Shown piece after piece: positions 1 to 64,000 of a DNA stretch of 64,000 nucleotides. This DNA is from an uncultured Treponema sp. (GTDB taxonomy: Bacteria > Spirochaetota > Spirochaetia > Treponematales > Treponemataceae), in contig CASGBA010000011.1 in NCBI GenBank assembly GCA_949299755.1, positions 1 through 64,000 on the forward strand, in the 5' to 3' direction. The notes under the pieces were generated by a model, which did no database searches, had not been told where the DNA came from, and saw nothing but the letters and a program-made list of their open reading frames with translations. Every line of letters starts with the position of its first letter. Within the stretch, counting starts at the first letter, position 1. A program made the translations under genes and the position numbers.

Positions 1-1
1 T

Positions 2-3000
2 GTGGCGGCGGTTGCGGCGCTCTTCCTGTGCGCCCTGGCCTTCCTTTCCTGCGACCTGTTCAACAAGCCCCTCCAGGACTTCCTGGACGAGTGGACGAAT
101 GTGGCCAAAATAATGGAGCACCGCTTCGACGGCTCCTACCCGGCAACCGGCGGGCTTACCAACCTGCCCTCCGGAGGCGACCGGGTGATAACCTATTACC
201 TGGTGAATCCCCAGAATTACTTGCTGGACCCCTCCGCAACATTCGCATCATCCCCCAGCCCCAACCAAGGCTTGGATTACAGCATAGGGCAGGACGCGTC
301 GGACAGGACTGTCCTGCGCCTCACCCTGAATAACACTTACCTCCAGAGCCTGGACGGCACCGGAACGGAGATAAGCCCCACGGTGAGCATAACTGAACCC
401 AAGTCCGGCAGGAACTTCGGGAGCTACACGGTTCCCCTGCGGGTGAACTCGGCGCCGCCAGCGGTGTCTTCCCCCATCATCCTTTACAACAATATGGACA
501 ACACCTACGTGATTTGCTTCAACATGCCGGACATGAATACAAACTCCAGCATCCACCGGGACATTGTATCCCTTACGGTCAGCGGTTTTTACGACAAAAC
601 ATACACGGTGACGGCTCCCTCCGACAGCAACGGCAACGGCATTACAGGTGTCACAAATGCGTATGATGACACAAACTACAAGGAAGTGTCCGGCGGCGGC
701 GCGTTTTTTGGTGACAAAAACAACCGCTTTGTGGGGATAGAAACGGGTGTGTCGCTGACTGCCGTACCCAATCCTGAATGTACCATAACCCTGACCGATT
801 CCTCCGGCCTTACCTCTGTGGTCACGGCTTCCACGGAAGCGCCGCCGCTGCCCGCCGTCACAGCCAACCCCGGATCCGGCACCATTGAGCCAGGTGATTT
901 GGTGACCTTTAATCATGCAACCGCCGGTTCCACGGTAACGCTTACCTTGAGCAGCACAGAAGGCGTGTCTGTTTCTGGAGGAAGTTTTACCGGAAACAAA
1001 GTGACATTCAATGGTGGTAGCAGCGGAATCTCCCTGACCTTTATCAAGAAGGGAACCTACACCGTCACCGCCACTGCCGGCGGTGTATCCGGTGCCCGGG
1101 ACACCACAACCACCTTCACCTACACGGTGCCCTATTCCGCCGTGTATATATCGGAGAACGGTAGTAACAACGGTCAAGGCACCCCAATCAACCCCTTCGC
1201 CACCCTGGATAAAGCCATAGATAACATAGGCGGCGAAGGCGTGGTTTACGTAACCGGCAACGTCGCTGTTACCTCCGAGCATAACCACAGTTCCGGAAGC
1301 CTGACCCTGCGGGGATATGACGGTGGCGGAACCTTGAAAAACGATTCCGGCCGGGTTCTCAACATAACCGGCGGAAGCGTGACCCTTGGAGAAGGCATAA
1401 CCCTCACCGGACATATAAATTACGCAAACGCGAGAGGTGGTGCCGTGCATGTAACTGGCGGAAAATTCACCATGGAAAGCGGCAGCACGATAGCGGATAG
1501 CAGCGTCAAAGGCACCAGTGCTTCCGGTGGCGGTGTATCTGTGGGAAGTGGCGGCACCTTCACCATGAACGACGGTGCTAAAATAATAAGATGTCAAGCT
1601 TGGGATGGTGGCGGTGCTGTGTATGTAAGTGGAGATGGTGCTAACTTCACCATGAATGGCGGGGTTATAGGGGGAGATAGTGCTTATACCAATGTCGCCA
1701 AATGGGGAGGGGGTGTATATGTTGGATTTTACTGTGAGTTTACCATGAGTGGGAATTCTGAAATAAGCTACAATATGGCTGAAAACACAGGTTCCAACTC
1801 GACGGGAATTCATGGCGGAGGTGTTTGTTTCAGCGCCATCTTTGATAGCACTTTTACTATGAATGATAATGCAAAAATAATTTATAATACTTGTGATGGA
1901 TCGGGTGGCGGTGTATATGTTGGTAATTCCGAGAGTCGATTTTTCATGAATGATAATGCCCGAATAAAATATAATGAGGCGTATAATGGCGGTGGTGTGT
2001 ACTTCACGGGAGATGGCACCTTCACCGTCAGCGGCAGACCGGATATAACCGAAAATATCCTTGATGATAGTAGTACCAACAATGTGACTCTGGCTGACGG
2101 AAAAGTCATTACCATCGGTGGCACCCTTTCCGATGCCGCCCGCATAGGTGTAAACACAGAAGTCACGCCTAATGCAACCGGTATTATGGTAACGGATAAA
2201 TCCGTTGACAATGCGGGAACAATTTTCTCTTCGGATAAAGGATATTACGTAGACAACAAGGCTGATGGGGTATGGCTCCGTGACATAGAAGTAACCTACC
2301 AAGTCGGCAACGGTCCCGAAATTGAAGATACTTTTGCGGAAGCTCTTACTGAGCTTGATAACGAATCTTCCGGCGGTGTAATAACGCTGCTTAAGGATAT
2401 ATCCTTGACTCAAACAGCGATAATCACCGGAGGTAGCCAATCTGGTTTTAATTCAGACACCGGTGAAGGCGGTAGTCCCGTCACCATAGACCTGAACGGT
2501 CACACCATTTCCGGTAACGGTTCTGCCTCTGTACTTTCTGTATCAACCGGCTTTTTGGAAATAAAGGATTCTTCCGCAAATCCTGACGGTACCGGCGGAA
2601 CCGGTAAGATAACCGGCGGTGGTGGGAGCAGTGGCGGTGGTATTAATGTTGTTACTAACGGTGTATTGCGACTTGTTTCGGGAGCTATCACCGGAAATAC
2701 AGCTAACGAAGGTGGCGGTGTGCGCGTTTCCGGCAAATTTGTTATGACCGGCGGCTCAATACAAAGCAACACAGCCAGTAGCCAAGGTGCAGGTGTGTAT
2801 GTGTCCGGCATATTTACCATGATCGGTGGTAGTATATCCAGTAACTGGGCTGCGGGTAATTTTGGAGCAGAAATACAGGGAGGGGGAGTTTACATTGATA
2901 ATGGTGGAGTTGTCAAAATTACAGGATTTGCACGTATAACAGGTAATCAAACCGGTGTTGACGCAAGCACTTCTGGAATGAATGGCGGTGGTGTGTATGT

Positions 3001-3301
3001 TTCTGAGAATGCGACCTTTAAAGTCAGCGGTGCTCCAACGATATATTGGAATGATAACAAAAATTCTAATGGTACTCAAAATGATGTAAACATTGATATT
3101 AATAGTTTTACAAGAGTGCTAATTACTATTGATGGTGAACTTACCGGCGGGACAATTGGTGTATCTGGTGAAGGCATTTTCACACGGGGATGTAACGGCA
3201 ATGCGGAGACTTATAAGAAGTTTTTTGCTGCACATCACGCAAATTACGCAGTAGTTGTGGATGATGCTAGTGGTGAGCTTAAGGTAGTGTTAAATCCATA
3301 G
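2..3301 (+). CDS. Large surface lipoprotein with beta-helix repeats (5' end cut)
   Basis: Probably an exposed outer-surface lipoprotein, perhaps an adhesin; no function can be assigned. The first residues form a hydrophobic signal ending in LAFLSC, a lipobox with the modified Cys near residue 17. No positively charged n-region is visible, so the true start probably lies upstream of the window. Residues about 20-370 look like Ig-like beta domains. From about residue 380 (YISENGSNNGQGT) a pectin-lyase-like beta-helix begins, with many repeats of the form GGGVYV..FTMN.G..I..N, resembling polymorphic outer-membrane-protein repeats. A second block starts near residue 780 with ITLLKDISL and VTIDLNGHTISG and repeats the pattern to the C terminus. 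No transmembrane autotransporter barrel is seen. GC drops and codon use changes in the middle repeats (about 1,700-2,000), consistent with repeat divergence or recombination. The family is recognised from repeat pattern only. Confidence 0.8.
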   Translation: MAAVAALFLCALAFLSCDLFNKPLQDFLDEWTNVAKIMEHRFDGSYPATGGLTNLPSGGDRVITYYLVNPQNYLLDPSATFASSPSPNQGLDYSIGQDASDRTVLRLTLNNTYLQSLDGTGTEISPTVSITEPKSGRNFGSYTVPLRVNSAPPAVSSPIILYNNMDNTYVICFNMPDMNTNSSIHRDIVSLTVSGFYDKTYTVTAPSDSNGNGITGVTNAYDDTNYKEVSGGGAFFGDKNNRFVGIETGVSLTAVPNPECTITLTDSSGLTSVVTASTEAPPLPAVTANPGSGTIEPGDLVTFNHATAGSTVTLTLSSTEGVSVSGGSFTGNKVTFNGGSSGISLTFIKKGTYTVTATAGGVSGARDTTTTFTYTVPYSAVYISENGSNNGQGTPINPFATLDKAIDNIGGEGVVYVTGNVAVTSEHNHSSGSLTLRGYDGGGTLKNDSGRVLNITGGSVTLGEGITLTGHINYANARGGAVHVTGGKFTMESGSTIADSSVKGTSASGGGVSVGSGGTFTMNDGAKIIRCQAWDGGGAVYVSGDGANFTMNGGVIGGDSAYTNVAKWGGGVYVGFYCEFTMSGNSEISYNMAENTGSNSTGIHGGGVCFSAIFDSTFTMNDNAKIIYNTCDGSGGGVYVGNSESRFFMNDNARIKYNEAYNGGGVYFTGDGTFTVSGRPDITENILDDSSTNNVTLADGKVITIGGTLSDAARIGVNTEVTPNATGIMVTDKSVDNAGTIFSSDKGYYVDNKADGVWLRDIEVTYQVGNGPEIEDTFAEALTELDNESSGGVITLLKDISLTQTAIITGGSQSGFNSDTGEGGSPVTIDLNGHTISGNGSASVLSVSTGFLEIKDSSANPDGTGGTGKITGGGGSSGGGINVVTNGVLRLVSGAITGNTANEGGGVRVSGKFVMTGGSIQSNTASSQGAGVYVSGIFTMIGGSISSNWAAGNFGAEIQGGGVYIDNGGVVKITGFARITGNQTGVDASTSGMNGGGVYVSENATFKVSGAPTIYWNDNKNSNGTQNDVNIDINSFTRVLITIDGELTGGTIGVSGEGIFTRGCNGNAETYKKFFAAHHANYAVVVDDASGELKVVLNP

Positions 3302-3314
3302 TACTAAAACTAAC

Positions 3315-3361
3315 AAAAAAGGCTGTCCCGGAAGTTGACAAACGTCAGAAAGGACAGCCTT
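3315..3361 (-). terminator. Intrinsic terminator reading leftward
   Basis: The arms AAGGCTGTCC (3319-3328) and GGACAGCCTT (3352-3361) form a perfect 10-bp stem, with an inner TGAC/GTCA stem (3336-3339 with 3344-3347). On the - strand the stem is followed by a run of T (the A-run at 3315-3320), so it is a good terminator for leftward transcription. In the + direction, downstream of the lipoprotein, no T-run follows. No - strand gene is seen to its right. Confidence 0.6.
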
Positions 3362-3370
3362 GAGCAGTGC

Positions 3371-3421
3371 GTCAGAGCAAAAAGGGAACGGACAGAAAAA
3401 ACTGTAGCCTTTTTGCCTGAC
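3371..3421. repeat. Imperfect long stem-loop between lipoprotein and tRNA-Thr
   Basis: GTCAG (3371-3375) pairs with CTGAC (3417-3421), CAAAAAGG (3378-3385) pairs with CCTTTTTG (3408-3415), and a short inner ACAG/CTGT pair closes the loop. It may help end transcription of the lipoprotein gene. It is AT-rich and lacks a clean T-run outside the stem. Confidence 0.4.
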
Positions 3422-3493
3422 ATTCCCCGTATGTTTTTACGGAGCACCAGGCACCAGCCGGTCATAGTTTATTCACAAAAAATCATTTTTCAA

Positions 3494-3522
3494 TTGACAA
3501 AAATCAAATTGTTTGATAGATT
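3494..3522 (+). promoter_or_regulatory. Sigma-70-type promoter for tRNA-Thr and the core operon
   Basis: A perfect -35 TTGACA (3494-3499) is followed after 17 bases by TAGATT (3517-3522, 4 of 6 to consensus). The predicted start, about 3529, lies just before the tRNA-Thr gene at 3546. It is the only convincing promoter seen at the head of the block, so it may drive tRNA-Thr, rpmG, tRNA-Trp, secE and nusG. Confidence 0.6.
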
Positions 3523-3545
3523 TTTCCAACGTATCTGCATGTCCT

Positions 3546-3618
3546 GCTCCTATAGCTCAGTCGGCAGAGCGCAACCATGGTAAGGTTGAGGTCAACAGTT
3601 CGATTCTGTTTGGGAGCT
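3546..3618 (+). tRNA. tRNA-Thr (anticodon GGT)
   Basis: Full cloverleaf: acceptor GCTCCTA pairs with TGGGAGC, D stem GCTC/GAGC, anticodon stem CAACC/GGTTG with loop ATGGTAA (anticodon GGT), and T arm AACAG-TTCGATT-CTGTT. The CCA end is not encoded. It lies directly upstream of rpmG, an arrangement often seen in bacterial secE-nusG regions. Confidence 0.95.
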
Positions 3619-3655
3619 CGAAGTTTTCAATTTTTGTTTATGAAAGGAGATGTCT

Positions 3656-3829
3656 ATGGCGTCAAAAAAACAGGCTGTGGAACTTATTGCACTGCAGTGT
3701 TCCGAATGCAAGCGCAAAAACTATACAACCAAAAAGAACCGCAAGAATATGCAGGGAAAGCTTGAGCTTAATAAATACTGCCCTTTTGACCGGAAGCATA
3801 CGCTGCACAAAGAGACAAAGATAAAATAA
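3656..3829 (+). CDS. rpmG: 50S ribosomal protein L33
   Basis: L33 is a small protein of the large subunit near the E site. The 57-residue product starts [15 protein letters not shown], with an AAAGGAG Shine-Dalgarno site 6 bases before ATG 3656. A zinc-ribbon half is visible as CSEC (Cys15, Cys18). The second half reads CPFDRKHT, so only Cys42 remains where CPxC is usual; the fourth cysteine is Asp. Zinc binding is therefore uncertain, and this is an intermediate between the C+ and C- forms. It sits between tRNA-Thr and tRNA-Trp and is probably cotranscribed with secE-nusG. Confidence 0.95.
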
Positions 3830-3868
3830 ATTTCGGGTTTTGCGGAATTTATTCCGTTCTGATATTTT

Positions 3869-3941
3869 AGGTCAGTAGCTCTAATGGTAGAGCGGCGGTC
3901 TCCAAAACCGCATGTTGGGGGTTCGAGTCCCTCCTGGCCTG
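3869..3941 (+). tRNA. tRNA-Trp (anticodon CCA)
   Basis: Acceptor AGGTCAG pairs with CTGGCCT, D stem GCTC/GAGC, anticodon stem GCGGT/ACCGC with loop CTCCAAA (anticodon CCA), and a GGTTCGAGTCC T arm. It lies between rpmG and secE, the common tRNA-Trp/secE/nusG arrangement. Confidence 0.95.
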
Positions 3942-3968
3942 CGAATATATTGAAACCAAGGGGAAGAA

Positions 3969-4145
3969 ATGAAAATAGTTCAGTTTTGCAAGGATTGTGT
4001 CGCGGAATTAAGGAAGGTCGTATGGCCCAGCCGGGACGATGTTGTTTCCTCTGTTAAAGTTGTTGTTATCTCCACTGTTTTTATGGCTTTGCTTTTAGGG
4101 TTTATTGACGCCTTGTTTATGGCTGGCGTTAATCTTGTATTTTAG
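3969..4145 (+). CDS. secE: Preprotein translocase subunit SecE
   Basis: SecE clamps SecY in the SecYEG channel of the inner membrane. The 58-residue protein has the short single-helix form: an amphipathic N-terminal part with the family motif VVWPSRDD (residues about 17-24), then one hydrophobic helix (about 29-56). The start ATG 3969 follows GGGAAG. It is followed after 9 bases by nusG, the usual partner. It was identified from motif, size and position. Confidence 0.95.
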   Translation: MKIVQFCKDCVAELRKVVWPSRDDVVSSVKVVVISTVFMALLLGFIDALFMAGVNLVF

Positions 4146-4154
4146 GCTGGCGGC

Positions 4155-4715
4155 ATGGCGAAAGGTTGGTATATTCTTCATACTTACTCCGGGTATGAAA
4201 ATAAAATTGAAAAGGAAATCCGCACCCTCATCAAGAACGGGGATATCGATCCTTCCGTGGTTCTCGATATAAAAATTCCGCTTGAAGAAATTATAGAAAT
4301 CAAAGACGGCAAAAAACATAACGTACATAAAAAAATCCTGCCCAGTTACATTCTTGTTGAAATGGATTTGCCGGATTTGGGTTGGAAAAATGTCTGTTCC
4401 ACAATCAGGCGTATAAACGGTGTGACCGGTTTTATCGGCGCGCCCTCCGGTTCCCGCCCTTATCCCATAAGCGCGGATGAGGCCCGTGCTATTCTTCAGA
4501 AAGCCGGTGAAATCAAAGGGGAAAAGGCGCCCCGTGTCCATCAGTCTTTCTCTGTCGGGGAAACCGTCAAAATTATAGACGGTCCTTTCGCCTCTTTCAG
4601 CGGAACAATAGAAGACGTCAATCTGGACCGCAATAAGCTCCGGGTTATGGTCGGGATTTTCGGACGCGCCACGCCTGTTGAGGTTGATTTGCTTCAGGTT
4701 GAAAAGATGATTTAA
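4155..4715 (+). CDS. nusG: Transcription termination/antitermination protein NusG
   Basis: NusG binds the RNA polymerase clamp through its N-terminal NGN domain and links it to Rho or ribosomes through a C-terminal KOW domain. The 186-residue product begins [15 protein letters not shown], typical of NGN. The KOW domain is seen near residues 130-165 with [17 protein letters not shown]. The ribosome-binding site is weak (GGCTGGCGGC). It follows secE by 9 bases. The length is normal for spirochaetes. Confidence 0.97.
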
Positions 4716-4757
4716 TTGCGGATATACGCTTTTGCGTTGTTCGATATAGGGAGGGGC

Positions 4758-4823
4758 GGACGTTTTTCGTCCTGCTTGCGGAAGCCGCCGTTGGCGGAGC
4801 TTCCGGAACGGTTTTCCGTTTCC
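4758..4823 (+). promoter_or_regulatory. Three tandem hairpins in the rplK leader
   Basis: The 134-base gap before rplK holds three successive stem-loops: GGACG/CGTCC with a T5 loop (4758-4772), GGAAGCCGCC paired with GGCG and GCTTCC (4780-4804), and GGAACGG paired with CCG and TTCC (4805-4823). The rplK Shine-Dalgarno site follows. In other bacteria the rplKA operon is repressed by L1 binding its leader; that this leader does the same is inference, since no L1-site consensus was compared. Confidence 0.45.
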
Positions 4824-4849
4824 CCGTTATTACCTGACAGGAGTTTTTT

Positions 4850-5281
4850 ATGGCTAAAAAGAAAATTGCGGCTGTAATTAAGTTGCAGTGCCCTGCCGGA
4901 AAGGCTACGCCTGCTCCGCCTATCGGCCCGGCTCTGGGTCCCCATGGCGTGAGCGCCCCGCAGTTTGTGCAGCAGTTTAATGACCGCACGAAAGCAATGG
5001 AGCCGGGACTTATCGTGCCGGTTGTCATCAGTGTTTATTCCGATAAAAGCTTTACTTTTATCCTTAAAACCCCGCCCGCCGCTGTCCTGATTAAAAAGGC
5101 TTGCGGTATCCAGAAAGGCGCGGCGAATTCCACGGGACAGAAAGTGGCTCTTCTTTCAAAAGCTAAGCTTGAAGAAATCGCGAAGATGAAAATGCCCGAT
5201 ATCACTGCGAATGACATTGAGGCGGCTAAAAAAATCATAGCCGGCACAGCCCGCAGTATGGGAGTAGAGGTGGAGCGGTAA
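4850..5281 (+). CDS. rplK: 50S ribosomal protein L11
   Basis: L11 forms the GTPase-associated centre with 23S rRNA helices 43/44. The 143-residue protein carries the proline-rich N-terminal motif [12 protein letters not shown] (residues about 23-34), part of the linker and thiostrepton-site region, and a C-terminal rRNA-binding domain ending with [23 protein letters not shown] 4850 has a CAGGAG ribosome-binding site. It is cotranscribed with rplA one base downstream. Confidence 0.98.
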
Positions 5282-5282
5282 T

Positions 5283-5963
5283 ATGGCACGTGGAAAAAAA
5301 TATCGCGAAGCGTTGAAAAAATACAATCCGGATCAGGCTTATGAGCTTCAGAAAGCTGTTGATATCGTGAAGGACGTGAAATACGCTTCCTTTGATGAAA
5401 CTGTGGAAGTTCATGTCAGTCTGAAACTTGCAAAAAGCCAGTCTGTGCGTGACACAGTTGTTCTGCCCCACCAGTTCCGTGGCGAAAAGAAGATTCTTGT
5501 TTTCTGCAAGGAAGACAGGGTGAAGGAAGCTTTGGACGCCGGTGCCGCTTACGCCGGTGCTGATGAATATATCGAAAAGGTGAAGGGCGGCTGGCTGGAT
5601 TTTGATGTGGCTGTCGCTACCCCCGACATGATGAAGGACGTTGGCCGTCTCGGTATGGTTCTCGGCCGGAAAGGGCTTATGCCTAACCCGAAAACCGGTA
5701 CTGTTTCCGCTGACATCGCCGCGGCAGTCAACGAGCTTAAAAAAGGCCGTGTTGAATTCCGCGCCGATAAAACCGGTGTAATCCATCTGGCTGTCGGAAA
5801 GGTTTCAATGGATTCCGATAAAATCGCTGAAAACATCAAGACCTTCCTTGCCGAAATGATGCGTAAAAAACCGGCTGACGCCAAGGCGGATTTCGTCCGT
5901 TCTGTGTCCGTCAACTCTACGATGGGGCCCGGTGTCTGGGTATCCTATAGGGCAGGAGAATAA
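5283..5963 (+). CDS. rplA: 50S ribosomal protein L1
   Basis: L1 forms the mobile L1 stalk at the E site and, in studied bacteria, represses its own operon. The 226-residue length is normal. The conserved RNA-binding signature [11 protein letters not shown] is visible near residues 136-146, with [13 protein letters not shown] and a C-terminal [11 protein letters not shown]. It begins one base after the rplK stop, so translation is likely coupled, and rplJ follows after two bases. Confidence 0.98.
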
Positions 5964-5965
5964 CT

Positions 5966-6487
5966 ATGGCAATTAAAGCGAAACAACTTCAGGCTGCAAA
6001 AACCGAAGCCATTGCCGATGTCAAGGCTTGTTTTGAAGCCACCAATGATTTCATTTTCACTGAATACCGCGGTCTCACCGTGGAACAGATTACCGCTTTG
6101 CGCTCCCAGCTCCGTGAAAAAAACTGCACGTACAAGGTTGTGAAAAACAATTTTGCCCGCATTGCTTTTGAAGAGCTGAAAAAAAGCGATGTTTCCTCCT
6201 ATTTTGTCGGCCCGACTGCGGTCGCCCTCTATGCCGGCGAAGATGAAGTGAACAGTGTCGCCAAGATTTTGTTTGAGTTCGCAAAGGACGCTCCCGCCCT
6301 TGTAATCAAGGGTGCCCTTGTGGGAGGGGAAATCTACGACCCCGCCAAACTTGAGGCCTTTTCCAAGCTTCCCGGCAAGAAGGAGCTTATTTCCATGCTT
6401 ATGTCCGCCATGCAGGCTACTACCTCCAAACTGGCACGTACCCTTAAAGCCGTTGCGGATAAAAAGGCATCTGAAACTCCGGCATGA
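5966..6487 (+). CDS. rplJ: 50S ribosomal protein L10
   Basis: L10 anchors L7/L12 dimers on the stalk base. The 173-residue protein has the N-terminal rRNA-binding domain (TEYRGLTVEQITALR, YKVVKNNFARIAF) and a long C-terminal helical tail from about residue 135 that should bind L7/L12 dimers. The start ATG 5966 follows CAGGAG inside the end of rplA. A 149-base gap separates it from rplL, longer than the other gaps in this operon. Confidence 0.97.
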   Translation: MAIKAKQLQAAKTEAIADVKACFEATNDFIFTEYRGLTVEQITALRSQLREKNCTYKVVKNNFARIAFEELKKSDVSSYFVGPTAVALYAGEDEVNSVAKILFEFAKDAPALVIKGALVGGEIYDPAKLEAFSKLPGKKELISMLMSAMQATTSKLARTLKAVADKKASETPA

Positions 6488-6636
6488 TTTTCCTGCCGGA
6501 TGTGGTTTTGTTAATGTAAGACGGTCAGGCTTCCGGGTAAAACCCCTGCTGTCGTCCTGTCCGTTTAATGCGGTCTTTACAGGTTAAAGCCGCGGCGGAT
6601 TGTATAATCCGTAACTATATTTTAGGAGAAGTTAAT
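6488..6636 (+). promoter_or_regulatory. rplJ-rplL intergenic leader
   Basis: This GC-rich gap contains a small hairpin CGGATT-GTAT-AATCCG (6596-6611) whose loop overlaps a perfect TATAAT (6603-6608). No -35 at 16-18 bases was found; the nearest, TTTACA (6576-6581), is 21 bases away. It may be a weak internal promoter or a structure that tunes the high L7/L12 yield. Both roles are inference. Confidence 0.3.
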
Positions 6637-7020
6637 ATGGCAGCTTTGACAAATGAACAGATTCTTGACGCTATTGCGGAAATGACAGTTCTTGAGGTTT
6701 CCGAGCTTGTAAAAGCTATGGAAGAGAAATTCGGTGTTACCGCCGCGGCCCCCACAGTTGCCGTGGCTGCCGGTGCAGCCGGTGGCGCCGCCCCTGCTGA
6801 AGAGCAGACGGAATTCACCGTCACACTGGAAAGTGTTGATGCCGCTAAGAAAATTGCTGTTATCAAGGAAGTTCGCGCTGTTACAGGTCTCGGTCTTAAG
6901 GAAGCAAAAGACCTTGTAGAAGGCGCGCCCAAAACTCTTAAAGAAAATGTGTCTAAAGAGGATGCGGCAAAGATTAAAGAGTCGGTTGAAGCCGCGGGTG
7001 GAGTTGTTAAGATTGCTTAA
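6637..7020 (+). CDS. rplL: 50S ribosomal protein L7/L12
   Basis: L7/L12 is the multicopy stalk protein that recruits translation GTPases. ATG 6637 was chosen because it follows AGGAGAAG by 7 bases and gives the standard N terminus [13 protein letters not shown]; an in-frame start 69 bases upstream would add residues of no family match. The 127-residue product has the dimerisation domain (1-32), an Ala/Gly/Pro hinge (about 35-55) and the C-terminal domain with [18 protein letters not shown]. The gap to rpoB is 147 bases and carries a hairpin. Confidence 0.97.
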
Positions 7021-7027
7021 TCCGCGT

Positions 7028-7060
7028 GGCGGACTGCCTTGTTTTTCCAGGCGGTCCGCC
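7028..7060 (+). promoter_or_regulatory. Hairpin between rplL and rpoB
   Basis: GGCGGACTGCCT (7028-7039) pairs with AGGCGGTCCGCC (7049-7060) over 12 bp with one G-T pair, closing a 9-base loop. No T-run follows, so it is not a full terminator. E. coli has a partial attenuator and an RNase III site at the equivalent place, so an attenuating or processing role is likely but unproven here. Confidence 0.55.
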
Positions 7061-7167
7061 CGTCGTCTCGCCACATTGGAAATCAATTCTCTGTCTCTCG
7101 GTTCGGCTTCCGGTGGAAGGTTTTTCGCCGGCTGTTTGTTTTGTCTCATTTGTGAGGAGGTGTAGGG

Positions 7168-10100
7168 ATGTCTACGGGAGTCCCTGTTTTCAACCGCCAG
7201 TATATCGGCAAAAATATTCCTAATTTTATGGAATTGCCTGACTTAATTGATATTCAGCTTTCATCGTATAGGAAATTCCTCAACCGCGATAAATCTGTGT
7301 CTCCGGATTCCACGGAAGATGTGGGGCTGGAAGAGGTTTTCCGCTCGACTTTCCCGATAGAAAGTCCGAACGGCGATATGGTTCTTGAATACGAATTCTA
7401 TGAGCTTGACGACAGCGGTATTAAATTTTCCGAGTTGGAATGCAAACAGAAAAACCTTACCTATGCCGTTCCCCTTAAAGCCAGAATCAACCTGATTTTC
7501 CAGCAGACCGGGGAAATCCGTCAGAAAGACATTTACATGGGCGATATCCCGCTCATGACGGACCGCGGTACCTTCATCATAAACGGTGCGGAACGGGTTG
7601 TCGTTTCCCAAATCCACCGCTCGCCCGGCGTTATTTTCAGCCACGAAAAGGGCGTGTTTTCCAGCCGCATAATCCCCTACAGGGGAAGCTGGCTTGAATT
7701 TGAAATCGACCAGAAAAAAGAACTCATTTATGCAAAAATAGACCGGAAAAAACGCGTTCTGGGAACCCTTTTTCTCCGGGCTCTCGGTGTCCAAACCCGT
7801 GAAGAAATCATCCGCTGTTTTTATGTGACAAAGAAAGCGGAGGTCACCGACAACCGGGAACAGCAGGAAGCCCTCGTTGGAAGCGTTTTTGCCTCAGCTG
7901 TTTATGTAACCGATGAAACCGGCGCCCAGGTGAAGCTTTACCGTGCCGGTGAAAAAATCCATCCCCACAATATTGACGAGCTTCTCCTCAATAATGTGCA
8001 CGAAATTGAAATAATTGACTTTGATTCCCCGGACTCCCTCAACTCCCCGATGATTATCAACTGTTTTGAGAGGGAAGAAATCCGTTATTCCGGGAAAGAC
8101 TCTGAAAATGACGAGCCTTCAAAAGAAGACGCTCTTGCCGCGGTTTATTCAGTCCTTCTCCCCGGTGAGCCTATCACCGTGGAAAACGCGGAAAAAGACC
8201 TTACGACCATGTTCTTCTCTTCCAGAAGGTATGATCTTGGCCGTGTCGGACGCTATAAACTCAATAAAAAATTCGATTATGAAGGGCCGGTCACCGAATT
8301 CACGCTTGTAAAACAGGACATCATTTCCACGATGAAATTCCTGATTAAAGTTTACACTAAGCCTGAATTGGTGGACGACATCGACCATCTGGGCAACCGC
8401 CGTGTCCGTTCCGTGGGCGAGCTTATGACAAACACGCTCAAAACGGCCTTCTCCCGCATGGAACGGATTGCCAAGGAAAGGATGAGCCTCAAAGAGACGG
8501 AGACAATAAAGCCACAGGATTTAATATCCATCAAGCCGATTGTTGCCGCCGTCAAGGAATTCTTCGGTTCAAGCCAGCTGTCCCAGTTTATGGATCAGGT
8601 AAACCCCCTCGCGGAGCTTACCCACAAACGCCGCCTTAACGCCCTGGGGCCGGGAGGCCTTTCCCGGGACAGGGCCGGCTTTGAAGTCCGTGATGTCCAT
8701 TATACCCACTACGGGCGTATGTGCCCCATCGAGACACCGGAAGGCCCGAATATCGGTCTTATCGTTTCGCTGGCCAACTATACCCGTGTCAATGATTACG
8801 GCTTCCTGGAAGCCCCCTATGTGAAGGTTGTGGACGGGGTCGCCACCCATGACGTTGAATACCTTTCCGCCATGGATGAGGACAAGTACTACATCGCCCA
8901 GTCCTCCACCGCCGTGAACGAAAACGGCGTTATTGCGGCGGATCAGATTTCCTGCCGCCACCGGGGTGACTACACAACCCGTTCTCCGAAAGAAGTCCAG
9001 TACATGGATGTTTCACCGAAGCAGATTATATCCGTGTCGGCTTCCCTCATCCCCTTCCTGGAGCATGATGACGCCAACCGTGCCCTGATGGGTTCCAATA
9101 TGCAGCGCCAGGCTGTGCCCCTTGTTTTCCCGGAACCGCCAAGAGTTGGTACCGGAATGGAAGGTAAATGCGCCTATGACTCCGGCGTCCTGATTAAAGC
9201 GAAGAGGGCGGGAAAGGTCGAGTATGTTTCCGCTGAAAAGATAGTCATTGTTCCGGACGAGGATTCCTCCGCCCGTGATGAATATTTCCTGCTGAAGTAC
9301 CAGAGGACAAACCAGGACACCTGTTACCACCAGCGCCCTGTTGTCCAGCTGGGGCAGAAAGTTGCGGCCGGCCAGTCCCTGGCTGACGGTCCCGCAACCT
9401 ACCATGGTGAGCTGGCCCTGGGCCGCAATATCCTTGTAGGCTTTGTGCCCTGGAACGGGTACAACTACGAGGACGCCATCCTCATTTCCCAGCGGGTCGT
9501 TAAGGAGGATATGTTCACTTCGATACATATCAAGGAGTTTGTGACCGAGGTGCGGGAGACAAAGCTCGGGCCGGAGAAACTCACCCGGGATATTCCCAAC
9601 ATCAGCGAAAAATGCATCGACAACCTGGACAGCGAGGGTATTATCCGTATCGGCGCCAAAGTGCGTTCCGGTGACATCCTTATAGGAAAGGTGACGCCCA
9701 AAAGCGAGACGGAAACCACCCCGGAATTCAAGCTCCTCAACTCGATTTTCGGTGAAAAAGCCCGGGAAGTCCGGGATTCCTCCCTGCGGGTTCCCCACGG
9801 GGTTGAAGGCACCATAATCGATGTGCAGCGCCTCCGCCGCACCGAAGGTGATGACCTGAATCCCGGTGTTGACGAGGTTGTGAAAGTCCTTATCGCCACA
9901 AAACGCAAACTCCGTGAAGGCGACAAAATGGCGGGACGCCACGGCAACAAGGGTATTGTCGCCCGCATCCTTCCGGAAGAAGACATGCCGTACATGGAAG
10001 ACGGTACGCCCCTTGATATCTGTCTGAATCCTCTCGGTGTGCCTTCCCGCATGAATATCGGCCAGATTATGGAATCCGAGCTGGGTCTCGCCGCGAAATA

Positions 10101-10665
10101 TCTGGACAAGTGGTTTGAATCGCCTGTTTTCCAGTCCCCCACAAACGAACAGATTGGGGAAAAACTTGCGGAAGCCGGCTTCCCGGTCAACTCAAAGGTT
10201 GTCCTCCGTGACGGCCGCACGGGTATCCCCTTCGATAACCCGGTGTTTGTCGGTGTGATTTACTTTATGAAACTCCATCACCTTGTTGATGATAAGATGC
10301 ACGCCCGTTCCACAGGGCCTTATTCTCTTGTTACCCAGCAGCCCCTTGGAGGAAAGGCCCAGTTCGGTGGCCAGCGCCTGGGTGAAATGGAGGTTTGGGC
10401 TTTGGAGGCTTACGGTGCGGCAAACACACTTCAGGAACTGCTGACCATCAAGTCCGACGACATGAATGGCCGCTCCAAAATCTACGAATCCATCGTTAAA
10501 GGCGAGCCCTCCGCCCCTGCCGGAATACCGGAGTCCTTCAACGTTCTCGTGCAGGAACTGCGCGGTCTTGCCTTGGATTTCACGATTTACGATGCGAAAG
10601 GGAAACAGATTCCTCTTACAGAGCGTGATGAGGAACTTATTGCAAAAGCCGGCTCCAATTTCTAG
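7168..10665 (+). CDS. rpoB: DNA-directed RNA polymerase subunit beta
   Basis: RpoB forms half of the RNA polymerase active-site cleft. The 1165-residue protein is close to other spirochaete RpoB proteins in length. ATG 7168 follows GAGGAGGTG. The rifampicin region is clear: [13 protein letters not shown], then [13 protein letters not shown]. Residue 491 (codon 8638-8640) is Asn where E. coli has Ser531. The C terminus shows [20 protein letters not shown], which pairs with RpoC. It is followed by rpoC after 26 bases. Asn at 531 is known from intrinsically rifampicin-resistant spirochaetes; resistance of this organism is inference. Confidence 0.99.
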
Positions 10666-10691
10666 GAATTGGAAAACACTAGAGGATAAAA

Positions 10692-13600
10692 ATGAGAGAT
10701 ATTCAGGATTTTGACAGTTTGATGATAAAGCTTGCTTCGCCGGAGACAATCCGTTCCTGGTCTTACGGTGAAGTGAAGAAACCGGAAACCATCAACTACC
10801 GTACTCTCCGCCCGGAGAAAGACGGTCTTTTCTGCGAGCGCATTTTCGGTACCACAAAGGAATGGGAGTGTTACTGCGGAAAATTCAAGTCAATCCGTTA
10901 CAAGGGCGTCATTTGCGACCGGTGCGGTGTTGAAGTCACCCATTTCAAAGTCCGGCGTGAACGCATGGGGCACGTTGAGCTGGCGGCCCCTGTTTCCCAC
11001 ATCTGGTATTACCGGTCTGTCCCCAGCCGGATGGGGCTTTTGCTTGACCTTCAGGTTACAGCCCTCCGTTCCGTCCTCTATTATGAGAAATACATCGTTA
11101 TTGATCCGGGTGACACTGACCTGAAGAAAAACCAGCTTCTCACGGAAGACGAATACAGGGAAGCCCAGGAACGTTACGGCTCTTCCTTTACCGCCGGCAT
11201 GGGGGCGGAAGCCATAAAAACCCTTCTAGAAAACATCAATCTGGATGAGCTTGCGGCGGAACTCCGTGCCAAAATGATTGAAAAAGGCGCGAAAAGCGAC
11301 AAGCGCCTGTTGAAGCGGATTGAAATCGTGGAGAATTTCCGGGCTTCCACAAACCAGCCTTCCTGGATGATTCTCGATGTAATCCCCGTCATTCCGCCGG
11401 AACTGCGTCCTATGGTGCAGCTGGACGGCGGACGCTTCGCCACATCCGATTTGAACGACCTTTACCGACGGGTCATCAACCGCAACAACCGCCTTAAAAG
11501 GCTCATGAGCCTTAACGCTCCTGATATTATCATCAGGAACGAAAAGCGTATGCTTCAGGAAGCGGTTGACGCCCTTTTTGACAATTCAAAACGCAAGCGG
11601 GTTATAAAGGGAGCTTCCAACCGCCCCCTTAAATCCATTTCCGATATGCTTAAAGGAAAGCAGGGGCGCTTCCGCCAGAACCTTCTCGGTAAACGTGTCG
11701 ACTATTCCGGCCGTTCCGTAATCGTTGTGGGACCCGAGCTGAAAATGTGGCAGTGCGGTCTTCCGACAAAAATGGCCTTGGAGCTTTTCAAGCCCTTTAT
11801 AATGAAAAAACTTGTGGATAAGGATGTTGTCTACAATATCAAAAAAGCGAAACTTCTTGTCGAACAGGAATCTCCCGAGGTTTTTGCAATCCTGGATGAA
11901 GTCGTTAAGGAACATCCTGTAATGCTTAACCGTGCGCCGACCCTTCACCGTCTTGGAATCCAGGCCTTCGAGCCTGTCCTGGTGGAAGGAAAGGCCATTA
12001 AGCTTCATCCCCTTGTATGTAAAGCTTTTAACGCTGACTTTGACGGCGACCAGATGGCTGTCCACGTACCGCTCACACAGGCGGCCCAGATGGAATGCTG
12101 GACGCTCATGCTGTCCAGCCGGAACCTGCTTGATCCGGCCAGCGGAAAATCAATTGTGTTCCCCTCCCAGGACATGGTTCTCGGTTTGTATTATCTTACA
12201 AAGGAACGTCCATCAGGGAAGGGTGCGGGACGCCGCTACACGAATGTGGATGAGGTGATGATGGCTGCCGAGGCCGGCGCTGTGGGCTGGCAGTCTGCCA
12301 TTGAGGTTAAATACCGGGGTGAAATGGTCAGAACAACCCCCGGCCGCCTGATTTTCAACGAAGAAATGCCGGAAGGCGTCCCCTTTGTGAATGAATGCCT
12401 GGATGACAAGGCCATCCGCCGGCTCATCGAAAAGGTTCACAAGGAAAAAGGTCCTTGGCTCACTGTCCAGATGCTGGACAAGCTTAAATCCACCGGTTAT
12501 AAATACGCCACCTTCTTCGGGGCGACCCTGAGCATGGATGACATCATCATTCCGCCGGAGAAAGCTGACATGATTGCCAAGACCAACGAGGCGGTGAAAG
12601 GCATCCAGGAGCAGTACACAAAGGGTGAAATAACCGCCGGTGAACGCTACGAGCGTGTTTGCGATGAATGGTCAAAAATAAACAAAGAGCTTACCAATGT
12701 GATGATGCAGCACCTTGAGAACGACAAGGAAGGCTTCAACACCATCTATATGATGGCCACTTCCGGTGCCCGTGGTAGCCGCGGCCAGATCAGCCAGCTT
12801 GCGGGTATGCGCGGTCTTATGGCCAAGCCTAACGGTGACATCATTGAGCTTCCCATCCGCTCAAACTTCAAGGAAGGCCTTTCCGTCATCGAGTTCTTTA
12901 TCTCCACGAACGGTGCCCGCAAAGGTCTGGCGGACACCGCCCTTAAGACTGCTGACGCCGGTTACCTTACCCGCCGCCTTGTCGACATTGCCCAGGATGT
13001 TGTGGTCAATGAGGAAGATTGCGGCACCATCAACGGTATAGAATACACCGCCGTTAAAAACGATGATGAAATCATCGAGCGGCTCAGCAGCAGGATTGTG
13101 GGACGCTATACCCTTGAGCGGGTTGTCCATCCCATAACAAAAGAAGTTCTGATTGACGTGAATGAATACATTACGGATGAAATCGCCGAAAAAATCGAAG
13201 CTTCCGGTGTTGAATCCGTAAAACTCCGCACTGTATTGACCTGCGAGTCCTCCCACGGTGTGTGTGTGAAATGCTACGGACGCAACCTTGCCCGTAACAA
13301 GGTGGTTGAAATCGGTGAGGCGGTGGGAATCATCGCCGCCCAGTCAATCGGCCAGCCCGGTACCCAGCTTACCATGCGTACCTTCCATGTAGGCGGTACC
13401 GCTTCCAAGGTCACCGAGGAAAACAAGATTGTGCTGAAATATCCTGTAATCGTCAAGGATATTTCAGGCGTGCATGTTGTCCTTGGCAACGGAAACTGGC
13501 TCTTTACCAGGAAGGGTTCCATGACGGTGAACAAGGTTCTCCAGGAATACAAGCTTGAATCCGGCGACAAGGTTCTTGTCAAGGACGGCCAGCAGATTCT

Positions 13601-14921
13601 GAAGGACGAGCCGGTTATTTCCCGGAACGGAAAGGACATACCCGCCGCGGACATTGCCCGGGTGGTTTGCCGTGAAAACGCCGTTTACCTGATTGGCGCC
13701 GAAAACAAGGTGGAAATAAGGAACGGCTCCAATGTCGCCGTTAAGGTCGACGACTTTGTACCCGCCGGCGGCACCATAGCCTCCTTCGACCCCCATTCGG
13801 AACCGATTATCGCTGAATATGACGGTTATGTCCGGTATGAGGACATAATCCCCGGTTCCACCTTGATAGAGGAAGTCGATACAAGCACCGGCAATGTCGA
13901 GAAGAAAATCAGCGACTTCCAGTTTGAAACAAAGCAGCCCCGTGTCCTTATCACGGACGACTCCGGTAACACAATCGGTTCCTATTACCTGCCCGGTGGC
14001 TCAACCCTCCAGGTGGATGATAACTCCCCGATTAAAGCCGGAGATACCATTGCCAAGATGTTCAAGGCTTCGGCAAAAACCCATGACATTACCGGTGGTC
14101 TTCCCCGTGTTTCCGAGCTTTTTGAAGCCAGGAAACCCAAGGATCCCGCTGTTTTGGCACAGATTTCCGGGACAGTTTCCTTCAAAGGTATTTTCAAGAA
14201 CAAACGTGTCCTCATAGTGAAAGACCAGTACGGCAAGGAATTCAAGCATCTGGTACCCATGGCCAAGCTCCTGCTTGTCCGTGACGGGGATACTGTTGAA
14301 GCCGGTGAAAAGCTCTGCGACGGGGCCCTGAATCCCCACGATATTCTGGCAATCCTGGGTGAGAACGCCCTTCAGAATTACCTTATGGATGAAATCCAGC
14401 AGGTGTACCGGGCGCAGGGTGTTGTAATCAACGATAAGCATATCGGTGTTATTGTCCGGCAGATGCTCCGCAAGGTTGAAATTGTGGCGGTTGGAGACAC
14501 CCGTTTTATTTACGGCCAGCAGGTTGATAAATACAAGTTCAACGTTGAGAATTCCAGGGTTATGGAAGAAGGCGGTCAGCCTGCGATTGCCCGTCCCATG
14601 TTCCAGGGAATAACGAAGGCTTCTTTGAATGTGGATTCGTTTATTTCCGCGGCTTCTTTCCAGGAAACAACCCGTGTTCTTACAAATGCCGCTATTTCTG
14701 GAGCTTGCGATAATCTCCGTGGTATAAAGGAAAATGTTATCATCGGTCATCTTGTTCCTGCCGGTACAGGAATAAAACATTACAGGAATGTGAAGCTTTT
14801 TGACCAGAATAACAGTGATCTTGATGTCCAGATGAATGAAATTCTGGAGCGCCGGAGGCTGGAAAAAGAAAATGAAACGGTTTCTGAAGATTCTGACTTT
14901 GAGCAGGAAGATTCAGAGTAA
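10692..14921 (+). CDS. rpoC: DNA-directed RNA polymerase subunit beta'
   Basis: RpoC carries the catalytic magnesium. The 1409-residue product has the N-terminal zinc finger (CYCGKF and CDRCGVEV near residues 60-80), the absolutely conserved NADFDGDQM at 447-455 with Asp449, 451 and 453 as Mg ligands, the bridge and trigger-helix region, and the second zinc site [13 protein letters not shown] near residue 855. The C-terminal tail is acidic ([12 protein letters not shown]). A ribosome-binding site AGAGGA precedes ATG 10692. A promoter for rpsL begins three bases after its stop codon. Confidence 0.99.
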
Positions 14922-14923
14922 TA

Positions 14924-14953
14924 TTGACACCGGTTCTTTTAGTTTATTATACT
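14924..14953 (+). promoter_or_regulatory. Internal promoter upstream of rpsL
   Basis: A perfect TTGACA (14924-14929) and TATACT (14948-14953, 5 of 6) are separated by 18 bases, immediately after the rpoC stop. The predicted start near 14960 gives rpsL and rpsG a transcript of their own in addition to read-through from rpoBC. Confidence 0.7.
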
Positions 14954-15032
14954 GGCTGAGCCTTTCGGCTTGTTGTTTATTTTGTATTTACGTCCGGGGT
15001 GCTGACCGGATTAGATAAAGAGGAGAAGGCAA

Positions 15033-15407
15033 ATGCCTACAATTAACCAGCTTATAAAGCAAGGACGCAAAACGGTTGCGAACAGAACTAAAAGCCCCGC
15101 GCTTCAGTCCTGCCCGCAACGCCGTGGCGTTTGTACGCGTGTTATGACTGTAACTCCGAAAAAGCCTAATTCGGCTCTGCGGAAGGTAGCCCGTGTCCGC
15201 CTTAGTAACGGTATAGAGGTTACGGCTTATATCCCCGGAATCGGTCATAATCTTCAGGAGCACTCTGTCGTTCTTATCCGCGGCGGACGTGTAAAGGATC
15301 TTCCCGGTGTGCGTTATCATATTATCCGTGGAACGAAGGATACGCTCGGCGTAGAAGACCGCAAGCGCAGCCGTTCTAAATATGGTGCAAAGCGCCCCAA
15401 GGCTTGA
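15033..15407 (+). CDS. rpsL: 30S ribosomal protein S12
   Basis: S12 sits at the decoding centre and controls accuracy. The 124-residue product has the signature [21 protein letters not shown] region; Lys43 and the later lysine in the LPGVRYH region, the usual streptomycin-resistance positions, look wild type. ATG 15033 follows AGAGGAGAAGG. rpsG follows after 9 bases. Own promoter 80 bases upstream. Confidence 0.98.
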
Positions 15408-15416
15408 GGTTGAAAA

Positions 15417-15887
15417 ATGGGAAGAAAAAACAAAGCTATTGAGCGTCCGGTTACTCCGGACAGCAAGTATCACAGTGTTGTTGTGTCCAAATTCGTGTCC
15501 CGGATGATGCTTCACGGAAAAAAATCCATTTGTATGCGTGTTATGTACGATGCAATGGATAATATCAAGGCGAAAACCAACCAGGAACCCTTGGAAGTGT
15601 TTTTGAAGGCCCTTGAGAACGTGAAACCTGTCGTTGAGGTAAAATCCAGGAGGGTTGGTGGCGCCACTTACCAGGTTCCGGTTGAAATCCGCGAAGCCCG
15701 CAGGGAGGCTCTCGGTATGCGTTGGATTATAGCCGCAGCCCGTGCCCGCAGCGGCCATGAAATGTCGGAGCGCCTTGCCGCTGAATTGATTGATGCTTTC
15801 AACAACACCGGTTCTGCTTTCAAGAAAAAAGAAGACACCCACAAAATGGCGGAGGCGAACAAAGCTTTTGCCCATTACCGCTGGTAG
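15417..15887 (+). CDS. rpsG: 30S ribosomal protein S7
   Basis: S7 nucleates the 30S head and contacts the E-site tRNA. The 156-residue product has standard features: [19 protein letters not shown] near the N terminus, the conserved [13 protein letters not shown] and a C terminus ending in FAHYRW. The gene expected next in a str operon, fusA, is not present; a 545-base non-coding gap follows. Confidence 0.98.
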
Positions 15888-15912
15888 TTTTCTGTTTTAT
15901 GCGGTTTGTGTG

Positions 15913-15941
15913 TTGACACATTTGTAAAAAAACTGTACAAA
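15913..15941 (+). promoter_or_regulatory. Promoter at the start of the rpsG-tuf gap
   Basis: TTGACA (15913-15918), 17 bases, then TACAAA (15936-15941, 4 of 6). It would start transcription about 15948, some 485 bases before tuf, through a strongly structured non-coding stretch. It may make a long tuf leader or a separate small RNA. Confidence 0.5.
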
Positions 15942-15947
15942 ATATAA

Positions 15948-16335
15948 CACTGTTGTGTGTTTATAGTTTGTGCTGTAAACCAGTTTATGTTTGAGAATCC
16001 ACGGTGTGCTGTAAAGCCCTTGGTTTCAAGTCGGCAAGTGCACCCTTCCGGTTCCGTTGCCTGGATGCCGTTGGCGTTCAGGGTTCAGGTTCGGAAACTT
16101 TGGATTGGAAGCCCTTTTCAAGGGCTTCCGTCGGCTTCTCAGGATACCAGACCGGTTGTCAATGTAATGTTGATGATGATGCAGGTGGTTCCGGCCGTAA
16201 CAGCCCGATATCCTATGGGTTGTTTCTGTCTGACTGCTGTCCCTCTGTGACGGCTGCTTGTTTGTCTCTTCTGTTTTACATTTTCCCCGGTTGTTTTGTG
16301 ATTTTTGCCGTTTAAGTCCGGCCGTTGTGCCGGGA
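15948..16335 (+). other. Structured non-coding stretch between rpsG and tuf
   Basis: No convincing coding frame was found in this 545-base gap. Two strong hairpins are visible: CCTGGATGCC with GGCGTTCAGG (16060-16082, 10 bp with two G-T pairs) flanked by TTCCG/CGGAA, and GGAAGCCCTT with AAGGGCTTCC (16107-16129, 10 perfect bp, 3-base loop). CCGGC/GCCGG-type pairs follow near 16319-16333. With a promoter at each end it could be a small RNA followed by the tuf promoter, or a long leader. It occupies the place where fusA usually lies. It did not match 6S, tmRNA, SRP or RNase P RNA by eye. Confidence 0.35.
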
Positions 16336-16338
16336 TGT

Positions 16339-16372
16339 CAACGGATTTTTCGCCCTTGCTTAAAATCCGTTG
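16339..16372. repeat. 11-bp inverted repeat over the tuf promoter -35
   Basis: CAACGGATTTT (16339-16349) and AAAATCCGTTG (16362-16372) are perfect inverted copies with a 12-base spacer that contains the likely -35 element. It could be a terminator-like stem for transcripts coming from rpsG, or a protein-binding operator. Confidence 0.5.
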
Positions 16373-16384
16373 ATTTCTTATAAT
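16356..16384 (+). promoter_or_regulatory. tuf promoter
   Basis: A perfect -10 TATAAT (16379-16384) lies 17 bases after TTGCTT (16356-16361, 3 of 6). The predicted start near 16391 leaves a leader of about 40 bases before the tuf AGGAGG site. The -35 is enclosed by an inverted repeat. Confidence 0.6.
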
Positions 16385-16432
16385 GCGGTACTATTTTTAT
16401 TAGCTTGCCTATAAATCTTTTAGGAGGATCTC

Positions 16433-17620
16433 ATGGCAAAGGAAAAGTTCGAGCGAACAAAACCTCACATGAATGTTGGTACCATCGGTCATGTTGACCA
16501 TGGTAAAACAACTCTTTCGGCCGCCATCACTATGTATTGCGCCAAAAAATTCGGTGATAAAGCGCTTAAGTATGATGAAATTGACAATGCTCCGGAAGAA
16601 AAAGAGCGTGGTATTACCATTAATACCCGTCACCTTGAGTATCAGTCTGACAAGCGGCACTACGCCCACATTGACTGTCCCGGACACGCTGACTATATCA
16701 AGAACATGATCACCGGTGCGGCTCAGATGGACGGAGCTATTCTTGTTGTTTCAGCTCCTGACTCTGTAATGCCCCAGACCCGTGAACACCTGCTTCTTGC
16801 CCGTCAGGTTGGCGTTCCTTCCATTATCGTGTTCCTTAACAAGGTTGACCTTGTTGACGATCCCGACCTTCTTGAACTGGTTGTTGAAGAAGTCCGCGAT
16901 GTTGTCAAAGAATACGGTTTCCCGGAAGACACCCCGATCATCCAGGGTTCTGCATTCAAGGCTCTTGCTGACGGTGCCAGCGCCGATGATACCAAGTGTA
17001 TCGAAGAGCTGTTGAAGACAATGGACGATTACTTCAAGGATCCTGAGCGCGCCACCGACAAGCCCTTCCTTATGCCGATTGAGGATATTTTCACAATTTC
17101 CGGCCGTGGAACTGTTGTTACCGGTCGTGTTGAGCGCGGTGTAATCAAGATGAACGAAGAAGTTGAAATCGTCGGTATCCGCCCGACACAGAAAACTGTT
17201 GTCACCGGTATCGAAATGTTCAACAAGCTTCTTGACGAAGGTGTTGCCGGTGATAACGTTGGTCTCCTCCTCCGCGGTATTGAGAAAAAAGCCGTTGAGC
17301 GCGGACAGGTTATCGTAAAACCCGGATCCATCACACCTCACACAAAATTCAAAGCGCAGATTTACGTTTTGTCAAAGGAAGAGGGCGGACGCCACAGCCC
17401 GTTCTTCTCCGGATACCGCCCGCAGTTCTATTTCCGCACTACGGACATTACCGGTACAATTACTCTTCCTGATGGTGTTGATATGGTTAAGCCCGGTGAC
17501 AACACAGAAATCATCGGTGAACTTATCCATCCTATCGCTATGGAAAAAGGTCTCAAACTTGCTGTTCGCGAAGGTGGACGCACTGTAGCTTCAGGACAGG
17601 TTACTGAGATTATCGAATAG
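16433..17620 (+). CDS. tuf: Elongation factor Tu
   Basis: EF-Tu delivers aminoacyl-tRNA to the ribosome with GTP. The 395-residue product contains all G motifs: GHVDHGKT (about 19-26), DCPGHAD, NKVD and SAFKAL, followed by beta-barrel domains 2 and 3 ([32 protein letters not shown]). AGGAGG precedes ATG 16433. It links the str-type genes to the S10 operon; a terminator hairpin separates it from rpsJ, consistent with high expression of tuf relative to the ribosomal genes. No second copy is in the window. Confidence 0.99.
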
Positions 17621-17624
17621 TTTG

Positions 17625-17668
17625 AAAACAACGCGGGGTCGTGGAAAATATGATTCCGCGTTGTTTTT
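17625..17668 (+). terminator. Partial terminator/attenuator between tuf and rpsJ
   Basis: AAAACAACGCGG (arm ending 17636) pairs with CCGCGTTGTTTT (17656-17667) across a 19-base loop; the arm runs straight into a T-run. The rpsJ Shine-Dalgarno site GGAGG begins three bases later at 17671. It should end a share of tuf transcripts while letting the rest continue into the S10 operon. Confidence 0.65.
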
Positions 17669-17679
17669 CTGGAGGAAAG

Positions 17680-17988
17680 ATGGCTAAGGAAAAAATCCGT
17701 GTCAATCTCCGCGGATTCGATGTGGAGCTGATTGATCAAAGCTCCAAGGCGATTGTTCAGACGGTTCAAAAGGCCGGGGCCAAGGTTTCAGGACCTATTC
17801 CGCTTCCGACCAAAATTAACAAGGTGACGGTTCTCCGCTCTCCCCATGTTAATAAAAAATCCCGCGAGCAGTTTGAAATGCGCACGCACAAACGCTTGAT
17901 AGATATTATTGAACCTTCTGCGGAAGTTATGGATTCTTTGATGAAACTGGAACTTCCCGCCGGTGTGGATGTTGAAATAAAACAATAG
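17680..17988 (+). CDS. rpsJ: 30S ribosomal protein S10 (NusE)
   Basis: S10 is part of the 30S head and, as NusE, of antitermination complexes. ATG 17680 is chosen because GGAGG lies 4 bases upstream and the product then begins [14 protein letters not shown]; a GTG 39 bases further upstream would place the start inside the terminator stem. The 102-residue length is standard, with [24 protein letters not shown] region typical of the family. It is the first gene of the S10 cluster. Confidence 0.97.
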
Positions 17989-18069
17989 TTTTTAAACGGC
18001 AGACGGTCCCCCGGATCAGGGGATGACGTGCCGGGTTAAGCTAAGGCTTTAATGAGGAGTGTATCAGAA

Positions 18070-18696
18070 ATGACAGGTCTGATAGCAAAAAAAGTCGGCA
18101 TGACGCAGGTTTTTGACGAAAACGGTAATCTGATTCCGGTTACCGTGATCCGCGTTGAACCTAATACTGTTGTGTCGCTTAAAAAGGCGGAAACTGCCGG
18201 TTATGATGCGGTTGTCCTCGGTCTCGGAACGACCAAGGCTTCTAAAGTTACGAAACCCTATTCCGGACAGTTTTCTGAAGGAATTGAACCTAAGCGTGAA
18301 TTAAAGGAATTCCGCGATTTTGACCGTGAGGTGGCGGTTGGAGATCAGGTAGGTATTGAAATTTTTGAATCCACCAGATTCCTGGATGTGACTGCCATTT
18401 CAAAGGGAAAGGGTTTCCAGGGCGTTATGAAACGCTGGGGTTTCCATGGTGGACGTGCAAGCCACGGTTCAAAATTCCATCGTGAGCCCGGTTCCACAGG
18501 GCAGTGTACAACTCCGGGACATTCCATGAAAAACACCAAGATGCCCGGCCGTATGGGACGTGCCCGTGTAACGGTTCAGAATCTCAGAATCCAGAAGATA
18601 GATCCCGATCTTAAGGTTGTCATGGTGCGCGGGTCTGTGCCCGGCAATAAAGACTGTACGCTGATCATCAGGTCTGCAGTTAAGAAAGAGATGTAG
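18070..18696 (+). CDS. rplC: 50S ribosomal protein L3
   Basis: L3 is an early assembly protein near the peptidyl transferase centre. ATG 18070 follows GAGGAG by 10 bases and gives MTGLIAKKVGMTQVF, the standard N terminus; an ATG 18 bases upstream overlaps the Shine-Dalgarno site. The 208-residue product has the signature SKGKGFQGVMKRW and the HGGRASHGSKFHREPGS loop that reaches the active site. rplD follows after 15 bases. Confidence 0.97.
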   Translation: MTGLIAKKVGMTQVFDENGNLIPVTVIRVEPNTVVSLKKAETAGYDAVVLGLGTTKASKVTKPYSGQFSEGIEPKRELKEFRDFDREVAVGDQVGIEIFESTRFLDVTAISKGKGFQGVMKRWGFHGGRASHGSKFHREPGSTGQCTTPGHSMKNTKMPGRMGRARVTVQNLRIQKIDPDLKVVMVRGSVPGNKDCTLIIRSAVKKEM

Positions 18697-18711
18697 CGGC
18701 AGGAGAAGACA

Positions 18712-19359
18712 ATGGAACAGAAAGTCTATTCAGTTGACGGAAAAGAATTAAGAACAATTACTCTCGATGATAATGTGTTCGGACTGCCTGTCAATGAAGA
18801 TGTGATTTATTATGCCATCAATAACGAGTTGGCCAATAAACGCGTGGGAACGGCATGTACAAAGACCCGTGCGGAAGTGCATGGTTCAAACGCCAAGCCG
18901 TATAAGCAGAAAGGAACAGGGCGTGCCCGCCGTGGTGACAAAAAATCTCCTCTGCTTGTGGGTGGCGGTGTTGTTTTTGGACCCAAACCCCGTGATTATA
19001 GTTATTCGCTGCCTAAGAAAGTTAAAAGGCTTGCGATGAAATCTATCCTCAGCTTAAAGGCTCAGGATGACAGGATTACTGTGATTGAGGATTTTACAGT
19101 CGGCGACGGTAAGACAAAGAGTCTTGTAAAAATCCTCAATAATTTTATGAAAGATGAGCGCACCGTTCTGGTGATGAAGGATGATGACGCCATGCTGAAA
19201 CGTGCCGGCAGGAACATTCCCCGTTTGTCGTTCCTTGCTTATAACCGTCTGCGGGCTCATGACCTTTTCTACGGACGCCGTGTGATTATTCTGGAAAGCG
19301 CGGTTGCAAATCTTTCCAAGTTTTATGCTCAGAAAGATGCTGAAGGGGAGAATGAATAA
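18712..19359 (+). CDS. rplD: 50S ribosomal protein L4
   Basis: L4 lines the exit tunnel and in E. coli represses the S10 operon. The 215-residue product carries the long tunnel loop ([17 protein letters not shown], about residues 63-79) and the extended [16 protein letters not shown] segment. CAGGAGA precedes ATG 18712. Its TAA overlaps the rplW start in the sequence TAATG, so translation is probably coupled. Confidence 0.98.
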
Positions 19360-19643
19360 TGAAATACGAAGATATTCTTATTGCTCCTGTGTTGTCTGAA
19401 AAATCAAATGAGCTGCGTGAACAGGGGAAATACACTTTCAAAGTGAACCCTTCCGCCAGCAAAATTGAAATAAAGGAAGCTGTCCGCCGTCTTTTTAATG
19501 TAAAAGTCCTTGATTGCACCGTTGTTAATGTCCGCGGAAAAATCAAGCGCCTTAGAAACCGGCCTGGACGGACTTCAAGTTGGAAAAAAGCTGTTGTTCG
19601 GCTTGCCCCCGGTGACACTATCAAAGTGTTTGAGGGCGTATGA
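19359..19643 (+). CDS. rplW: 50S ribosomal protein L23
   Basis: L23 surrounds the tunnel exit and docks trigger factor and SRP. The 94-residue product begins [16 protein letters not shown] and has FKVNPSASKIEIKEAVRRLFNVKV, typical of the family. The start overlaps the rplD stop by one base. A short 35-base gap with a GGAG site precedes rplB. Confidence 0.97.
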   Translation: MKYEDILIAPVLSEKSNELREQGKYTFKVNPSASKIEIKEAVRRLFNVKVLDCTVVNVRGKIKRLRNRPGRTSSWKKAVVRLAPGDTIKVFEGV

Positions 19644-19678
19644 CGTTTTTGAGTTTTGACTAGAGTAAGGAGACCAAA

Positions 19679-20500
19679 ATGGCTCTTAAAGTTTACAAGC
19701 CTGTAACAGCGGGAACGCGGATGCGCATTGATTTGCGCAGGGATGAAATAACCGCACAAAAGCCTGAAAAAAGGCTGACCCGTGGAAAGAAGTCGAATGC
19801 CGGACGCGATTCCAATGGTAGGATTTCCGTTCGTCATCAGGGTGGCGGTCATAAAAGGCGTTACCGCGATATTGATTTTAAGCGGAATAAGTATGGGGTT
19901 CCCGGGACGGTTCGTACCATTGAGTATGACCCGAACCGTAGCGCGAACATCGCTCTTGTTTTTTATGCCGATGGTGATAAACGGTATATCATTGCTCCCA
20001 AAGGTTTGGCTGTGGGACAGAAAATAATGAGCGGGGAGAACGCTCCTTTGAATGTGGCGAATGCCCTTCCTTTGGAGTCAATTCCCGTCGGTTTCACTGT
20101 CCACAATATTGAGCTTTCAATCGGTAAAGGCGGGCAGATGGCCCGTTCCGCCGGTGCCTCAGCATTGATTGCCGCAAAAGAGGGTGATTATGTGACCATC
20201 AAGCTCCCTTCCGGGGAAATGCGTATGGTGCACAAAAGGTGCTATGCCACAATCGGTGAAGTAGGAAATGAGGATCATTTTAATACCAGCTTGGGAAAAG
20301 CAGGCCGTTCCAGGTGGAGGGGAATTCGTCCTTCTGTACGTGGTATGGCTATGAACCCGGTGGATCATCCTCTCGGTGGTGGTGAAGGTGCTGGTAAAGG
20401 GCGTAATCCTGTTACGCCTTGGGGTCAGCCTTGCCGCGGGTACAAAACCCGTAACAAGCGGAAGAATTCCACCAAGTTTATTGTCAAAAGGCGTAAGTAG
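19679..20500 (+). CDS. rplB: 50S ribosomal protein L2
   Basis: L2 is essential for subunit association and peptidyl transfer. The 273-residue product has the conserved core [19 protein letters not shown] and the C-terminal [17 protein letters not shown], including the invariant histidine near residue 230. The basic tail ends KFIVKRRK. The position, between rplW and rpsS, is standard. Confidence 0.99.
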
Positions 20501-20509
20501 GGGGCGAAG

Positions 20510-20788
20510 GTGTCTAGATCAGTAAAAAAAGGACCTTTTATTGAAAAGAGCCTTTACAAGAAAGTTGTCGAGATGAATAAAGCGAGCGACAGGAAGATGA
20601 TAAAGACTTATTCCCGTTGTTCCACAATTATTCCAGAGATGGTTGGCAATACTATTTCAGTTTATAACGGTAAAGCTTGGGTTCCGGTATATGTAACTGA
20701 AAACCTTGTCGGTCATAAACTTGGCGAATTTGCACCTACGCGGGTTTTCCGCGGGCATGCTGGTTCGGATAAAAAAGCTGGGAAGTAG
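20510..20788 (+). CDS. rpsS: 30S ribosomal protein S19
   Basis: S19 binds the 30S head with S13. The 92-residue product begins [15 protein letters not shown]; the start is GTG 20510 with GGGGCGAAG upstream, since no ATG gives this N terminus. The motif [13 protein letters not shown] near the C terminus is diagnostic. Confidence 0.97.
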
Positions 20789-20796
20789 GTGAAAAT

Positions 20797-21153
20797 ATGG
20801 CTGAAAAAACCGGATATAAAGCAGTTTCAAAGTTTCTCATAGCTTCACCCATAAAGGTGCGTCCTGTGGCTGATGTTGTCCGTCGCAAGGGATACACTGA
20901 AGCTATGGCTATGTTGGAAAATATGCCCCAGAAAGGAGCCCGTCTTATCAAAAAAACCGTTAAGTCGGCTGCTTCCAATGCCCTTAATCTTAATAAGAGT
21001 CTTGATGAAGATATGTTGTTTATCAAGGATATCAGGATTGATGACGGGCCGAGGCTTAAAAGAATTTGGTGTCGTGGACGCGGAAGGGCTGACGTTCTTC
21101 TTAAAAGAATGTGTCATATTACCGTTGTTGTAGACGAAAAGGCAGGTAAGTAA
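20797..21153 (+). CDS. rplV: 50S ribosomal protein L22
   Basis: L22 lines the exit tunnel; its beta-hairpin tip is a macrolide-resistance site. The 118-residue product has [17 protein letters not shown] near the N terminus and the hairpin [20 protein letters not shown] near the C terminus. It starts 8 bases after rpsS and ends one base before the rpsC start. Confidence 0.97.
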
Positions 21154-21154
21154 A

Positions 21155-21916
21155 GTGGGACAGAAAGTAAATCCTATTGGATTGCGCCTTGGAATCAATA
21201 AGACATGGGCTTCCCGTTGGTATGCGGATCCCCGCGAATATGCGGATTTGTTGCACGAGGATTTAAAAATCCGCAAAATGGTTCAGACTTTGCCTGAATG
21301 CAAAAATGCGGATATAGCGAAGATTGAAATTGTCCGCCATCCTCAGCGCATTACGATTGTAATCCATACCGCTCGCCCTGGTGTTATTATCGGGGTTAAA
21401 GGCGCCAATATCGAACAGATCGGGGTCGAGATCCAGCGCCATTTCACCAAGAAGGTGCAGATTAAGATAAAGGAAATAAAGAGGGGAGAGACAAACGCCT
21501 CCCTTGTTTCCCAGAATGTTGCGCGTCAGCTTATGAACCGCGGCTCTTTCCGGAAAGCCCTTAAGCAGGCTTCTTCTTTGGCGATGAAAGCCGGAGCCCA
21601 GGGAATAAAAATAAGGATTTCCGGCCGCCTCGGTGGTGCCGATATGTCTAGAACCGAAGAGCATAAAGAAGGGAATGTTCCCCTTCATACTCTCCGCGCC
21701 GACATTGACTACGGTTTTTCCGAAGCCAATACCACTTATGGTAAAATCGGCGTCAAGGTGTGGATTTATAACGGCATGATGTACGGACATGAGCAGAAAG
21801 AAGATGCGGGACTCCTGCTGAAGCGTCAGCGCCGTGGACACAATGAGCGTTCCGCTTCAGATAATGATGCCGGACAAACAGCGGCCCGTACCGCATCGTC
21901 CGAAGAGAGGGTGTGA
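21155..21916 (+). CDS. rpsC: 30S ribosomal protein S3
   Basis: S3 is part of the mRNA entry channel. The start is GTG 21155, giving [16 protein letters not shown], the invariant N terminus. The KH domain is visible with [15 protein letters not shown] (about residues 70-84). The 253-residue product is longer than the core by a polar C-terminal tail ([16 protein letters not shown]) that is probably disordered; such tails occur in several phyla. It starts one base after rplV. Confidence 0.97.
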
Positions 21917-21919
21917 TAA

Positions 21920-22339
21920 ATGGCACTTAGTCCTAAGAGAATTAAACATAGAAAAGTGCAGCGTGGCCGCATAAAAGGTGTTGCATCAAGGTGCAATTCC
22001 ATTGATTTCGGCGATTATGCGCTTGTGGCTTTGGAGCCTTTTTGGCTTACAAACAGGCAGATTGAAGCTGCCCGTGTTGCTATTAACAGGAAAATCCGCC
22101 GTGGCGGAAAAGTTTGGGTTCGTATTTTCCCGGACAAGCCCTATTCCAAGAAACCCGCCGAAACCCGCATGGGTAAGGGAAAGGGTGCGCCGGAATACTG
22201 GGTAGCTGTTGTTAAACCTGGAACAATCCTGTTTGAAATGACCGGGGTTGACCGTGAATTGGCCTTCGCTGCAATGCATCTGGCAGGAAGCAAGTTGCCT
22301 TTTAAAACGAAGTTCGCTGAACGCGGCGATGAAGAGTAA
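21920..22339 (+). CDS. rplP: 50S ribosomal protein L16
   Basis: L16 organises the A-site region of the 50S subunit. The 139-residue product begins [17 protein letters not shown] and has the signature [18 protein letters not shown], with [15 protein letters not shown] before it. It follows rpsC by three bases. Confidence 0.98.
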
Positions 22340-22350
22340 AGGAGCATCAG

Positions 22351-22542
22351 ATGAAGAAAAAAGATATAAAGAATTTGTCTTATGCTGAACTTGTTGCCAA
22401 ACGCGACGAACTTTCAAGAAAGTATATGGATCTGCGTTTCCAAATGGTTGTTGGACACGTGGATAATCCCCTTCAGAAGCGGAATATGCGCCGGGAAATT
22501 GCAAGGCTGAATACACTTATTTCCGCTAAAGAAGATAAATAG
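22351..22542 (+). CDS. rpmC: 50S ribosomal protein L29
   Basis: L29 lies by the tunnel exit beside L23. The 63-residue product begins [15 protein letters not shown] and contains the two-helix signature with [27 protein letters not shown] precedes ATG 22351. It lies in the standard place between rplP and rpsQ. Confidence 0.96.
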
Positions 22543-22552
22543 GAGCAGGCCC

Positions 22553-22819
22553 GTGGAAGAAACAAAGAAAAAAGCCGGGAACCGCGAGTTTGTTGGAATT
22601 GTCACCAGTGATAAGATGGATAAAACCATTGTTGTCCAGGTGAACACCAAGAAACTTCACAGATTGTACAAGAAGTACGTGTCTCGCAGTAAAAAGTATC
22701 ATGCCCATGATGAGCAGAATGAGGCTCACATCGGGGATACTGTTCGTATTGTTGAAGCCCGTCCGATCAGCAAAACAAAATGCTGGAAACTGGCGGAAAT
22801 CGTTGACAGGGCGAAGTAG
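22553..22819 (+). CDS. rpsQ: 30S ribosomal protein S17
   Basis: S17 is a primary 16S rRNA-binding protein with an OB fold. The start is GTG 22553 with AGGAGC upstream. The 88-residue product has [16 protein letters not shown] and the C-terminal [18 protein letters not shown], both family signatures. Confidence 0.96.
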
Positions 22820-22833
22820 GAAGGAGTTTTAGC

Positions 22834-23202
22834 ATGATTCAGATGCAAACCAGATTGAATGTGGCTGACAACTCCGGAGCAAAACTTGTTGAATGCATCA
22901 AGGTTCCGGGCGGTTCCCACCGCAGGTATGCCGGAATCGGGGATGTAATTGTTGTTGCGGTCAAAGATGCGCTTCCCACTTCAACAATAAAAAAGGGAGC
23001 TGTTGAAAAGGCTGTGGTTGTCCGTGTTTCCAAGGAATACCGCCGCCCGGATGGAACTTATATCCGCTTTGATGATAACGCCTGTGTTATTATCGACGCG
23101 AATAAAAATCCCAAAGGAAAACGTATCTTTGGTCCCGTGGCCCGTGAGCTTCGTGATATGGATTATATGAAAATCGTGTCCCTTGCCCCAGAGGTTTTGT
23201 GA
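22834..23202 (+). CDS. rplN: 50S ribosomal protein L14
   Basis: L14 forms bridges with the 30S subunit. The 122-residue product begins [17 protein letters not shown] and includes [16 protein letters not shown] and the typical C terminus. AGGAGT precedes ATG 22834. Its stop overlaps the Shine-Dalgarno site of rplX. Confidence 0.98.
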
Positions 23203-23214
23203 GGAGAATGAGTG

Positions 23215-23529
23215 ATGAATAAGAAATTCAAAATCCGGAAAGACGACACGGTTCAGGTTATTGCCGGAAAGGACAAGGGGAAGCGTGGTTCTGTGGTGAA
23301 GATTCTGCGCGACAAAGACCGTGTTATTGTTCTTGGTTTGAATATGGTGAAAAAGGCTATGAGGAAACGTAACCAGCAAGACCGTGGTGGTATTGTTGAA
23401 ATCGAAGCCCCGATTCATATTTCAAACGTGATGATTGTTTGCAAGAAATGCGGACCGACGCGCATCGGATATAAAATTGACGGTGAAAAGAAAACACGTG
23501 TTTGCCGGAAATGTGGGGAGGCTCTGTAA
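23215..23529 (+). CDS. rplX: 50S ribosomal protein L24, with a zinc-ribbon-like tail
   Basis: L24 is an assembly initiator. ATG 23215 lies 8 bases after GAGGAG; a GTG three bases before it would only add one Met. The 104-residue product has the KOW motif [19 protein letters not shown] near the N terminus. The C-terminal part carries CKKC and CRKC about 20 residues apart, a possible zinc knuckle found in some but not all L24 proteins. The stop overlaps the rplE start as TAATG. Confidence 0.96.
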
Positions 23530-24080
23530 TGGCTGCGTATGTACCTCGGCTTAAAAAAGCCTATGTAGAAAAAATTGCGCCGGAGCTTTATAAGGAGCTG
23601 GGTTATAAGTCTGTTATGCAGACTCCGAAGCTGACCAAGATTGTTTTGAGCATGGGTATCGGGGAGGCTATTTCCAATAAAAAGCTTCTTGATGCCGCCG
23701 CGGAAGATCTTGCCCTTATTACCGGACAGAAAGCGGTTAAAACCAAGGCAAAGAAAAGCATCGCGAATTTCAAGCTCCGTGCAGGACAGGAAATAGGTGT
23801 TATGGTGACTTTGCGCGGTCAGAAAATGTATGAGTTTTTGGACCGTTTTGTGAATGTTGCTCTGCCGCGTGTTAAAGATTTCCGCGGAGTTAACCCCAAT
23901 GGGTTTGATGGACACGGAAATTATTCTTTGGGTATCACTGAACAGATTATCTTTCCGGAAATTGACTTCGACAAAATCGAAAGAATCGCCGGTTTGAATG
24001 TGAATGTGGTGACTACGGCCAGAACTGATGCAGAAGCGAAAGCTTTACTGACAAAGTTTGGAATGCCCTTTAGGAAGTAA
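23529..24080 (+). CDS. rplE: 50S ribosomal protein L5
   Basis: L5 binds 5S rRNA and contacts P-site tRNA. ATG 23529 overlaps the rplX stop and gives [16 protein letters not shown]; an in-frame start 27 bases upstream lies inside rplX and adds unmatched residues. The 183-residue product has [34 protein letters not shown] and the [14 protein letters not shown] segment typical of L5. Confidence 0.97.
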
Positions 24081-24090
24081 GTGAGGAATT

Positions 24091-24276
24091 ATGGCTACAA
24101 CTGCAATGATTAATAAAGCCAATGCGACTCCGAAATACTCCACCAGGAAATATAACAGGTGCAGAGTTTGCGGACGCCCCAGGGGATATCTTAGAAAATA
24201 TCAGATGTGCCGTGTTTGTTTCAGGAAGTTGGCCAGCGAAGGGCTGATTCCTGGAGTTATTAAGTCGAGCTGGTAG
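24091..24276 (+). CDS. rpsN: 30S ribosomal protein S14, zinc-binding type
   Basis: S14 completes the 30S head. This is the short type-Z form: 61 residues with CRVCGRPRG and CRVCFRKLA, four cysteines as a zinc site. The N terminus [19 protein letters not shown] is a little longer than usual. It lies between rplE and rpsH as in most bacteria. Confidence 0.97.
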
Positions 24277-24286
24277 GAGGAAATAT

Positions 24287-24685
24287 ATGAGCGTTTCAGA
24301 TCCCGTAGCAGATATGCTCACAAAGGTCCGGAATGCGGCAATGGCCCGCCACGAAAAAGTGGACATTCCCGCCTCCAAGCTTAAATTGGAGATTGTGAAA
24401 ATCTTGAAGACTGAAGGGTATATCAAGAACTTCAAACGGGTAACACAGGACGGCCTTAACTGCATTCGGGTTTTTTTGAAGTATGATGATAAGAATGCGT
24501 CGGTTATACACGGATTGGAAAGGGTTTCAAAACCCGGACGCCGTGTGTATTCAGGATACAAGGATCTTCCCCGGGTTTACAACGGGTTCGGAACCTTGAT
24601 TGTTTCTACTTCCGTTGGTGTCACAACGGGAAAAAAAGCCTGCGAAAAGCAGATCGGCGGCGAGCTGCTTTGCAAGGTGTGGTGA
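24287..24685 (+). CDS. rpsH: 30S ribosomal protein S8
   Basis: S8 binds 16S rRNA and in E. coli represses the spc operon. The 132-residue product begins [17 protein letters not shown] and ends with [20 protein letters not shown] followed by LLCKVW, the family C terminus. GGAGG lies before ATG 24287. Confidence 0.97.
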
Positions 24686-24698
24686 TTAGGAGCTTTAT

Positions 24699-25238
24699 AT
24701 GTCACGGATTGGTAAACTTCCTGTCGCTATTCCCGCAGGAGTAAAAGTTACTGTTTCACAGGATTCTTTTGAAGTTGAAGGACCAAAGGGAAAGCTTTCC
24801 CAGAAATATGATCCCATTGTCAGCATCAAGGTTGAAGGGGATCAGGCTGTCGTAACCCGCAAAGATGATTCCAAAAAGGCGAGGTCTTGCCACGGTCTTT
24901 ACCGCAACCTGTTGAATAACATGGTTATCGGTGTAAGCTCTGGATTCACAAAGAATCTTATTGTCAACGGAGTCGGTTATCGTGCCGAGGTTCAGGGTAA
25001 ACTCCTTGTCCTCAGCCTTGGATATTCGACGGATTTTGTGGCGGGAATCCCCGAAGGTTTGACTGTTACGGCAGATGCCCAGGGAAAGATTTCCATTTCC
25101 GGTATCCGTAAGGATCAGGTCGGTGAATATGCGGCGGAGATTCGCAAGCTGCGTGGTCCCGAACCCTATAAAGGAAAGGGAATCCGCTATGAAGATGAGA
25201 TTATCAAACGTAAAGTCGGAAAATCCGGCGTTAAGTAA
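24699..25238 (+). CDS. rplF: 50S ribosomal protein L6
   Basis: L6 is near the factor-binding site. The 179-residue product begins [17 protein letters not shown] and ends with the diagnostic [17 protein letters not shown] followed by a basic tail. Two repeated alpha-beta domains are evident from the length and motif positions. AGGAG precedes ATG 24699. Confidence 0.98.
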
Positions 25239-25247
25239 GGTGGCGGT

Positions 25248-25610
25248 ATGATCAGGAAACTTAGTGATAAACAAAAAAAGCGCTTGAAGAGGAAAATCCA
25301 TATCCGTAAGCGTGTTTTTGGAACGGCAGCCAGACCACGTATGACTGTGACGCGCAGCAATTGCAACCTTTTTGTTCAGGTTATTGATGATGACAAGGGC
25401 GTTACCCTTGCATCAGTCTCAACATTGGAGAAAGAGCTTTCTTCTCTCCGGGCAAACAAGGAATCCGGATCCGCAATCGGAAAGGAAATTGCAAAGCGCC
25501 TGAAAGAGAAAAATATTTCTTCTGTTGTTTTTGACCGCAACGGATATTTGTATCATGGCGTTGTAAAGGCTGTGGCTGACGGTGCCCGTGAGGGCGGGAT
25601 TATTTTCTAG
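25248..25610 (+). CDS. rplR: 50S ribosomal protein L18
   Basis: L18 binds 5S rRNA with L5. The 120-residue product has a basic N terminus ([18 protein letters not shown]), [20 protein letters not shown] and the C-terminal [20 protein letters not shown] signature. Spacing to rplF and rpsE is 9 and 8 bases. Confidence 0.97.
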
Positions 25611-25618
25611 GAGATTTT

Positions 25619-26140
25619 ATGGAAAATCGTAAGGATTTTAATAAAGAAGGCCAAACCAAAGAAAAAGAATATGTCGAGAAATTGGTCAAACTTAACCGTA
25701 CTGCCAAGGTTGTAAAAGGCGGACGCCGGTTTTCTTTTTCTGCGCTTACAGTTGTAGGAGACCAGAAAGGCAGGGTAGGTTTTGGTTTTGGAAAAGCGAA
25801 TGATGTGACCGAGGCTATCCGCAAAAGCATAGATAAGGCTAAACGGAACATGATGGTTGTTCCCCTGAAAAACGGAACAATCCCCCATGAAATCCAGGCG
25901 GAATACAAGAGTTCCTGTGTCCTGTTGAAGCCGGCTTGTTCCGGTACTGGAATTATCGCAGGCGGTCCTATCCGTGCGGTTCTTGAAGCCGCCGGTGCGA
26001 CGGATGTTCTTTCCAAATCCCTTGGTTCCAATACATCTGTTAATGTGGTGCGCGCTACCTTTGAGGCAATCGGCCAGCTGATGGATGTCCGGTCTGTCGC
26101 GAAAAACAGGGGAAAATCCATTAAGGATTTGTGGGGGTAA
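25619..26140 (+). CDS. rpsE: 30S ribosomal protein S5
   Basis: S5 works with S4 in accuracy control and mRNA helicase activity. The 173-residue product has the N-terminal S5 domain [20 protein letters not shown] and a C-terminal domain with [20 protein letters not shown] and [18 protein letters not shown] precedes ATG 25619. Confidence 0.98.
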
Positions 26141-26143
26141 GAG

Positions 26144-26329
26144 ATGGCAAAGAAAATTTGTGTAAAGCTTATCCGCAGTACAATCGGACAAAAGCCCAGA
26201 GTAAGGGCAACGGTCCGTTCCCTCGGATTGAAAAAAATCAATTCCACAGTGGAGCATGAAGCGACCCCCGCAATCATGGGTATGGTTTCTTCCATTTCAC
26301 ATATGCTGGAAGTTAAGGAGATTAACTGA
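26144..26329 (+). CDS. rpmD: 50S ribosomal protein L30
   Basis: L30 is a small 50S protein absent from some bacteria. The 61-residue product has [21 protein letters not shown], the family core, and a C terminus [14 protein letters not shown]. It starts 3 bases after rpsE, and its TGA overlaps the rplO ATG by one base, suggesting coupled translation. Confidence 0.95.
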
Positions 26330-26781
26330 TGTCTGATTTCAATTTGCACGCTCCTTATGGAGCAAATAGAAAGAAGCGCATTGTCGGACGCGGTTCTTCT
26401 TCAGGACTTGGTTCAACTGCCGGCCGGGGAAACAAGGGACAGCAGTCCCGTTCCGGCGGAAAGGTTTATGTCGGATTTGAAGGCGGACAAATGCCTTTGT
26501 ACCGAAGGATCGCCAAACGCGGTTTTTCCAATGCTTGTTTCCGCAAAGAATATGAGGTTTTTAATCTTTCTGTTCTTGATGCCCGTTATGCGGATGGAGA
26601 AACCGTGAACAAAGAATCTTTAATGGCCAAAGGGTTGTTGAAGAAGGGGTCTGCGCTTGTAAAAGTCCTCGCGGATGGGGAACTTTCAAAGAAGCTGACA
26701 GTCGATGTTGACAAGATTTCCGCCGCCGCAAAAGAAAAGGTTGAAAAAGCGGGCGGATCTGTTGTCCAACCGGCTGAATAA
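26329..26781 (+). CDS. rplO: 50S ribosomal protein L15
   Basis: L15 is a late assembly protein. The 150-residue product has the glycine-rich N terminus [20 protein letters not shown] and [20 protein letters not shown], both diagnostic. It overlaps rpmD by one base and precedes secY by 17 bases. Confidence 0.97.
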
Positions 26782-26798
26782 CGGGAGCGTTCGTAGAG

Positions 26799-28115
26799 AT
26801 GGCTAGCAACGCTTTAGTGGCAATCTTCCGGACAAAGGATCTGAGGGCAAGGATTTTTTTCACCCTTGCGATTCTCGTGGTTTACAGGCTGGGGTCTGTG
26901 CTGGTTATTCCCGGTATTGACCCCCATGCGCTGCGGGTGTTCTTCAGTTCACAAATCCGTGGGAATGCTTTTGTTGATTACATGGACTTTTTTGTCGGTG
27001 GCGCCTTTTCCAACTTTTCCGTATTTATGCTTGGGGTTATGCCCTATATTTCCACCCAGATTTTAATGCAGTTGGCGCTCATTATTTTCCCAAGCTTAAA
27101 AAGGATTGTTGAGGAAGACGGCGGCAGGAAAAAAATCCAGAAATGGACCAGATTTGTAACAGTGATTGTAGCTTTAATCCAGTCTTACGCTGTTACGATT
27201 TACGCTTCATATATTCCTGGTGCCATAACAATCAGCCGGTTGTCATATACGCTGATAGCGATGATTACTGTTACAACCGGTACTATGATTACAGTGTGGC
27301 TTGGTGAGCAGATAACTTCCCGGGGAATCGGGAACGGTGTTTCCATGCTGATTTTTGCGGGAATTGTCGCCCGGCTGCCTTCCGCTGTTATGGAGCTTGT
27401 CCGGATGATCCGCAATGATTCCTTGAATGCTGTTTTTGTCATAGTGGCTTTTGTTATGTTTATCGGAATTGTGGCCCTGGTTGTCTATGAACAGCAAGGG
27501 TTACGGCGGATTCCTGTACATTACGCAAAAAAAATCGTCGGAAGAAAGATATATGGCGGACAAAGTTCTTATATTCCTTTTAAGATCAATCCGTCCGGGG
27601 TTATCCCTGTAATCTTCGCTTCTTCGTTTTTGACTTTTCCGCTGCAAATTGCCAGTAACTTGGGGCCGAACGTAAGATGGCTTAACAGTCTTGCGACATT
27701 CCTTAGGCCTGACGGAATCTGGTATAATATTTTCTATGTTCTTCTCATTATCTTTTTCGCATATTTCTACACACAGGTGACATTAAACCCCACTGAAATT
27801 GCGAAACAAATCCGGGAAAACGGCGGCTCAATTCCAGGGATTCGTACAGATAAAACGGAAGAATATATGCAGAAGATTTTGAACAGACTTATTCTGCCGG
27901 GATCTCTGTATCTTGCTGTGATCGCAGTTCTTCCTACGATTATACAGCGGCTTTTTGGATTCCCCGCGTCAATTTCAATGTTGATGGGAGGAACTTCGTT
28001 GCTGATTCTTGTCGGTGTTGATCTTGACACCATGAGCCAGATTGAAGCGCAGATGAAAATGCACTATCAGGATGGTTTGGTAAAGAAAGGCAGACTTAGA
28101 TCACGTAATTTGTAG
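26799..28115 (+). CDS. secY: Preprotein translocase subunit SecY
   Basis: SecY is the protein-conducting channel of the inner membrane. The 438-residue product has ten predicted hydrophobic helices; [20 protein letters not shown] at the N terminus, [28 protein letters not shown] and the cytoplasmic loop with [20 protein letters not shown] are characteristic. It is followed directly by rpmJ; adk, map and infA, which lie here in many Firmicutes, are absent, as in other spirochaetes. Confidence 0.98.
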
Positions 28116-28131
28116 AAAACGGGGGTTTAGA

Positions 28132-28245
28132 ATGAAAGTAAGAACCAGTGTAAAGCCCATGTGTGATAAGTGCAAGGTAATCAAACGCAAAGGTATTGTG
28201 CGCATTATTTGCACGAATCCAAAACATAAGCAGCGCCAGGGCTAA
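28132..28245 (+). CDS. rpmJ: 50S ribosomal protein L36
   Basis: L36 is the smallest 50S protein and binds zinc. The 37-residue product [20 protein letters not shown]... carries Cys11, Cys14, Cys27 and His32, the complete zinc site of the C+ form. It lies in the usual place between secY and rpsM. Confidence 0.97.
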
Positions 28246-28257
28246 GGGGGAAACTGA

Positions 28258-28623
28258 ATGGCTCGTATAGCGGGAGTTGACCTCCCTAACAAGCATGTTA
28301 ATATCGCTTTGACGTATATTTATGGAATCGGACGTTCTTCCGCAAATGATATTTGCACAAAGACAAAGATTGACCCGAACCGTCTTATCAATGATTTGAA
28401 TCAGGATGAATTGGCTCAAATCAGGAATTTGATTGAGAATGAGTACAAGGTTGAAGGTCGTCTGAGAACGGAAATAGGGCTTAACATAAAGCGCCTTATG
28501 GATATCGGCTGTTACCGGGGACTCCGGCACAGAAAAGGACTGCCTGTCCGCGGTCAGAGGACACGGACTAATTCCCGCACACGCAAAGGTAAGAAGAAAA
28601 CCGTTGCGGGTAAGAAGAAGTAA
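28258..28623 (+). CDS. rpsM: 30S ribosomal protein S13
   Basis: S13 forms bridges to the 50S subunit from the head. The 121-residue product begins [18 protein letters not shown], has [13 protein letters not shown] and the C-terminal [19 protein letters not shown] signature with a lysine-rich tail. GGGGGAAAC precedes ATG 28258. Confidence 0.98.
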
Positions 28624-28648
28624 CCTGAAATTTTGAAGGAGTTCTGAC

Positions 28649-29029
28649 GTGGCGACCGTAAAGAAAAGAAAAGAAAAAAAGAGTGTATATGAAGGAAACG
28701 TATACATTCAGGCGACGTTTAATAATACTATCGTAACCATTACAGATTTGCGCGGGAATGCCCTTTCCTGGGCGTCTTCCGGCGGACTGGGATTTAACGG
28801 CGCAAAGAAATCCACTCCCTTTGCGGCTCAAACTGTGGCGGAAACTGCCGTGCAGAGAGCCCAGTCTTACGGGTTGAGGGAAGTTCATGTGTTTGTGAAG
28901 GGGCCTGGTGTTGGACGCGAATCAGCGATCCGGCAGCTTGGAGCACTCGGATTGAAAGTAAAATCCATCAATGATATTACTCCAATCCCCCATAACGGAT
29001 GCCGTCCTAGAAAGACAAGGCGCGTGTAA
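28649..29029 (+). CDS. rpsK: 30S ribosomal protein S11
   Basis: S11 lies in the 30S platform. The start is GTG 28649 after GAAGGAG; the product [20 protein letters not shown] is 126 residues, with [33 protein letters not shown] and [15 protein letters not shown] at the end, all diagnostic. Confidence 0.98.
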
Positions 29030-29044
29030 TTTAAGGAGAGATTC

Positions 29045-29680
29045 ATGGCTAGATATACCGGACCTCTTTGCAGGCTTTGCCGTGCTGAACAAAAGAAGCT
29101 GTTCTTAAAAGGCGAACGCTGTAAATCTGATAAATGTCCTATTAACAAAAAAAGGCCTATGCCGGGAAAGGATCCCAAGGCTAGGATTGGTAAACGTTCC
29201 GACTATGGAATGATGCTTAGAGAGAAGCAGAGGCTTAAAAGAATTTACTGTATGCTTGAAAAACAGTTCCGGCTGTTTTTTAACCGGGCTCTCCGTATGC
29301 CTGGAATCACAGGTGAGAACCTGATCGGGCTTTTGGAAAGCCGGCTGGATAATGTTGTTTTCCGTATGCGTTTTGCTGTCAACAGGAATCAGGCCAGACA
29401 GGTTGTCCAGCACGGGCACGTTTATGTGAATGGTAAGTCTGTCAATATTCCGAGCTATATGGTTAAGCCCGGTGATGTGATTGAAATCAAGGAAGCCAGC
29501 AAGAAGCTTAATGTAGTGAAGGATGCCTTGAAGGAGATTGCAAAATCAGGTGTTTATCCTTGGCTTACTGTTGATGAAGATGCGATGAAAGGAACGTTTG
29601 TTTCTGTACCTAGACGTACTGATGTTACAGACCTTGCGGATATCAAAGAGCAGCTCGTAGTTGAGTTGTATTCCAAGTAA
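29045..29680 (+). CDS. rpsD: 30S ribosomal protein S4, zinc-binding type
   Basis: S4 nucleates 30S assembly. The 211-residue product has four cysteines in the N-terminal domain (CRLC, then ERCKSDKCP), the C+ zinc form, and an S4 RNA-binding domain near residues 97-160 (LESRLDNVVFRMRFA, QHGHVYVNGK). It ends VELYSK as usual. rpoA follows after 9 bases. Confidence 0.98.
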   Translation: MARYTGPLCRLCRAEQKKLFLKGERCKSDKCPINKKRPMPGKDPKARIGKRSDYGMMLREKQRLKRIYCMLEKQFRLFFNRALRMPGITGENLIGLLESRLDNVVFRMRFAVNRNQARQVVQHGHVYVNGKSVNIPSYMVKPGDVIEIKEASKKLNVVKDALKEIAKSGVYPWLTVDEDAMKGTFVSVPRRTDVTDLADIKEQLVVELYSK

Positions 29681-29689
29681 GGAGTTTAA

Positions 29690-30745
29690 ATGGCCAGGAA
29701 AAATCTGTTAAAAGGATTTAAGAAGCCGAAAAACCTGGAGTTTGTACGTTCGGAATCAACGGCCGAATATGGTAAATTTGTGGCTTCTCCCTTTGAAACC
29801 GGCTTTGGAACAACTGTGGGGAATACCCTGCGCCGTGTCTTGCTTTCGTCAATTCAAGGCTATGCTATTTCCGCGGTTAAAATAGATTCTTATGACGCAG
29901 ACGGAGTAGCCCACACAATTTCCAGCGAATTTGAAACTATTCCGAATGTGGTGGAAGATACGCTGGAGGTTTTGAATAATCTCAAGCAAATAAGATTGCG
30001 CCTTCCGGAGGATGTGGAGCAGGAAACCTTTCACTTTGAATTTTCCGGGCCGGGTACTGTCACGAGCGATATGTTTGGAAGCGATACCCAGCTTGAAATC
30101 CTTGGTGAACCTTTCCCGGTTTTCACCATGATGGATGGGGCGCGTCTTGATTTTGAAGTTCAGGTTGATCTTGCCCGTGGTTATGTTCCGGCTGAAATGA
30201 ATGAACGGTATATCGAAGTTGTCGGAACAATTCCCATGGATGCCATTTACAGTCCTGTCACGAAGGTTAAGTACAGCATTGATCCCTGCCGTGTGGGGCA
30301 GCGCAATGATTACGATAAACTGACCCTTGAGATTTGGACTGACGGTACGATATCGCCGGAGAACGCTTTGGCTGAAGCGGCAAAGATTGCGAAAGATCAT
30401 TTTTCAGTTTTTGTTAACTTCAACGAAAGTGAAATTGGTGTTGAGGAAGACTTTGATGAAGAGGACGAGCGTATCCGCCAGCTTCTCAATACTCCTGTTG
30501 AAGAGCTGGAGCTTTCCGTCAGGTCTTCTAATTGTTTGAAGAACGCGAATATCCGGACAATCGGTGAATTGACGAAGAAAACAGAGGACGATATTGCTAA
30601 AACCAGGAACTTCGGCAAAAAGAGTCTCCAGGAAATTCGAGAAAAACTTCAGGAATGGAATCTTGGTCTTGGCATGACCGATTACAGCCATATTAAGAAT
30701 TCTATTAAGCTGCCTAAGAAAAAGGAAGAAACAGATGAAGCATAA
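29690..30745 (+). CDS. rpoA: DNA-directed RNA polymerase subunit alpha
   Basis: RpoA dimerises to start polymerase assembly and contacts UP elements and activators. The 351-residue product has the N-terminal dimer domain ([20 protein letters not shown] near residues 39-58), an acidic linker ([11 protein letters not shown]) and the C-terminal helix-hairpin-helix domain with [19 protein letters not shown]. Its last 11 bases overlap the rplQ start. AGGAG precedes ATG 29690. Confidence 0.99.
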
Positions 30746-31271
30746 AAACGGTTTTAACCCGCTTTCGCGGAATTCGGCGCATCGGAGGGCGATGCACCGT
30801 AATATGGTAACTTCACTGTTCAAATTCGAACGTGTTACCACTACGAAGCCCAAGGCTCTCGAGGTTCGCAGAACCGCTGAAAAGCTTATTACCCGGGCGA
30901 AGGTTGATTCGGTTCATAACAGGCGGCAGGCTGCCCGTTTTATTTCTGATGAGGCTGTCCTTGCCAAACTTTTCACCGAAATCGGACCCCGCATGAAGGA
31001 CAGGCCGGGCGGATATACCCGTATCATGAAGCTCGGTTTCAGGACCGGCGATGCGGCTGAGCTGGCCATTTTGGAATTGGTAGATTATACTTTGGACACC
31101 GGTGACAAGGACGACAAAAAGAAATCCAAAAAAGCTGAGTCTAAAAAGGCTGCCGGAAGCTCTGCCTCCGCTAAAAAAGCCAAGTCCGGAAAAAATGCGG
31201 ACAAGAATACGGATGCTCCCAAGGCAAAAGCCAAGGAGTCTGAACCTGCTGAAACAACTGCGGAGGGCTGA
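30735..31271 (+). CDS. rplQ: 50S ribosomal protein L17 with a lysine/alanine-rich tail
   Basis: L17 lies near the tunnel exit. Residues 1-120 are the normal protein ([40 protein letters not shown]). A low-complexity tail of roughly 55 residues rich in Lys, Ala and Ser follows ([31 protein letters not shown]). It overlaps rpoA by 11 bases with a Shine-Dalgarno site AAGGAAG inside rpoA. Comparable tails occur in some other bacteria; the role of this one is unknown. Confidence 0.97.
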
Positions 31272-31273
31272 TT

Positions 31274-31450
31274 ATGTCAAAAGCGCATCGTGGAAAAGGT
31301 GTTCGCGGGGAAGTTTCCCATGGACGTGGAACATGCCCCGTTTGCAAGAAAACCGGAGTAAAGGTTCTGTATGAACAGGAAGTTTCCGGCGAAAAAGTGA
31401 AAATTTGCAAAATATGCAAGGCTTCCATAAAAAACGGCAAAACAGTTTGA
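31274..31450 (+). CDS. Small zinc-ribbon protein downstream of rplQ
   Basis: The 58-residue product begins MSKAHRGKGVRGEVSHGRGT and contains CPVCKKTG and CKICKAS, two CxxC pairs about 24 residues apart, a likely four-cysteine zinc ribbon. It is basic, which suits binding to RNA or the ribosome. It starts two bases after the rplQ stop and ends just before the terminator, so it is the last gene of the alpha operon. The family was not recognised; a ribosome-associated or polymerase-associated role is inference. The CxxC spacing, start codon and tight fit make a real gene likely. Confidence 0.75.
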   Translation: MSKAHRGKGVRGEVSHGRGTCPVCKKTGVKVLYEQEVSGEKVKICKICKASIKNGKTV

Positions 31451-31479
31451 TTTGACTTTGCCACGCTTTATGGATGAAT

Positions 31480-31515
31480 CGGAGGGTCGGTTATTAGCCG
31501 GCCCTCCGTTTTTTT
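31480..31515 (+). terminator. Intrinsic terminator of the ribosomal operon
   Basis: CGGAGGGTCGG (31480-31490) pairs with CCGGCCCTCCG (31498-31508) over 11 bp with one G-T pair, a 7-base loop and a run of seven T (31509-31515). This is the strongest terminator in the window and closes the long core block. Confidence 0.92.
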
Positions 31516-31672
31516 ATCCTGTGTATTCCTATGCGGTTTTATCAGATTGAATTTCCTGGGATTTTTTTTGGAATTTCCGATATTGATGAATGGATTTCCC
31601 CTCCCCAATCGTATTATATATGAAGCCGGAAAGGCTGATATATACTGAGGATGGAAGAATGGAGGCATTTTT

Positions 31673-32143
31673 GTGAAAAGGATTTTAAAAGGCGTGGCCG
31701 CTGTTATTTTTATGGTTTCCGCCGGTTGCGGAATCGCTTTTGCCGGGGAAAACAAACCCGTTGCAGGCGGAAGATTTTTTGCGGATGAAAACGGAAATGG
31801 AATCTGTGATTATTATGAAGTCTGTGGAGCCAGACGCACGGGCCGCGCCCCTTATTTGAATTCGCGTCATCGGACCCAGGGGTATGCCGGAAGAGGATGC
31901 CGGTATGCCGGCTCCGGGTTGTCCGGATCAGGAAGATGCTTTGCTGATGAAAATGATGACGGTGTTTGTGATTATTACGGGACATCAGGTTGTGGCCGCC
32001 ATGGTTCAGGAAATTGTGCCGGATACACAGAATATGAATATGGCGGATGCGGCAGGCGGGGATGTTATGGCTTTTATTCCGGCAGGTTTGTTCCTGGAGA
32101 AAATGCAAGAAAACCGTCCGCCCAAAGCCCTTCCGTGCAGTGA
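31673..32143 (+). CDS. Exported protein with two acidic DENGxGICD-type loops
   Basis: A 156-residue secreted protein. The start GTG 31673 follows GGAGG by 7 bases. Residues 1-24 are a signal peptide ending IAFA before GENK. Two near-identical motifs, FADENGNGICDYYE (about 36-49) and FADENDDGVCDYYG (about 90-103), have the D-x-N-x-D/N-G spacing of calcium-binding loops of dockerin or EF-hand type. The rest is rich in Gly, Cys, Arg and Tyr (CGRHGSG, CGRRGCYGF). Similar loop proteins are found in gut Firmicutes near sigma/anti-sigma pairs, from memory. It lies 22 bases upstream of the sigma factor gene, so it may belong to the regulon or sense the surface. Calcium binding is inference. Confidence 0.75.
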   Translation: MKRILKGVAAVIFMVSAGCGIAFAGENKPVAGGRFFADENGNGICDYYEVCGARRTGRAPYLNSRHRTQGYAGRGCRYAGSGLSGSGRCFADENDDGVCDYYGTSGCGRHGSGNCAGYTEYEYGGCGRRGCYGFYSGRFVPGENARKPSAQSPSVQ

Positions 32144-32165
32144 CTGGAATACCGCGGAATAATTT

Positions 32166-32648
32166 ATGCGTAGTGAACAGGAAGCTTGTATCGCAATAGA
32201 AAAATATGCGGACACGGTGAAACGTATTTGCATGGTTTACCTGAAAAACTGTTCCGATACGGAGGACATATTTCAAACTGTGTTCTTGAAATATGTCCTA
32301 AGCTCCCTTGTTTTTGAAAATGAGGAACATGAAAAAGCCTGGTTTGTCAGGGTGACAATAAACGCCTGTAAAGATTTGATTAAAAGTTTTTTCCGCAGCA
32401 GGGTTGTATCAATTGATGAATATACCGGATTGTTTCCGGACTTAACACCGTCAGACACTGATGTGCTGGAAAATGTCCTCACATTGCCGGGAAAATATAA
32501 AGAAGTTTTATACCTCCATTATTATGAGAATTACACTGCTCCGGAAATAGGCCGTATCCTTGGTAAAAATGTAAATACGGTTTACAGCCTTTTGGCAAGA
32601 GCAAGGAATATGCTCCGGGAAAAACTTGGTGGAGACGGATATGAATAA
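32166..32648 (+). CDS. ECF-type RNA polymerase sigma factor
   Basis: An alternative sigma factor that redirects polymerase to its own promoters. The 160-residue length is typical of ECF sigma factors, which have only regions 2 and 4. Region 2 includes VKRICMVYLKNCSDTEDIFQ (about 18-37) and region 4 has YLHYYENYTAPEIGRILGK with NTVYSLLARARNMLREKL, a helix-turn-helix. Its last eight bases overlap the start of the anti-sigma gene, so the two are coupled. Target promoters are unknown; an autoregulated promoter upstream of 31673 is likely but was not identified. Confidence 0.92.
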   Translation: MRSEQEACIAIEKYADTVKRICMVYLKNCSDTEDIFQTVFLKYVLSSLVFENEEHEKAWFVRVTINACKDLIKSFFRSRVVSIDEYTGLFPDLTPSDTDVLENVLTLPGKYKEVLYLHYYENYTAPEIGRILGKNVNTVYSLLARARNMLREKLGGDGYE

Positions 32649-33498
32649 CAGGTTTAAATGTGTTTTCGATAAAATTCATGCGGAAGAAGATTTAAAAGAA
32701 AAAACAAAAGCATACCTGCGTTCCCGGATGCTGAAAGGCAGGGCGAGCGTTTCCGGAAGGATTCCCCTGCGACCCCTTGTTGCCGTGGCAAGCGTTTTAA
32801 TTTTTATTTTTGTGACAGCAGGCTTCCGTTTTTATTTTACTCCGTCAGTGGTAATAAGCATAGATATTAATCCTTCGATTGAATTGGGAATAAACGGCTT
32901 AAACCGGGTCATCTCGGTTACCGGATATAACAACGACGGAAAAAAACTTGCCGCCTCTTTGCCCCTTAGACACAAGAAGTATGGGGATGCCTTGGATCTT
33001 ATCATGAGCAGTGAGCAAATAGGGGAATATTTCCGGCGGGATGAGGTTATGGCTGTGACTGTGATAAGCAATGAGGGGAACAGGGGGAACGAGGTGTTGA
33101 ACGGAGTGAAAAAATGCACTTCATCCCGGCGGAATATTTACTGTTATTCAGGTTCCTTCGCGGGGACAGAGTGTGCCCACGAGGCGGGCCTGTCCCGGGG
33201 AAAATACCAGGCGTTTCTGAGACTGCGGTCCATGGGATCGGTGGTGTCCGAGGATGAAATCAAGGGAATGACAATGAAGGAAATACGCGACATGATTCTT
33301 TCCCTGTCTGATTCGGATGACGGAACCGCGGGTGGAAGCGGGGATGCGGATATGCCTGGTGAACCCTATGCGGGGTATGGCCGGAAAAACAGGGGGAACG
33401 GCGGAAAACACGGCGGCCGCTGGGGAAGGGGAGAGCATGGCGGGCTCCGGTTGGACGGTTTTCAGGATGCCTGTGTGCGGAAAAACACATTGGAATAA
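32641..33498 (+). CDS. Membrane anti-sigma factor with an RsgI-like middle domain
   Basis: Predicted to hold the upstream sigma factor at the membrane until a signal arrives. ATG 32641 follows GGTGGAG and overlaps the sigma gene. The roughly 60-residue N-terminal part is cytoplasmic; one membrane helix follows (about residues 41-61: PLVAVASVLIFIFVTAGF). Next comes VVISIDINPSIELGINGLNR and VISVTGYNNDGKKLA, the conserved middle domain of RsgI-type anti-sigma factors. The C-terminal region beyond about residue 200 is a Gly/Arg/His-rich extracytoplasmic tail, not a recognisable carbohydrate-binding module. Classical RsgI partners SigI; here the partner is an ECF sigma factor, a pairing known in Firmicutes from memory. 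Transfer from Firmicutes is a reasonable inference. Confidence 0.82.
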   Translation: MNNRFKCVFDKIHAEEDLKEKTKAYLRSRMLKGRASVSGRIPLRPLVAVASVLIFIFVTAGFRFYFTPSVVISIDINPSIELGINGLNRVISVTGYNNDGKKLAASLPLRHKKYGDALDLIMSSEQIGEYFRRDEVMAVTVISNEGNRGNEVLNGVKKCTSSRRNIYCYSGSFAGTECAHEAGLSRGKYQAFLRLRSMGSVVSEDEIKGMTMKEIRDMILSLSDSDDGTAGGSGDADMPGEPYAGYGRKNRGNGGKHGGRWGRGEHGGLRLDGFQDACVRKNTLE

Positions 33499-33596
33499 AA
33501 CAGGGAAAAAGCCTGGAACAGGGATTTTTCAGTATTTATTAGTTAAATCCTGCTATATGCGTTATAATATTATCATATTGTTGATGGTAAATTATT

Positions 33597-35303
33597 ATGC
33601 ATTTTTTACGGAAAATACATTTTGGCCGGCATGTTATGGCCCGTGTTGATTTGTTTTTTATCTCATTCCTTTTTGTTTTTGCCCTGGTTGTCGCTGTGTG
33701 GATTGGGGTTACTTCCGTCACCTCCGATAACCGGCTGGATACAGAAACAGCTTCTTTAATAGAAGGGGATTTCACAATTACATACGGCGGTGTCTCATTT
33801 CAAAGCCCTTTGCCGGTCAAAATCAATGCCTCCGGCGGGGATGTCATTGTCGTTTCCAAGAAACTTGATAAATCATCCATCGATGGTAATTCAATTATTT
33901 TCTATACAGTGCAGTCTTGGGTGGACATTTTTATTGATGATGTGTGTATGCTTTCGTCTGACAGGGGGAGGAAAACTCCTTTCCACTTGTCCGCTGCTTC
34001 GGCCTGGCAGTTTATTCGTTTGCCGGACGATTTTGACGGTAAAATTTTGAGGATAGAAATTGAACCGGTGTTTGATAAAAGCGCACGTTCCCTTCCGGCT
34101 GTTTATACAGGGACAAAGGCTTCGTTTTTATATATGATACTTAAAAAAGGGCTCTTGTCCCTTTTTGTTGATGTTTTCATTTTAACAATCGGTATTGTGC
34201 TTTCTTTCGCGGGAATGTTCGTTAAAGATAAAATCCTCCGCAGAAGGTTCATCCGCCTGGGAATTTTCGGACTAACTGTGAGTTTGTGGTGTGTCTTTGA
34301 GGCGAAAAGCCTCCAGTTATTCAGCGGAAACAGTCCTGTAATGTTGTATTTGCTGTATTCGTGTTTTTTCCTTTTGCCTGTAACTGGTTTGTATTTTTTC
34401 CAGTCATTCCCCTGTTTTTCCAGGGATTCTGTCCTGACATTTTTATTCCGGCTTTCGTGCATAAATTTTATCATTATCCAGTTTTTACAGATTTTCGGAA
34501 TATTTCATTTTACTGATATGATTATCACCATTCATATCCTTGTTCCTGTAATATTCGTTGAAATTGTAAGATCCTACCATAAATTTTATAAGATGGAGAA
34601 GAATAAAGAGGAGCGCTATATTTACAGGGCTATACTTGTCTTGTTTTTGTTTTGCTGTGGCGATGTTCTTTTGTTTTACATTGATCCCGGAGCGGATGTG
34701 GGCAGATCGAGCAAATTGGGCATGTTGTTTTTCTTTATAGCTTTGGGCATAATTGTTACGAACCAAATCAACGATTTGAAAATTAACGCTGTCCGTCAAA
34801 GGATTTATGAAGAACTTGCTTATACAGATGTTATGACGGGATTGGGTAATAGGGCGGCTTTTGAGAAAAGGCTGAATGAATATAAAAAGAATCCGTGGGC
34901 GGAAGAAACAATGATACTTGTGGCGGATATGAATTATTTAAAACATATTAACGATAATTTCGGGCATGCCGCCGGTGATAAGGCTTTGAAGGCAATCTCA
35001 AAATGTCTTCAAACCGCATTTGCCCCCGATTGTTTTTGTTACCGTGTGGGTGGTGACGAGTTTTGTGTGATTGGCAGGAATATCGGGAAAGAAAATTTTG
35101 AGTGTAAACTCCGGAATTTTCATGGGCTGTTGGCAGAAGAAGAGAAAAACGTTTCCCAGCCCCTTTCGGTTGCCTGCGGATACCAGATATTGGGTTCCAC
35201 TGATATAATGGAATGTCTGAAGCAGGCGGATGAGCTGATGTATGCCGACAAACTCAAGAAGCGGGGATCATGCAGGGATAATCCGTCTTTTGAGCGTTTG
35301 TGA
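33597..35303 (+). CDS. Membrane diguanylate cyclase (GGDEF)
   Basis: Makes cyclic di-GMP, a second messenger for motility and attachment. The 568-residue product has an N-terminal membrane helix (about 19-42), an extracytoplasmic domain to about residue 170, then a block of about seven hydrophobic helices (about 180-400), a layout like 7TM-DISM receptors. The C-terminal GGDEF domain begins near residue 405 (LAYTDVMTGLGNRAAFEKRL); the active-site motif is RVGGDEF near residue 483. The inhibitory I-site RxxD expected before it is absent (APDCFCY), so product feedback at that site is unlikely. ATG 33597 has a weak ribosome-binding site; ATG 33636 is an alternative. No second-messenger hydrolase is seen nearby. 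Confidence 0.9.
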   Translation: MHFLRKIHFGRHVMARVDLFFISFLFVFALVVAVWIGVTSVTSDNRLDTETASLIEGDFTITYGGVSFQSPLPVKINASGGDVIVVSKKLDKSSIDGNSIIFYTVQSWVDIFIDDVCMLSSDRGRKTPFHLSAASAWQFIRLPDDFDGKILRIEIEPVFDKSARSLPAVYTGTKASFLYMILKKGLLSLFVDVFILTIGIVLSFAGMFVKDKILRRRFIRLGIFGLTVSLWCVFEAKSLQLFSGNSPVMLYLLYSCFFLLPVTGLYFFQSFPCFSRDSVLTFLFRLSCINFIIIQFLQIFGIFHFTDMIITIHILVPVIFVEIVRSYHKFYKMEKNKEERYIYRAILVLFLFCCGDVLLFYIDPGADVGRSSKLGMLFFFIALGIIVTNQINDLKINAVRQRIYEELAYTDVMTGLGNRAAFEKRLNEYKKNPWAEETMILVADMNYLKHINDNFGHAAGDKALKAISKCLQTAFAPDCFCYRVGGDEFCVIGRNIGKENFECKLRNFHGLLAEEEKNVSQPLSVACGYQILGSTDIMECLKQADELMYADKLKKRGSCRDNPSFERL

Positions 35304-35329
35304 CAGGTGTTTTTTTATACGGGACAGTC

Positions 35330-36205
35330 TTACAGATACTGTTTCGGTTCCTGCTGTTCCACGCCGGCGACCAGTTCAATGTAGGGTTTGGCCGGGCTGC
35401 AGTTTATTTTTTGGAGCAGAACTTCTTCTATCTGGAAAAAACCCACGTCACTGGACATGGATATTTCAATGCGGATGGGTTTTTCCATGCCGGTTTTAAT
35501 CGAAACTTTTTCAATTGAATTGGCGGAGTATTTATGGATGTCGCCGATTTTCGGTTCCGTGTTGATTGCCATGGGAATACGGGCGCGTCCCTTTGCCATG
35601 TCGCAACCGTCGGCAATCAGAATCATTCCGGCTTCCAGGGAATGAATCCGCCTGCTGCCCATGTGGCCGGCGATTCCTTCCACCGCCAGGGACCGGATGA
35701 TGATCCGGCGTTTCAGCGGATTGTGCGGACTTCCTGTTTCCCCGCTGTCTGCGGCTGAATCGGGCAGCAGTTGTGACAGCAGGCGTTCGATGACGGGCAG
35801 GGCCAGGGATACACTGAACAGCTCGTGATCCTGCCGTCCCACTGTCATGCCGAAGTCGTGGAGGAATGACGCAAAGATGACGGCGGTGAGGCTGTCCTGG
35901 AAGGAACCGGCGTTTTCAGTTTCGAGGCTTGTTTTTATTCCCGCCTGCCGGAGCAGCATCATCATGCGGATGGCGTTTACCGTAACTGTCCGCATATGAA
36001 CCGGACCGTGGTCATTGTAACCAAGCCGGACGATGGACACGTCATTTGCATAATCCTGGACAGTGTGGATTTCTTCATCCTCTATTAAAAGCCGGGCGGC
36101 TGCCAAAGGCAGGAATTCCTCCGGCGGGATATGCTCCGCCGCCGCCGCTTCTTCCAGCAAAGTGATTATTTTCTTTTCAAGGGATATTTCTTTCGGTGAT
36201 TTCAT
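35330..36205 (-). CDS. HD-superfamily metal-dependent phosphohydrolase
   Basis: A 291-residue predicted hydrolase of phosphoester or nucleotide substrates. HD-family ligands are seen in order: His in NDHGPVHMRT (about residue 64), His-Asp in FASFLHDFGMTVG (about 115), and a later Asp in ILIADGCDMAKGR (about 198). This resembles the uncharacterised COG3294 type, found also in archaea. A good ribosome-binding site AAAGGA precedes ATG 36205. It is convergent with the diguanylate cyclase; there is no clear terminator in the 26-base gap. The substrate is unknown. Confidence 0.8.
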   Translation of the reverse strand: MKSPKEISLEKKIITLLEEAAAAEHIPPEEFLPLAAARLLIEDEEIHTVQDYANDVSIVRLGYNDHGPVHMRTVTVNAIRMMMLLRQAGIKTSLETENAGSFQDSLTAVIFASFLHDFGMTVGRQDHELFSVSLALPVIERLLSQLLPDSAADSGETGSPHNPLKRRIIIRSLAVEGIAGHMGSRRIHSLEAGMILIADGCDMAKGRARIPMAINTEPKIGDIHKYSANSIEKVSIKTGMEKPIRIEISMSSDVGFFQIEEVLLQKINCSPAKPYIELVAGVEQQEPKQYL

Positions 36206-36406
36206 AGTTTTCCTTTTTAAAAGGTACTATATGTGCGGCGGGAAGTCAAATGCGGAGAAGTCTCTGCCGCCGATTAGGCGCATCCCGCCGGTTGTCAGCG
36301 TGCTACAGATGCTGTTTTTGTTTCCGCTGTTTTGCGCCGGCAGCCAGATTCATTCCGGCTGCCGGGAAATGAATCCGCCTGCCGTTCCCGGGAACGGCGG
36401 TTCCCT

Positions 36407-36970
36407 CTAGAGCGAAAAGCCCAAAGCCGACAGCCACTCCGTTATTTTGCGGCTGCTGCTTTCTCCGGGACTGTAGCCGGCGATGCAGAGGCTGTCCTTG
36501 AATGTCGCTGGGATTTTTGCCCGCAGGTTCCGGTCGTTCATTTCGCCGCCACCGGAAGTGGCGAACGGAACCACCGTTTTGCCGCTTAAATCGAGCGGTT
36601 CCAGAAAAGAGTACACCACCATCGGAGCGTCGTAGCACCAGACGGGGAAGCCGACAAAAACCGTATCATAGCGGTCCAGTTCCTCCTGTGTCATCGTGGA
36701 TTTCAGTTTCGGCCGGATGTTTCCCTGCATTTCATCTTTTACAATCTGCACGGTTTTGCGGTAGTCCGCAGGATAAGCTTCCTCCGGTTCGATGCGGAAC
36801 AAATCCCCGCCGGTGGCGGCGGCAATCTGTTCTGCCATCTGCTTGGTGTTTTGCGCGGGTGACCACGTAAAATAAGCGACCAGGACACCGTTCCCTTTTT
36901 TTCCGGCGGCCGCAAAAGATGGAAATCCCGCTGCGTCCGTAAGCAGTGAAAGCAGTTGTTTCATTTTCAT
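36407..36970 (-). CDS. Flavodoxin-family protein, possibly exported
   Basis: Binds FMN and carries electrons. The 187-residue product has VAYFTWSPAQNTKQMAEQIA (about 30-49), the phosphate-binding loop of the Flavodoxin_4 type, then FVGFPVWCYDAPMVVYSFLE and PFATSGGGEMND, the second and third flavin loops. The first 22 residues, MKMKQLLSLLTDAAGFPSF followed by AAAG, look like a degenerate signal peptide; many members of this family are exported. The ribosome-binding site is GGAGG. A possible promoter (TTGAAT, 16 bases, TAAGAT) lies at 37018-37045 on the - strand. GC-rich palindromes (CCGGCAGCC/GGCTGCCGG, and GCCGTTCCCGGGAACGGC at about 36379-36396) follow the stop but lack a T-run. Confidence 0.85.
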   Translation of the reverse strand: MKMKQLLSLLTDAAGFPSFAAAGKKGNGVLVAYFTWSPAQNTKQMAEQIAAATGGDLFRIEPEEAYPADYRKTVQIVKDEMQGNIRPKLKSTMTQEELDRYDTVFVGFPVWCYDAPMVVYSFLEPLDLSGKTVVPFATSGGGEMNDRNLRAKIPATFKDSLCIAGYSPGESSSRKITEWLSALGFSL

Positions 36971-37084
36971 TTTTCCTCCGAAAAAGATTCTCCACGGCTT
37001 TCGCGGCGGATACTGTTATCTTAACCGATTTGCGGAAAAATTCAATTGAAATTCTACAAGTCATGCGCAGATTACTAAAAAGAT

Positions 37085-37492
37085 TTATAACATTGCGGAA
37101 ATTCTGTCCAGGATTCCAATGTCAGCGGGAAGCCATTTTACGGTTTTCAAGTTTTCACTGTTAAGCCATGCTGCGTTCTCGTGTTCCAGAAGGGAAGGAG
37201 CTTTCTGTCCCGGAACCAGGGTGCAGTGAAAGCAGTCCATGGAGAGGTGGAAGGCGGGATAATCGTACTCAACCGTGCCGATGCAGTCCCCCACGGAGAT
37301 TTCCGCATCCAGCTCCTCTTTGATTTCCCGTGAAAGGGCTTGCTGCGGGGTTTCCCCTTCCTCGATTTTTCCCCCGGGGAATTCCCACCAGTCCTTGAAT
37401 TCTCCGTAACCTCTCTGGGTGGCAAGGACTTCCCTTGTCCCCGATTCCGAGCCACGGAAAATAACCGCAGCCACGACTTTTATGGTTTTCAT
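37085..37492 (-). CDS. MutT-like NUDIX pyrophosphohydrolase
   Basis: Probably cleaves oxidised (d)NTPs such as 8-oxo-dGTP. The 135-residue product has the full NUDIX box GGKIEEGETPQQALSREIKE followed by ELDAEI (about residues 40-65), preceded by GEFKDWWEFPGG, typical of MutT and the (deoxy)nucleoside triphosphate pyrophosphohydrolase group. AGAGG precedes ATG 37492. It lies 17 bases downstream of the broken PLD-helicase gene in the same direction, so it could be the second gene of that unit, but its GC content is like the core, unlike the AT-rich helicase. Confidence 0.92.
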   Translation of the reverse strand: MKTIKVVAAVIFRGSESGTREVLATQRGYGEFKDWWEFPGGKIEEGETPQQALSREIKEELDAEISVGDCIGTVEYDYPAFHLSMDCFHCTLVPGQKAPSLLEHENAAWLNSENLKTVKWLPADIGILDRISAML

Positions 37493-37509
37493 GTTAATAC
37501 CTCTGTTTT

Positions 37510-40466
37510 TTATTCAACATTTGTTATATCTGATTTTGTAATGAAATCAGTATACATCTGGGCTGATAATTCACGAATGGCAAAATCCATAAAAACAGGA
37601 TTTACAAGTTCTTTGGGAACAGTATCTTTAAAAACGACTCCGTCTCCAATATAAATATAATCTTGAGGAATTCCCTCTACTTGCTTGAATTTTCGGATAA
37701 AAAAATGGATATTTATACCTTTTTCAAAATGATTGATTATATTATCCATTATCTTATGCTTTTGATTCCATTTATCTGGCCCCGTCCAGTGTAGACAACT
37801 TGGAGTAATAAATCTATCGTCGTAGTTAAATTCAGCTTTTTTCAAATCTTCTTTATATAAATCGATAAAAATAAAATAGTCGGACGGTATATTATAAATT
37901 ACCCCACTTCCTCTAAAAGAACTGTGAATTTTTTCATAATTGCTTAGAATGGCAAGAGAACGCATTGAATATTTTTGATATGGTTTTAAAAATGGAAATC
38001 CATAAAAACTTCTTCCAAATTCATCGTCATACCTTAGAATTGCATATTCAGAAAAATCCAACAACCATTTTTTGTATTCAGAAAAGACGTTATCTTGAGT
38101 TTTGAATAAACTCTTCACATTTTCATTTAGCGAAATTAAATCAGATGAAAAATTGAATCTTATACTGTCGTAATGTTTATGCTCATTGCTATCCCAGAAT
38201 TCTCCAGAAAGAACTCGACAAGCATGTCGTAAATTTTGAATATTTTCATAGTCTACATATTTTTTCATTAAGTTTTGTAATTCAAAGACTGATATTTGTG
38301 AACTGGGATTTTTAAACAGGAAATCAAGAATACACCATTCTTCAATTCTTTTTGCAGGGAGCAGCGTCTCTAAAAAAGTCATTAAATTGATAAACAAATT
38401 ATTTTTATGTAATCTATTGAGAGATGTAGATTCTTCTGAGTTTAATTCATTTTCAGCTGAAATGACAAATTCTAAATAAGAATGATATAAAAGAGAGCCT
38501 TTTTTATTTTGCTAAACAGACAAGGATCTAAGTCAGAACCTCTTTTTATGTAGTCCGTTAGCAACGGAACCTTATTTCCGTTGTCTTTTCTAAATACAAA
38601 ATAGGCTTTTTTTTGATTTGAATCTGACATAAATTTTTCTTGATCAATTTGTTTTAATATCTGTTCTTTTACGATTTTATCAAAATGTATAAAGGTATCG
38701 CCAGGAATATCATTAAAATCTGAAGATACTTCTCTAAGTCTTGTTTTTTTGTCTGGATTAGGTTCTTTAGAAAATACACTGCTTATAAGAAATGAACGCT
38801 GATAATTTCCTATAAAATCTAAAACTGTTAAAAATTCTTTTCCTTTAATTTTTCTGAGGCCTCTTCCAAGCTGTTGAGTAAAAACGATAGAGGATTGAGT
38901 AGGCCGAAGCATTAAAATCAAATTGATGTTTTGAACATCAATTCCTTCATTAAAGATATCTCGAGAAAAAATATATTGAAGTTGTGTATTGTCATTTTCT
39001 AAATCTTGTAAATATTTTTGTCGTTGTATAACTGAGTTTTTTCCAGAAAGAGCAATCGCTGTGCCAGCTCCCAAAAGAGAATTAAAAGAATTAGCCATAA
39101 ATTCTGCATGTTCAACTGTTGCGCAGAAACCCAAACATTTTGTTTTATCTCCGTCATGACGATAAAATTTAATTTTTTCTAAAATATAATCAACGCGCTT
39201 TGACTTCATCAACAGAGCAGAAACTTCATTTAAATAGTCTTCGCCGTCTTCTGGCGTATGTTTTAATGTTGAATAATCGATACCATCAACATCTTTTATT
39301 CCAAAATAGTGGAAAGGACAGACTAAATCTTTTTGAAGGGAATCTCTTAGTCGAATATTTATAGCCCGATTAAAATCAAATATTTTGAAAATATCTTGTC
39401 CATCTGTTCTTTCAGGTGTAGCTGTAAGACCAAGGAGAAACTGCGGTTTAAAATATGAAATTATTTTCGAATACGAAGAATCTGCTGCATGATGAGCCTC
39501 ATCGATAATGATTTATTCAAAACTATCAGGTTTAAATTTCTTTAAATGCAGAGCAAGCATACTTTCTGTTGAAAACAGATATTTACAATATGCCGTTTCC
39601 GCTTTCCCATCGTATATCGCTGAAGAATAATTGGAAATGTTTTTCGAAAGAATTTTATCAAAAGACTCTTTCGCTTTTAGCAATATATCTCCACGGTGAA
39701 CAACAAACAGTAATCTTTGAGGATTAACTTGCATAGCATCAAAGACAGACATATACGTTTTTCCTGTTCCTGTAGCTGCTACAGCAAGCGCCTTTGTTTC
39801 TTTCATCTTGCGCAATTTATCAAGCTTTACAATCGCCTCTTGCTGCATTTCATTTGGACGAATAATTTCTTCTTCAAAACTAAAAATTTCTTTGTTACTT
39901 TTTTCGAGTCTCTTAACTTTTGACAGATAGTCTCGATAAGAAATTAAGAATTCATTTGAAAATTCTTTTGCATAAGGGCTTTCCCAAAGTGTGTTAAATT
40001 CTTCAAGTATTGATTTTGAAACAATTCCTGGTTCTCTATTTTCTGATAAAGGCTCACTATTTAGGATATTCCATTCAACATTCTTTTTAAATGCTGCTCC
40101 AGAAATGTTTGAAGAACCAATAATTATTGTCCATTTTTCGTAGTCTATTTCTTTGTGTAAAAACAAATATCCCTTTGCATGAAATCCTTTTTCGATTGAA
40201 GGTGTGTAGATTTTTAATTCTATGTTCTTGAAGGAACTGAGCATTTCAAGCGCATCAGGCTGGGTGACATGCATGTACGTAGACGTTAATATCTGTCCTT
40301 TTATATTTCGTAATTCTAAATCATGCAATAAATCAATCAACAATTGAGCACCACTTATGCGTATAAATGAAACACAAATTTTGAATTCCGAGCAAAAGAG
40401 CAGATTTTCTTTTATTGTATTGAAAAAGTTTTTTGTTTCTTGATTTGATATAAACTGATTTTCCAT
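37510..40466 (-). pseudogene. Broken PLD-nuclease / SF2 helicase / DUF3427 protein
   Basis: When intact this would be a protein of about 985 residues, a stand-alone nuclease-helicase of defence type. Three open pieces read on: 40466-39513 (HKD/PLD nuclease with HAKGYLFLHK and IIIGSSNISGAAF near residues 95-125, then Walker A AATGTGKTYMS), 39512-38472 (IIIDEAHH Walker B, LTATPERTD, then the C-terminal helicase lobe QQLGRGLRKIKG), and 38397-37510 (DUF3427-like domain). Lesion 1 is an in-frame TAA at 39513-39515 just before IIIDEAHH, where family members have Tyr. Lesion 2 is a one-base shift in the T6 run at 38500-38505 (A6 on the coding strand); reading through it restores SKIKKGSLLYHSYLEF. 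The gene is AT-rich relative to its neighbours, a sign of transfer. Fragments could still be made. Confidence 0.85.
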
Positions 40467-40522
40467 GTTGAAAGTTATTTCCCCCTTACCATGGAATATA
40501 GTCTAAAAATATAGTAGGTTTT

Positions 40523-40551
40523 AGTATAATCGGTTTATGTTTTTTTGAAAA
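40523..40551 (-). promoter_or_regulatory. Promoter of the broken PLD-helicase gene
   Basis: Read on the - strand, TTTTCA (40546-40551) is followed after exactly 17 bases by TATACT (40523-40528). A ribosome-binding site AAGGGGG lies before ATG 40466. The promoter looks intact although the gene is broken, which suggests recent inactivation. Confidence 0.55.
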
Positions 40552-40690
40552 TAGCTAAAATTGATCCGATATTGTAGGAAATAAGCATAAAACGCGTTTC
40601 ACTCGAAGCCGGAGGCGGACTAGAACCTGGAAATGCCAGTGGCGGAGCAGGAGCCGGGGCGGAGTGCACCCCGGCCGGAATGTTGCCAGG

Positions 40691-42499
40691 TTACCGGTTC
40701 AGGATTTCCATGAATTCTTCTCCGGTGATGGTTTCCTTTTCGTAAAGGTAGCAGGCAAGCTCATCGAGTTTCTCCCGGTTTGCTTTGAGAATTTCCACCG
40801 CCTTTGCGTGCTGCTGTTTCACCAGTGCCACCACCTGCCGGTCGATTTCAGTCTGGGTTTCCATGGAGCAGGCGAGGGAAGTGTCTCCGCCCAGATACTG
40901 GTTGCTCACCGTTTCCATGGCAACCATGTCAAAATCCTTGCTCATGCCGTAGCGGGTTATCATCGCCCGGGCAAGCTTTGTGGCCTGCTCGATGTCGTTG
41001 GAGGCTCCCGTGGAGATGGTTCCGAAAACAACTTCTTCCGCGGCCCGCCCGCCGGTAAAGGTGGCAATCTTGTTTTCGATTTCTTCCTTTGTCATCAGGT
41101 ATTTGTTGCCTTCCTCCACCTGCATGGTGTAGCCGAGGGCGCCGGAAGTGCGGGGGATAATCGTGATTTTCTGCACCGGGGCGGACTGGGTTTGCTTTGC
41201 CGCCACCAGGGCGTGACCGATTTCGTGGTAAGCCACGGTTTTCTTTTCCTGATCGGAAAGGATGGCGTTCTTCTTCTGGTATCCTGCGATGACGATTTCA
41301 ATGCTTTCCTCCAAATCACTTTGGGAGGCGGAACTCCGGTTATCCCTGACAGCCCGCAGCGCGGCCTCGTTGACGATGTTCGCAAGCTCCGCACCACTGG
41401 CACCGGACGCCATCCGTGCGATCTGGTGGAAGTCCACATCGCTGTCAACCTTGATTTTCTTTGCATGGACTTTCAGGATTTCCTCACGGCCTTGGAGGTC
41501 AGGCAGCTCCACGGGAACACGGCGGTCGAACCGGCCGGGACGGGTGAGGGCAGGGTCAAGGGATTCCGGGCGGTTTGTTGCCGCAAGGATGATGACGCCG
41601 CTGTTACCTTCAAAGCCGTCCATTTCCGTAAGCAGCTGGTTCAATGTCTGCTCCCGCTCGTCATTCCCGCCGATCTGTCCGTCCCGTTTTTTTCCGATGG
41701 CGTCGATTTCATCGATGAACACAATGCAGGGCGCTTTTTCTTTTGCCTGTCTGAAAAGGTCCCTCACCTTGGAAGCTCCCATTCCCACAAACATTTCCAC
41801 GAATTCGGAACCGGACATGGAAAAAAACGGAACATCCGCTTCACCGGCGACAGCTTTCGCCAGCATTGTCTTTCCTGTTCCCGGAGGCCCAACCAGCAGG
41901 ACACCCTTAGGCATGGAAGCCCCGATCTCCTTGTATTTTGCCGGATTGTGGAGATAGTCCACGATTTCCTTCAGGTTGTCCTTCGCCTCATCTTCTCCGG
42001 CAACATCGTTAAAGTGGATTCCTTCCGAAGACTTCACGTAAACCTTGGCGCTGGATTTCCCCAGACCGAACATCATGCTGTTCCCTCCGGCTTTGTTCAT
42101 CAGTTTCCTATTCATCAGCTGCCCTAGCCCGAAGAAAATAACCAGAGGAAGAATCCAGTAAATGACGAATGATGCAAGGGGTGACATTTGCTCTACGATT
42201 TGCTGGGAGAATTGGGCGCCGGAGTTTTTCAGCCGCTCCACCAGGGAAGGGTCATTCATGACACCGGTTTTATATACGGCGGTTTGTTCTTTATCGGTGA
42301 ACAGTATTTGGTTTTCCTGCACTTCCACCAGTCCGATTTCTTTGTTTTCCGTCATGGTCATGAATGTTCCGTAATCCACCAGCTTTATCTGCCGCCGGGC
42401 GAACCAGGGCATGACGAGGGAATTGAAAAGCATCAGACACAGCACCACAATGCCGTAATAATACAAGGGTGTTTTTTTCGGTGTCTTTACTTCGTTCAT
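40691..42499 (-). CDS. ftsH: Membrane ATP-dependent zinc protease FtsH
   Basis: FtsH degrades misfolded membrane proteins and short-lived regulators. The 602-residue product has two membrane helices (about 12-30 and 105-127) around a periplasmic domain, the AAA module with Walker A GPPGTGKT (204-211), Walker B IVFIDEID (259-266), the second region of homology [19 protein letters not shown], and the zinc site HEIGH (425-429). HEIGH rather than HEAGH is seen in some Firmicutes-type FtsH. AAAGGAGA precedes ATG 42499. The gene stands alone; whether a second ftsH exists elsewhere cannot be seen. A GC-rich stem lies just after the stop (about 40654-40677) without a T-run. Confidence 0.96.
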
Positions 42500-42689
42500 A
42501 AATATATTCTCCTTTTGTGTTCTGTTTTGCCAGTATCAAAACATAAGTATAAATTCCAACGGATATGGCTAATATGTTCCAACTTATAAAATATAGGAAA
42601 TACAGGGAATAACGGCAATGTATAATGCTGTTTGTATGTATAGACAGATTGGCCGAAATGTCAAAAATTCCGGTTTGGGGTGTCATGTA

Positions 42690-43223
42690 TTAAAAATCCA
42701 TCATCCGTCCGGAAAGGATTTTATACAGTTTCTTTGATATTTGTTCTATGTTGACACCGGGGTTTTTGCAATATTCAAGCACCACACCGATTGTTCCGTA
42801 GGTGTAAAAATTCAGGGCAAGATTCAAATCCTGGTAAGTTACATCCAAATCCGGCTGCTTTGCACGTATCAGTTCAAGAAGGCTGGAATGCATGGCATCC
42901 ACGAAGATGTGCTCTATTTGTGCCCTCCACTGGGATGACAGCATCCTTTCCAGCAGATCCTGGTTTTCCACCGAAATCCGGATGAATTCTTCGATGGACT
43001 TTTCAGGACTTTCCTCGCATAGACTGTTCCGGAGTGCGGTCTGTATCATCTGCCGGACAGTCCATTCCATCACATTCAGTATGTCCTGAAAATGATAATA
43101 AAATGTCTACCGGGAAATTCCGCAGGCTTCCGCAAGGTTTTTCACGGTGATTTTATCGACAGGATTATCCTTTGCCAGTTGTACGAAAACAGATGCAATC
43201 ATCAATTTCATATTAACGGGCAT
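42690..43223 (-). pseudogene. TetR-family regulator interrupted by a TAG codon
   Basis: The reading frame from ATG 43223 encodes the N-terminal helix-turn-helix ITVKNLAEACGISR, then TAG at 43107-43109, then TFYYHFQDILNVMEW and a C-terminal ligand domain to 42690. Most TetR proteins of this dhaS-like group read ISRQTFYYHF here, so CAG has become TAG, a single C-to-T change. The ribosome-binding site CAGGAGAA is intact. The 127-residue downstream part could start internally but would lack the DNA-binding helix. It is adjacent to, and may have regulated, ftsH, but this is a guess. Confidence 0.88.
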
Positions 43224-43355
43224 AATTATATTTTCTCCTGTCAAGGTTCCCTTTTATTATATTTATATTAAATAATTATGACTGTTTATAATTTTAACAA
43301 ACAGGTATAAAGTTTCCGCATCGGTTTTACTGTTGCGGAAACCGTAAATCCCGGT

Positions 43356-43802
43356 TTACTGGCGGTTTTTCAGGTATTCAAGTACGGCGGGAACATATTG
43401 TTTGTCGGAGATGGCGATGTGCTGCAAAATCCAGTCATATAAAAACCGCACAAAGTCCATCGCATCCTGAAAAGTCGCCTGGTTGAAGGTTTTTAATGTC
43501 TCTGATATTTTGTTTGTGAAACTTTTGTGCTGGCTTTTCTGCTGGTCCAGCTTGTCATAATTCACGGCGGTCAGGAGTTTTTCCTCGTCCGAGAAATGGG
43601 TGTTTATGTAATTGACTGTTTCCCGGAGCGCGTCGGAAAGAGCCTCATGCCATCCAGGTGTTGTCGCCCTGTACTTGTTTCTGATGACAGCCTGATACAA
43701 GTCATTGCATAAATTCACCAGCTGTTTGTGTTGGTTGTCAATGACAGGTATTCCAAGCTCGAATTTCTTTTCCCATTTAATGAAATCTTTGTTATCATCC
43801 AT
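43356..43802 (-). CDS. Bacteriohemerythrin
   Basis: A di-iron oxygen-binding protein, found in bacteria that meet oxygen gradients. The 148-residue product has the full set of ligands: LGIPVIDNQHKQL (His), YINTHFSDEEKLL (His, Glu), KSQHKSF (His), and LYDWILQHIAISDKQY (His, Asp). The start ATG 43802 was chosen because a promoter begins transcription near 43820, leaving GGAAAG as leader; an ATG at 43820 would be leaderless. Longer in-frame extension runs antisense through the neighbouring transporter gene and is not plausible. Divergent from the small transporter at 44020. Confidence 0.92.
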   Translation of the reverse strand: MDDNKDFIKWEKKFELGIPVIDNQHKQLVNLCNDLYQAVIRNKYRATTPGWHEALSDALRETVNYINTHFSDEEKLLTAVNYDKLDQQKSQHKSFTNKISETLKTFNQATFQDAMDFVRFLYDWILQHIAISDKQYVPAVLEYLKNRQ

Positions 43803-43826
43803 TGTTACGTGTCTTTCCATGAACGT

Positions 43827-43855
43827 ATCATACCCCCATAACAGTTTTTTTTCAA
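43827..43855 (-). promoter_or_regulatory. Bacteriohemerythrin promoter
   Basis: On the - strand TTGAAA (43850-43855) is followed after 17 bases by TATGAT (43827-43832). The predicted start at about 43820 fixes the start codon of the hemerythrin gene at 43802. Confidence 0.6.
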
Positions 43856-43945
43856 TAGAAAAGAATGAATCAAACCCGTTTCGGGATTTAATTTGGGTTT
43901 CAAATTTGAATAACGGGCCTGGATGTCCTGTGTTTGCCGGTGCAA

Positions 43946-43974
43946 TTGTATGAAAACCTAAAAGCCCGTATACT
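43946..43974 (+). promoter_or_regulatory. Promoter of the small EamA transporter
   Basis: TTGTAT (43946-43951), 17 bases, TATACT (43969-43974). It lies 46 bases before ATG 44020 in the divergent gap. The -35 is weak (3 of 6). Confidence 0.4.
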
Positions 43975-44019
43975 GGAATTTCGGTTGTGTCACAGGAACC
44001 GGAATTCCTGGAGGCTTGT

Positions 44020-44433
44020 ATGTGGTTTGTTTTTGCGCTTTTGTCGGCGGTGTTTGCGGCGGCAACCTCGATTCTTGCGAAAGTCGGTATTGAAGGGGTG
44101 AACTCCAGCCTTGCGACCGCAGTGCGCACCTGTGTGGTGGTAGTCATGGCATGGGGGATGGTGTTTGTGACCCACACCCAGGGCGGCATTTTTGAAATCG
44201 GGAAAAAGAGCTGGCTGTTCCTGATTTTGTCGGGGCTTGCCACCGGCGCATCCTGGTTGTGCTACTACAAAGCCCTGCAAATCGGGGAGGCGTCCAAGGT
44301 GGTGCCGGTGGATAAACTCAGCGTGGTGATTACACTGATTCTGGCATTCATTTTCCTGCACGAAAGCTTCACCGTAAAATCAGTCCTGGGAATCCTGCTT
44401 ATCACCGCCGGCACCCTGCTCATGGTGCTGTAG
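44020..44433 (+). CDS. Small EamA/DMT-family transporter (single domain)
   Basis: A 137-residue membrane protein with about five hydrophobic helices and one EamA unit (MWFVFALLSAVFAAATSILA at the start, then VRTCVVVVMAWGMVF, LILSGLATGASWLCYYKAL, ASKVVPVDKLSVVITLILAF and SVLGILLITAGTLLMVL). Such half-size members usually act as dimers. ATG 44020 is 5 bases after GGAGG; an in-frame start 33 bases earlier has no ribosome-binding site. The last codons and 3' flank are duplicated 697 bases downstream. Substrate unknown. Confidence 0.88.
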   Translation: MWFVFALLSAVFAAATSILAKVGIEGVNSSLATAVRTCVVVVMAWGMVFVTHTQGGIFEIGKKSWLFLILSGLATGASWLCYYKALQIGEASKVVPVDKLSVVITLILAFIFLHESFTVKSVLGILLITAGTLLMVL

Positions 44434-44455
44434 CCCTGCCTCCGGTTCACCGGGT
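44389..44455. repeat. 67-bp direct repeat, copy 1 (end of transporter gene)
   Basis: This stretch covers the last codons (GILLITAGTLLMVL) and stop of the transporter and 22 bases beyond. The same 67 bases recur at 45086-45152 with about three differences. The two copies flank the cyclophilin-like gene. Confidence 0.85.
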
Positions 44456-44475
44456 GGATTTTCCGGATCGTGTTT

Positions 44476-44970
44476 TTATGGTCTTTCCAAGGAAAAGGTT
44501 ACCCGGATGGAGCCTTTTCCCAAAGCAGCAAGAAGCTGTTCCCTTGTTACTCCGTTTATTTTCCCCAGCCTGGTAAAACTCCAGGTGTTGGTGTCGTAAT
44601 AGATGGTTATTGAATTTCCCTGGTACAGGATGATGTCTCCGGGGGAAGTTGTTATTTGCCGGTCGTTCCGGGGCAGGGTTGTGCCAAGGTTTCCTACCTT
44701 TTCAAAATTGCCGTAGTCACTCATGGTAATGGTAAGGTCGCCCTTTGCCAGCAGGGCCTTAAAGGCTTCTGCGCTGGAGTTTCCGGCAAACTCCGCCTGA
44801 AAGGTTGTGTTTCCCGCGGTAATATAAAAAATATCCCTCATGGAATGAGCCTCCTGGGTATTTTGTGGACATGTATTTTGCACGATAGTAGAGGGACCGC
44901 CGTCTCTGGCACCGGCAAAAAGATTCATCAAGAACAGGTTGCAAACAAATAAAATAAGTGTTTTTTTCAT
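44476..44970 (-). CDS. Exported cyclophilin-like fold protein
   Basis: A 164-residue exported protein. Residues 1-20 (MKKTLILFVCNLFLMNLFAG) are a signal peptide. The mature part has LLAKGDLTITMSDYGNFEKVG, LPRNDRQITTSPGDIILYQG and SITIYYDTNTWSFTRLGKI, which match the cyclophilin-like domain family found beside flavodoxins in many gut bacteria. No prolyl isomerase activity is shown for that family. GAGG lies 5 bases before ATG 44970; a longer in-frame start would read through the downstream repeat and lacks support. Confidence 0.8.
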   Translation of the reverse strand: MKKTLILFVCNLFLMNLFAGARDGGPSTIVQNTCPQNTQEAHSMRDIFYITAGNTTFQAEFAGNSSAEAFKALLAKGDLTITMSDYGNFEKVGNLGTTLPRNDRQITTSPGDIILYQGNSITIYYDTNTWSFTRLGKINGVTREQLLAALGKGSIRVTFSLERP

Positions 44971-45085
44971 TTTTCCTCTTCCGGGGAGTATGAATACATA
45001 ACACGAAAATAATCGCAATAAACCGACTCTGATTATAATAAGCCGTTTTTTTGTCGAAGGCAATAAAAAAGTGCGGACTGTTCCT

Positions 45086-45152
45086 GGAATCCTGCTTGTC
45101 ACCGCCGGCACCCTGCTCATGGTGCTGTAGCCCTGCCTCCGGTTTCCCGGGT
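45086..45152. repeat. 67-bp direct repeat, copy 2 (transporter remnant)
   Basis: Same as 44389-44455 with three mismatches, but with no transporter frame before it. It is the tail of a second transporter copy whose body is gone, or the scar of a recombination that brought in the cyclophilin-like gene. Confidence 0.8.
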
Positions 45153-45175
45153 TTTTATGAAACCGATGTCCCCGC

Positions 45176-45205
45176 TTGACATTTATATACCTAACGGTAT
45201 ATAAA
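45176..45205 (+). promoter_or_regulatory. Promoter of the tetR gene at 45212
   Basis: TTGACA (45176-45181), 18 bases, TATAAA (45200-45205, 5 of 6). The whole space between the elements is filled by the operator below. The start codon ATG 45212 is only 7 bases after the -10, so the message is leaderless or nearly so. Confidence 0.65.
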
Positions 45206-45206
45206 T
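45181..45206. promoter_or_regulatory. TetR operator: 11-bp perfect inverted repeat
   Basis: ATTTATATACC (45181-45191), TAAC, GGTATATAAAT (45196-45206) is a perfect palindrome that lies across the -35/-10 spacer of the tetR promoter. This is the layout of an autoregulatory TetR operator. A second copy elsewhere in the window was not found. Confidence 0.7.
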
Positions 45207-45211
45207 AAATT

Positions 45212-45808
45212 ATGGGAAAGCAAAACAGCAGGGACATGATAATGCAGCAGGCTCTGTCCCTGTTTATGGAAAAAGGCTATGCCGCCGCTGGAATCAATGA
45301 AATTGTCCGGCGGGCGGGCGTGACAAAGCCTGCGCTGTATTACTTTTTCAAAAGCAAAACCGGGTTGTTTTTCTCCATTCTGGACACTTACTACAACCGG
45401 CTTTTTTCCCTGCTGGAAGAAGCGGCGGAATACAAGCCCTCGCCGTCAAAATATGAGCAGGATGTTTTCCCGGTGCTGAACCGGTTGATGGACACCTATT
45501 GCATATTCGCCCGGCAGAATACGGATTTTTATATGCTGGTGTTGTCGATGTCCTTCGCCAATCCTGACACTGAAATTGCGGACTGCATCAAAGGTTTCCA
45601 GAAGCGGGAACAGAAAATATTGGAGCGGATGTTCCGCCACATGGCTGAATATCACGGCAACCTTAAACGCAAGGAAACCCTGCTGGCGGTAAGTTTCCGG
45701 GCATTGATTCAAAGCTGCATAGGACTTTGGCACAGCGGGGAAATGGAATTGAATCCGAGGCAAAGCAGGCAGACCGTAAAACTTTTCATGCACGGTATTT
45801 TTTCATAA
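45212..45808 (+). CDS. TetR/AcrR-family transcriptional regulator
   Basis: A 198-residue repressor with an N-terminal helix-turn-helix (ALSLFMEKGYAAAGINEIVR and AGVTKPALYYFFKSKTGLFF, about residues 14-55) and a C-terminal ligand domain resembling the YcdC/TetR_C types. It probably represses its own promoter through the palindrome at 45181-45206. The frame-shifted GH13 gene follows 119 bases downstream in the same direction and may be part of its regulon. Ligand unknown. Confidence 0.9.
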   Translation: MGKQNSRDMIMQQALSLFMEKGYAAAGINEIVRRAGVTKPALYYFFKSKTGLFFSILDTYYNRLFSLLEEAAEYKPSPSKYEQDVFPVLNRLMDTYCIFARQNTDFYMLVLSMSFANPDTEIADCIKGFQKREQKILERMFRHMAEYHGNLKRKETLLAVSFRALIQSCIGLWHSGEMELNPRQSRQTVKLFMHGIFS

Positions 45809-45927
45809 TCCACAACAAACGCCGTTGACGCGATGACCGCCGGCATCATGTCCCTTTGGGAACCGGTGTAGGCAGGCATCGGCAACATTCATCAGCAACA
45901 CAGTCTGACAGAAAGAGGAGGCTAACC

Positions 45928-47300
45928 ATGAATCTGGCTGATACAATTTTATATCAGTTTTATCCCCTGACATTGCCCGGCGTTCCCCGGCTGAATCCTG
46001 AAGACAATATTCCGGTGAACAGAATACAGAAGCTTGAGGCATGGATTCCCCATCTGCAAAAACTCGGGGTCACGGCTGTGTACCTTTCGCCGGTTTTTCA
46101 GTCCGGAAGCCATGGCTATGATACCATTGATTATTACACTGTGGACGGCAGGCTCGGTTCCAACGGGGACTTCGCCGGAGTGTGCGATTCATTTCACAAA
46201 GCGGGAACCGCCGTAATCCTGGACGGGGTTTTTAACCATACCGGAAGGGACTTCCTCGCATTCAGGGATGTGCGCGCCAACGGGAAAAACTCCCGCTATG
46301 CCGGTTGGTATTATATCAACTGGGAAGAAGATTCCCCTTATCATGACGGCTTTTCCTATGAAGGATGGGAAGGCTACATGGATCTTGTCAAACTCAATTT
46401 GGAGGATGAAGAAGTGGCGGAACATATTTTGGGGCGGTGAAGATGTGGTCGGAGCAATTCCACATTGACGGCTTGCGGCTAGACGTGGCTTACAGTTTGA
46501 ACAGAACCTTTCTGGAAAAACTTCACCGGGTGTGCAAGGGGCTGCCTTCACTGTTTTCCGATACGGGATTCCCGCTTATCGGAGAGACAATCCACAGCCG
46601 GGATTATGACATCGTTCAGGAGCATTTGTGTGACAGCTGCACAAATTACGAATTGTACAAGGGTTTGTATTCCAGTCTGAATGACCGGAATATGTTTGAG
46701 TTTTCCCATTCGTTGAAACGCTTGTTTGATGACGGCGGTTTGTTTGCCGGAAAGTATCCGCTGGAATTTGCGGACAACCATGACGTAAGCCGTTTTGCTT
46801 CCGTGCTGTCCGATTCCCGCTGCATTCAAATCGGTTATACCCTGCTGTTTACCGTTCCCGGCTTTCCCTGTCTTTATTACGGAAGTGAATGGGGCTTGCC
46901 CGGCTTGAAGTCTGAAGGTGACTGCGCACTGCGGCCTCCGGTTGAAAGTCCCGCCTGGAATGAATTGACGGATTATATCCGGAAACTGATTGATGTCCGC
47001 AAGAATCATCCTGCCCTCCGCTACGGTGATTGCAGGGTTTGTTGCGTTACCAACGGGCAGCTGGTTTTTTCCCGGATACACACCTGTCCTTTTACCGGCA
47101 GGACGGAAAAGATTTTTGTGGCGGTCAACTGCACCGAAACCCCCGCCGTGTTGGAAAAAAAGGCTGGAACCCCCGGCGGTTACGGCGTGTTTGACGGGCT
47201 GGAGGGCAGCTTCACCGATGTCCTTAAAGGCGGGCAGCGTCAGTGGCATGGCGCCGTTACCTTGCAGCCCTTTTCCGCCGAAGTTTGGCTGAAGGATTGA
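45928..47300 (+). pseudogene. GH13 alpha-amylase-family gene with one frameshift
   Basis: When intact, a glycoside hydrolase of about 457 residues acting on alpha-glucans. AGGAGG precedes ATG 45928. The four GH13 regions are all present: DGVFNHTG (region I), IDGLRLDVAYS with the nucleophile Asp (II), LIGETIHS with the acid/base Glu (III) and FADNHDVSR (IV). The frame breaks between ILG and VKMWSEQFHIDG at the G-run 46431-46434: adding one G restores LGAVKMW. It is thus one base from function, and the G-run suggests either phase variation or a sequencing error. No signal peptide is present, so the enzyme would be cytoplasmic. A second start at 46437 would give a product without region I. Confidence 0.85.
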
Positions 47301-47358
47301 GGGGATTGAGCGGGCATGGAATTTTATTGTTTGTTGAGAATAAGTTATAAAAACTGCG

Positions 47359-47387
47359 TTGACAGTGAATTTATAATAGTTCATAAT
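47359..47387 (+). promoter_or_regulatory. Promoter of the broken GmrSD-like gene
   Basis: TTGACA (47359-47364), 17 bases, CATAAT (47382-47387, 5 of 6). The ribosome-binding site GAAAGGG precedes ATG 47456. The promoter remains good though the gene is broken. Confidence 0.55.
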
Positions 47388-47455
47388 AAACCCGAAGTAT
47401 TTGTGGCTGCTTAATTATAAATTTATATGCAAACAGATGAGAAAGGGAATTTATT

Positions 47456-49297
47456 ATGGTAAAAAATATTGAACCTAAACTCAAGAAAATTGGAGATTAT
47501 TTAAAGCTGGAAGAAGATGTTGTTTTTATTATACCGGAGTATCAGCATGCGTATTCTTGGGGTGTTGAAAATTGTGATAAGTTATGGCAAGATATAAATG
47601 ATTTTATAGATAGTGGAAGTAAAGATAGATATTTTTTCTGGAACAATTATAATTAACTGTCAAGATAACGATACAAAATTTGGTCTCATTGATGGATAGC
47701 AACGTACTACAACTTTTCTTTTATTATTAAAAGCATTATTAATCAGAATTAATATTGCAATTAACAGAACAGCAAATGACGAAGAGTCTGCAAGTCTTTG
47801 TCGTGGACTACAGGAACGCAGAAGAAATATCATGCGAATTTTATATAAAGCAGAATCGGAAGATATTTCTGATAAACCAGATTCAGAGAAAGACTCAATA
47901 ATATATAGTCGAAAAATTATTCTTGAAAATTTTTCCATAAATGAACAAAACAGAATTAAAAATAATTCTTCAGGCTATAGATTATAAAACAGCGGAGGCA
48001 GGGGTAGTAAAACTTAAATACAAGCAAAAGGATAACAGATATACAAACTTTTTTGGAAATTTTATGTTTTTTTTATAAAATCTGTGATTTATCTGATTCA
48101 CAATTAAATACAATTGCAAAATCTTGCACTGATAGTTGTGAAGTAATAGAGATAAAGAGTTGGCAAGTTGAACAGGCTATAACAATGTTTAATTCTCTCA
48201 ATTCCGATGGGTTGCCTCTTTTTGATTCAGATATTATTTCCGCTAAGTTATATGCGGAAGCTGAAAAGCTAGGTAAGCAAGTAGAATTTGCAGACTTGTG
48301 GAAGCATTTAAACGAAATCATTGATGATTTAGGAATTACTCGAATTGCGGATATTAATTCTATTTTAATGCAGTATATGTATTATATACGTACTATTAAT
48401 GGAGAAACAATAAGTGATTCAGGAGCTGTCAATGTTACTACGCCCGGATTACGAAGATATTTTACAGAAATCAACAAGACGCCAATCTCAAATCCAATAG
48501 AAATGTGTACGGATATGATTAAATTAGCAAAAATATGGAAAAAGGTTTCTGAGTATACACAAATGAAACTTTTATTAAAATTTAATGAGAATTCAAAACT
48601 TTTCTTAGCAAGTTATTTTTTTAGATTCGAAGAAGAATATATCACAAAAGAAATTGTTGAACCAATTCTTGATTATTTACTTCGATTATTCACTCTTCTT
48701 GAAATTCTCAATATAGGGTACTCCAGTAAGTATTTTAAGACATTTTTGTTTGCTGAAGAAGTAAGGTTTGTGGATGCAGGTATTTCTGTAGATGATATAA
48801 AAAATGATTTTAACAAACATATTCAATCCAACTGGGGAAAAAACTATATTAAAACATCCTTATGTGATTATGATAAAAATACCCTTGTGTATTTAAATGA
48901 ATATTTGTTTGCAAAGGAACAAGGTGTCGATTTTATTCTTGATGATAAATATGATATTGAGCATATAATGCCTTATAGCGGGAATAACCTTCAGGAGATT
49001 AGGAGGGATGCAGGTATTGACACAGAGGATGAATTTTATAATTTTGTAAATAAATTAGGTAATAAGATTATTCTTGAAGAAAAAATTAATCGTTCAATTG
49101 GAAATAAATGGTTTAGGACTAAAGTATCAACGAGCCGTATGAATAAAACAGGTTATATTGATAGTAAATATCCTATAGCTCGTACTCTTGTTTCTCAATA
49201 TCAAAAAACTGATAAACCGTTCTGGACAAAAGAAGATATTCTTGATGCCACCAAAAAGGCAAATGACAGAATTATCTGTTTTATATTTGGAAATTGA
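47456..49297 (+). pseudogene. GmrSD-like DUF262/DUF1524 restriction protein, multiply broken
   Basis: The intact family are Type IV-like restriction enzymes that attack modified DNA, using an N-terminal DUF262 domain for nucleotide binding and a C-terminal HNH (DUF1524). The start is normal: IGDYLKLEEDVVFIIPEYQH then AYSWGVENCDKLWQDI. Four lesions: an extra C at 47638; TAG at 47697-47699 in DGxQR where the family has DGQQR; one extra A in the A5 run 47958-47962; and one extra T in the T8 run 48067-48074. The piece from about 48075 reads to the end, including the HNH DIEHIMPYSGNN and a conserved GN. The gene is AT-rich. Lesions of different kinds argue against sequencing error alone. Confidence 0.85.
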
Positions 49298-49535
49298 ATG
49301 CAACATTTTTTTTTTGTTGGTACTTTGGTAGTGAAATCATCTAAAGAATTGCCACAGTGGAGGGTGCATAATTGAAATTCTAGAGAAAAATTAAGGAAGA
49401 AAGATAGAATAATTTTATCAAAAAAAGATAAAAATTCTTAAACTGTGCAAATTGATAGAGGAATAGGTGTATATGGGAAAAATAGGGTGATAAGAGAAAG
49501 TAGAAAAGATGCACTAAAAGCTAGTATTGATAAAG

Positions 49536-50022
49536 ATACCGGATATTCATGATTGGGCGCATGATAAGATTTTTGGAAAATTTGATGGCTGTGTATACAG
49601 AATGCGTCCACATTATAGAAGTGAAACGCTAAAACTTATAGTAGAATTCGATGGTATTTATTATTATGAAAACCTTGGTATAATTAGAAAGGATTTTTAA
49701 AATCAAAAAAACACGAAAAAATATGGTTATAAGGTTGTACGGATTTTTTTTTATCCAACTTATAAATGATGCAGTTAAAAAAACTTTTTAATGGTGAAAT
49801 AAAAGAACCGTTATTTGACGGTTCTTTTATTTCTTTAGGAATACAAGGGGGAAATTCCACCGCATATCTCTTTTGAGCAGGAATAAAATGTACGGTGAAG
49901 TAGTTTTTAAAATTTCCTGATCACTATGCGACAAATATTAAGGCCTGCATGAAGCAAATGATTTTTTTATCAATTTTGACTATTTTGAAGAAGAAATTAG
50001 TAATTTGAATGGAATTAAATAA
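49536..50022 (+). pseudogene. Remnant of a small endonuclease
   Basis: Parts of one reading frame are legible: IPDIHDWAHDKIFGKF and LIVEFDGIYYYEN (49536-49697), then KYGYKVVRI, LFDGSFISLGIQGGN, and FLKFPDHYATNIKA. This order matches a family of stand-alone endonuclease-like proteins (VEFDG... and YKVVRIP are typical of DUF559/PD-(D/E)XK-type nucleases). Frameshifts occur in the T-runs near 49693 and 49744, and in-frame TGA and TAG lie after STAYLF and CTVK, plus one shift near 49955. At least five lesions make it the oldest remnant here. It is unlabelled by any start. The exact family was not checked. Confidence 0.55.
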
Positions 50023-50089
50023 ATTTTTTTTACAGTTGCTTAGTGCAGAATATCATGTAATTTATTTCCAACCTTAAATTTATATGTAG

Positions 50090-50759
50090 TATCATTCTAA
50101 AGAACTAGTTGCAAATCACATTGCTTGTAATATTGAATACACAAAGTCAGATGGGCAAATTAATAAAGATGTAGATGCTTTGTTTCCTGTTGAAGAAGTT
50201 CATTCGACTACAGAGCTTGTGGATGCAAAAAAAAGACAGAACTATTTATGAAAAGGTTCAAGTTGATTCTGAAGTAGAGCGTCACTTTGTTGATGTTTTG
50301 AATAATAGTACACCCCAAACGGGAGGTGTAATTTTATATTTTAAGTTTCCACCGAAATACAAAATCAATCTTCCGAAGATTATCGGTAATTACAACCCTG
50401 ACTGGGCTATCGTTCGTCGTGATGAGACGGAACAGCAACTGGAACTTGTCCGTGAGACAAAGGGGACTAGCGATTTAACTCATCTTTGGCATTTAAACGA
50501 AGTTAGTAAAATTATTTGTGCCCAAAAACATTTTAAAGCAGTTGGATTGGATTATCGCTTTATTGATGGAAAAAAAACAGATACGTACTATTTAAAGTGG
50601 TGGGAAAAAGATGTAACAAATTACCGTAACGTACTTTTGGGAAAGAATAAGAAAGATTATGACGATTTATTTAAAATTATTCTATCCTATGAAAATATAA
50701 GAAATGATACAGAGATGCTTGCTTCCGATACAACGCCTACATACGGAGATGAGAAATAA
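50090..50759 (+). pseudogene. 3' remnant of a Type III restriction Res subunit
   Basis: Only the end of a gene of roughly 900 codons remains. VANHIACNIEYTKSDGQINK is followed, after a one-base shift in the A8 run (50227-50234), by VDSEVERHFVDVLNNSTP and KFPPKYKINLPKIIGNYNPD. The block YNPDWAIV...LVRETKGT is the PD-(D/E)XK endonuclease of Type III Res subunits. The helicase part is missing to the left, where only the small-endonuclease remnant lies. No mod methyltransferase is in the window. The TAA overlaps the next ATG as TAATG, so Res and the helicase were translationally coupled. Confidence 0.8.
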
Positions 50760-52485
50760 TGAATAATGAGATCCTCTATAAACTTTTTACTGTAGAAAAC
50801 TTTATCGGTTTTGAAGATGTTTGTAAAAAAAATTTAGGGGGAACCCAACTCGTATTGATTTAAATACAAACTACCGTTCAAAAAAACAGATTGTTTCTGC
50901 CTACACCGGTTTTATGATAAATTGCGATTGGGTCGATGCCGATCATCCGGGAAAGAATTTTCGGTTTGCCGATAAAGATATCCAGGCTTTCAGTGCGGAT
51001 GATAAAACGTCTGTACTTCTGGAGAGTGGGAAAAAAGAGGATATTACACAAAATATAGTTGATATGGTGAAACGTCTGAGAGAATCTGGGAAAATAACAG
51101 ATTATAATCAATGTGCATGTTTGTTCCCGACTTTAAGAGGTGATATGGATGGTATGAGTGCAAGTGTTAAGGCTTTTGCAGAAGCATTTGAAAAAGCCGG
51201 TATTCCTTTTTACGCTCCCCGTGCAAAAAATATTTTATATACAGAAGAATTTCTTGTAACATTTGGTCTGTTTGCAAAAATTTTAAAGATTGATGATTCT
51301 GTAAGTTATTCAGAAGAGTATAGACGATGGATTAACAACGCTATTACTAGGGCAGATGAAATTATTGCCGGAGACAGTTTACTTGAAGAGTTTATTATCG
51401 AAAAATGGACAGAAATTGAATTGGCAAAACGGAACTATAAAATACTTGCCGACTACTGCGAGGAGAGAAATTGGGATTTAAAATCAAATGCTTATGAACA
51501 GACTACAAAAATCCTTTCAGGAATTCCAAAATTAGATAATGAGGTTAAAAAAGCGTTAGTTAGTACAGGCCTGAATAATCATATACGTAATAAAATAGAC
51601 CACGATGATTCGGTTTCTTTACAATATGTTTTAAATCGTGTGACAGCCTTAGACTGGACTTTACTTGACTTATTCTATCAACTTAATACATTTCTTTATT
51701 TTGCAGAAAAATATCGTCTTGCCGAAAACGGAGGAGAAGACTCTGCAATGTATAATTTTGGAATGATTACCCAATATATTTCAAAGTTTATGGAAATGAA
51801 TATGCCGATTTTATCCGGCCGTAGTTTTCAGGAGAATAAAATACCAAATCAATTTTTTAGTTCTTTTCTCTATGCTTTATTCAGGTTAGGAGAAACAGAA
51901 GTTGAAGATTCGGAGGACCCTTTTCCTAAAGGGTATGTTCCTTTTTTAACGGTACAGCAGTCAAAAGGTTTGGAGTTTCCTGTTGTTGTACTTGGTTCTG
52001 TCCAACGAAAAAATAAAGATCCTCGACTTTTAGATGTTTTAGTGCGCAAGATGCTTACGGAACATGGAAATCCTCCAGAAATTGCAGAACCTTTAGATAA
52101 GATGGAATTATTTGATTCAATGCGTCTTTTTTATGTAGCCGTCAGTCGTGCTAAAAATCTTTGTATTATAACGCAAATGACAGGATGCGGTTATTCAACT
52201 TTTATTCCGATGAAAAATTTTTTAGCATCTCAAAGGTTTGAGAATTCTGCTTCTTTTGATATAGATACCTTGCCCTCCGGTAGTAATAGGGACGATGATA
52301 CTGTTCATATGTACACTTATACAGGTGATTATCTGCCTTATAAAAACTGTCCCAGAAATTATATGGTTTTTAACAAATATGGTTTTGTTCCGTCAAGAAG
52401 TCAAACAATGTTTTTTTGGTCTTTAGTTCACGAAACAATTGAAGATTTACAAAACTTCATTATCGGAGGGTTGAATAATGAATGA
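50759..52485 (+). pseudogene. UvrD-like SF1 helicase with an internal deletion
   Basis: The gene starts at ATG 50759 with about 25 codons (MNNEILYKLFTVENFIGF), then breaks near 50838 and continues in another frame at FRGNPTRIDLNTNYRS. Helicase motifs Q, Walker A and II are missing; motif IV (NYRS), V (PFLTVQQSKGLEFPVVVLGS) and VI (MRLFYVAVSRAKNLCII) are present in about 540 codons. A UvrD-type 3'-to-5' helicase without its first RecA lobe cannot hydrolyse ATP. The C-terminal part (VPSRSQTMFFWSLVHETIED) may be a start of a nuclease-like domain. Its stop overlaps the next gene by 8 bases. AT-rich. A methionine at 50914 could start a 523-residue inactive piece. Confidence 0.82.
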
Positions 52486-53290
52486 AATGACAGATACAGA
52501 AATTGAGTTAAAACTCCGGGATTATTTTGAATCAAACTTTCAGTATTTAAAAGAAAGTTCAGGACATTCGATTGATGGTTATATGAAAGAAAAGGCCTTT
52601 CAACAAGTTTTGTATTACTGGAAGAAGAACCGTAAACTGATTGAACGAATTACCCGCTCGGAAGTAAAACTATCTTTACCGGAAAGGGTAACACCTAATC
52701 AAAAGATTCCGTATACAATAGAAGGAATTGTAGATATTGTTCAGGAAAAGGATGGAATCTGGTTATACGATTTGAAAACCCATGATATTGACCGTATTAA
52801 GGCTAACATTGAACAGTACAAAGAGCAGTTGTATATTTATTCGTATATTTGGAAAAAGCTACAAAGAAATGAGCTTGACAATACGGCTGTTATTTCAACG
52901 CCTTTACCTGATAGATTAGAAATGGCTATCCGAAAAAGAAACCCAGAGCTTATTCAGCGGGAAGTTGAATCTTGGCAACCGATTATTCCCATTGGTTACG
53001 AGGAAGAAGAAGTTGAAGAGATGATTAATAACTTTGGAGAAGTGGTAGAAAAGATAGAAAGTTCTGAGTTTGCTCCGCCAGATGTTGATGTTTTATTGAA
53101 TAAACCTAACGGTATGAAAAGTGTATTCGCTGTTCAGGTTTGTAGAAACTGCGATGTTCGCTTTAGTTGTGATTCTTATAAAAAGTATCTTGCAGTAAGT
53201 AAAGGTGCAAACCATAGTAATATGAGAAAATATATGAAACTTCCTGCTGAAGAACAAGATGAATTTATTACCGGTAACATGGAAGAGTAA
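52478..53290 (+). CDS. PD-(D/E)XK nuclease (RecB/Cas4-like)
   Basis: A 270-residue nuclease. The core is IEGIVDIVQEKDGIWLYDLK with THDIDR (about residues 80-103), giving D (VDIV), then D-L-K, followed by QYKEQLYIYSYIWKK, a RecB-motif-like helix. Near the C terminus CRNCDVRFSC supplies cysteines that could hold an iron-sulphur cluster as in Cas4/AddB. It overlaps the helicase stop as ATGAATGA, so it belonged to the same operon, and it is the only unbroken member. Whether it still does anything without its partner is unknown. Confidence 0.72.
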   Translation: MNEMTDTEIELKLRDYFESNFQYLKESSGHSIDGYMKEKAFQQVLYYWKKNRKLIERITRSEVKLSLPERVTPNQKIPYTIEGIVDIVQEKDGIWLYDLKTHDIDRIKANIEQYKEQLYIYSYIWKKLQRNELDNTAVISTPLPDRLEMAIRKRNPELIQREVESWQPIIPIGYEEEEVEEMINNFGEVVEKIESSEFAPPDVDVLLNKPNGMKSVFAVQVCRNCDVRFSCDSYKKYLAVSKGANHSNMRKYMKLPAEEQDEFITGNMEE

Positions 53291-53365
53291 AAACTCAAAA
53301 CCACAATATGCTATATAACAATCAGGGAATACGATAGAGATTGTTTATCGCCAAGAAGGAACTTC

Positions 53366-53569
53366 ATGAAATACAGGAAATTCGGAGGCACATTCGTTTT
53401 GCGGCTTGATCCTAAAGAGAAAATTTGCGGAAGTCTTGTAACTCTTGCAGAGGCGGGACATATTACCCTTGCAAAAATCAGTGGTTTGAGTGTGATGAAT
53501 GAATTTACCGTGGGAGAATTCAACGCAGAAAGAAAAGAGTGCCGTTCCAATACATTTAATACCTTTTAA
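53366..53569 (+). pseudogene. Truncated PPC (DUF296) domain protein
   Basis: The first 65 residues, MKYRKFGGTFVLRLDPKEKI and CGSLVTLAEAGHITLAKISG, then MNEFTVGEFNAERKE, match the start of the PPC/PD1-like DNA-binding protein family, whose members are about 140 residues. The frame stops at 53569 after NTFNTF, and no continuation was found before the next gene at 53631. A ribosome-binding site AAGGA lies 6 bases before ATG 53366. Confidence 0.65.
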
Positions 53570-53630
53570 GCGTTACGCGAGTACTTTTTATTTATTAATG
53601 GAGTTTAGAATTTGTAATGAGGAGTTTATA

Positions 53631-53945
53631 GTGAGCGGATTCCTGTTGCTTATACCTTTCTGTATTATCAGATTCCTGCTGCCTTTTATTCTGAATAAAA
53701 AAGCAATACAGAGGGCAGCGCATTTTGCTCCGGTTCAAGGCCGTGAAAGGGCAGCCTATTATATATACCAGTTATCCAATGCAGGTCTGTTATTATGTCT
53801 GTTATTTTTAAAAGTACAGCCGGAATATTCATGGTGGTTTTATACTGGACTTATCTGTTATTTTTTCCGGACTTTGCCTGGGCGCCGCCATGAAAAGAGA
53901 ATTGGGAATTGCCCGGTGCGGGCTTGCCTGCTGCCTGTGTTCTGA
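53631..53945 (+). pseudogene. Truncated isoprenylcysteine methyltransferase-like membrane protein
   Basis: The start GTG 53631 follows AGGAG. Three hydrophobic helices (SGFLLLIPFCIIRFLLPF, then SNAGLLLCLLFLKVQPEY and WWFYTGLICYFF) match the N-terminal part of ICMT-like membrane methyltransferases, after which the usual catalytic half with its NPMY motif is missing. Instead the frame runs into the next gene, DUF3795, at 53890. A deletion joining two genes is likely. Confidence 0.55.
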
Positions 53946-54264
53946 AAATATAACGTGTTCCGGATGTGATTCAGGAGAATGTCCTGATAAAGACTGGTGC
54001 GAAAACAGAAAGTGTTCTCTCGCAAAAGAACTTGCGCACTGTTATGAATGCGATGAAAGATGCACAAAAGGACTGCTGGGCAAAATAAAACCCTACGCCT
54101 TTACTCAGTTCGTCAAAAGATACGGTGAAAAGTATCTTCTTGATTGTCTTGAAAGAAATGAGAAAAACGGAGTTGTGTATCACCGGGAAGGCGTAACCGG
54201 CGACTACGACGGTTTTGATGATGCGGAAACACTGATAGAGTTTATTAAAACCGGCCGCAGGTGA
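53890..54264 (+). CDS. DUF3795 cysteine-rich protein
   Basis: A 124-residue protein with cysteines in CGLACCLCSENITCSGC and ECPDKDWCENRKCS and CYECDERCTKG, and the C-terminal motif LLDCLERNEKNGVVYHREG followed by GDYDGFDDAE, diagnostic for DUF3795. The cysteines probably bind zinc or an iron-sulphur cluster. Function is unknown. ATG 53890 overlaps the end of the broken membrane protein, so its own promoter and ribosome-binding site may have been lost; the ribosome-binding site is weak. Confidence 0.8.
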   Translation: MKRELGIARCGLACCLCSENITCSGCDSGECPDKDWCENRKCSLAKELAHCYECDERCTKGLLGKIKPYAFTQFVKRYGEKYLLDCLERNEKNGVVYHREGVTGDYDGFDDAETLIEFIKTGRR

Positions 54265-54315
54265 CTAAGAAAGTTTTTGTGAAATTAAACAGTAATTAAT
54301 ATCACAGGAGAAAAT

Positions 54316-55617
54316 ATGGGAAGAAAAAATGGAAGAGTATTTAGTTTGGTAATTGCAGTAATAATCACTGCGATACTTTTTGTGTACAGAAATATAGAAA
54401 AAGTTGGAGAAACTTAAGTAAAACTATTTCTGCCTAACGGGCAGGAAGATGTGTTGTATGTGGTGAGTGACCAGGAGCAGACAGTAACCTGGAGTGTTAA
54501 GCCGGAGGACATTCTTGTTCTGACAGAGAACGACGATGGAAGCTGTACTGTGAGGGCTGTTAAGGATGGCTCCGCCACTGTGACGGCAAAAACACTTGAT
54601 GGTACCGAAATAGCGCAACACCGGGTGGAAGTTGCTTCTTTTATTGACAACAATGATTTTATTTGGGCTGTGGAGAATGGTATTGATTCAGAATTCAAAC
54701 CTGTGACAGTGAATTGGAAAAAGGAAAAAGACGGCAGGGTAAAACTTACTCCGGAAAATCTTGCTGTTATCCAGGGTGTTGTATCTTTGGATATCAGCGG
54801 CCAAGATTTGACAGATTTGTCCGGAATCGAATGGTTTACAGGTCTTGAATATTTGAATTGCGGGAAAAATAATTTGAAAAATCTGGATGTTTCGAATCTT
54901 CAGTCACTTACGGATTTGATCTGCTATGATAATAAACTTAAATCACTGAATGTTTCGGGTTGTTTTTCGTTAATGTATTTGGATTGTTCGAGTAATAGTT
55001 TAAAAGGTCTTAACGTAACAGAAAACCAGGATCTGGTTACTTTGTACTGCGATGAGAATTCCCTGTTGGAGTTGGATTTAAGCGGGAATCTTTTTTTGAC
55101 TAAACTTTATTGCAGTGACAATGATTTAACTGAACTGGATTTGAGTAGAAACGTGAAGCTGATGGATTTAAATATCAACGGAAATCATTTCTCAACCTTG
55201 GATGTTTCGGGATTTCCAGAACTTAATTATCTTGGGTGTTCAGGAAACAACTTGCATTCATTGGATGTTTCTGAAAACAAATCCTTGAGATATCTTGAAT
55301 GTAATGATAATCGGATTACAGATCTTGATTTAAGTTCAAACAACTTGTTGTTGGCTTTAGACTGTAGAGAAAATATGCTTGAATCATTGGATGTGTCAGG
55401 ACTTACAGAGCTTGAAACCCTTTATTGCGGAAAAAACAGGATGAGGGAGTTGGATTTAAGGAATAACAATCTTTTGACAGATCTTGAGTGCGGCAATCAG
55501 ACTTCAAATGGTAAATTAGAGCAAAATCTGAAGCTGGTTCTCACGCCTGAACGGTATGCCGCATGGACAACAGATGGATACGAGGACAATGTAAATATTA
55601 CACTGACGACAGAATAA
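54316..55617 (+). pseudogene. Exported leucine-rich-repeat protein with an early TAA
   Basis: ATG 54316 follows CAGGAG. The frame gives an N-terminal membrane or signal helix (VFSLVIAVIITAILFVYRN), then TAA at 54415-54417 (codon 34), then 400 codons without a stop. These hold a bacterial Ig-like region (LYVVSDQEQTVTWSVKPED to about residue 115), then about ten repeats of the form L.xL.C..N.L..LDLS.N of 21 residues, as in internalin-like surface proteins of gut bacteria. The stop is one substitution from a sense codon. A start after the stop (TTG 54451 or others) would give an unexported protein, so function is likely lost. Confidence 0.8.
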
Positions 55618-55861
55618 CAGGAGTAGGGCGGATTTGACCGGTGGTACTAAATTTTGTGTTCCCCGGCTATTATGGTTTTCGTCACGGCTTTCCAGTGTTC
55701 CGGTTCTGCGCAAGGAGGACAAGAGAACGCTTCTTTTTGTTTGTATCTGAAGTCATATGATTATGCGACAGCATAGGGGAGCATCCTCTTGTTTCCGTGT
55801 TTTATGTATAAGTGTTTATACCCTGGAAGAATATCGCTTTTTGCAACCAGACTGTTTTCTT

Positions 55862-56263
55862 TTATTGTTTCTTTTTTAATATATAACATCCTAGATTGTT
55901 GTATTGAGCAATGCCAAGCAATTCAAAAATTCCTCCAATAGTTGTGAAATTACAAGAGCCTTCTTTTATGCATTCAGGTAAATTGGTTTCCATCCATGCT
56001 CTTTCAAATTTTGAAGTTTCCTGCAAAATCGCATAAGATGAATAAAATTCATTAAATGTAATTCCTTTTTCATGGCCTTTTGGATATTTTTCTGGATTAT
56101 TGGTTGGAATTATATAAATCAAAGCTTCTTCATTTCGTCTTTTCCCTATACCCTTAATGGTAAAATTTTTCTCTGCTTGTGGTTTGGGAATAATGGTTCC
56201 TCTTGGTAATGATTTGATTTTTTTTGTCAATTCTTCATATGTCATAATTCTTTCTTCACTCAT
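55862..56263 (-). CDS. Hypothetical protein, 133 residues
   Basis: No family was recognised. The product is soluble, begins MSEERIMTYEELTKKIKSL, is mildly basic, and has no motif known to me; YIIPTNNPEKYPKGHEKGIT and FYSSYAILQETSKFERAWME are the most conserved-looking parts. ATG 56263 has AAGGAAGG and a perfect -10 TATAAT on the - strand at 56287-56292, without a clear -35. It is AT-rich and lies alone. The gap of 244 bases to the leucine-rich-repeat gene shows nothing clear. Confidence 0.6.
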   Translation of the reverse strand: MSEERIMTYEELTKKIKSLPRGTIIPKPQAEKNFTIKGIGKRRNEEALIYIIPTNNPEKYPKGHEKGITFNEFYSSYAILQETSKFERAWMETNLPECIKEGSCNFTTIGGIFELLGIAQYNNLGCYILKKKQ

Positions 56264-56388
56264 AATTTACCTTCCTTATAATAAAAATTATAATGGTATG
56301 TATCCTACAAAAATGAATTTATTACTTAACTATTCATAAGTCAATTATAATTATTTTCAAAACAAAAAAAATATTTTATGTCAGCGAA

Positions 56389-56598
56389 GAATGCCAGGCA
56401 AAAACAGTCTGGACAAAAGTATGGAGCAAAAAATACCCTGTTCTGGCAACTTACCGGGAACGGGTTGCCGTTGATGATTATGCCACGCAGTTACAGGAAA
56501 TGCTCACCCGGCTGCAGGCGGAATACGGCTATAATGAAACCGATGCGCTGCTGGTTTTAAAAGATATTCTTGCCAGCACCTGGAAAGGTGACTGTTGA
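56389..56598 (+). pseudogene. 3' remnant of an unrecognised gene
   Basis: A 69-codon open stretch without a good start reads VWTKVWSKKYPVLATYRERV, then YATQLQEMLTRLQAEYGYNE and ALLVLKDILASTWKGDC. Coding-like amino-acid use and a GC content like the core suggest the tail of a lost gene. The family was not recognised. The overlapping frame with ATG 56378 has no such quality and is rejected. Confidence 0.4.
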
Positions 56599-56628
56599 CC
56601 GTCCGCTGACCGGAACACCCCGGCAGAT

Positions 56629-57198
56629 TCAAAATATTTTCCGGATACCAAGACCCTCACCCAGCCGGCTGACAAAAAATGTATCGACAGTTACCCCACG
56701 CAAAGCGGGAATCATAAATCCCGCTGCATATAAATAAATAGAAGAAACCAGCGGATTTTCGTTGTACCGGGGTATTTCGTAAAAGCCCAGGTTTTTGTAA
56801 AGGCACAGGGCGTCTTTCAGAAAAGGCAGGGTATCCAGAAGCATTTTCCGGTATCCTGAAGTTTGAGCCTCGGTTATGAGCCGCTCTGAAATCAGCCTGC
56901 CGATACCGTATCCCCTGAATTCCTGCCGGACAAAAAGCCGTTTCATTTCGCAGGTCAGGCGGTCAATCTTCCGGAATCCGCCGCAGCCGGCAGCAACGCC
57001 GTCTGCAAAGGCTGCATAGAGCCGGCCATCCGGCGGGGAATATTTTTTGTCCAGATTCAAAAGCTCGGAATCAAAATCCTGCATTTCCAAATACCGGGCA
57101 AAACCGGGACATTCCGAAACCAGCATCCGGGTGTATTCGGTAAAAAGGCTGCGTATTTCTTCCGGACATTCCGTGCCGGGAACCAGTTCAATGTGCAT
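56629..57198 (-). CDS. GNAT-family N-acetyltransferase
   Basis: Transfers an acetyl group from acetyl-CoA to an unknown amine. The 189-residue product has motif A LFVRQEFRGYGIGRLISERL (about 89-108) with the R/Q-x-x-G-x-G pyrophosphate loop, and motif B with LDTLPFLKDALCLYKNLGFY (about 125-144). The last roughly 30 residues after SSIYLY are longer than in relatives, which may be an extension caused by an old frameshift. ATG 57198; no strong ribosome-binding site. Divergent from the hsd operon. Confidence 0.82.
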   Translation of the reverse strand: MHIELVPGTECPEEIRSLFTEYTRMLVSECPGFARYLEMQDFDSELLNLDKKYSPPDGRLYAAFADGVAAGCGGFRKIDRLTCEMKRLFVRQEFRGYGIGRLISERLITEAQTSGYRKMLLDTLPFLKDALCLYKNLGFYEIPRYNENPLVSSIYLYAAGFMIPALRGVTVDTFFVSRLGEGLGIRKIF

Positions 57199-57255
57199 AA
57201 CCTGATTTTACGGCAAATCCCCAGGAAAGCCAATGGGGCTTTTTACACCAGCCCA

Positions 57256-57285
57256 TTGGCAGTTTTACAGGAGCAGTGGTATAAT
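57256..57285 (+). promoter_or_regulatory. Promoter of the hsdRMS operon
   Basis: TTGGCA (57256-57261, 5 of 6), 18 bases, TATAAT (57280-57285, perfect). The start would be about 57292, 50 bases before ATG 57343. One of the best promoters in the window. Confidence 0.75.
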
Positions 57286-57342
57286 ACGAGAATCAATGAT
57301 GCACGGAAATTATCAGGCTCAACAACAGACGGAGAGGTGCCG

Positions 57343-59745
57343 ATGCCCGAAGACATGATATTGTCAAAAAAACAGATGACCGAAGAAGACATCAAGCTGA
57401 ATTTTATCACCCCGGCACTTTTGGGAAAGGGCTGGAAAGATAAAATCACCATGGAAACAAAGGTCTTTTTTACGGAGGGGAAAGTAAACCTCCGGGGCAA
57501 TCTGGTAAGCAGAGAAAAGCCCAAAAAGGCAGATTACATCCTATACCACACCAAAAACCATCCCTTAGCCATTGTGGAAGCAAAAGACAACAACCACAGC
57601 GTTTCTTACGGTATGCAACAGGCAAAAGACTACGCAGTCCGGCTAGACATCCCCTTTGCATACAGCTCCAACGGAGACGCCTTCCAAGAGTTTGACTTTA
57701 TTACCGGCACAGAACGGGAAATTCCGCGGGATGCCTTCCCCACACCGGAAGAACTTTTTAACCGCTATAACAAAGAAGTCAACGGAGGACAGGGTTTAAC
57801 AGACAAAGAACGCCAGCTTATGAGCCAACCCTACTACACCAGCCAAAACACCTATCCGCCCCGGTATTACCAACGCATAGCCGTGAACCGCACCATAGAA
57901 GCCATTGCCAAAGGACAAAACCGCATCCTCCTTGTTATGGCAACGGGAACAGGCAAAACCTACACCGCTTTCCAAATTGTATGGCGACTTTTACGCAGCG
58001 GTACAAAGCAAAAGATACTGTACCTTGCCGATAGAAACAATTTGATAGACCAAACCACCAGCGGAGACTTTAAGCCACTGGAAAAAGTGATACATAAAAT
58101 AGATTTTTCAAAAGACGACCCGGCAACCGTCACATCCCATCAGGTGTACTTTTCCCTGTATCAACAGTTGGTAGGAAACAAAAAAGGGGAAGACGAAACC
58201 GAAGAAGAAACCCTTGCCCGGTACAAAAAACTCTTTGACAAAGATTTTTTCGATTTGATAATTGTTGACGAGTGCCACCGGGGTTCGGCAAAAGAAGACA
58301 GCCGCTGGCGGAAAATACTGGAATATTTTTCTTCCGCCACCCAAATCGGTATGACGGCAACACCAAAAGAAACAGCTTATATTTCCAACATCGACTACTT
58401 TGGCGAACCTTTGTACAAATACAGCCTGAAAGAAGGAATAGACGACGGCTTTCTTGCTCCGTTCAGAGTGATTCGCATTAAAACAAACATAGACGATGGC
58501 TGGAGACCCCGGGCAGGACAACGGGATATTTACGGCAACGAAATAGAAGACCGCATATACAACAACCGGGACTACGACACAAACATCATCATCCAAGACC
58601 GCATCAACATAGTTGCCCAAGAGATAACACACTATCTGAAAGCAACAGACAGAATGGCAAAAACAATCGTCTTCTGTCCCACAGAAGATGCTGCGGAACG
58701 GATGCGGGTAGCACTGACAAACCAGAACGCGGATATGTGCGCCCAAAATCCCGACTACGTTGTCCGCATTACCGGCAGCGATGACTACGGCAAAAAGAAA
58801 CTGGATTACTTTATTTCCGTTTCTGCCCCGTACCCGGTTATTGCCACCACGTCAAAACTCCTTTCAACCGGTTCCGACTGCAAAATGGTCAAACTGATTG
58901 TCTTGGATGAAATGATAAGCTCCATGACGGAATTCAAACAGATAATCGGACGGGGAACACGGCTCCGCTGGAAAGACGGAAAGACCCACTTTGTGATAAT
59001 GGATTTCCGGGGCGTGACCAATCTGTTTGCCGACCCGGACTGGGACGGTCCCATAGAAATTAACGAAAACTTTTACGATGAAAAACCCGGGGAAGGCGAA
59101 AGTCCTCAAAAAGAAAACAGGGATGGAGAAATCGAAGTGGGGGAAGAGCCGCCGGAGTATGAAAAGCCCAAACCCATCGTAGACAAAGACGGTTGTACCG
59201 TGGAAATTATCCATAAAACCGTTTCGGTGTACGACACCAACGGCAAACTGCTACGGCAAGAAAGCATTACCGACTACACCAAAGAAAACATCCGGGGAGA
59301 ATACGCTTCTTTAGACAACTTTATCCGGCAGTGGCGGGAACAGGACAAAAAAGAAGAAATACGGGATTTACTCCGGGAACGGGGAATCGACTTGGAATCC
59401 ATTAAAGCCGACCAAAACATGAAAGGCGTTGACGACTTTGACTTTATCTGTCACGTGGCATTTGACGCAAAACCCCTGACCCGCCGGGAACGGGCAAACA
59501 ACGTGAAAAAGCAAGACTTTTTCGGCAAGTACAGCGGTGCCGCCCGGGAAGTACTGGAAGCCTTGCTGGAAAAATATGCCGACAGCGGCATCTATGAAAT
59601 AGAAGATATCGATATTCTGAAACTTGACCCCTTCGTCAGATTCGGAAAACCCGCAAAAATCGCCCAACTCTTTGGAGGCAGAGAAGGCTACCTGCAAGCA
59701 GTACGGGAACTGGAACAAGCAATATATACAAAAGAGGCAGTGTAA
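57343..59745 (+). CDS. hsdR: Type I restriction endonuclease subunit R, EcoEI-type
   Basis: The motor and nuclease subunit of a Type I restriction complex. ATG 57343 follows GGAGAGG; longer frames lack a ribosome-binding site and read through the promoter. In 800 residues: N-terminal PD-(D/E)XK nuclease KADYILYHTKNHPLAIVEAK (about 55-80), Walker A MATGTGKTYTA (about 200), DECHRGSA (about 305), MTATPKETA, and motif VI QIIGRGTRLRW (about 530), then an EcoEI-type C-terminal domain that binds the M2S core (QDFFGKYSGAAREVLEALLE, DPFVRFGKPAKIAQLFGG). It is complete. hsdM starts 3 bases after its stop. Confidence 0.95.
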   Translation: MPEDMILSKKQMTEEDIKLNFITPALLGKGWKDKITMETKVFFTEGKVNLRGNLVSREKPKKADYILYHTKNHPLAIVEAKDNNHSVSYGMQQAKDYAVRLDIPFAYSSNGDAFQEFDFITGTEREIPRDAFPTPEELFNRYNKEVNGGQGLTDKERQLMSQPYYTSQNTYPPRYYQRIAVNRTIEAIAKGQNRILLVMATGTGKTYTAFQIVWRLLRSGTKQKILYLADRNNLIDQTTSGDFKPLEKVIHKIDFSKDDPATVTSHQVYFSLYQQLVGNKKGEDETEEETLARYKKLFDKDFFDLIIVDECHRGSAKEDSRWRKILEYFSSATQIGMTATPKETAYISNIDYFGEPLYKYSLKEGIDDGFLAPFRVIRIKTNIDDGWRPRAGQRDIYGNEIEDRIYNNRDYDTNIIIQDRINIVAQEITHYLKATDRMAKTIVFCPTEDAAERMRVALTNQNADMCAQNPDYVVRITGSDDYGKKKLDYFISVSAPYPVIATTSKLLSTGSDCKMVKLIVLDEMISSMTEFKQIIGRGTRLRWKDGKTHFVIMDFRGVTNLFADPDWDGPIEINENFYDEKPGEGESPQKENRDGEIEVGEEPPEYEKPKPIVDKDGCTVEIIHKTVSVYDTNGKLLRQESITDYTKENIRGEYASLDNFIRQWREQDKKEEIRDLLRERGIDLESIKADQNMKGVDDFDFICHVAFDAKPLTRRERANNVKKQDFFGKYSGAAREVLEALLEKYADSGIYEIEDIDILKLDPFVRFGKPAKIAQLFGGREGYLQAVRELEQAIYTKEAV

Positions 59746-59748
59746 ATC

Positions 59749-61263
59749 ATGACCAACTTAACCGGATTTGTAAAACGGCTCAGGGATATTATGCGCAACG
59801 ATGCCGGCATTAACGGCGACGCCCAGCGAATTGAACAGATAGCATGGCTTTTATTTTTAAAAGTCTACGACACCAAAGAACAGGACTGGGAGTTTGAAGA
59901 CTCAGACTATCGCTCCATCATCCCTGAACCTTGCCGCTGGCGTAACTGGGCACACGAAGAAAACGGCAAAGGCATGACCGGCGACGCTCTCCTGTCTTTT
60001 GTGAACAACACCCTTTTCCCGGTACTCAAAGGCAATGACGTAAAAGACCCCGCCACCGGCACCCTGATTCCCGGCGTACAGGTAGACCCCGACACTCCCA
60101 TTAAAAAAGCCATAGTCAAAACCACCTTTGAAGACGCCAACACCTACATGAAAGACGGCGTCCTGTTGCGTCAGGTAATAAACCATATCGACTCTCTGGA
60201 TTTAAGCAACTACGAAGAAAGTCACGCCTTTGGAGAGATTTACGAAACGATTTTGCGGGAACTGCAAAGCGCCGGCTCTTCCGGTGAGTTTTACACGCCC
60301 CGTGCCGTCACCGATTTTATGGCACACATGATACAGCCCAAAGTCGGGGAACAGTGTGCCGATTTTGCCTGCGGTACCGGAGGTTTTTTAATCAGCTGGC
60401 TGAAAGAGCTTGAAGCTAAAAAGAAAAACGCCGGAGACGTGGAAAAAATATACAATTCCGTTTACGGCATAGAAAAAAAACAATTTCCCTACATTCTGTG
60501 CGTCACCAACATGTTGCTTCACGATGTAGATGTTCCCCGGATTTTTTACGGTAACACTCTGCTCCGCAATCTGCTGGACTATACCGACGACGACAAGTTT
60601 GAAGTTATTCTGATGAATCCCCCTTATGGCGGAAACGAAAAAGCCGACGTTAAAAATCATTTTCCTGCGGATTTGGCAAGCAGCGAAACTGCCGACTTGT
60701 TTATGTCCGTGATAATGTACCGCCTCAAAGAAAAGGGACGGGCAGCAGTCATTTTGCCCGACGGTTTTCTCTTTGGAACAGACAATGCAAAAGTCGCCAT
60801 TAAAAAGAAACTTTTTGGGGAATTCAACCTGCACACCGTTATCCGCCTTCCCGGCAGCGTTTTTTCTCCTTATACGTCCATTACCACGAATATTTTGTTT
60901 TTTGGCAAAACCGGTGCCACAAAAGAAACCTGGTTTTACCGTCTTGATATGCCGGAAGGCTACAAACATTTTTCCAAGACAAAACCCATGAAGGTGGAAC
61001 ACTTTGCCCCCGCCGTGGAGTGGTGGAATGACCGCAGGGAAATCACGGTAGACGACGCTCCCAAAGCAAAAAAATATTCCGCAGAAGACATTGCCGCCTT
61101 GGGCTACAACATAGACCTGTGCGGCTTTCCCCATCGGGAAGAAGAAATCCTTGCTCCCCTTGATTTGATTCGCCGGTATGAAGAAGAACGCTCTTCCCTC
61201 AATGCGGAAATCGACCGGGTACTGGCAGACATGAGTGCCCTGTTGGGAGAACAAGCCGAATGA
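59749..61263 (+). CDS. hsdM: Type I DNA methyltransferase subunit M
   Basis: Methylates adenine N6 in the recognition site with S-adenosylmethionine. The 504-residue product has the N-terminal helical HsdM domain (RDIMRNDAGINGDAQRIEQI), motif I DFACGTGGFL (about residue 205) and motif IV NPPYGG (about residue 290). It overlaps hsdS by four bases (ATGA). The protein is intact. It is similar in type to the EcoEI class methylases that pair with this hsdR. Confidence 0.96.
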   Translation: MTNLTGFVKRLRDIMRNDAGINGDAQRIEQIAWLLFLKVYDTKEQDWEFEDSDYRSIIPEPCRWRNWAHEENGKGMTGDALLSFVNNTLFPVLKGNDVKDPATGTLIPGVQVDPDTPIKKAIVKTTFEDANTYMKDGVLLRQVINHIDSLDLSNYEESHAFGEIYETILRELQSAGSSGEFYTPRAVTDFMAHMIQPKVGEQCADFACGTGGFLISWLKELEAKKKNAGDVEKIYNSVYGIEKKQFPYILCVTNMLLHDVDVPRIFYGNTLLRNLLDYTDDDKFEVILMNPPYGGNEKADVKNHFPADLASSETADLFMSVIMYRLKEKGRAAVILPDGFLFGTDNAKVAIKKKLFGEFNLHTVIRLPGSVFSPYTSITTNILFFGKTGATKETWFYRLDMPEGYKHFSKTKPMKVEHFAPAVEWWNDRREITVDDAPKAKKYSAEDIAALGYNIDLCGFPHREEEILAPLDLIRRYEEERSSLNAEIDRVLADMSALLGEQAE

Positions 61264-62666
61264 CACCCCAGGAACTAAAAAACAGCATTTTACAGCAGGC
61301 CATACAGGGAAAGCTGGTAGAACAACGCCCGGAAGAAGGCACGGCAGAAGAACTGTTCCAACTGATACAGAAAGAAAAACAACGACTGATTGCAGACGGC
61401 AAAATAAAAAAAGAAAAACCCCTGCCGGAAATTACCGAAGACGAAAAACCCTTTGACATCCCCGAAAATTGGAAGTGGGTAAGGTTGGGGGAGATATGTC
61501 AATTATTGGATTCTGAAATCATTCATGACAAGAAATTTCCGTATTTAGAAGCAAAATACTTAAGAGGAAAAGCAGAAGCACGAATTCTAGAAACTGGTAA
61601 ATTTATAAAAGCTGGTACAAAAGTAATCCTTGTTGATGGCGAGAATTCTGGAGAAGTTTTTGATATTCCAGAAGATGGGTATATGGGAAGTACTTTTAAA
61701 ATCCTTTTTATGCCATCAAGTATTTTCACAGATTATGTTTTACGATTTTTGGAGCTTCACAAAAATACATTGAAGAACAATAAAAAGGGAGCCGCGATTC
61801 CCCATTTGAATAAAGATATATTTTTTAATTTGAATTTTCCCCTTCCCCCCTTTGCCGAACAAAAACGTATCGTCGCCAAAATCGAAGAACTGTTGCCCTA
61901 TATTCACCGCTACGAAGAATCATGGCTCAAACTGGAAGCTTTTAACAGCCGTTTCCCCGACGACATGAAAAAATCCCTCTTACAGTACGCTATACAGGGC
62001 AAACTGGTGGAACAACGCCCGGAAGAAGGCACGGCAGAAGAACTGTTTGAACGGATACAGAAAGAAAAACAGCGGCTCATAGCAGAAGGCAAGATAAAAA
62101 AAGAAAAACCCCTGCCGGAAATTACCGAAGAAGAAAAACCCTTTGACATACCTGAAAGTTGGAAGTGGGTAAGAATTGGAGATGTGTGTATAAATATCCA
62201 ATATGGGTCTTCTCAAAAATCATCACAAACAGGAAAGATAGCTGTTTTAAGAATGGGAAATCTTCAAGATGGAAAAATAATTCTCGATAAATTAGTTTAT
62301 ACTTCAGATGAAGAAGAGATAAAAAAATATCCATTACAATATGGTGATTTGCTTTTTAATAGGACTAATAGTAAAGAATTAGTTGGAAAAACTGCTATTT
62401 ATCGAGGGGAAATTCCGGCTATTTATGCCGGTTATCTTGTTCGTCTAACTCCACTTCTAGCAGAAAGTGATTACATTAATTATGTAATGCAATCAACATT
62501 TTACTGGAATTACTGCCAATCAGTTAGGAGCGATGCAATAGGACAATCTAACATTAATGCAGAAAAATTAAAACGATTTGAGTTTCCCCTTCCGCCTCTT
62601 CCCGAACAAAAACGCATCGTCGCCAAACTGGAAGAATTGCTGCCGTTGTGTGAGCGGTTGAAGTAG
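61260..62666 (+). CDS. hsdS: Type I specificity subunit S with internal direct repeats
   Basis: Sets the DNA target through two recognition domains (TRDs). The 468-residue product has two near-identical conserved blocks, each MTPQELKNSILQQAIQGK-like then LVEQRPEEGTAEELF, IQKEKQRLIA, PLPEITE and KPFDIPE.WKWVR, at about residues 7-78 and 237-308. TRD1 lies between about 80 and 200, TRD2 between about 310 and 450; each is followed by F.LPP..EQKRIVAK.EELLP. The TRDs are AT-rich, the conserved blocks are not. No stop or frameshift is present. The repeat offset is exactly 690 bases (230 codons), so recombination between the repeats would keep the frame. Confidence 0.93.
   Translation: MTPQELKNSILQQAIQGKLVEQRPEEGTAEELFQLIQKEKQRLIADGKIKKEKPLPEITEDEKPFDIPENWKWVRLGEICQLLDSEIIHDKKFPYLEAKYLRGKAEARILETGKFIKAGTKVILVDGENSGEVFDIPEDGYMGSTFKILFMPSSIFTDYVLRFLELHKNTLKNNKKGAAIPHLNKDIFFNLNFPLPPFAEQKRIVAKIEELLPYIHRYEESWLKLEAFNSRFPDDMKKSLLQYAIQGKLVEQRPEEGTAEELFERIQKEKQRLIAEGKIKKEKPLPEITEEEKPFDIPESWKWVRIGDVCINIQYGSSQKSSQTGKIAVLRMGNLQDGKIILDKLVYTSDEEEIKKYPLQYGDLLFNRTNSKELVGKTAIYRGEIPAIYAGYLVRLTPLLAESDYINYVMQSTFYWNYCQSVRSDAIGQSNINAEKLKRFEFPLPPLPEQKRIVAKLEELLPLCERLK
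61284..61489. repeat. hsdS direct repeat, copy 1
   Basis: About 205 bases repeated at 61974-62179 with an exact offset of 690. Runs of 30-38 identical bases occur (for example 61320-61357, and 61408-61440). It includes the conserved helical block before TRD1. Confidence 0.85.
61974..62179. repeat. hsdS direct repeat, copy 2
   Basis: Partner of 61284-61489, before TRD2. Identical runs at 62010-62047 and 62098-62130. Provides homology for exchange of TRDs with another hsdS or for deletion of TRD1. Confidence 0.85.
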
Positions 62667-62673
62667 GGAAATC

Positions 62674-62701
62674 TTGTAATATAGAGAAAATAGAGTATAA
62701 T
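62674..62701 (+). promoter_or_regulatory. Promoter of the YobI-like ATPase gene
   Basis: TTGTAA (62674-62679, 4 of 6), 16 bases, TATAAT (62696-62701, perfect). It gives a 5' leader of about 17 bases before the TTG start at 62725, so this gene does not depend on the hsd promoter. Confidence 0.6.
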
Positions 62702-62724
62702 GGGTATGAGAGGGAAATCAAGGA

Positions 62725-64000
62725 TTGAAAATACAGCTACCGGCAATTTTTAAAAGAAATAAAGAAGAGTCTCCAAAATGTAAATATACGGAAATTCCTT
62801 TTGAGCATTTAGCTCCCTTAGATTCGGCAAATGACCCCGAAGTTTTTAAAGCCCTTGATTACGCTTTGTCGCAGGACTGCATTCACAATATAGCCGTAAC
62901 CGGGAATTATGGTTCCGGGAAAAGTTCGGTATTGAATACTTATATCAAAACGCATAAAAAGCATAAGTTCTTAAATATATCTCTTGCCACATTTACTGAA
63001 GAAGTTACACAGCAAGGAAACGGGATACTTCCCGAAACGACGATTCAGAAAATCGAAAAAAGCATTTTACAGCAAATCTTTTACAGTACCTCTTCCTCAA
63101 AACTGCCGGATTCCAGTTTTCATCGAATTAAGAAAATTTCCTTTTGGAAAAAACTGGTATGGGAATTGCTTTTTTTGAGTTTCCTGATTCCGCTTTTGCT
63201 TGTATTTCAAAATGATATCGTCTTAAGAGTCTGGAATTTCATAACCGGTAGTCACCCTGTCTGGTATTTTATAGCAGGGAGCTTTCTTATAGTCGCATTA
63301 ATCGTGCTGTATTTTATCATTTCATTTTTTTTCAAAATGAGATTTATCAAGTTTTCCTTTCAAAAGATTGAATTTGGTCTTGATAGTGTAAGAGAAGAAT
63401 CTTTACTTAATCGGTATATCGATGAAATCTTATATTTCTTTGAAAAAACAAAGTATAATGTGGTTGTTATTGAAGATTTAGACAGATTTAAAAATACGGA
63501 AATTTTTATAAAACTCCGTGAATTAAACACTTTATTAAACCAATATGAAAAGATAAAAAGAAATATTGTTTTTATTTATGCGCTCAAGGATGAAGTCTTT
63601 AAAGATCATTCCCGAACCAAATTCTTTGAATTTATTATACCTATTATCCCTGTTGTCAATATTCAAAACTCCTGTGATATATTTTTTAAGCTGAAAGAGA
63701 AATATCCTGACAGCATCTTAAAAGATTTGAGTGATGGTTTTTTGCATGATTTAGGATTGTACATCGATGATATGCGGATAGTGAAAAACTGTATAAATGA
63801 ATTTAAAATTTATGACCGAAAAATTAATGCAACAGACTATATGGTATGTGATTCTAAAAAAGAAGGAGCTGCTGGTAAGAACAGTGAAGATAATAGCGAT
63901 AAGCATGGTGTGATGCAAAATGAAGACTGTTGCAAAAAAACTATTGCAAATGGGTCTGAAAAAAAAGAGTCTGCTGGTAGCAATAATAAAGAGCTTCAGA
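62725..64000 (+). CDS. YobI/KAP-like membrane P-loop ATPase (3' end outside the window)
   Basis: A large predicted ATPase; at least 425 residues lie in the window with no stop. The start is TTG 62725, with GAGGGA 9 bases upstream; a TGA in frame at 62707 rules out an earlier one. Walker A is NIAVTGNYGSGKSSVL (about residues 60-75). Two membrane helices follow (about 150-170: LLFLSFLIPLLLVF, and 180-205: IAGSFLIVALIVLYFII). Walker B is YNVVVIEDLDRFKNTEIF (about 245-262), the D-L-D-R signature of KAP NTPases, and NIVFIYALKDEVF follows. A low-complexity segment rich in Ser, Lys, Asn (about 380-425) precedes the window end. YobI-like ATPases are proposed to act in bacterial conflict; placement beside a restriction system fits, but its role is inference. 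Confidence 0.8.
   Translation, partial: MKIQLPAIFKRNKEESPKCKYTEIPFEHLAPLDSANDPEVFKALDYALSQDCIHNIAVTGNYGSGKSSVLNTYIKTHKKHKFLNISLATFTEEVTQQGNGILPETTIQKIEKSILQQIFYSTSSSKLPDSSFHRIKKISFWKKLVWELLFLSFLIPLLLVFQNDIVLRVWNFITGSHPVWYFIAGSFLIVALIVLYFIISFFFKMRFIKFSFQKIEFGLDSVREESLLNRYIDEILYFFEKTKYNVVVIEDLDRFKNTEIFIKLRELNTLLNQYEKIKRNIVFIYALKDEVFKDHSRTKFFEFIIPIIPVVNIQNSCDIFFKLKEKYPDSILKDLSDGFLHDLGLYIDDMRIVKNCINEFKIYDRKINATDYMVCDSKKEGAAGKNSEDNSDKHGVMQNEDCCKKTIANGSEKKESAGSNNKELQ

Follow-up and report, generated by a model that had tools for sequence, protein, structure and literature searches.

Type III restriction-modification enzymes depend on Mod for target recognition and on Res for cleavage driven by ATP, and enzymes of the RecB/AddB type load onto DNA ends. 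The two kinds of enzyme have been linked before: fusions of UvrD with Cas4 most commonly neighbour the Type III genes for Mod and Res, and were judged likely to belong to defence systems in an ancillary capacity, on evidence drawn only from genome context (Hudaiberdiev et al., 2017; PMC5704561). The same paper noted an unfused UvrD/Cas4 pair, mostly in Clostridiales, whose contexts were not indicative of defence. In the open-licence literature we found no experimental studies of a helicase-nuclease that aids Type III restriction.

Here we describe a locus in an uncultured Treponema sp. that a first-pass annotation had put forward as a possible undescribed defence system. A UvrD-Cas4-like protein beside Type III Mod and Res was, however, already in print, and the locus is a decayed member of the association described in 2017, with no undescribed triplet. 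It is very probably what remains of a rearranged Type III restriction-modification operon that carried a UvrD-Cas4-like (RecB/AddB-like) helicase-nuclease. What has not been described, as far as the literature that we searched shows, is the split form of this helicase-nuclease tied to Mod and Res, together with a branch of it that has lost the catalytic lysine.

A broken three-gene locus

The window, by which we mean the whole 64,000-nucleotide stretch of DNA analysed, contains at 50099-53290 of its forward strand three genes: a C-terminal remnant of a Res protein, a UvrD-type helicase with an N-terminal deletion that removes most of its first 310 or so residues, and an intact PD-(D/E)XK nuclease. 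This part of the window is AT-rich, with 29-35% GC across 48-53 kb compared to 45% for the whole. Homology to Res begins slightly 5' of the open reading frame and changes frame, running from 50099 to 50227 in one and from 50232 to 50759 in another. The upstream piece (50099..50231, + strand), located by tblastn with the Res proteins of relatives L009, L010, L011 and L013, is 72% identical over 43 aa to the Res of genome G116. The downstream piece (50232..50759, + strand) is a C-terminal endonuclease domain (PF19778 RE_endonuc, E 1.3e-27; PADLOC REase_III) with 60% identity to residues 2-172 of the 175 residues of the same protein; its tail and stop look natural, and the tail is similar in G116.

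The helicase gene is damaged differently. Comparison with the N-termini of L002, L012, L009 and L126, and with motif III, indicates that 50759..50841 (+ strand) probably holds the gene start with about 10 N-terminal codons, joined to the region past motif III by an internal deletion of about 300 codons with a frame break near 50840; this stretch also gives a weak tblastn match to residues 296-323 of L012 (E 0.03). The open frame that follows (50842..52485, + strand) encodes the C-terminal two thirds of a UvrD/RecB-type SF1 helicase, as judged by its UvrD_C domain (E 1.5e-13) and its position in the tree. It retains only about residues 318-883 in the numbering of its relatives and is 51% identical to residues 332-873 of L002, with a tblastn E value (1e-179) far beyond chance. 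The last gene (52478..53290, + strand) is a complete frame of 270 aa, with the motifs GIVD and DLKT and three C-terminal cysteines (CRNCDVRFSC), and matches PDDEXK_1 over profile positions 83-247 (E 3.4e-09).

Adjacent genes overlap, by TAATG at 50757-50761 between Res and helicase and by the 8 bases ATGAATGA at 52478-52485 between helicase and nuclease. The first-pass annotation had thus been right about the three protein types (PF19778, UvrD_C and PDDEXK_1 in Pfam terms), about the overlaps and the operon logic that they imply, and about the first two genes being broken, the one by truncation and a frame change, the other by deletion and a frame break.

It had also noted the absence of a methyltransferase, and tblastn indeed found no Mod-like sequence within the 64-kb window. 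Searches of the source genome with single protein queries found no second Res and no Mod of the operon's type; the only methyltransferase recovered by the Mod search, a 449-aa beta-class enzyme encoded elsewhere, shares 31% with the operon Mods. Since Mod is missing from the window, and none of its type was found in the genome, the window copy is a remnant and no working member of a Type III system. Of the SF2 helicase and C-terminal endonuclease that make up a Type III Res it retains the endonuclease end only, and with Mod gone and both Res and helicase truncated, restriction is not to be expected of it.

Other defence genes lie close by. A broken GmrSD-like (DUF262-type) gene at 47456-49297 has the C-terminal domain PF07510 and partial PADLOC matches to HEC-06, Orf5 and SspE, and 49520-49760 contains what is left of a further reading frame, KLIVEFDGIYYYENLGIIRKDF ... 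YGYKVVRIFFYPTYK, which resembles a fragment of an endonuclease-type gene. Downstream, an apparently complete Type I restriction-modification set (HsdR, HsdM and an HsdS-like protein; 57193-62666) is followed from 62725 by the gene for a P-loop ATPase that has membrane segments. With a Type I set and a Type III remnant, the region is therefore rich in defence genes.

Intact relatives in other spirochaetes

We searched spirochaete genomes for relatives and read their neighbourhoods, which revealed two forms of the helicase-nuclease, one split into two genes and one fused. Intact copies of the operon, which the first-pass annotation had expected to exist elsewhere, are present in related spirochaetes. 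Eight split loci besides that in the window have an intact nuclease active site (L009, L010, L011, L013, L123, L125, L126 and L131), and all eight share the order helicase-nuclease-Mod-(accessory)-Res, with L123 truncated by its contig, where the helicase is visible just at its end and Res just in part. In L009, Mod and Res match the PADLOC families MTase_III (2.7e-167) and REase_III (3.8e-158). Between Mod and Res, L010 (5411-6894) and L011 (5688-7177) encode Fic/Doc and RhuM-like (ORF6N) proteins, the pair in L010 matching the PADLOC candidates PDC-M59A/B.

The fused proteins are about 950-990 aa long. Mod lies downstream of them in L014-L017, L032, L035, L036 and L133-L138, followed by a Res-like protein where the contig reaches that far; in L033 Mod is further off with other genes between, and L034 has no Mod. 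By eye, the genes between fusion and Mod in L033 (3229-9147) encode metallo-beta-lactamase-like and trypsin-like proteins and a large one of unknown kind, and those in L138 (5535-8764) comprise an AAA ATPase gene with its neighbours. Three plasmids carry fused loci: a mobilizable one, and two from Alphaproteobacteria that also bear genes for type IV secretion. Viral contigs that we searched yielded no relative.

In the helicase tree, the split proteins group with the fused ones, away from the source genome's UvrD/PcrA/AddA-type helicases (support 100/100), and within this group the split form is monophyletic; the UvrD-Cas4 class was here set by the published description (PMC5704561), the tree containing fused proteins that match it and not the paper's own sequences. 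The helicase of L039, on a long branch outside the group, was not counted. The window helicase is sister to that of L126 (support 100/99), which belongs to a whole operon. Mod is thus a regular part of the system, although the window lacks it.

These relatives bear directly on the proposal of a three-gene, methyltransferase-free Res-UvrD-nuclease system. The order and overlaps in the window would suit it, as would the lack of Mod there and of any Mod of the type in the genome, but its gene set and order recur in no relative, all active relatives including the sister L126 have Mod, and the only copy is broken in two of its three genes; we regard such a system as highly improbable. The conserved triplet that the first-pass annotation had proposed to look for is not kept, in that the helicase comes first in every relative whereas the window has its Res fragment on the 5' side of the helicase.

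This odd order needs its own explanation. The first residues of the window helicase resemble a true N-terminus when compared with relatives, and the arrangement would be accounted for by tandem duplication and subsequent deletion, or by some other rearrangement; since Res precedes the helicase, the locus could also be a composite of two operons. A different account would join two unrelated decayed systems, the tail of an ordinary Type III Res and a UvrD-Cas4 pair of separate origin. The unique order fits this, and the closest match to the window Res, that of G116 (the 60% match), is not followed by a helicase-nuclease, nor was any nuclease match found in G116. However, the contig of G116 ends just upstream of its Res, so that the operon there cannot be read, the window Res shares its type with the Res proteins of the helicase-nuclease operons L126, L010, L011 and L013, and the start/stop overlap looks native. 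We consider a junction of two unrelated systems unlikely and retain the reading as one decayed, rearranged operon.

A nuclease domain divided between two genes

The first-pass annotation treated helicase and nuclease as separate enzymes, but the nuclease domain straddles the boundary between their genes. Fused relatives match PDDEXK_1 over profile positions 5-247, whereas split nuclease genes match it over about 83-247, positions 1-82 being absent from them. The missing start of the domain, with its conserved CPxxY cysteine and LVHxTIEDL helix, aligns to the C-terminus of the helicase gene; in the window, alignment with fused relatives places this first segment (CPRNY cysteine, SLVHETIEDL) at 52321..52464 (+ strand), and pfam12705 (PDDEXK_1) is complete only across both genes. 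The break falls at the identical point in 7 of the 7 split loci aligned, and in a profile-profile comparison (99.7% probability) the match between the fused nuclease and the split one starts no earlier than fused residue 57.

The cysteines are divided in the same way. Fe-S nucleases of the Cas4 and AddB kinds have one N-terminal and three C-terminal cysteines (PMC3466216), and the window has one in the helicase gene (CPRNY) and three, as CxxCx5C (CRNCDVRFSC), in the nuclease gene, which also carries the RecB active site (GIVD...DLKT). Given the domain split at the gene boundary and this Cas4/AddB arrangement of cysteines, the two genes look like one RecB/AddB/Cas4-like helicase-nuclease made as two chains, not like independent enzymes. 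The two halves would then be physical partners, and the putative cysteine ligands may bind an Fe-S cluster. The case for a split fold is one of sequence, since structure prediction for the nuclease alone, from a two-row alignment, gave an unusable model (mean pLDDT 36.9); a PDB sequence search returned nothing meaningful for the split nuclease and one weak Cas4/Cas1 match (E 0.005) for the fused domain. Programmed frameshifting between the two genes was judged unlikely because their offset is not conserved: they overlap by 8, 4 or 1 bases, or lie 3 bases apart.

Compared with described systems, the spirochaete operons resemble the UvrD-Cas4 association of PMC5704561 most plainly, with a UvrD SF1 helicase and a pfam12705 Cas4-like nuclease beside Mod and Res, but the spirochaete form consists of two genes split within the nuclease domain, and the copy in the window has decayed, with its gene order changed. 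Type III systems of the EcoP15I type share the Mod and Res families of the intact relatives, and PF19778 with the window, but the relatives carry the extra helicase-nuclease upstream of Mod, and the window is without Mod and has only the C-terminus of Res. AddAB and RecBCD likewise combine an SF1 helicase with a nuclease of the RecB family whose four cysteines follow the AddB/Cas4-like pattern, whereas the proteins described here form a clade separate from the genome's AddA-like protein, are tied to Mod and Res and spread the nuclease domain over two genes. Gabija has a UvrD-like helicase, and there are partial PADLOC matches to GajB, but the nuclease here is of the PD-(D/E)XK type and the GajA (OLD/TOPRIM) partner is lacking: neither Pfam nor PADLOC matched a GajA OLD-family/TOPRIM nuclease among the operon proteins. 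As named defence families for the window helicase and nuclease, PADLOC, NCBIfam and PHROGs offered only weak or partial GajB, DruK, Cas4 and RecB matches.

A stand-alone branch without the catalytic lysine

Within the split form, L002 (=L124), L012, L089, L127, L128 and L130 make up a branch (support 95/96) for which Mod and Res were not seen in the available sequence, several of the contigs being short. Every member has lost the catalytic lysine, with LFDITT, LFDVTT, LFHLTS or LYNLTV against DxKT in active copies, and some are without the aspartate as well; in L130, helicase and nuclease form a single open frame. Two genomes (G670 and G713) each hold one active copy linked to Mod and Res and one stand-alone copy. 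The window lies outside this branch, having kept DLKT and a helicase sister to that of L126.

The branch matters for what the helicase-nuclease does. It might be a repair enzyme that guards the host against its own Type III breaks, and not an attack module, as its RecB/AddB-type architecture, the partial redundancy with RecB and the role in recombination suggested in PMC5704561, and the persistence of offshoot relatives without Mod or Res would allow. Yet the catalytic lysine is gone from these offshoots, and the nuclease therefore seems to be needed only beside Mod and Res; moreover, an AddA-like enzyme of 1127 aa is already encoded by the genome. Such a repair role appears rather unlikely to us. 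The loss of the lysine where Mod and Res are missing favours a link between nuclease activity and the restriction partners, and is compatible with attack as well as with repair.

Next to some of the stand-alone helicases lies a divergent gene (L012, 5491-6579) that was considered as a partner and rejected, as its relatives mostly adjoin an ion-channel-like gene. In genomes related to Treponema, members of this 360-aa family recur next to such an ion-channel-like gene, of about 270 aa (L090-L094, L096 and L097).

Discussion

In an intact operon, Mod would methylate host sites, and Mod and Res together would recognise and cut invading DNA that is unmethylated. The helicase-nuclease, whose two overlapping genes would yield products that must combine for a complete Cas4/AddB-like nuclease domain, would probably load on the ends made by Res, unwind the DNA and degrade it, such that a cut becomes destruction. 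For this last step, the degradation of ends after cutting by Res, we hold the chances to be evenly balanced. A fuller version is more tentative, and we would put it at somewhat below even: in this spirochaete lineage a single Cas4/AddB-like nuclease domain, its metal-cluster cysteines included, is put together from two chains through coupled translation as a dedicated destroyer of DNA ends for a Type III system, while a side branch without restriction kept the split helicase, lost catalysis and took another job.

As a broken remnant, the copy in the window is of little importance in itself. That the helicase-nuclease recurs in Type III operons points to a dedicated partner which completes the destruction of DNA once Res has made its cut, and the split nuclease domain, together with an offshoot clade whose active site is dead, provides a simple genetic and biochemical entry point.
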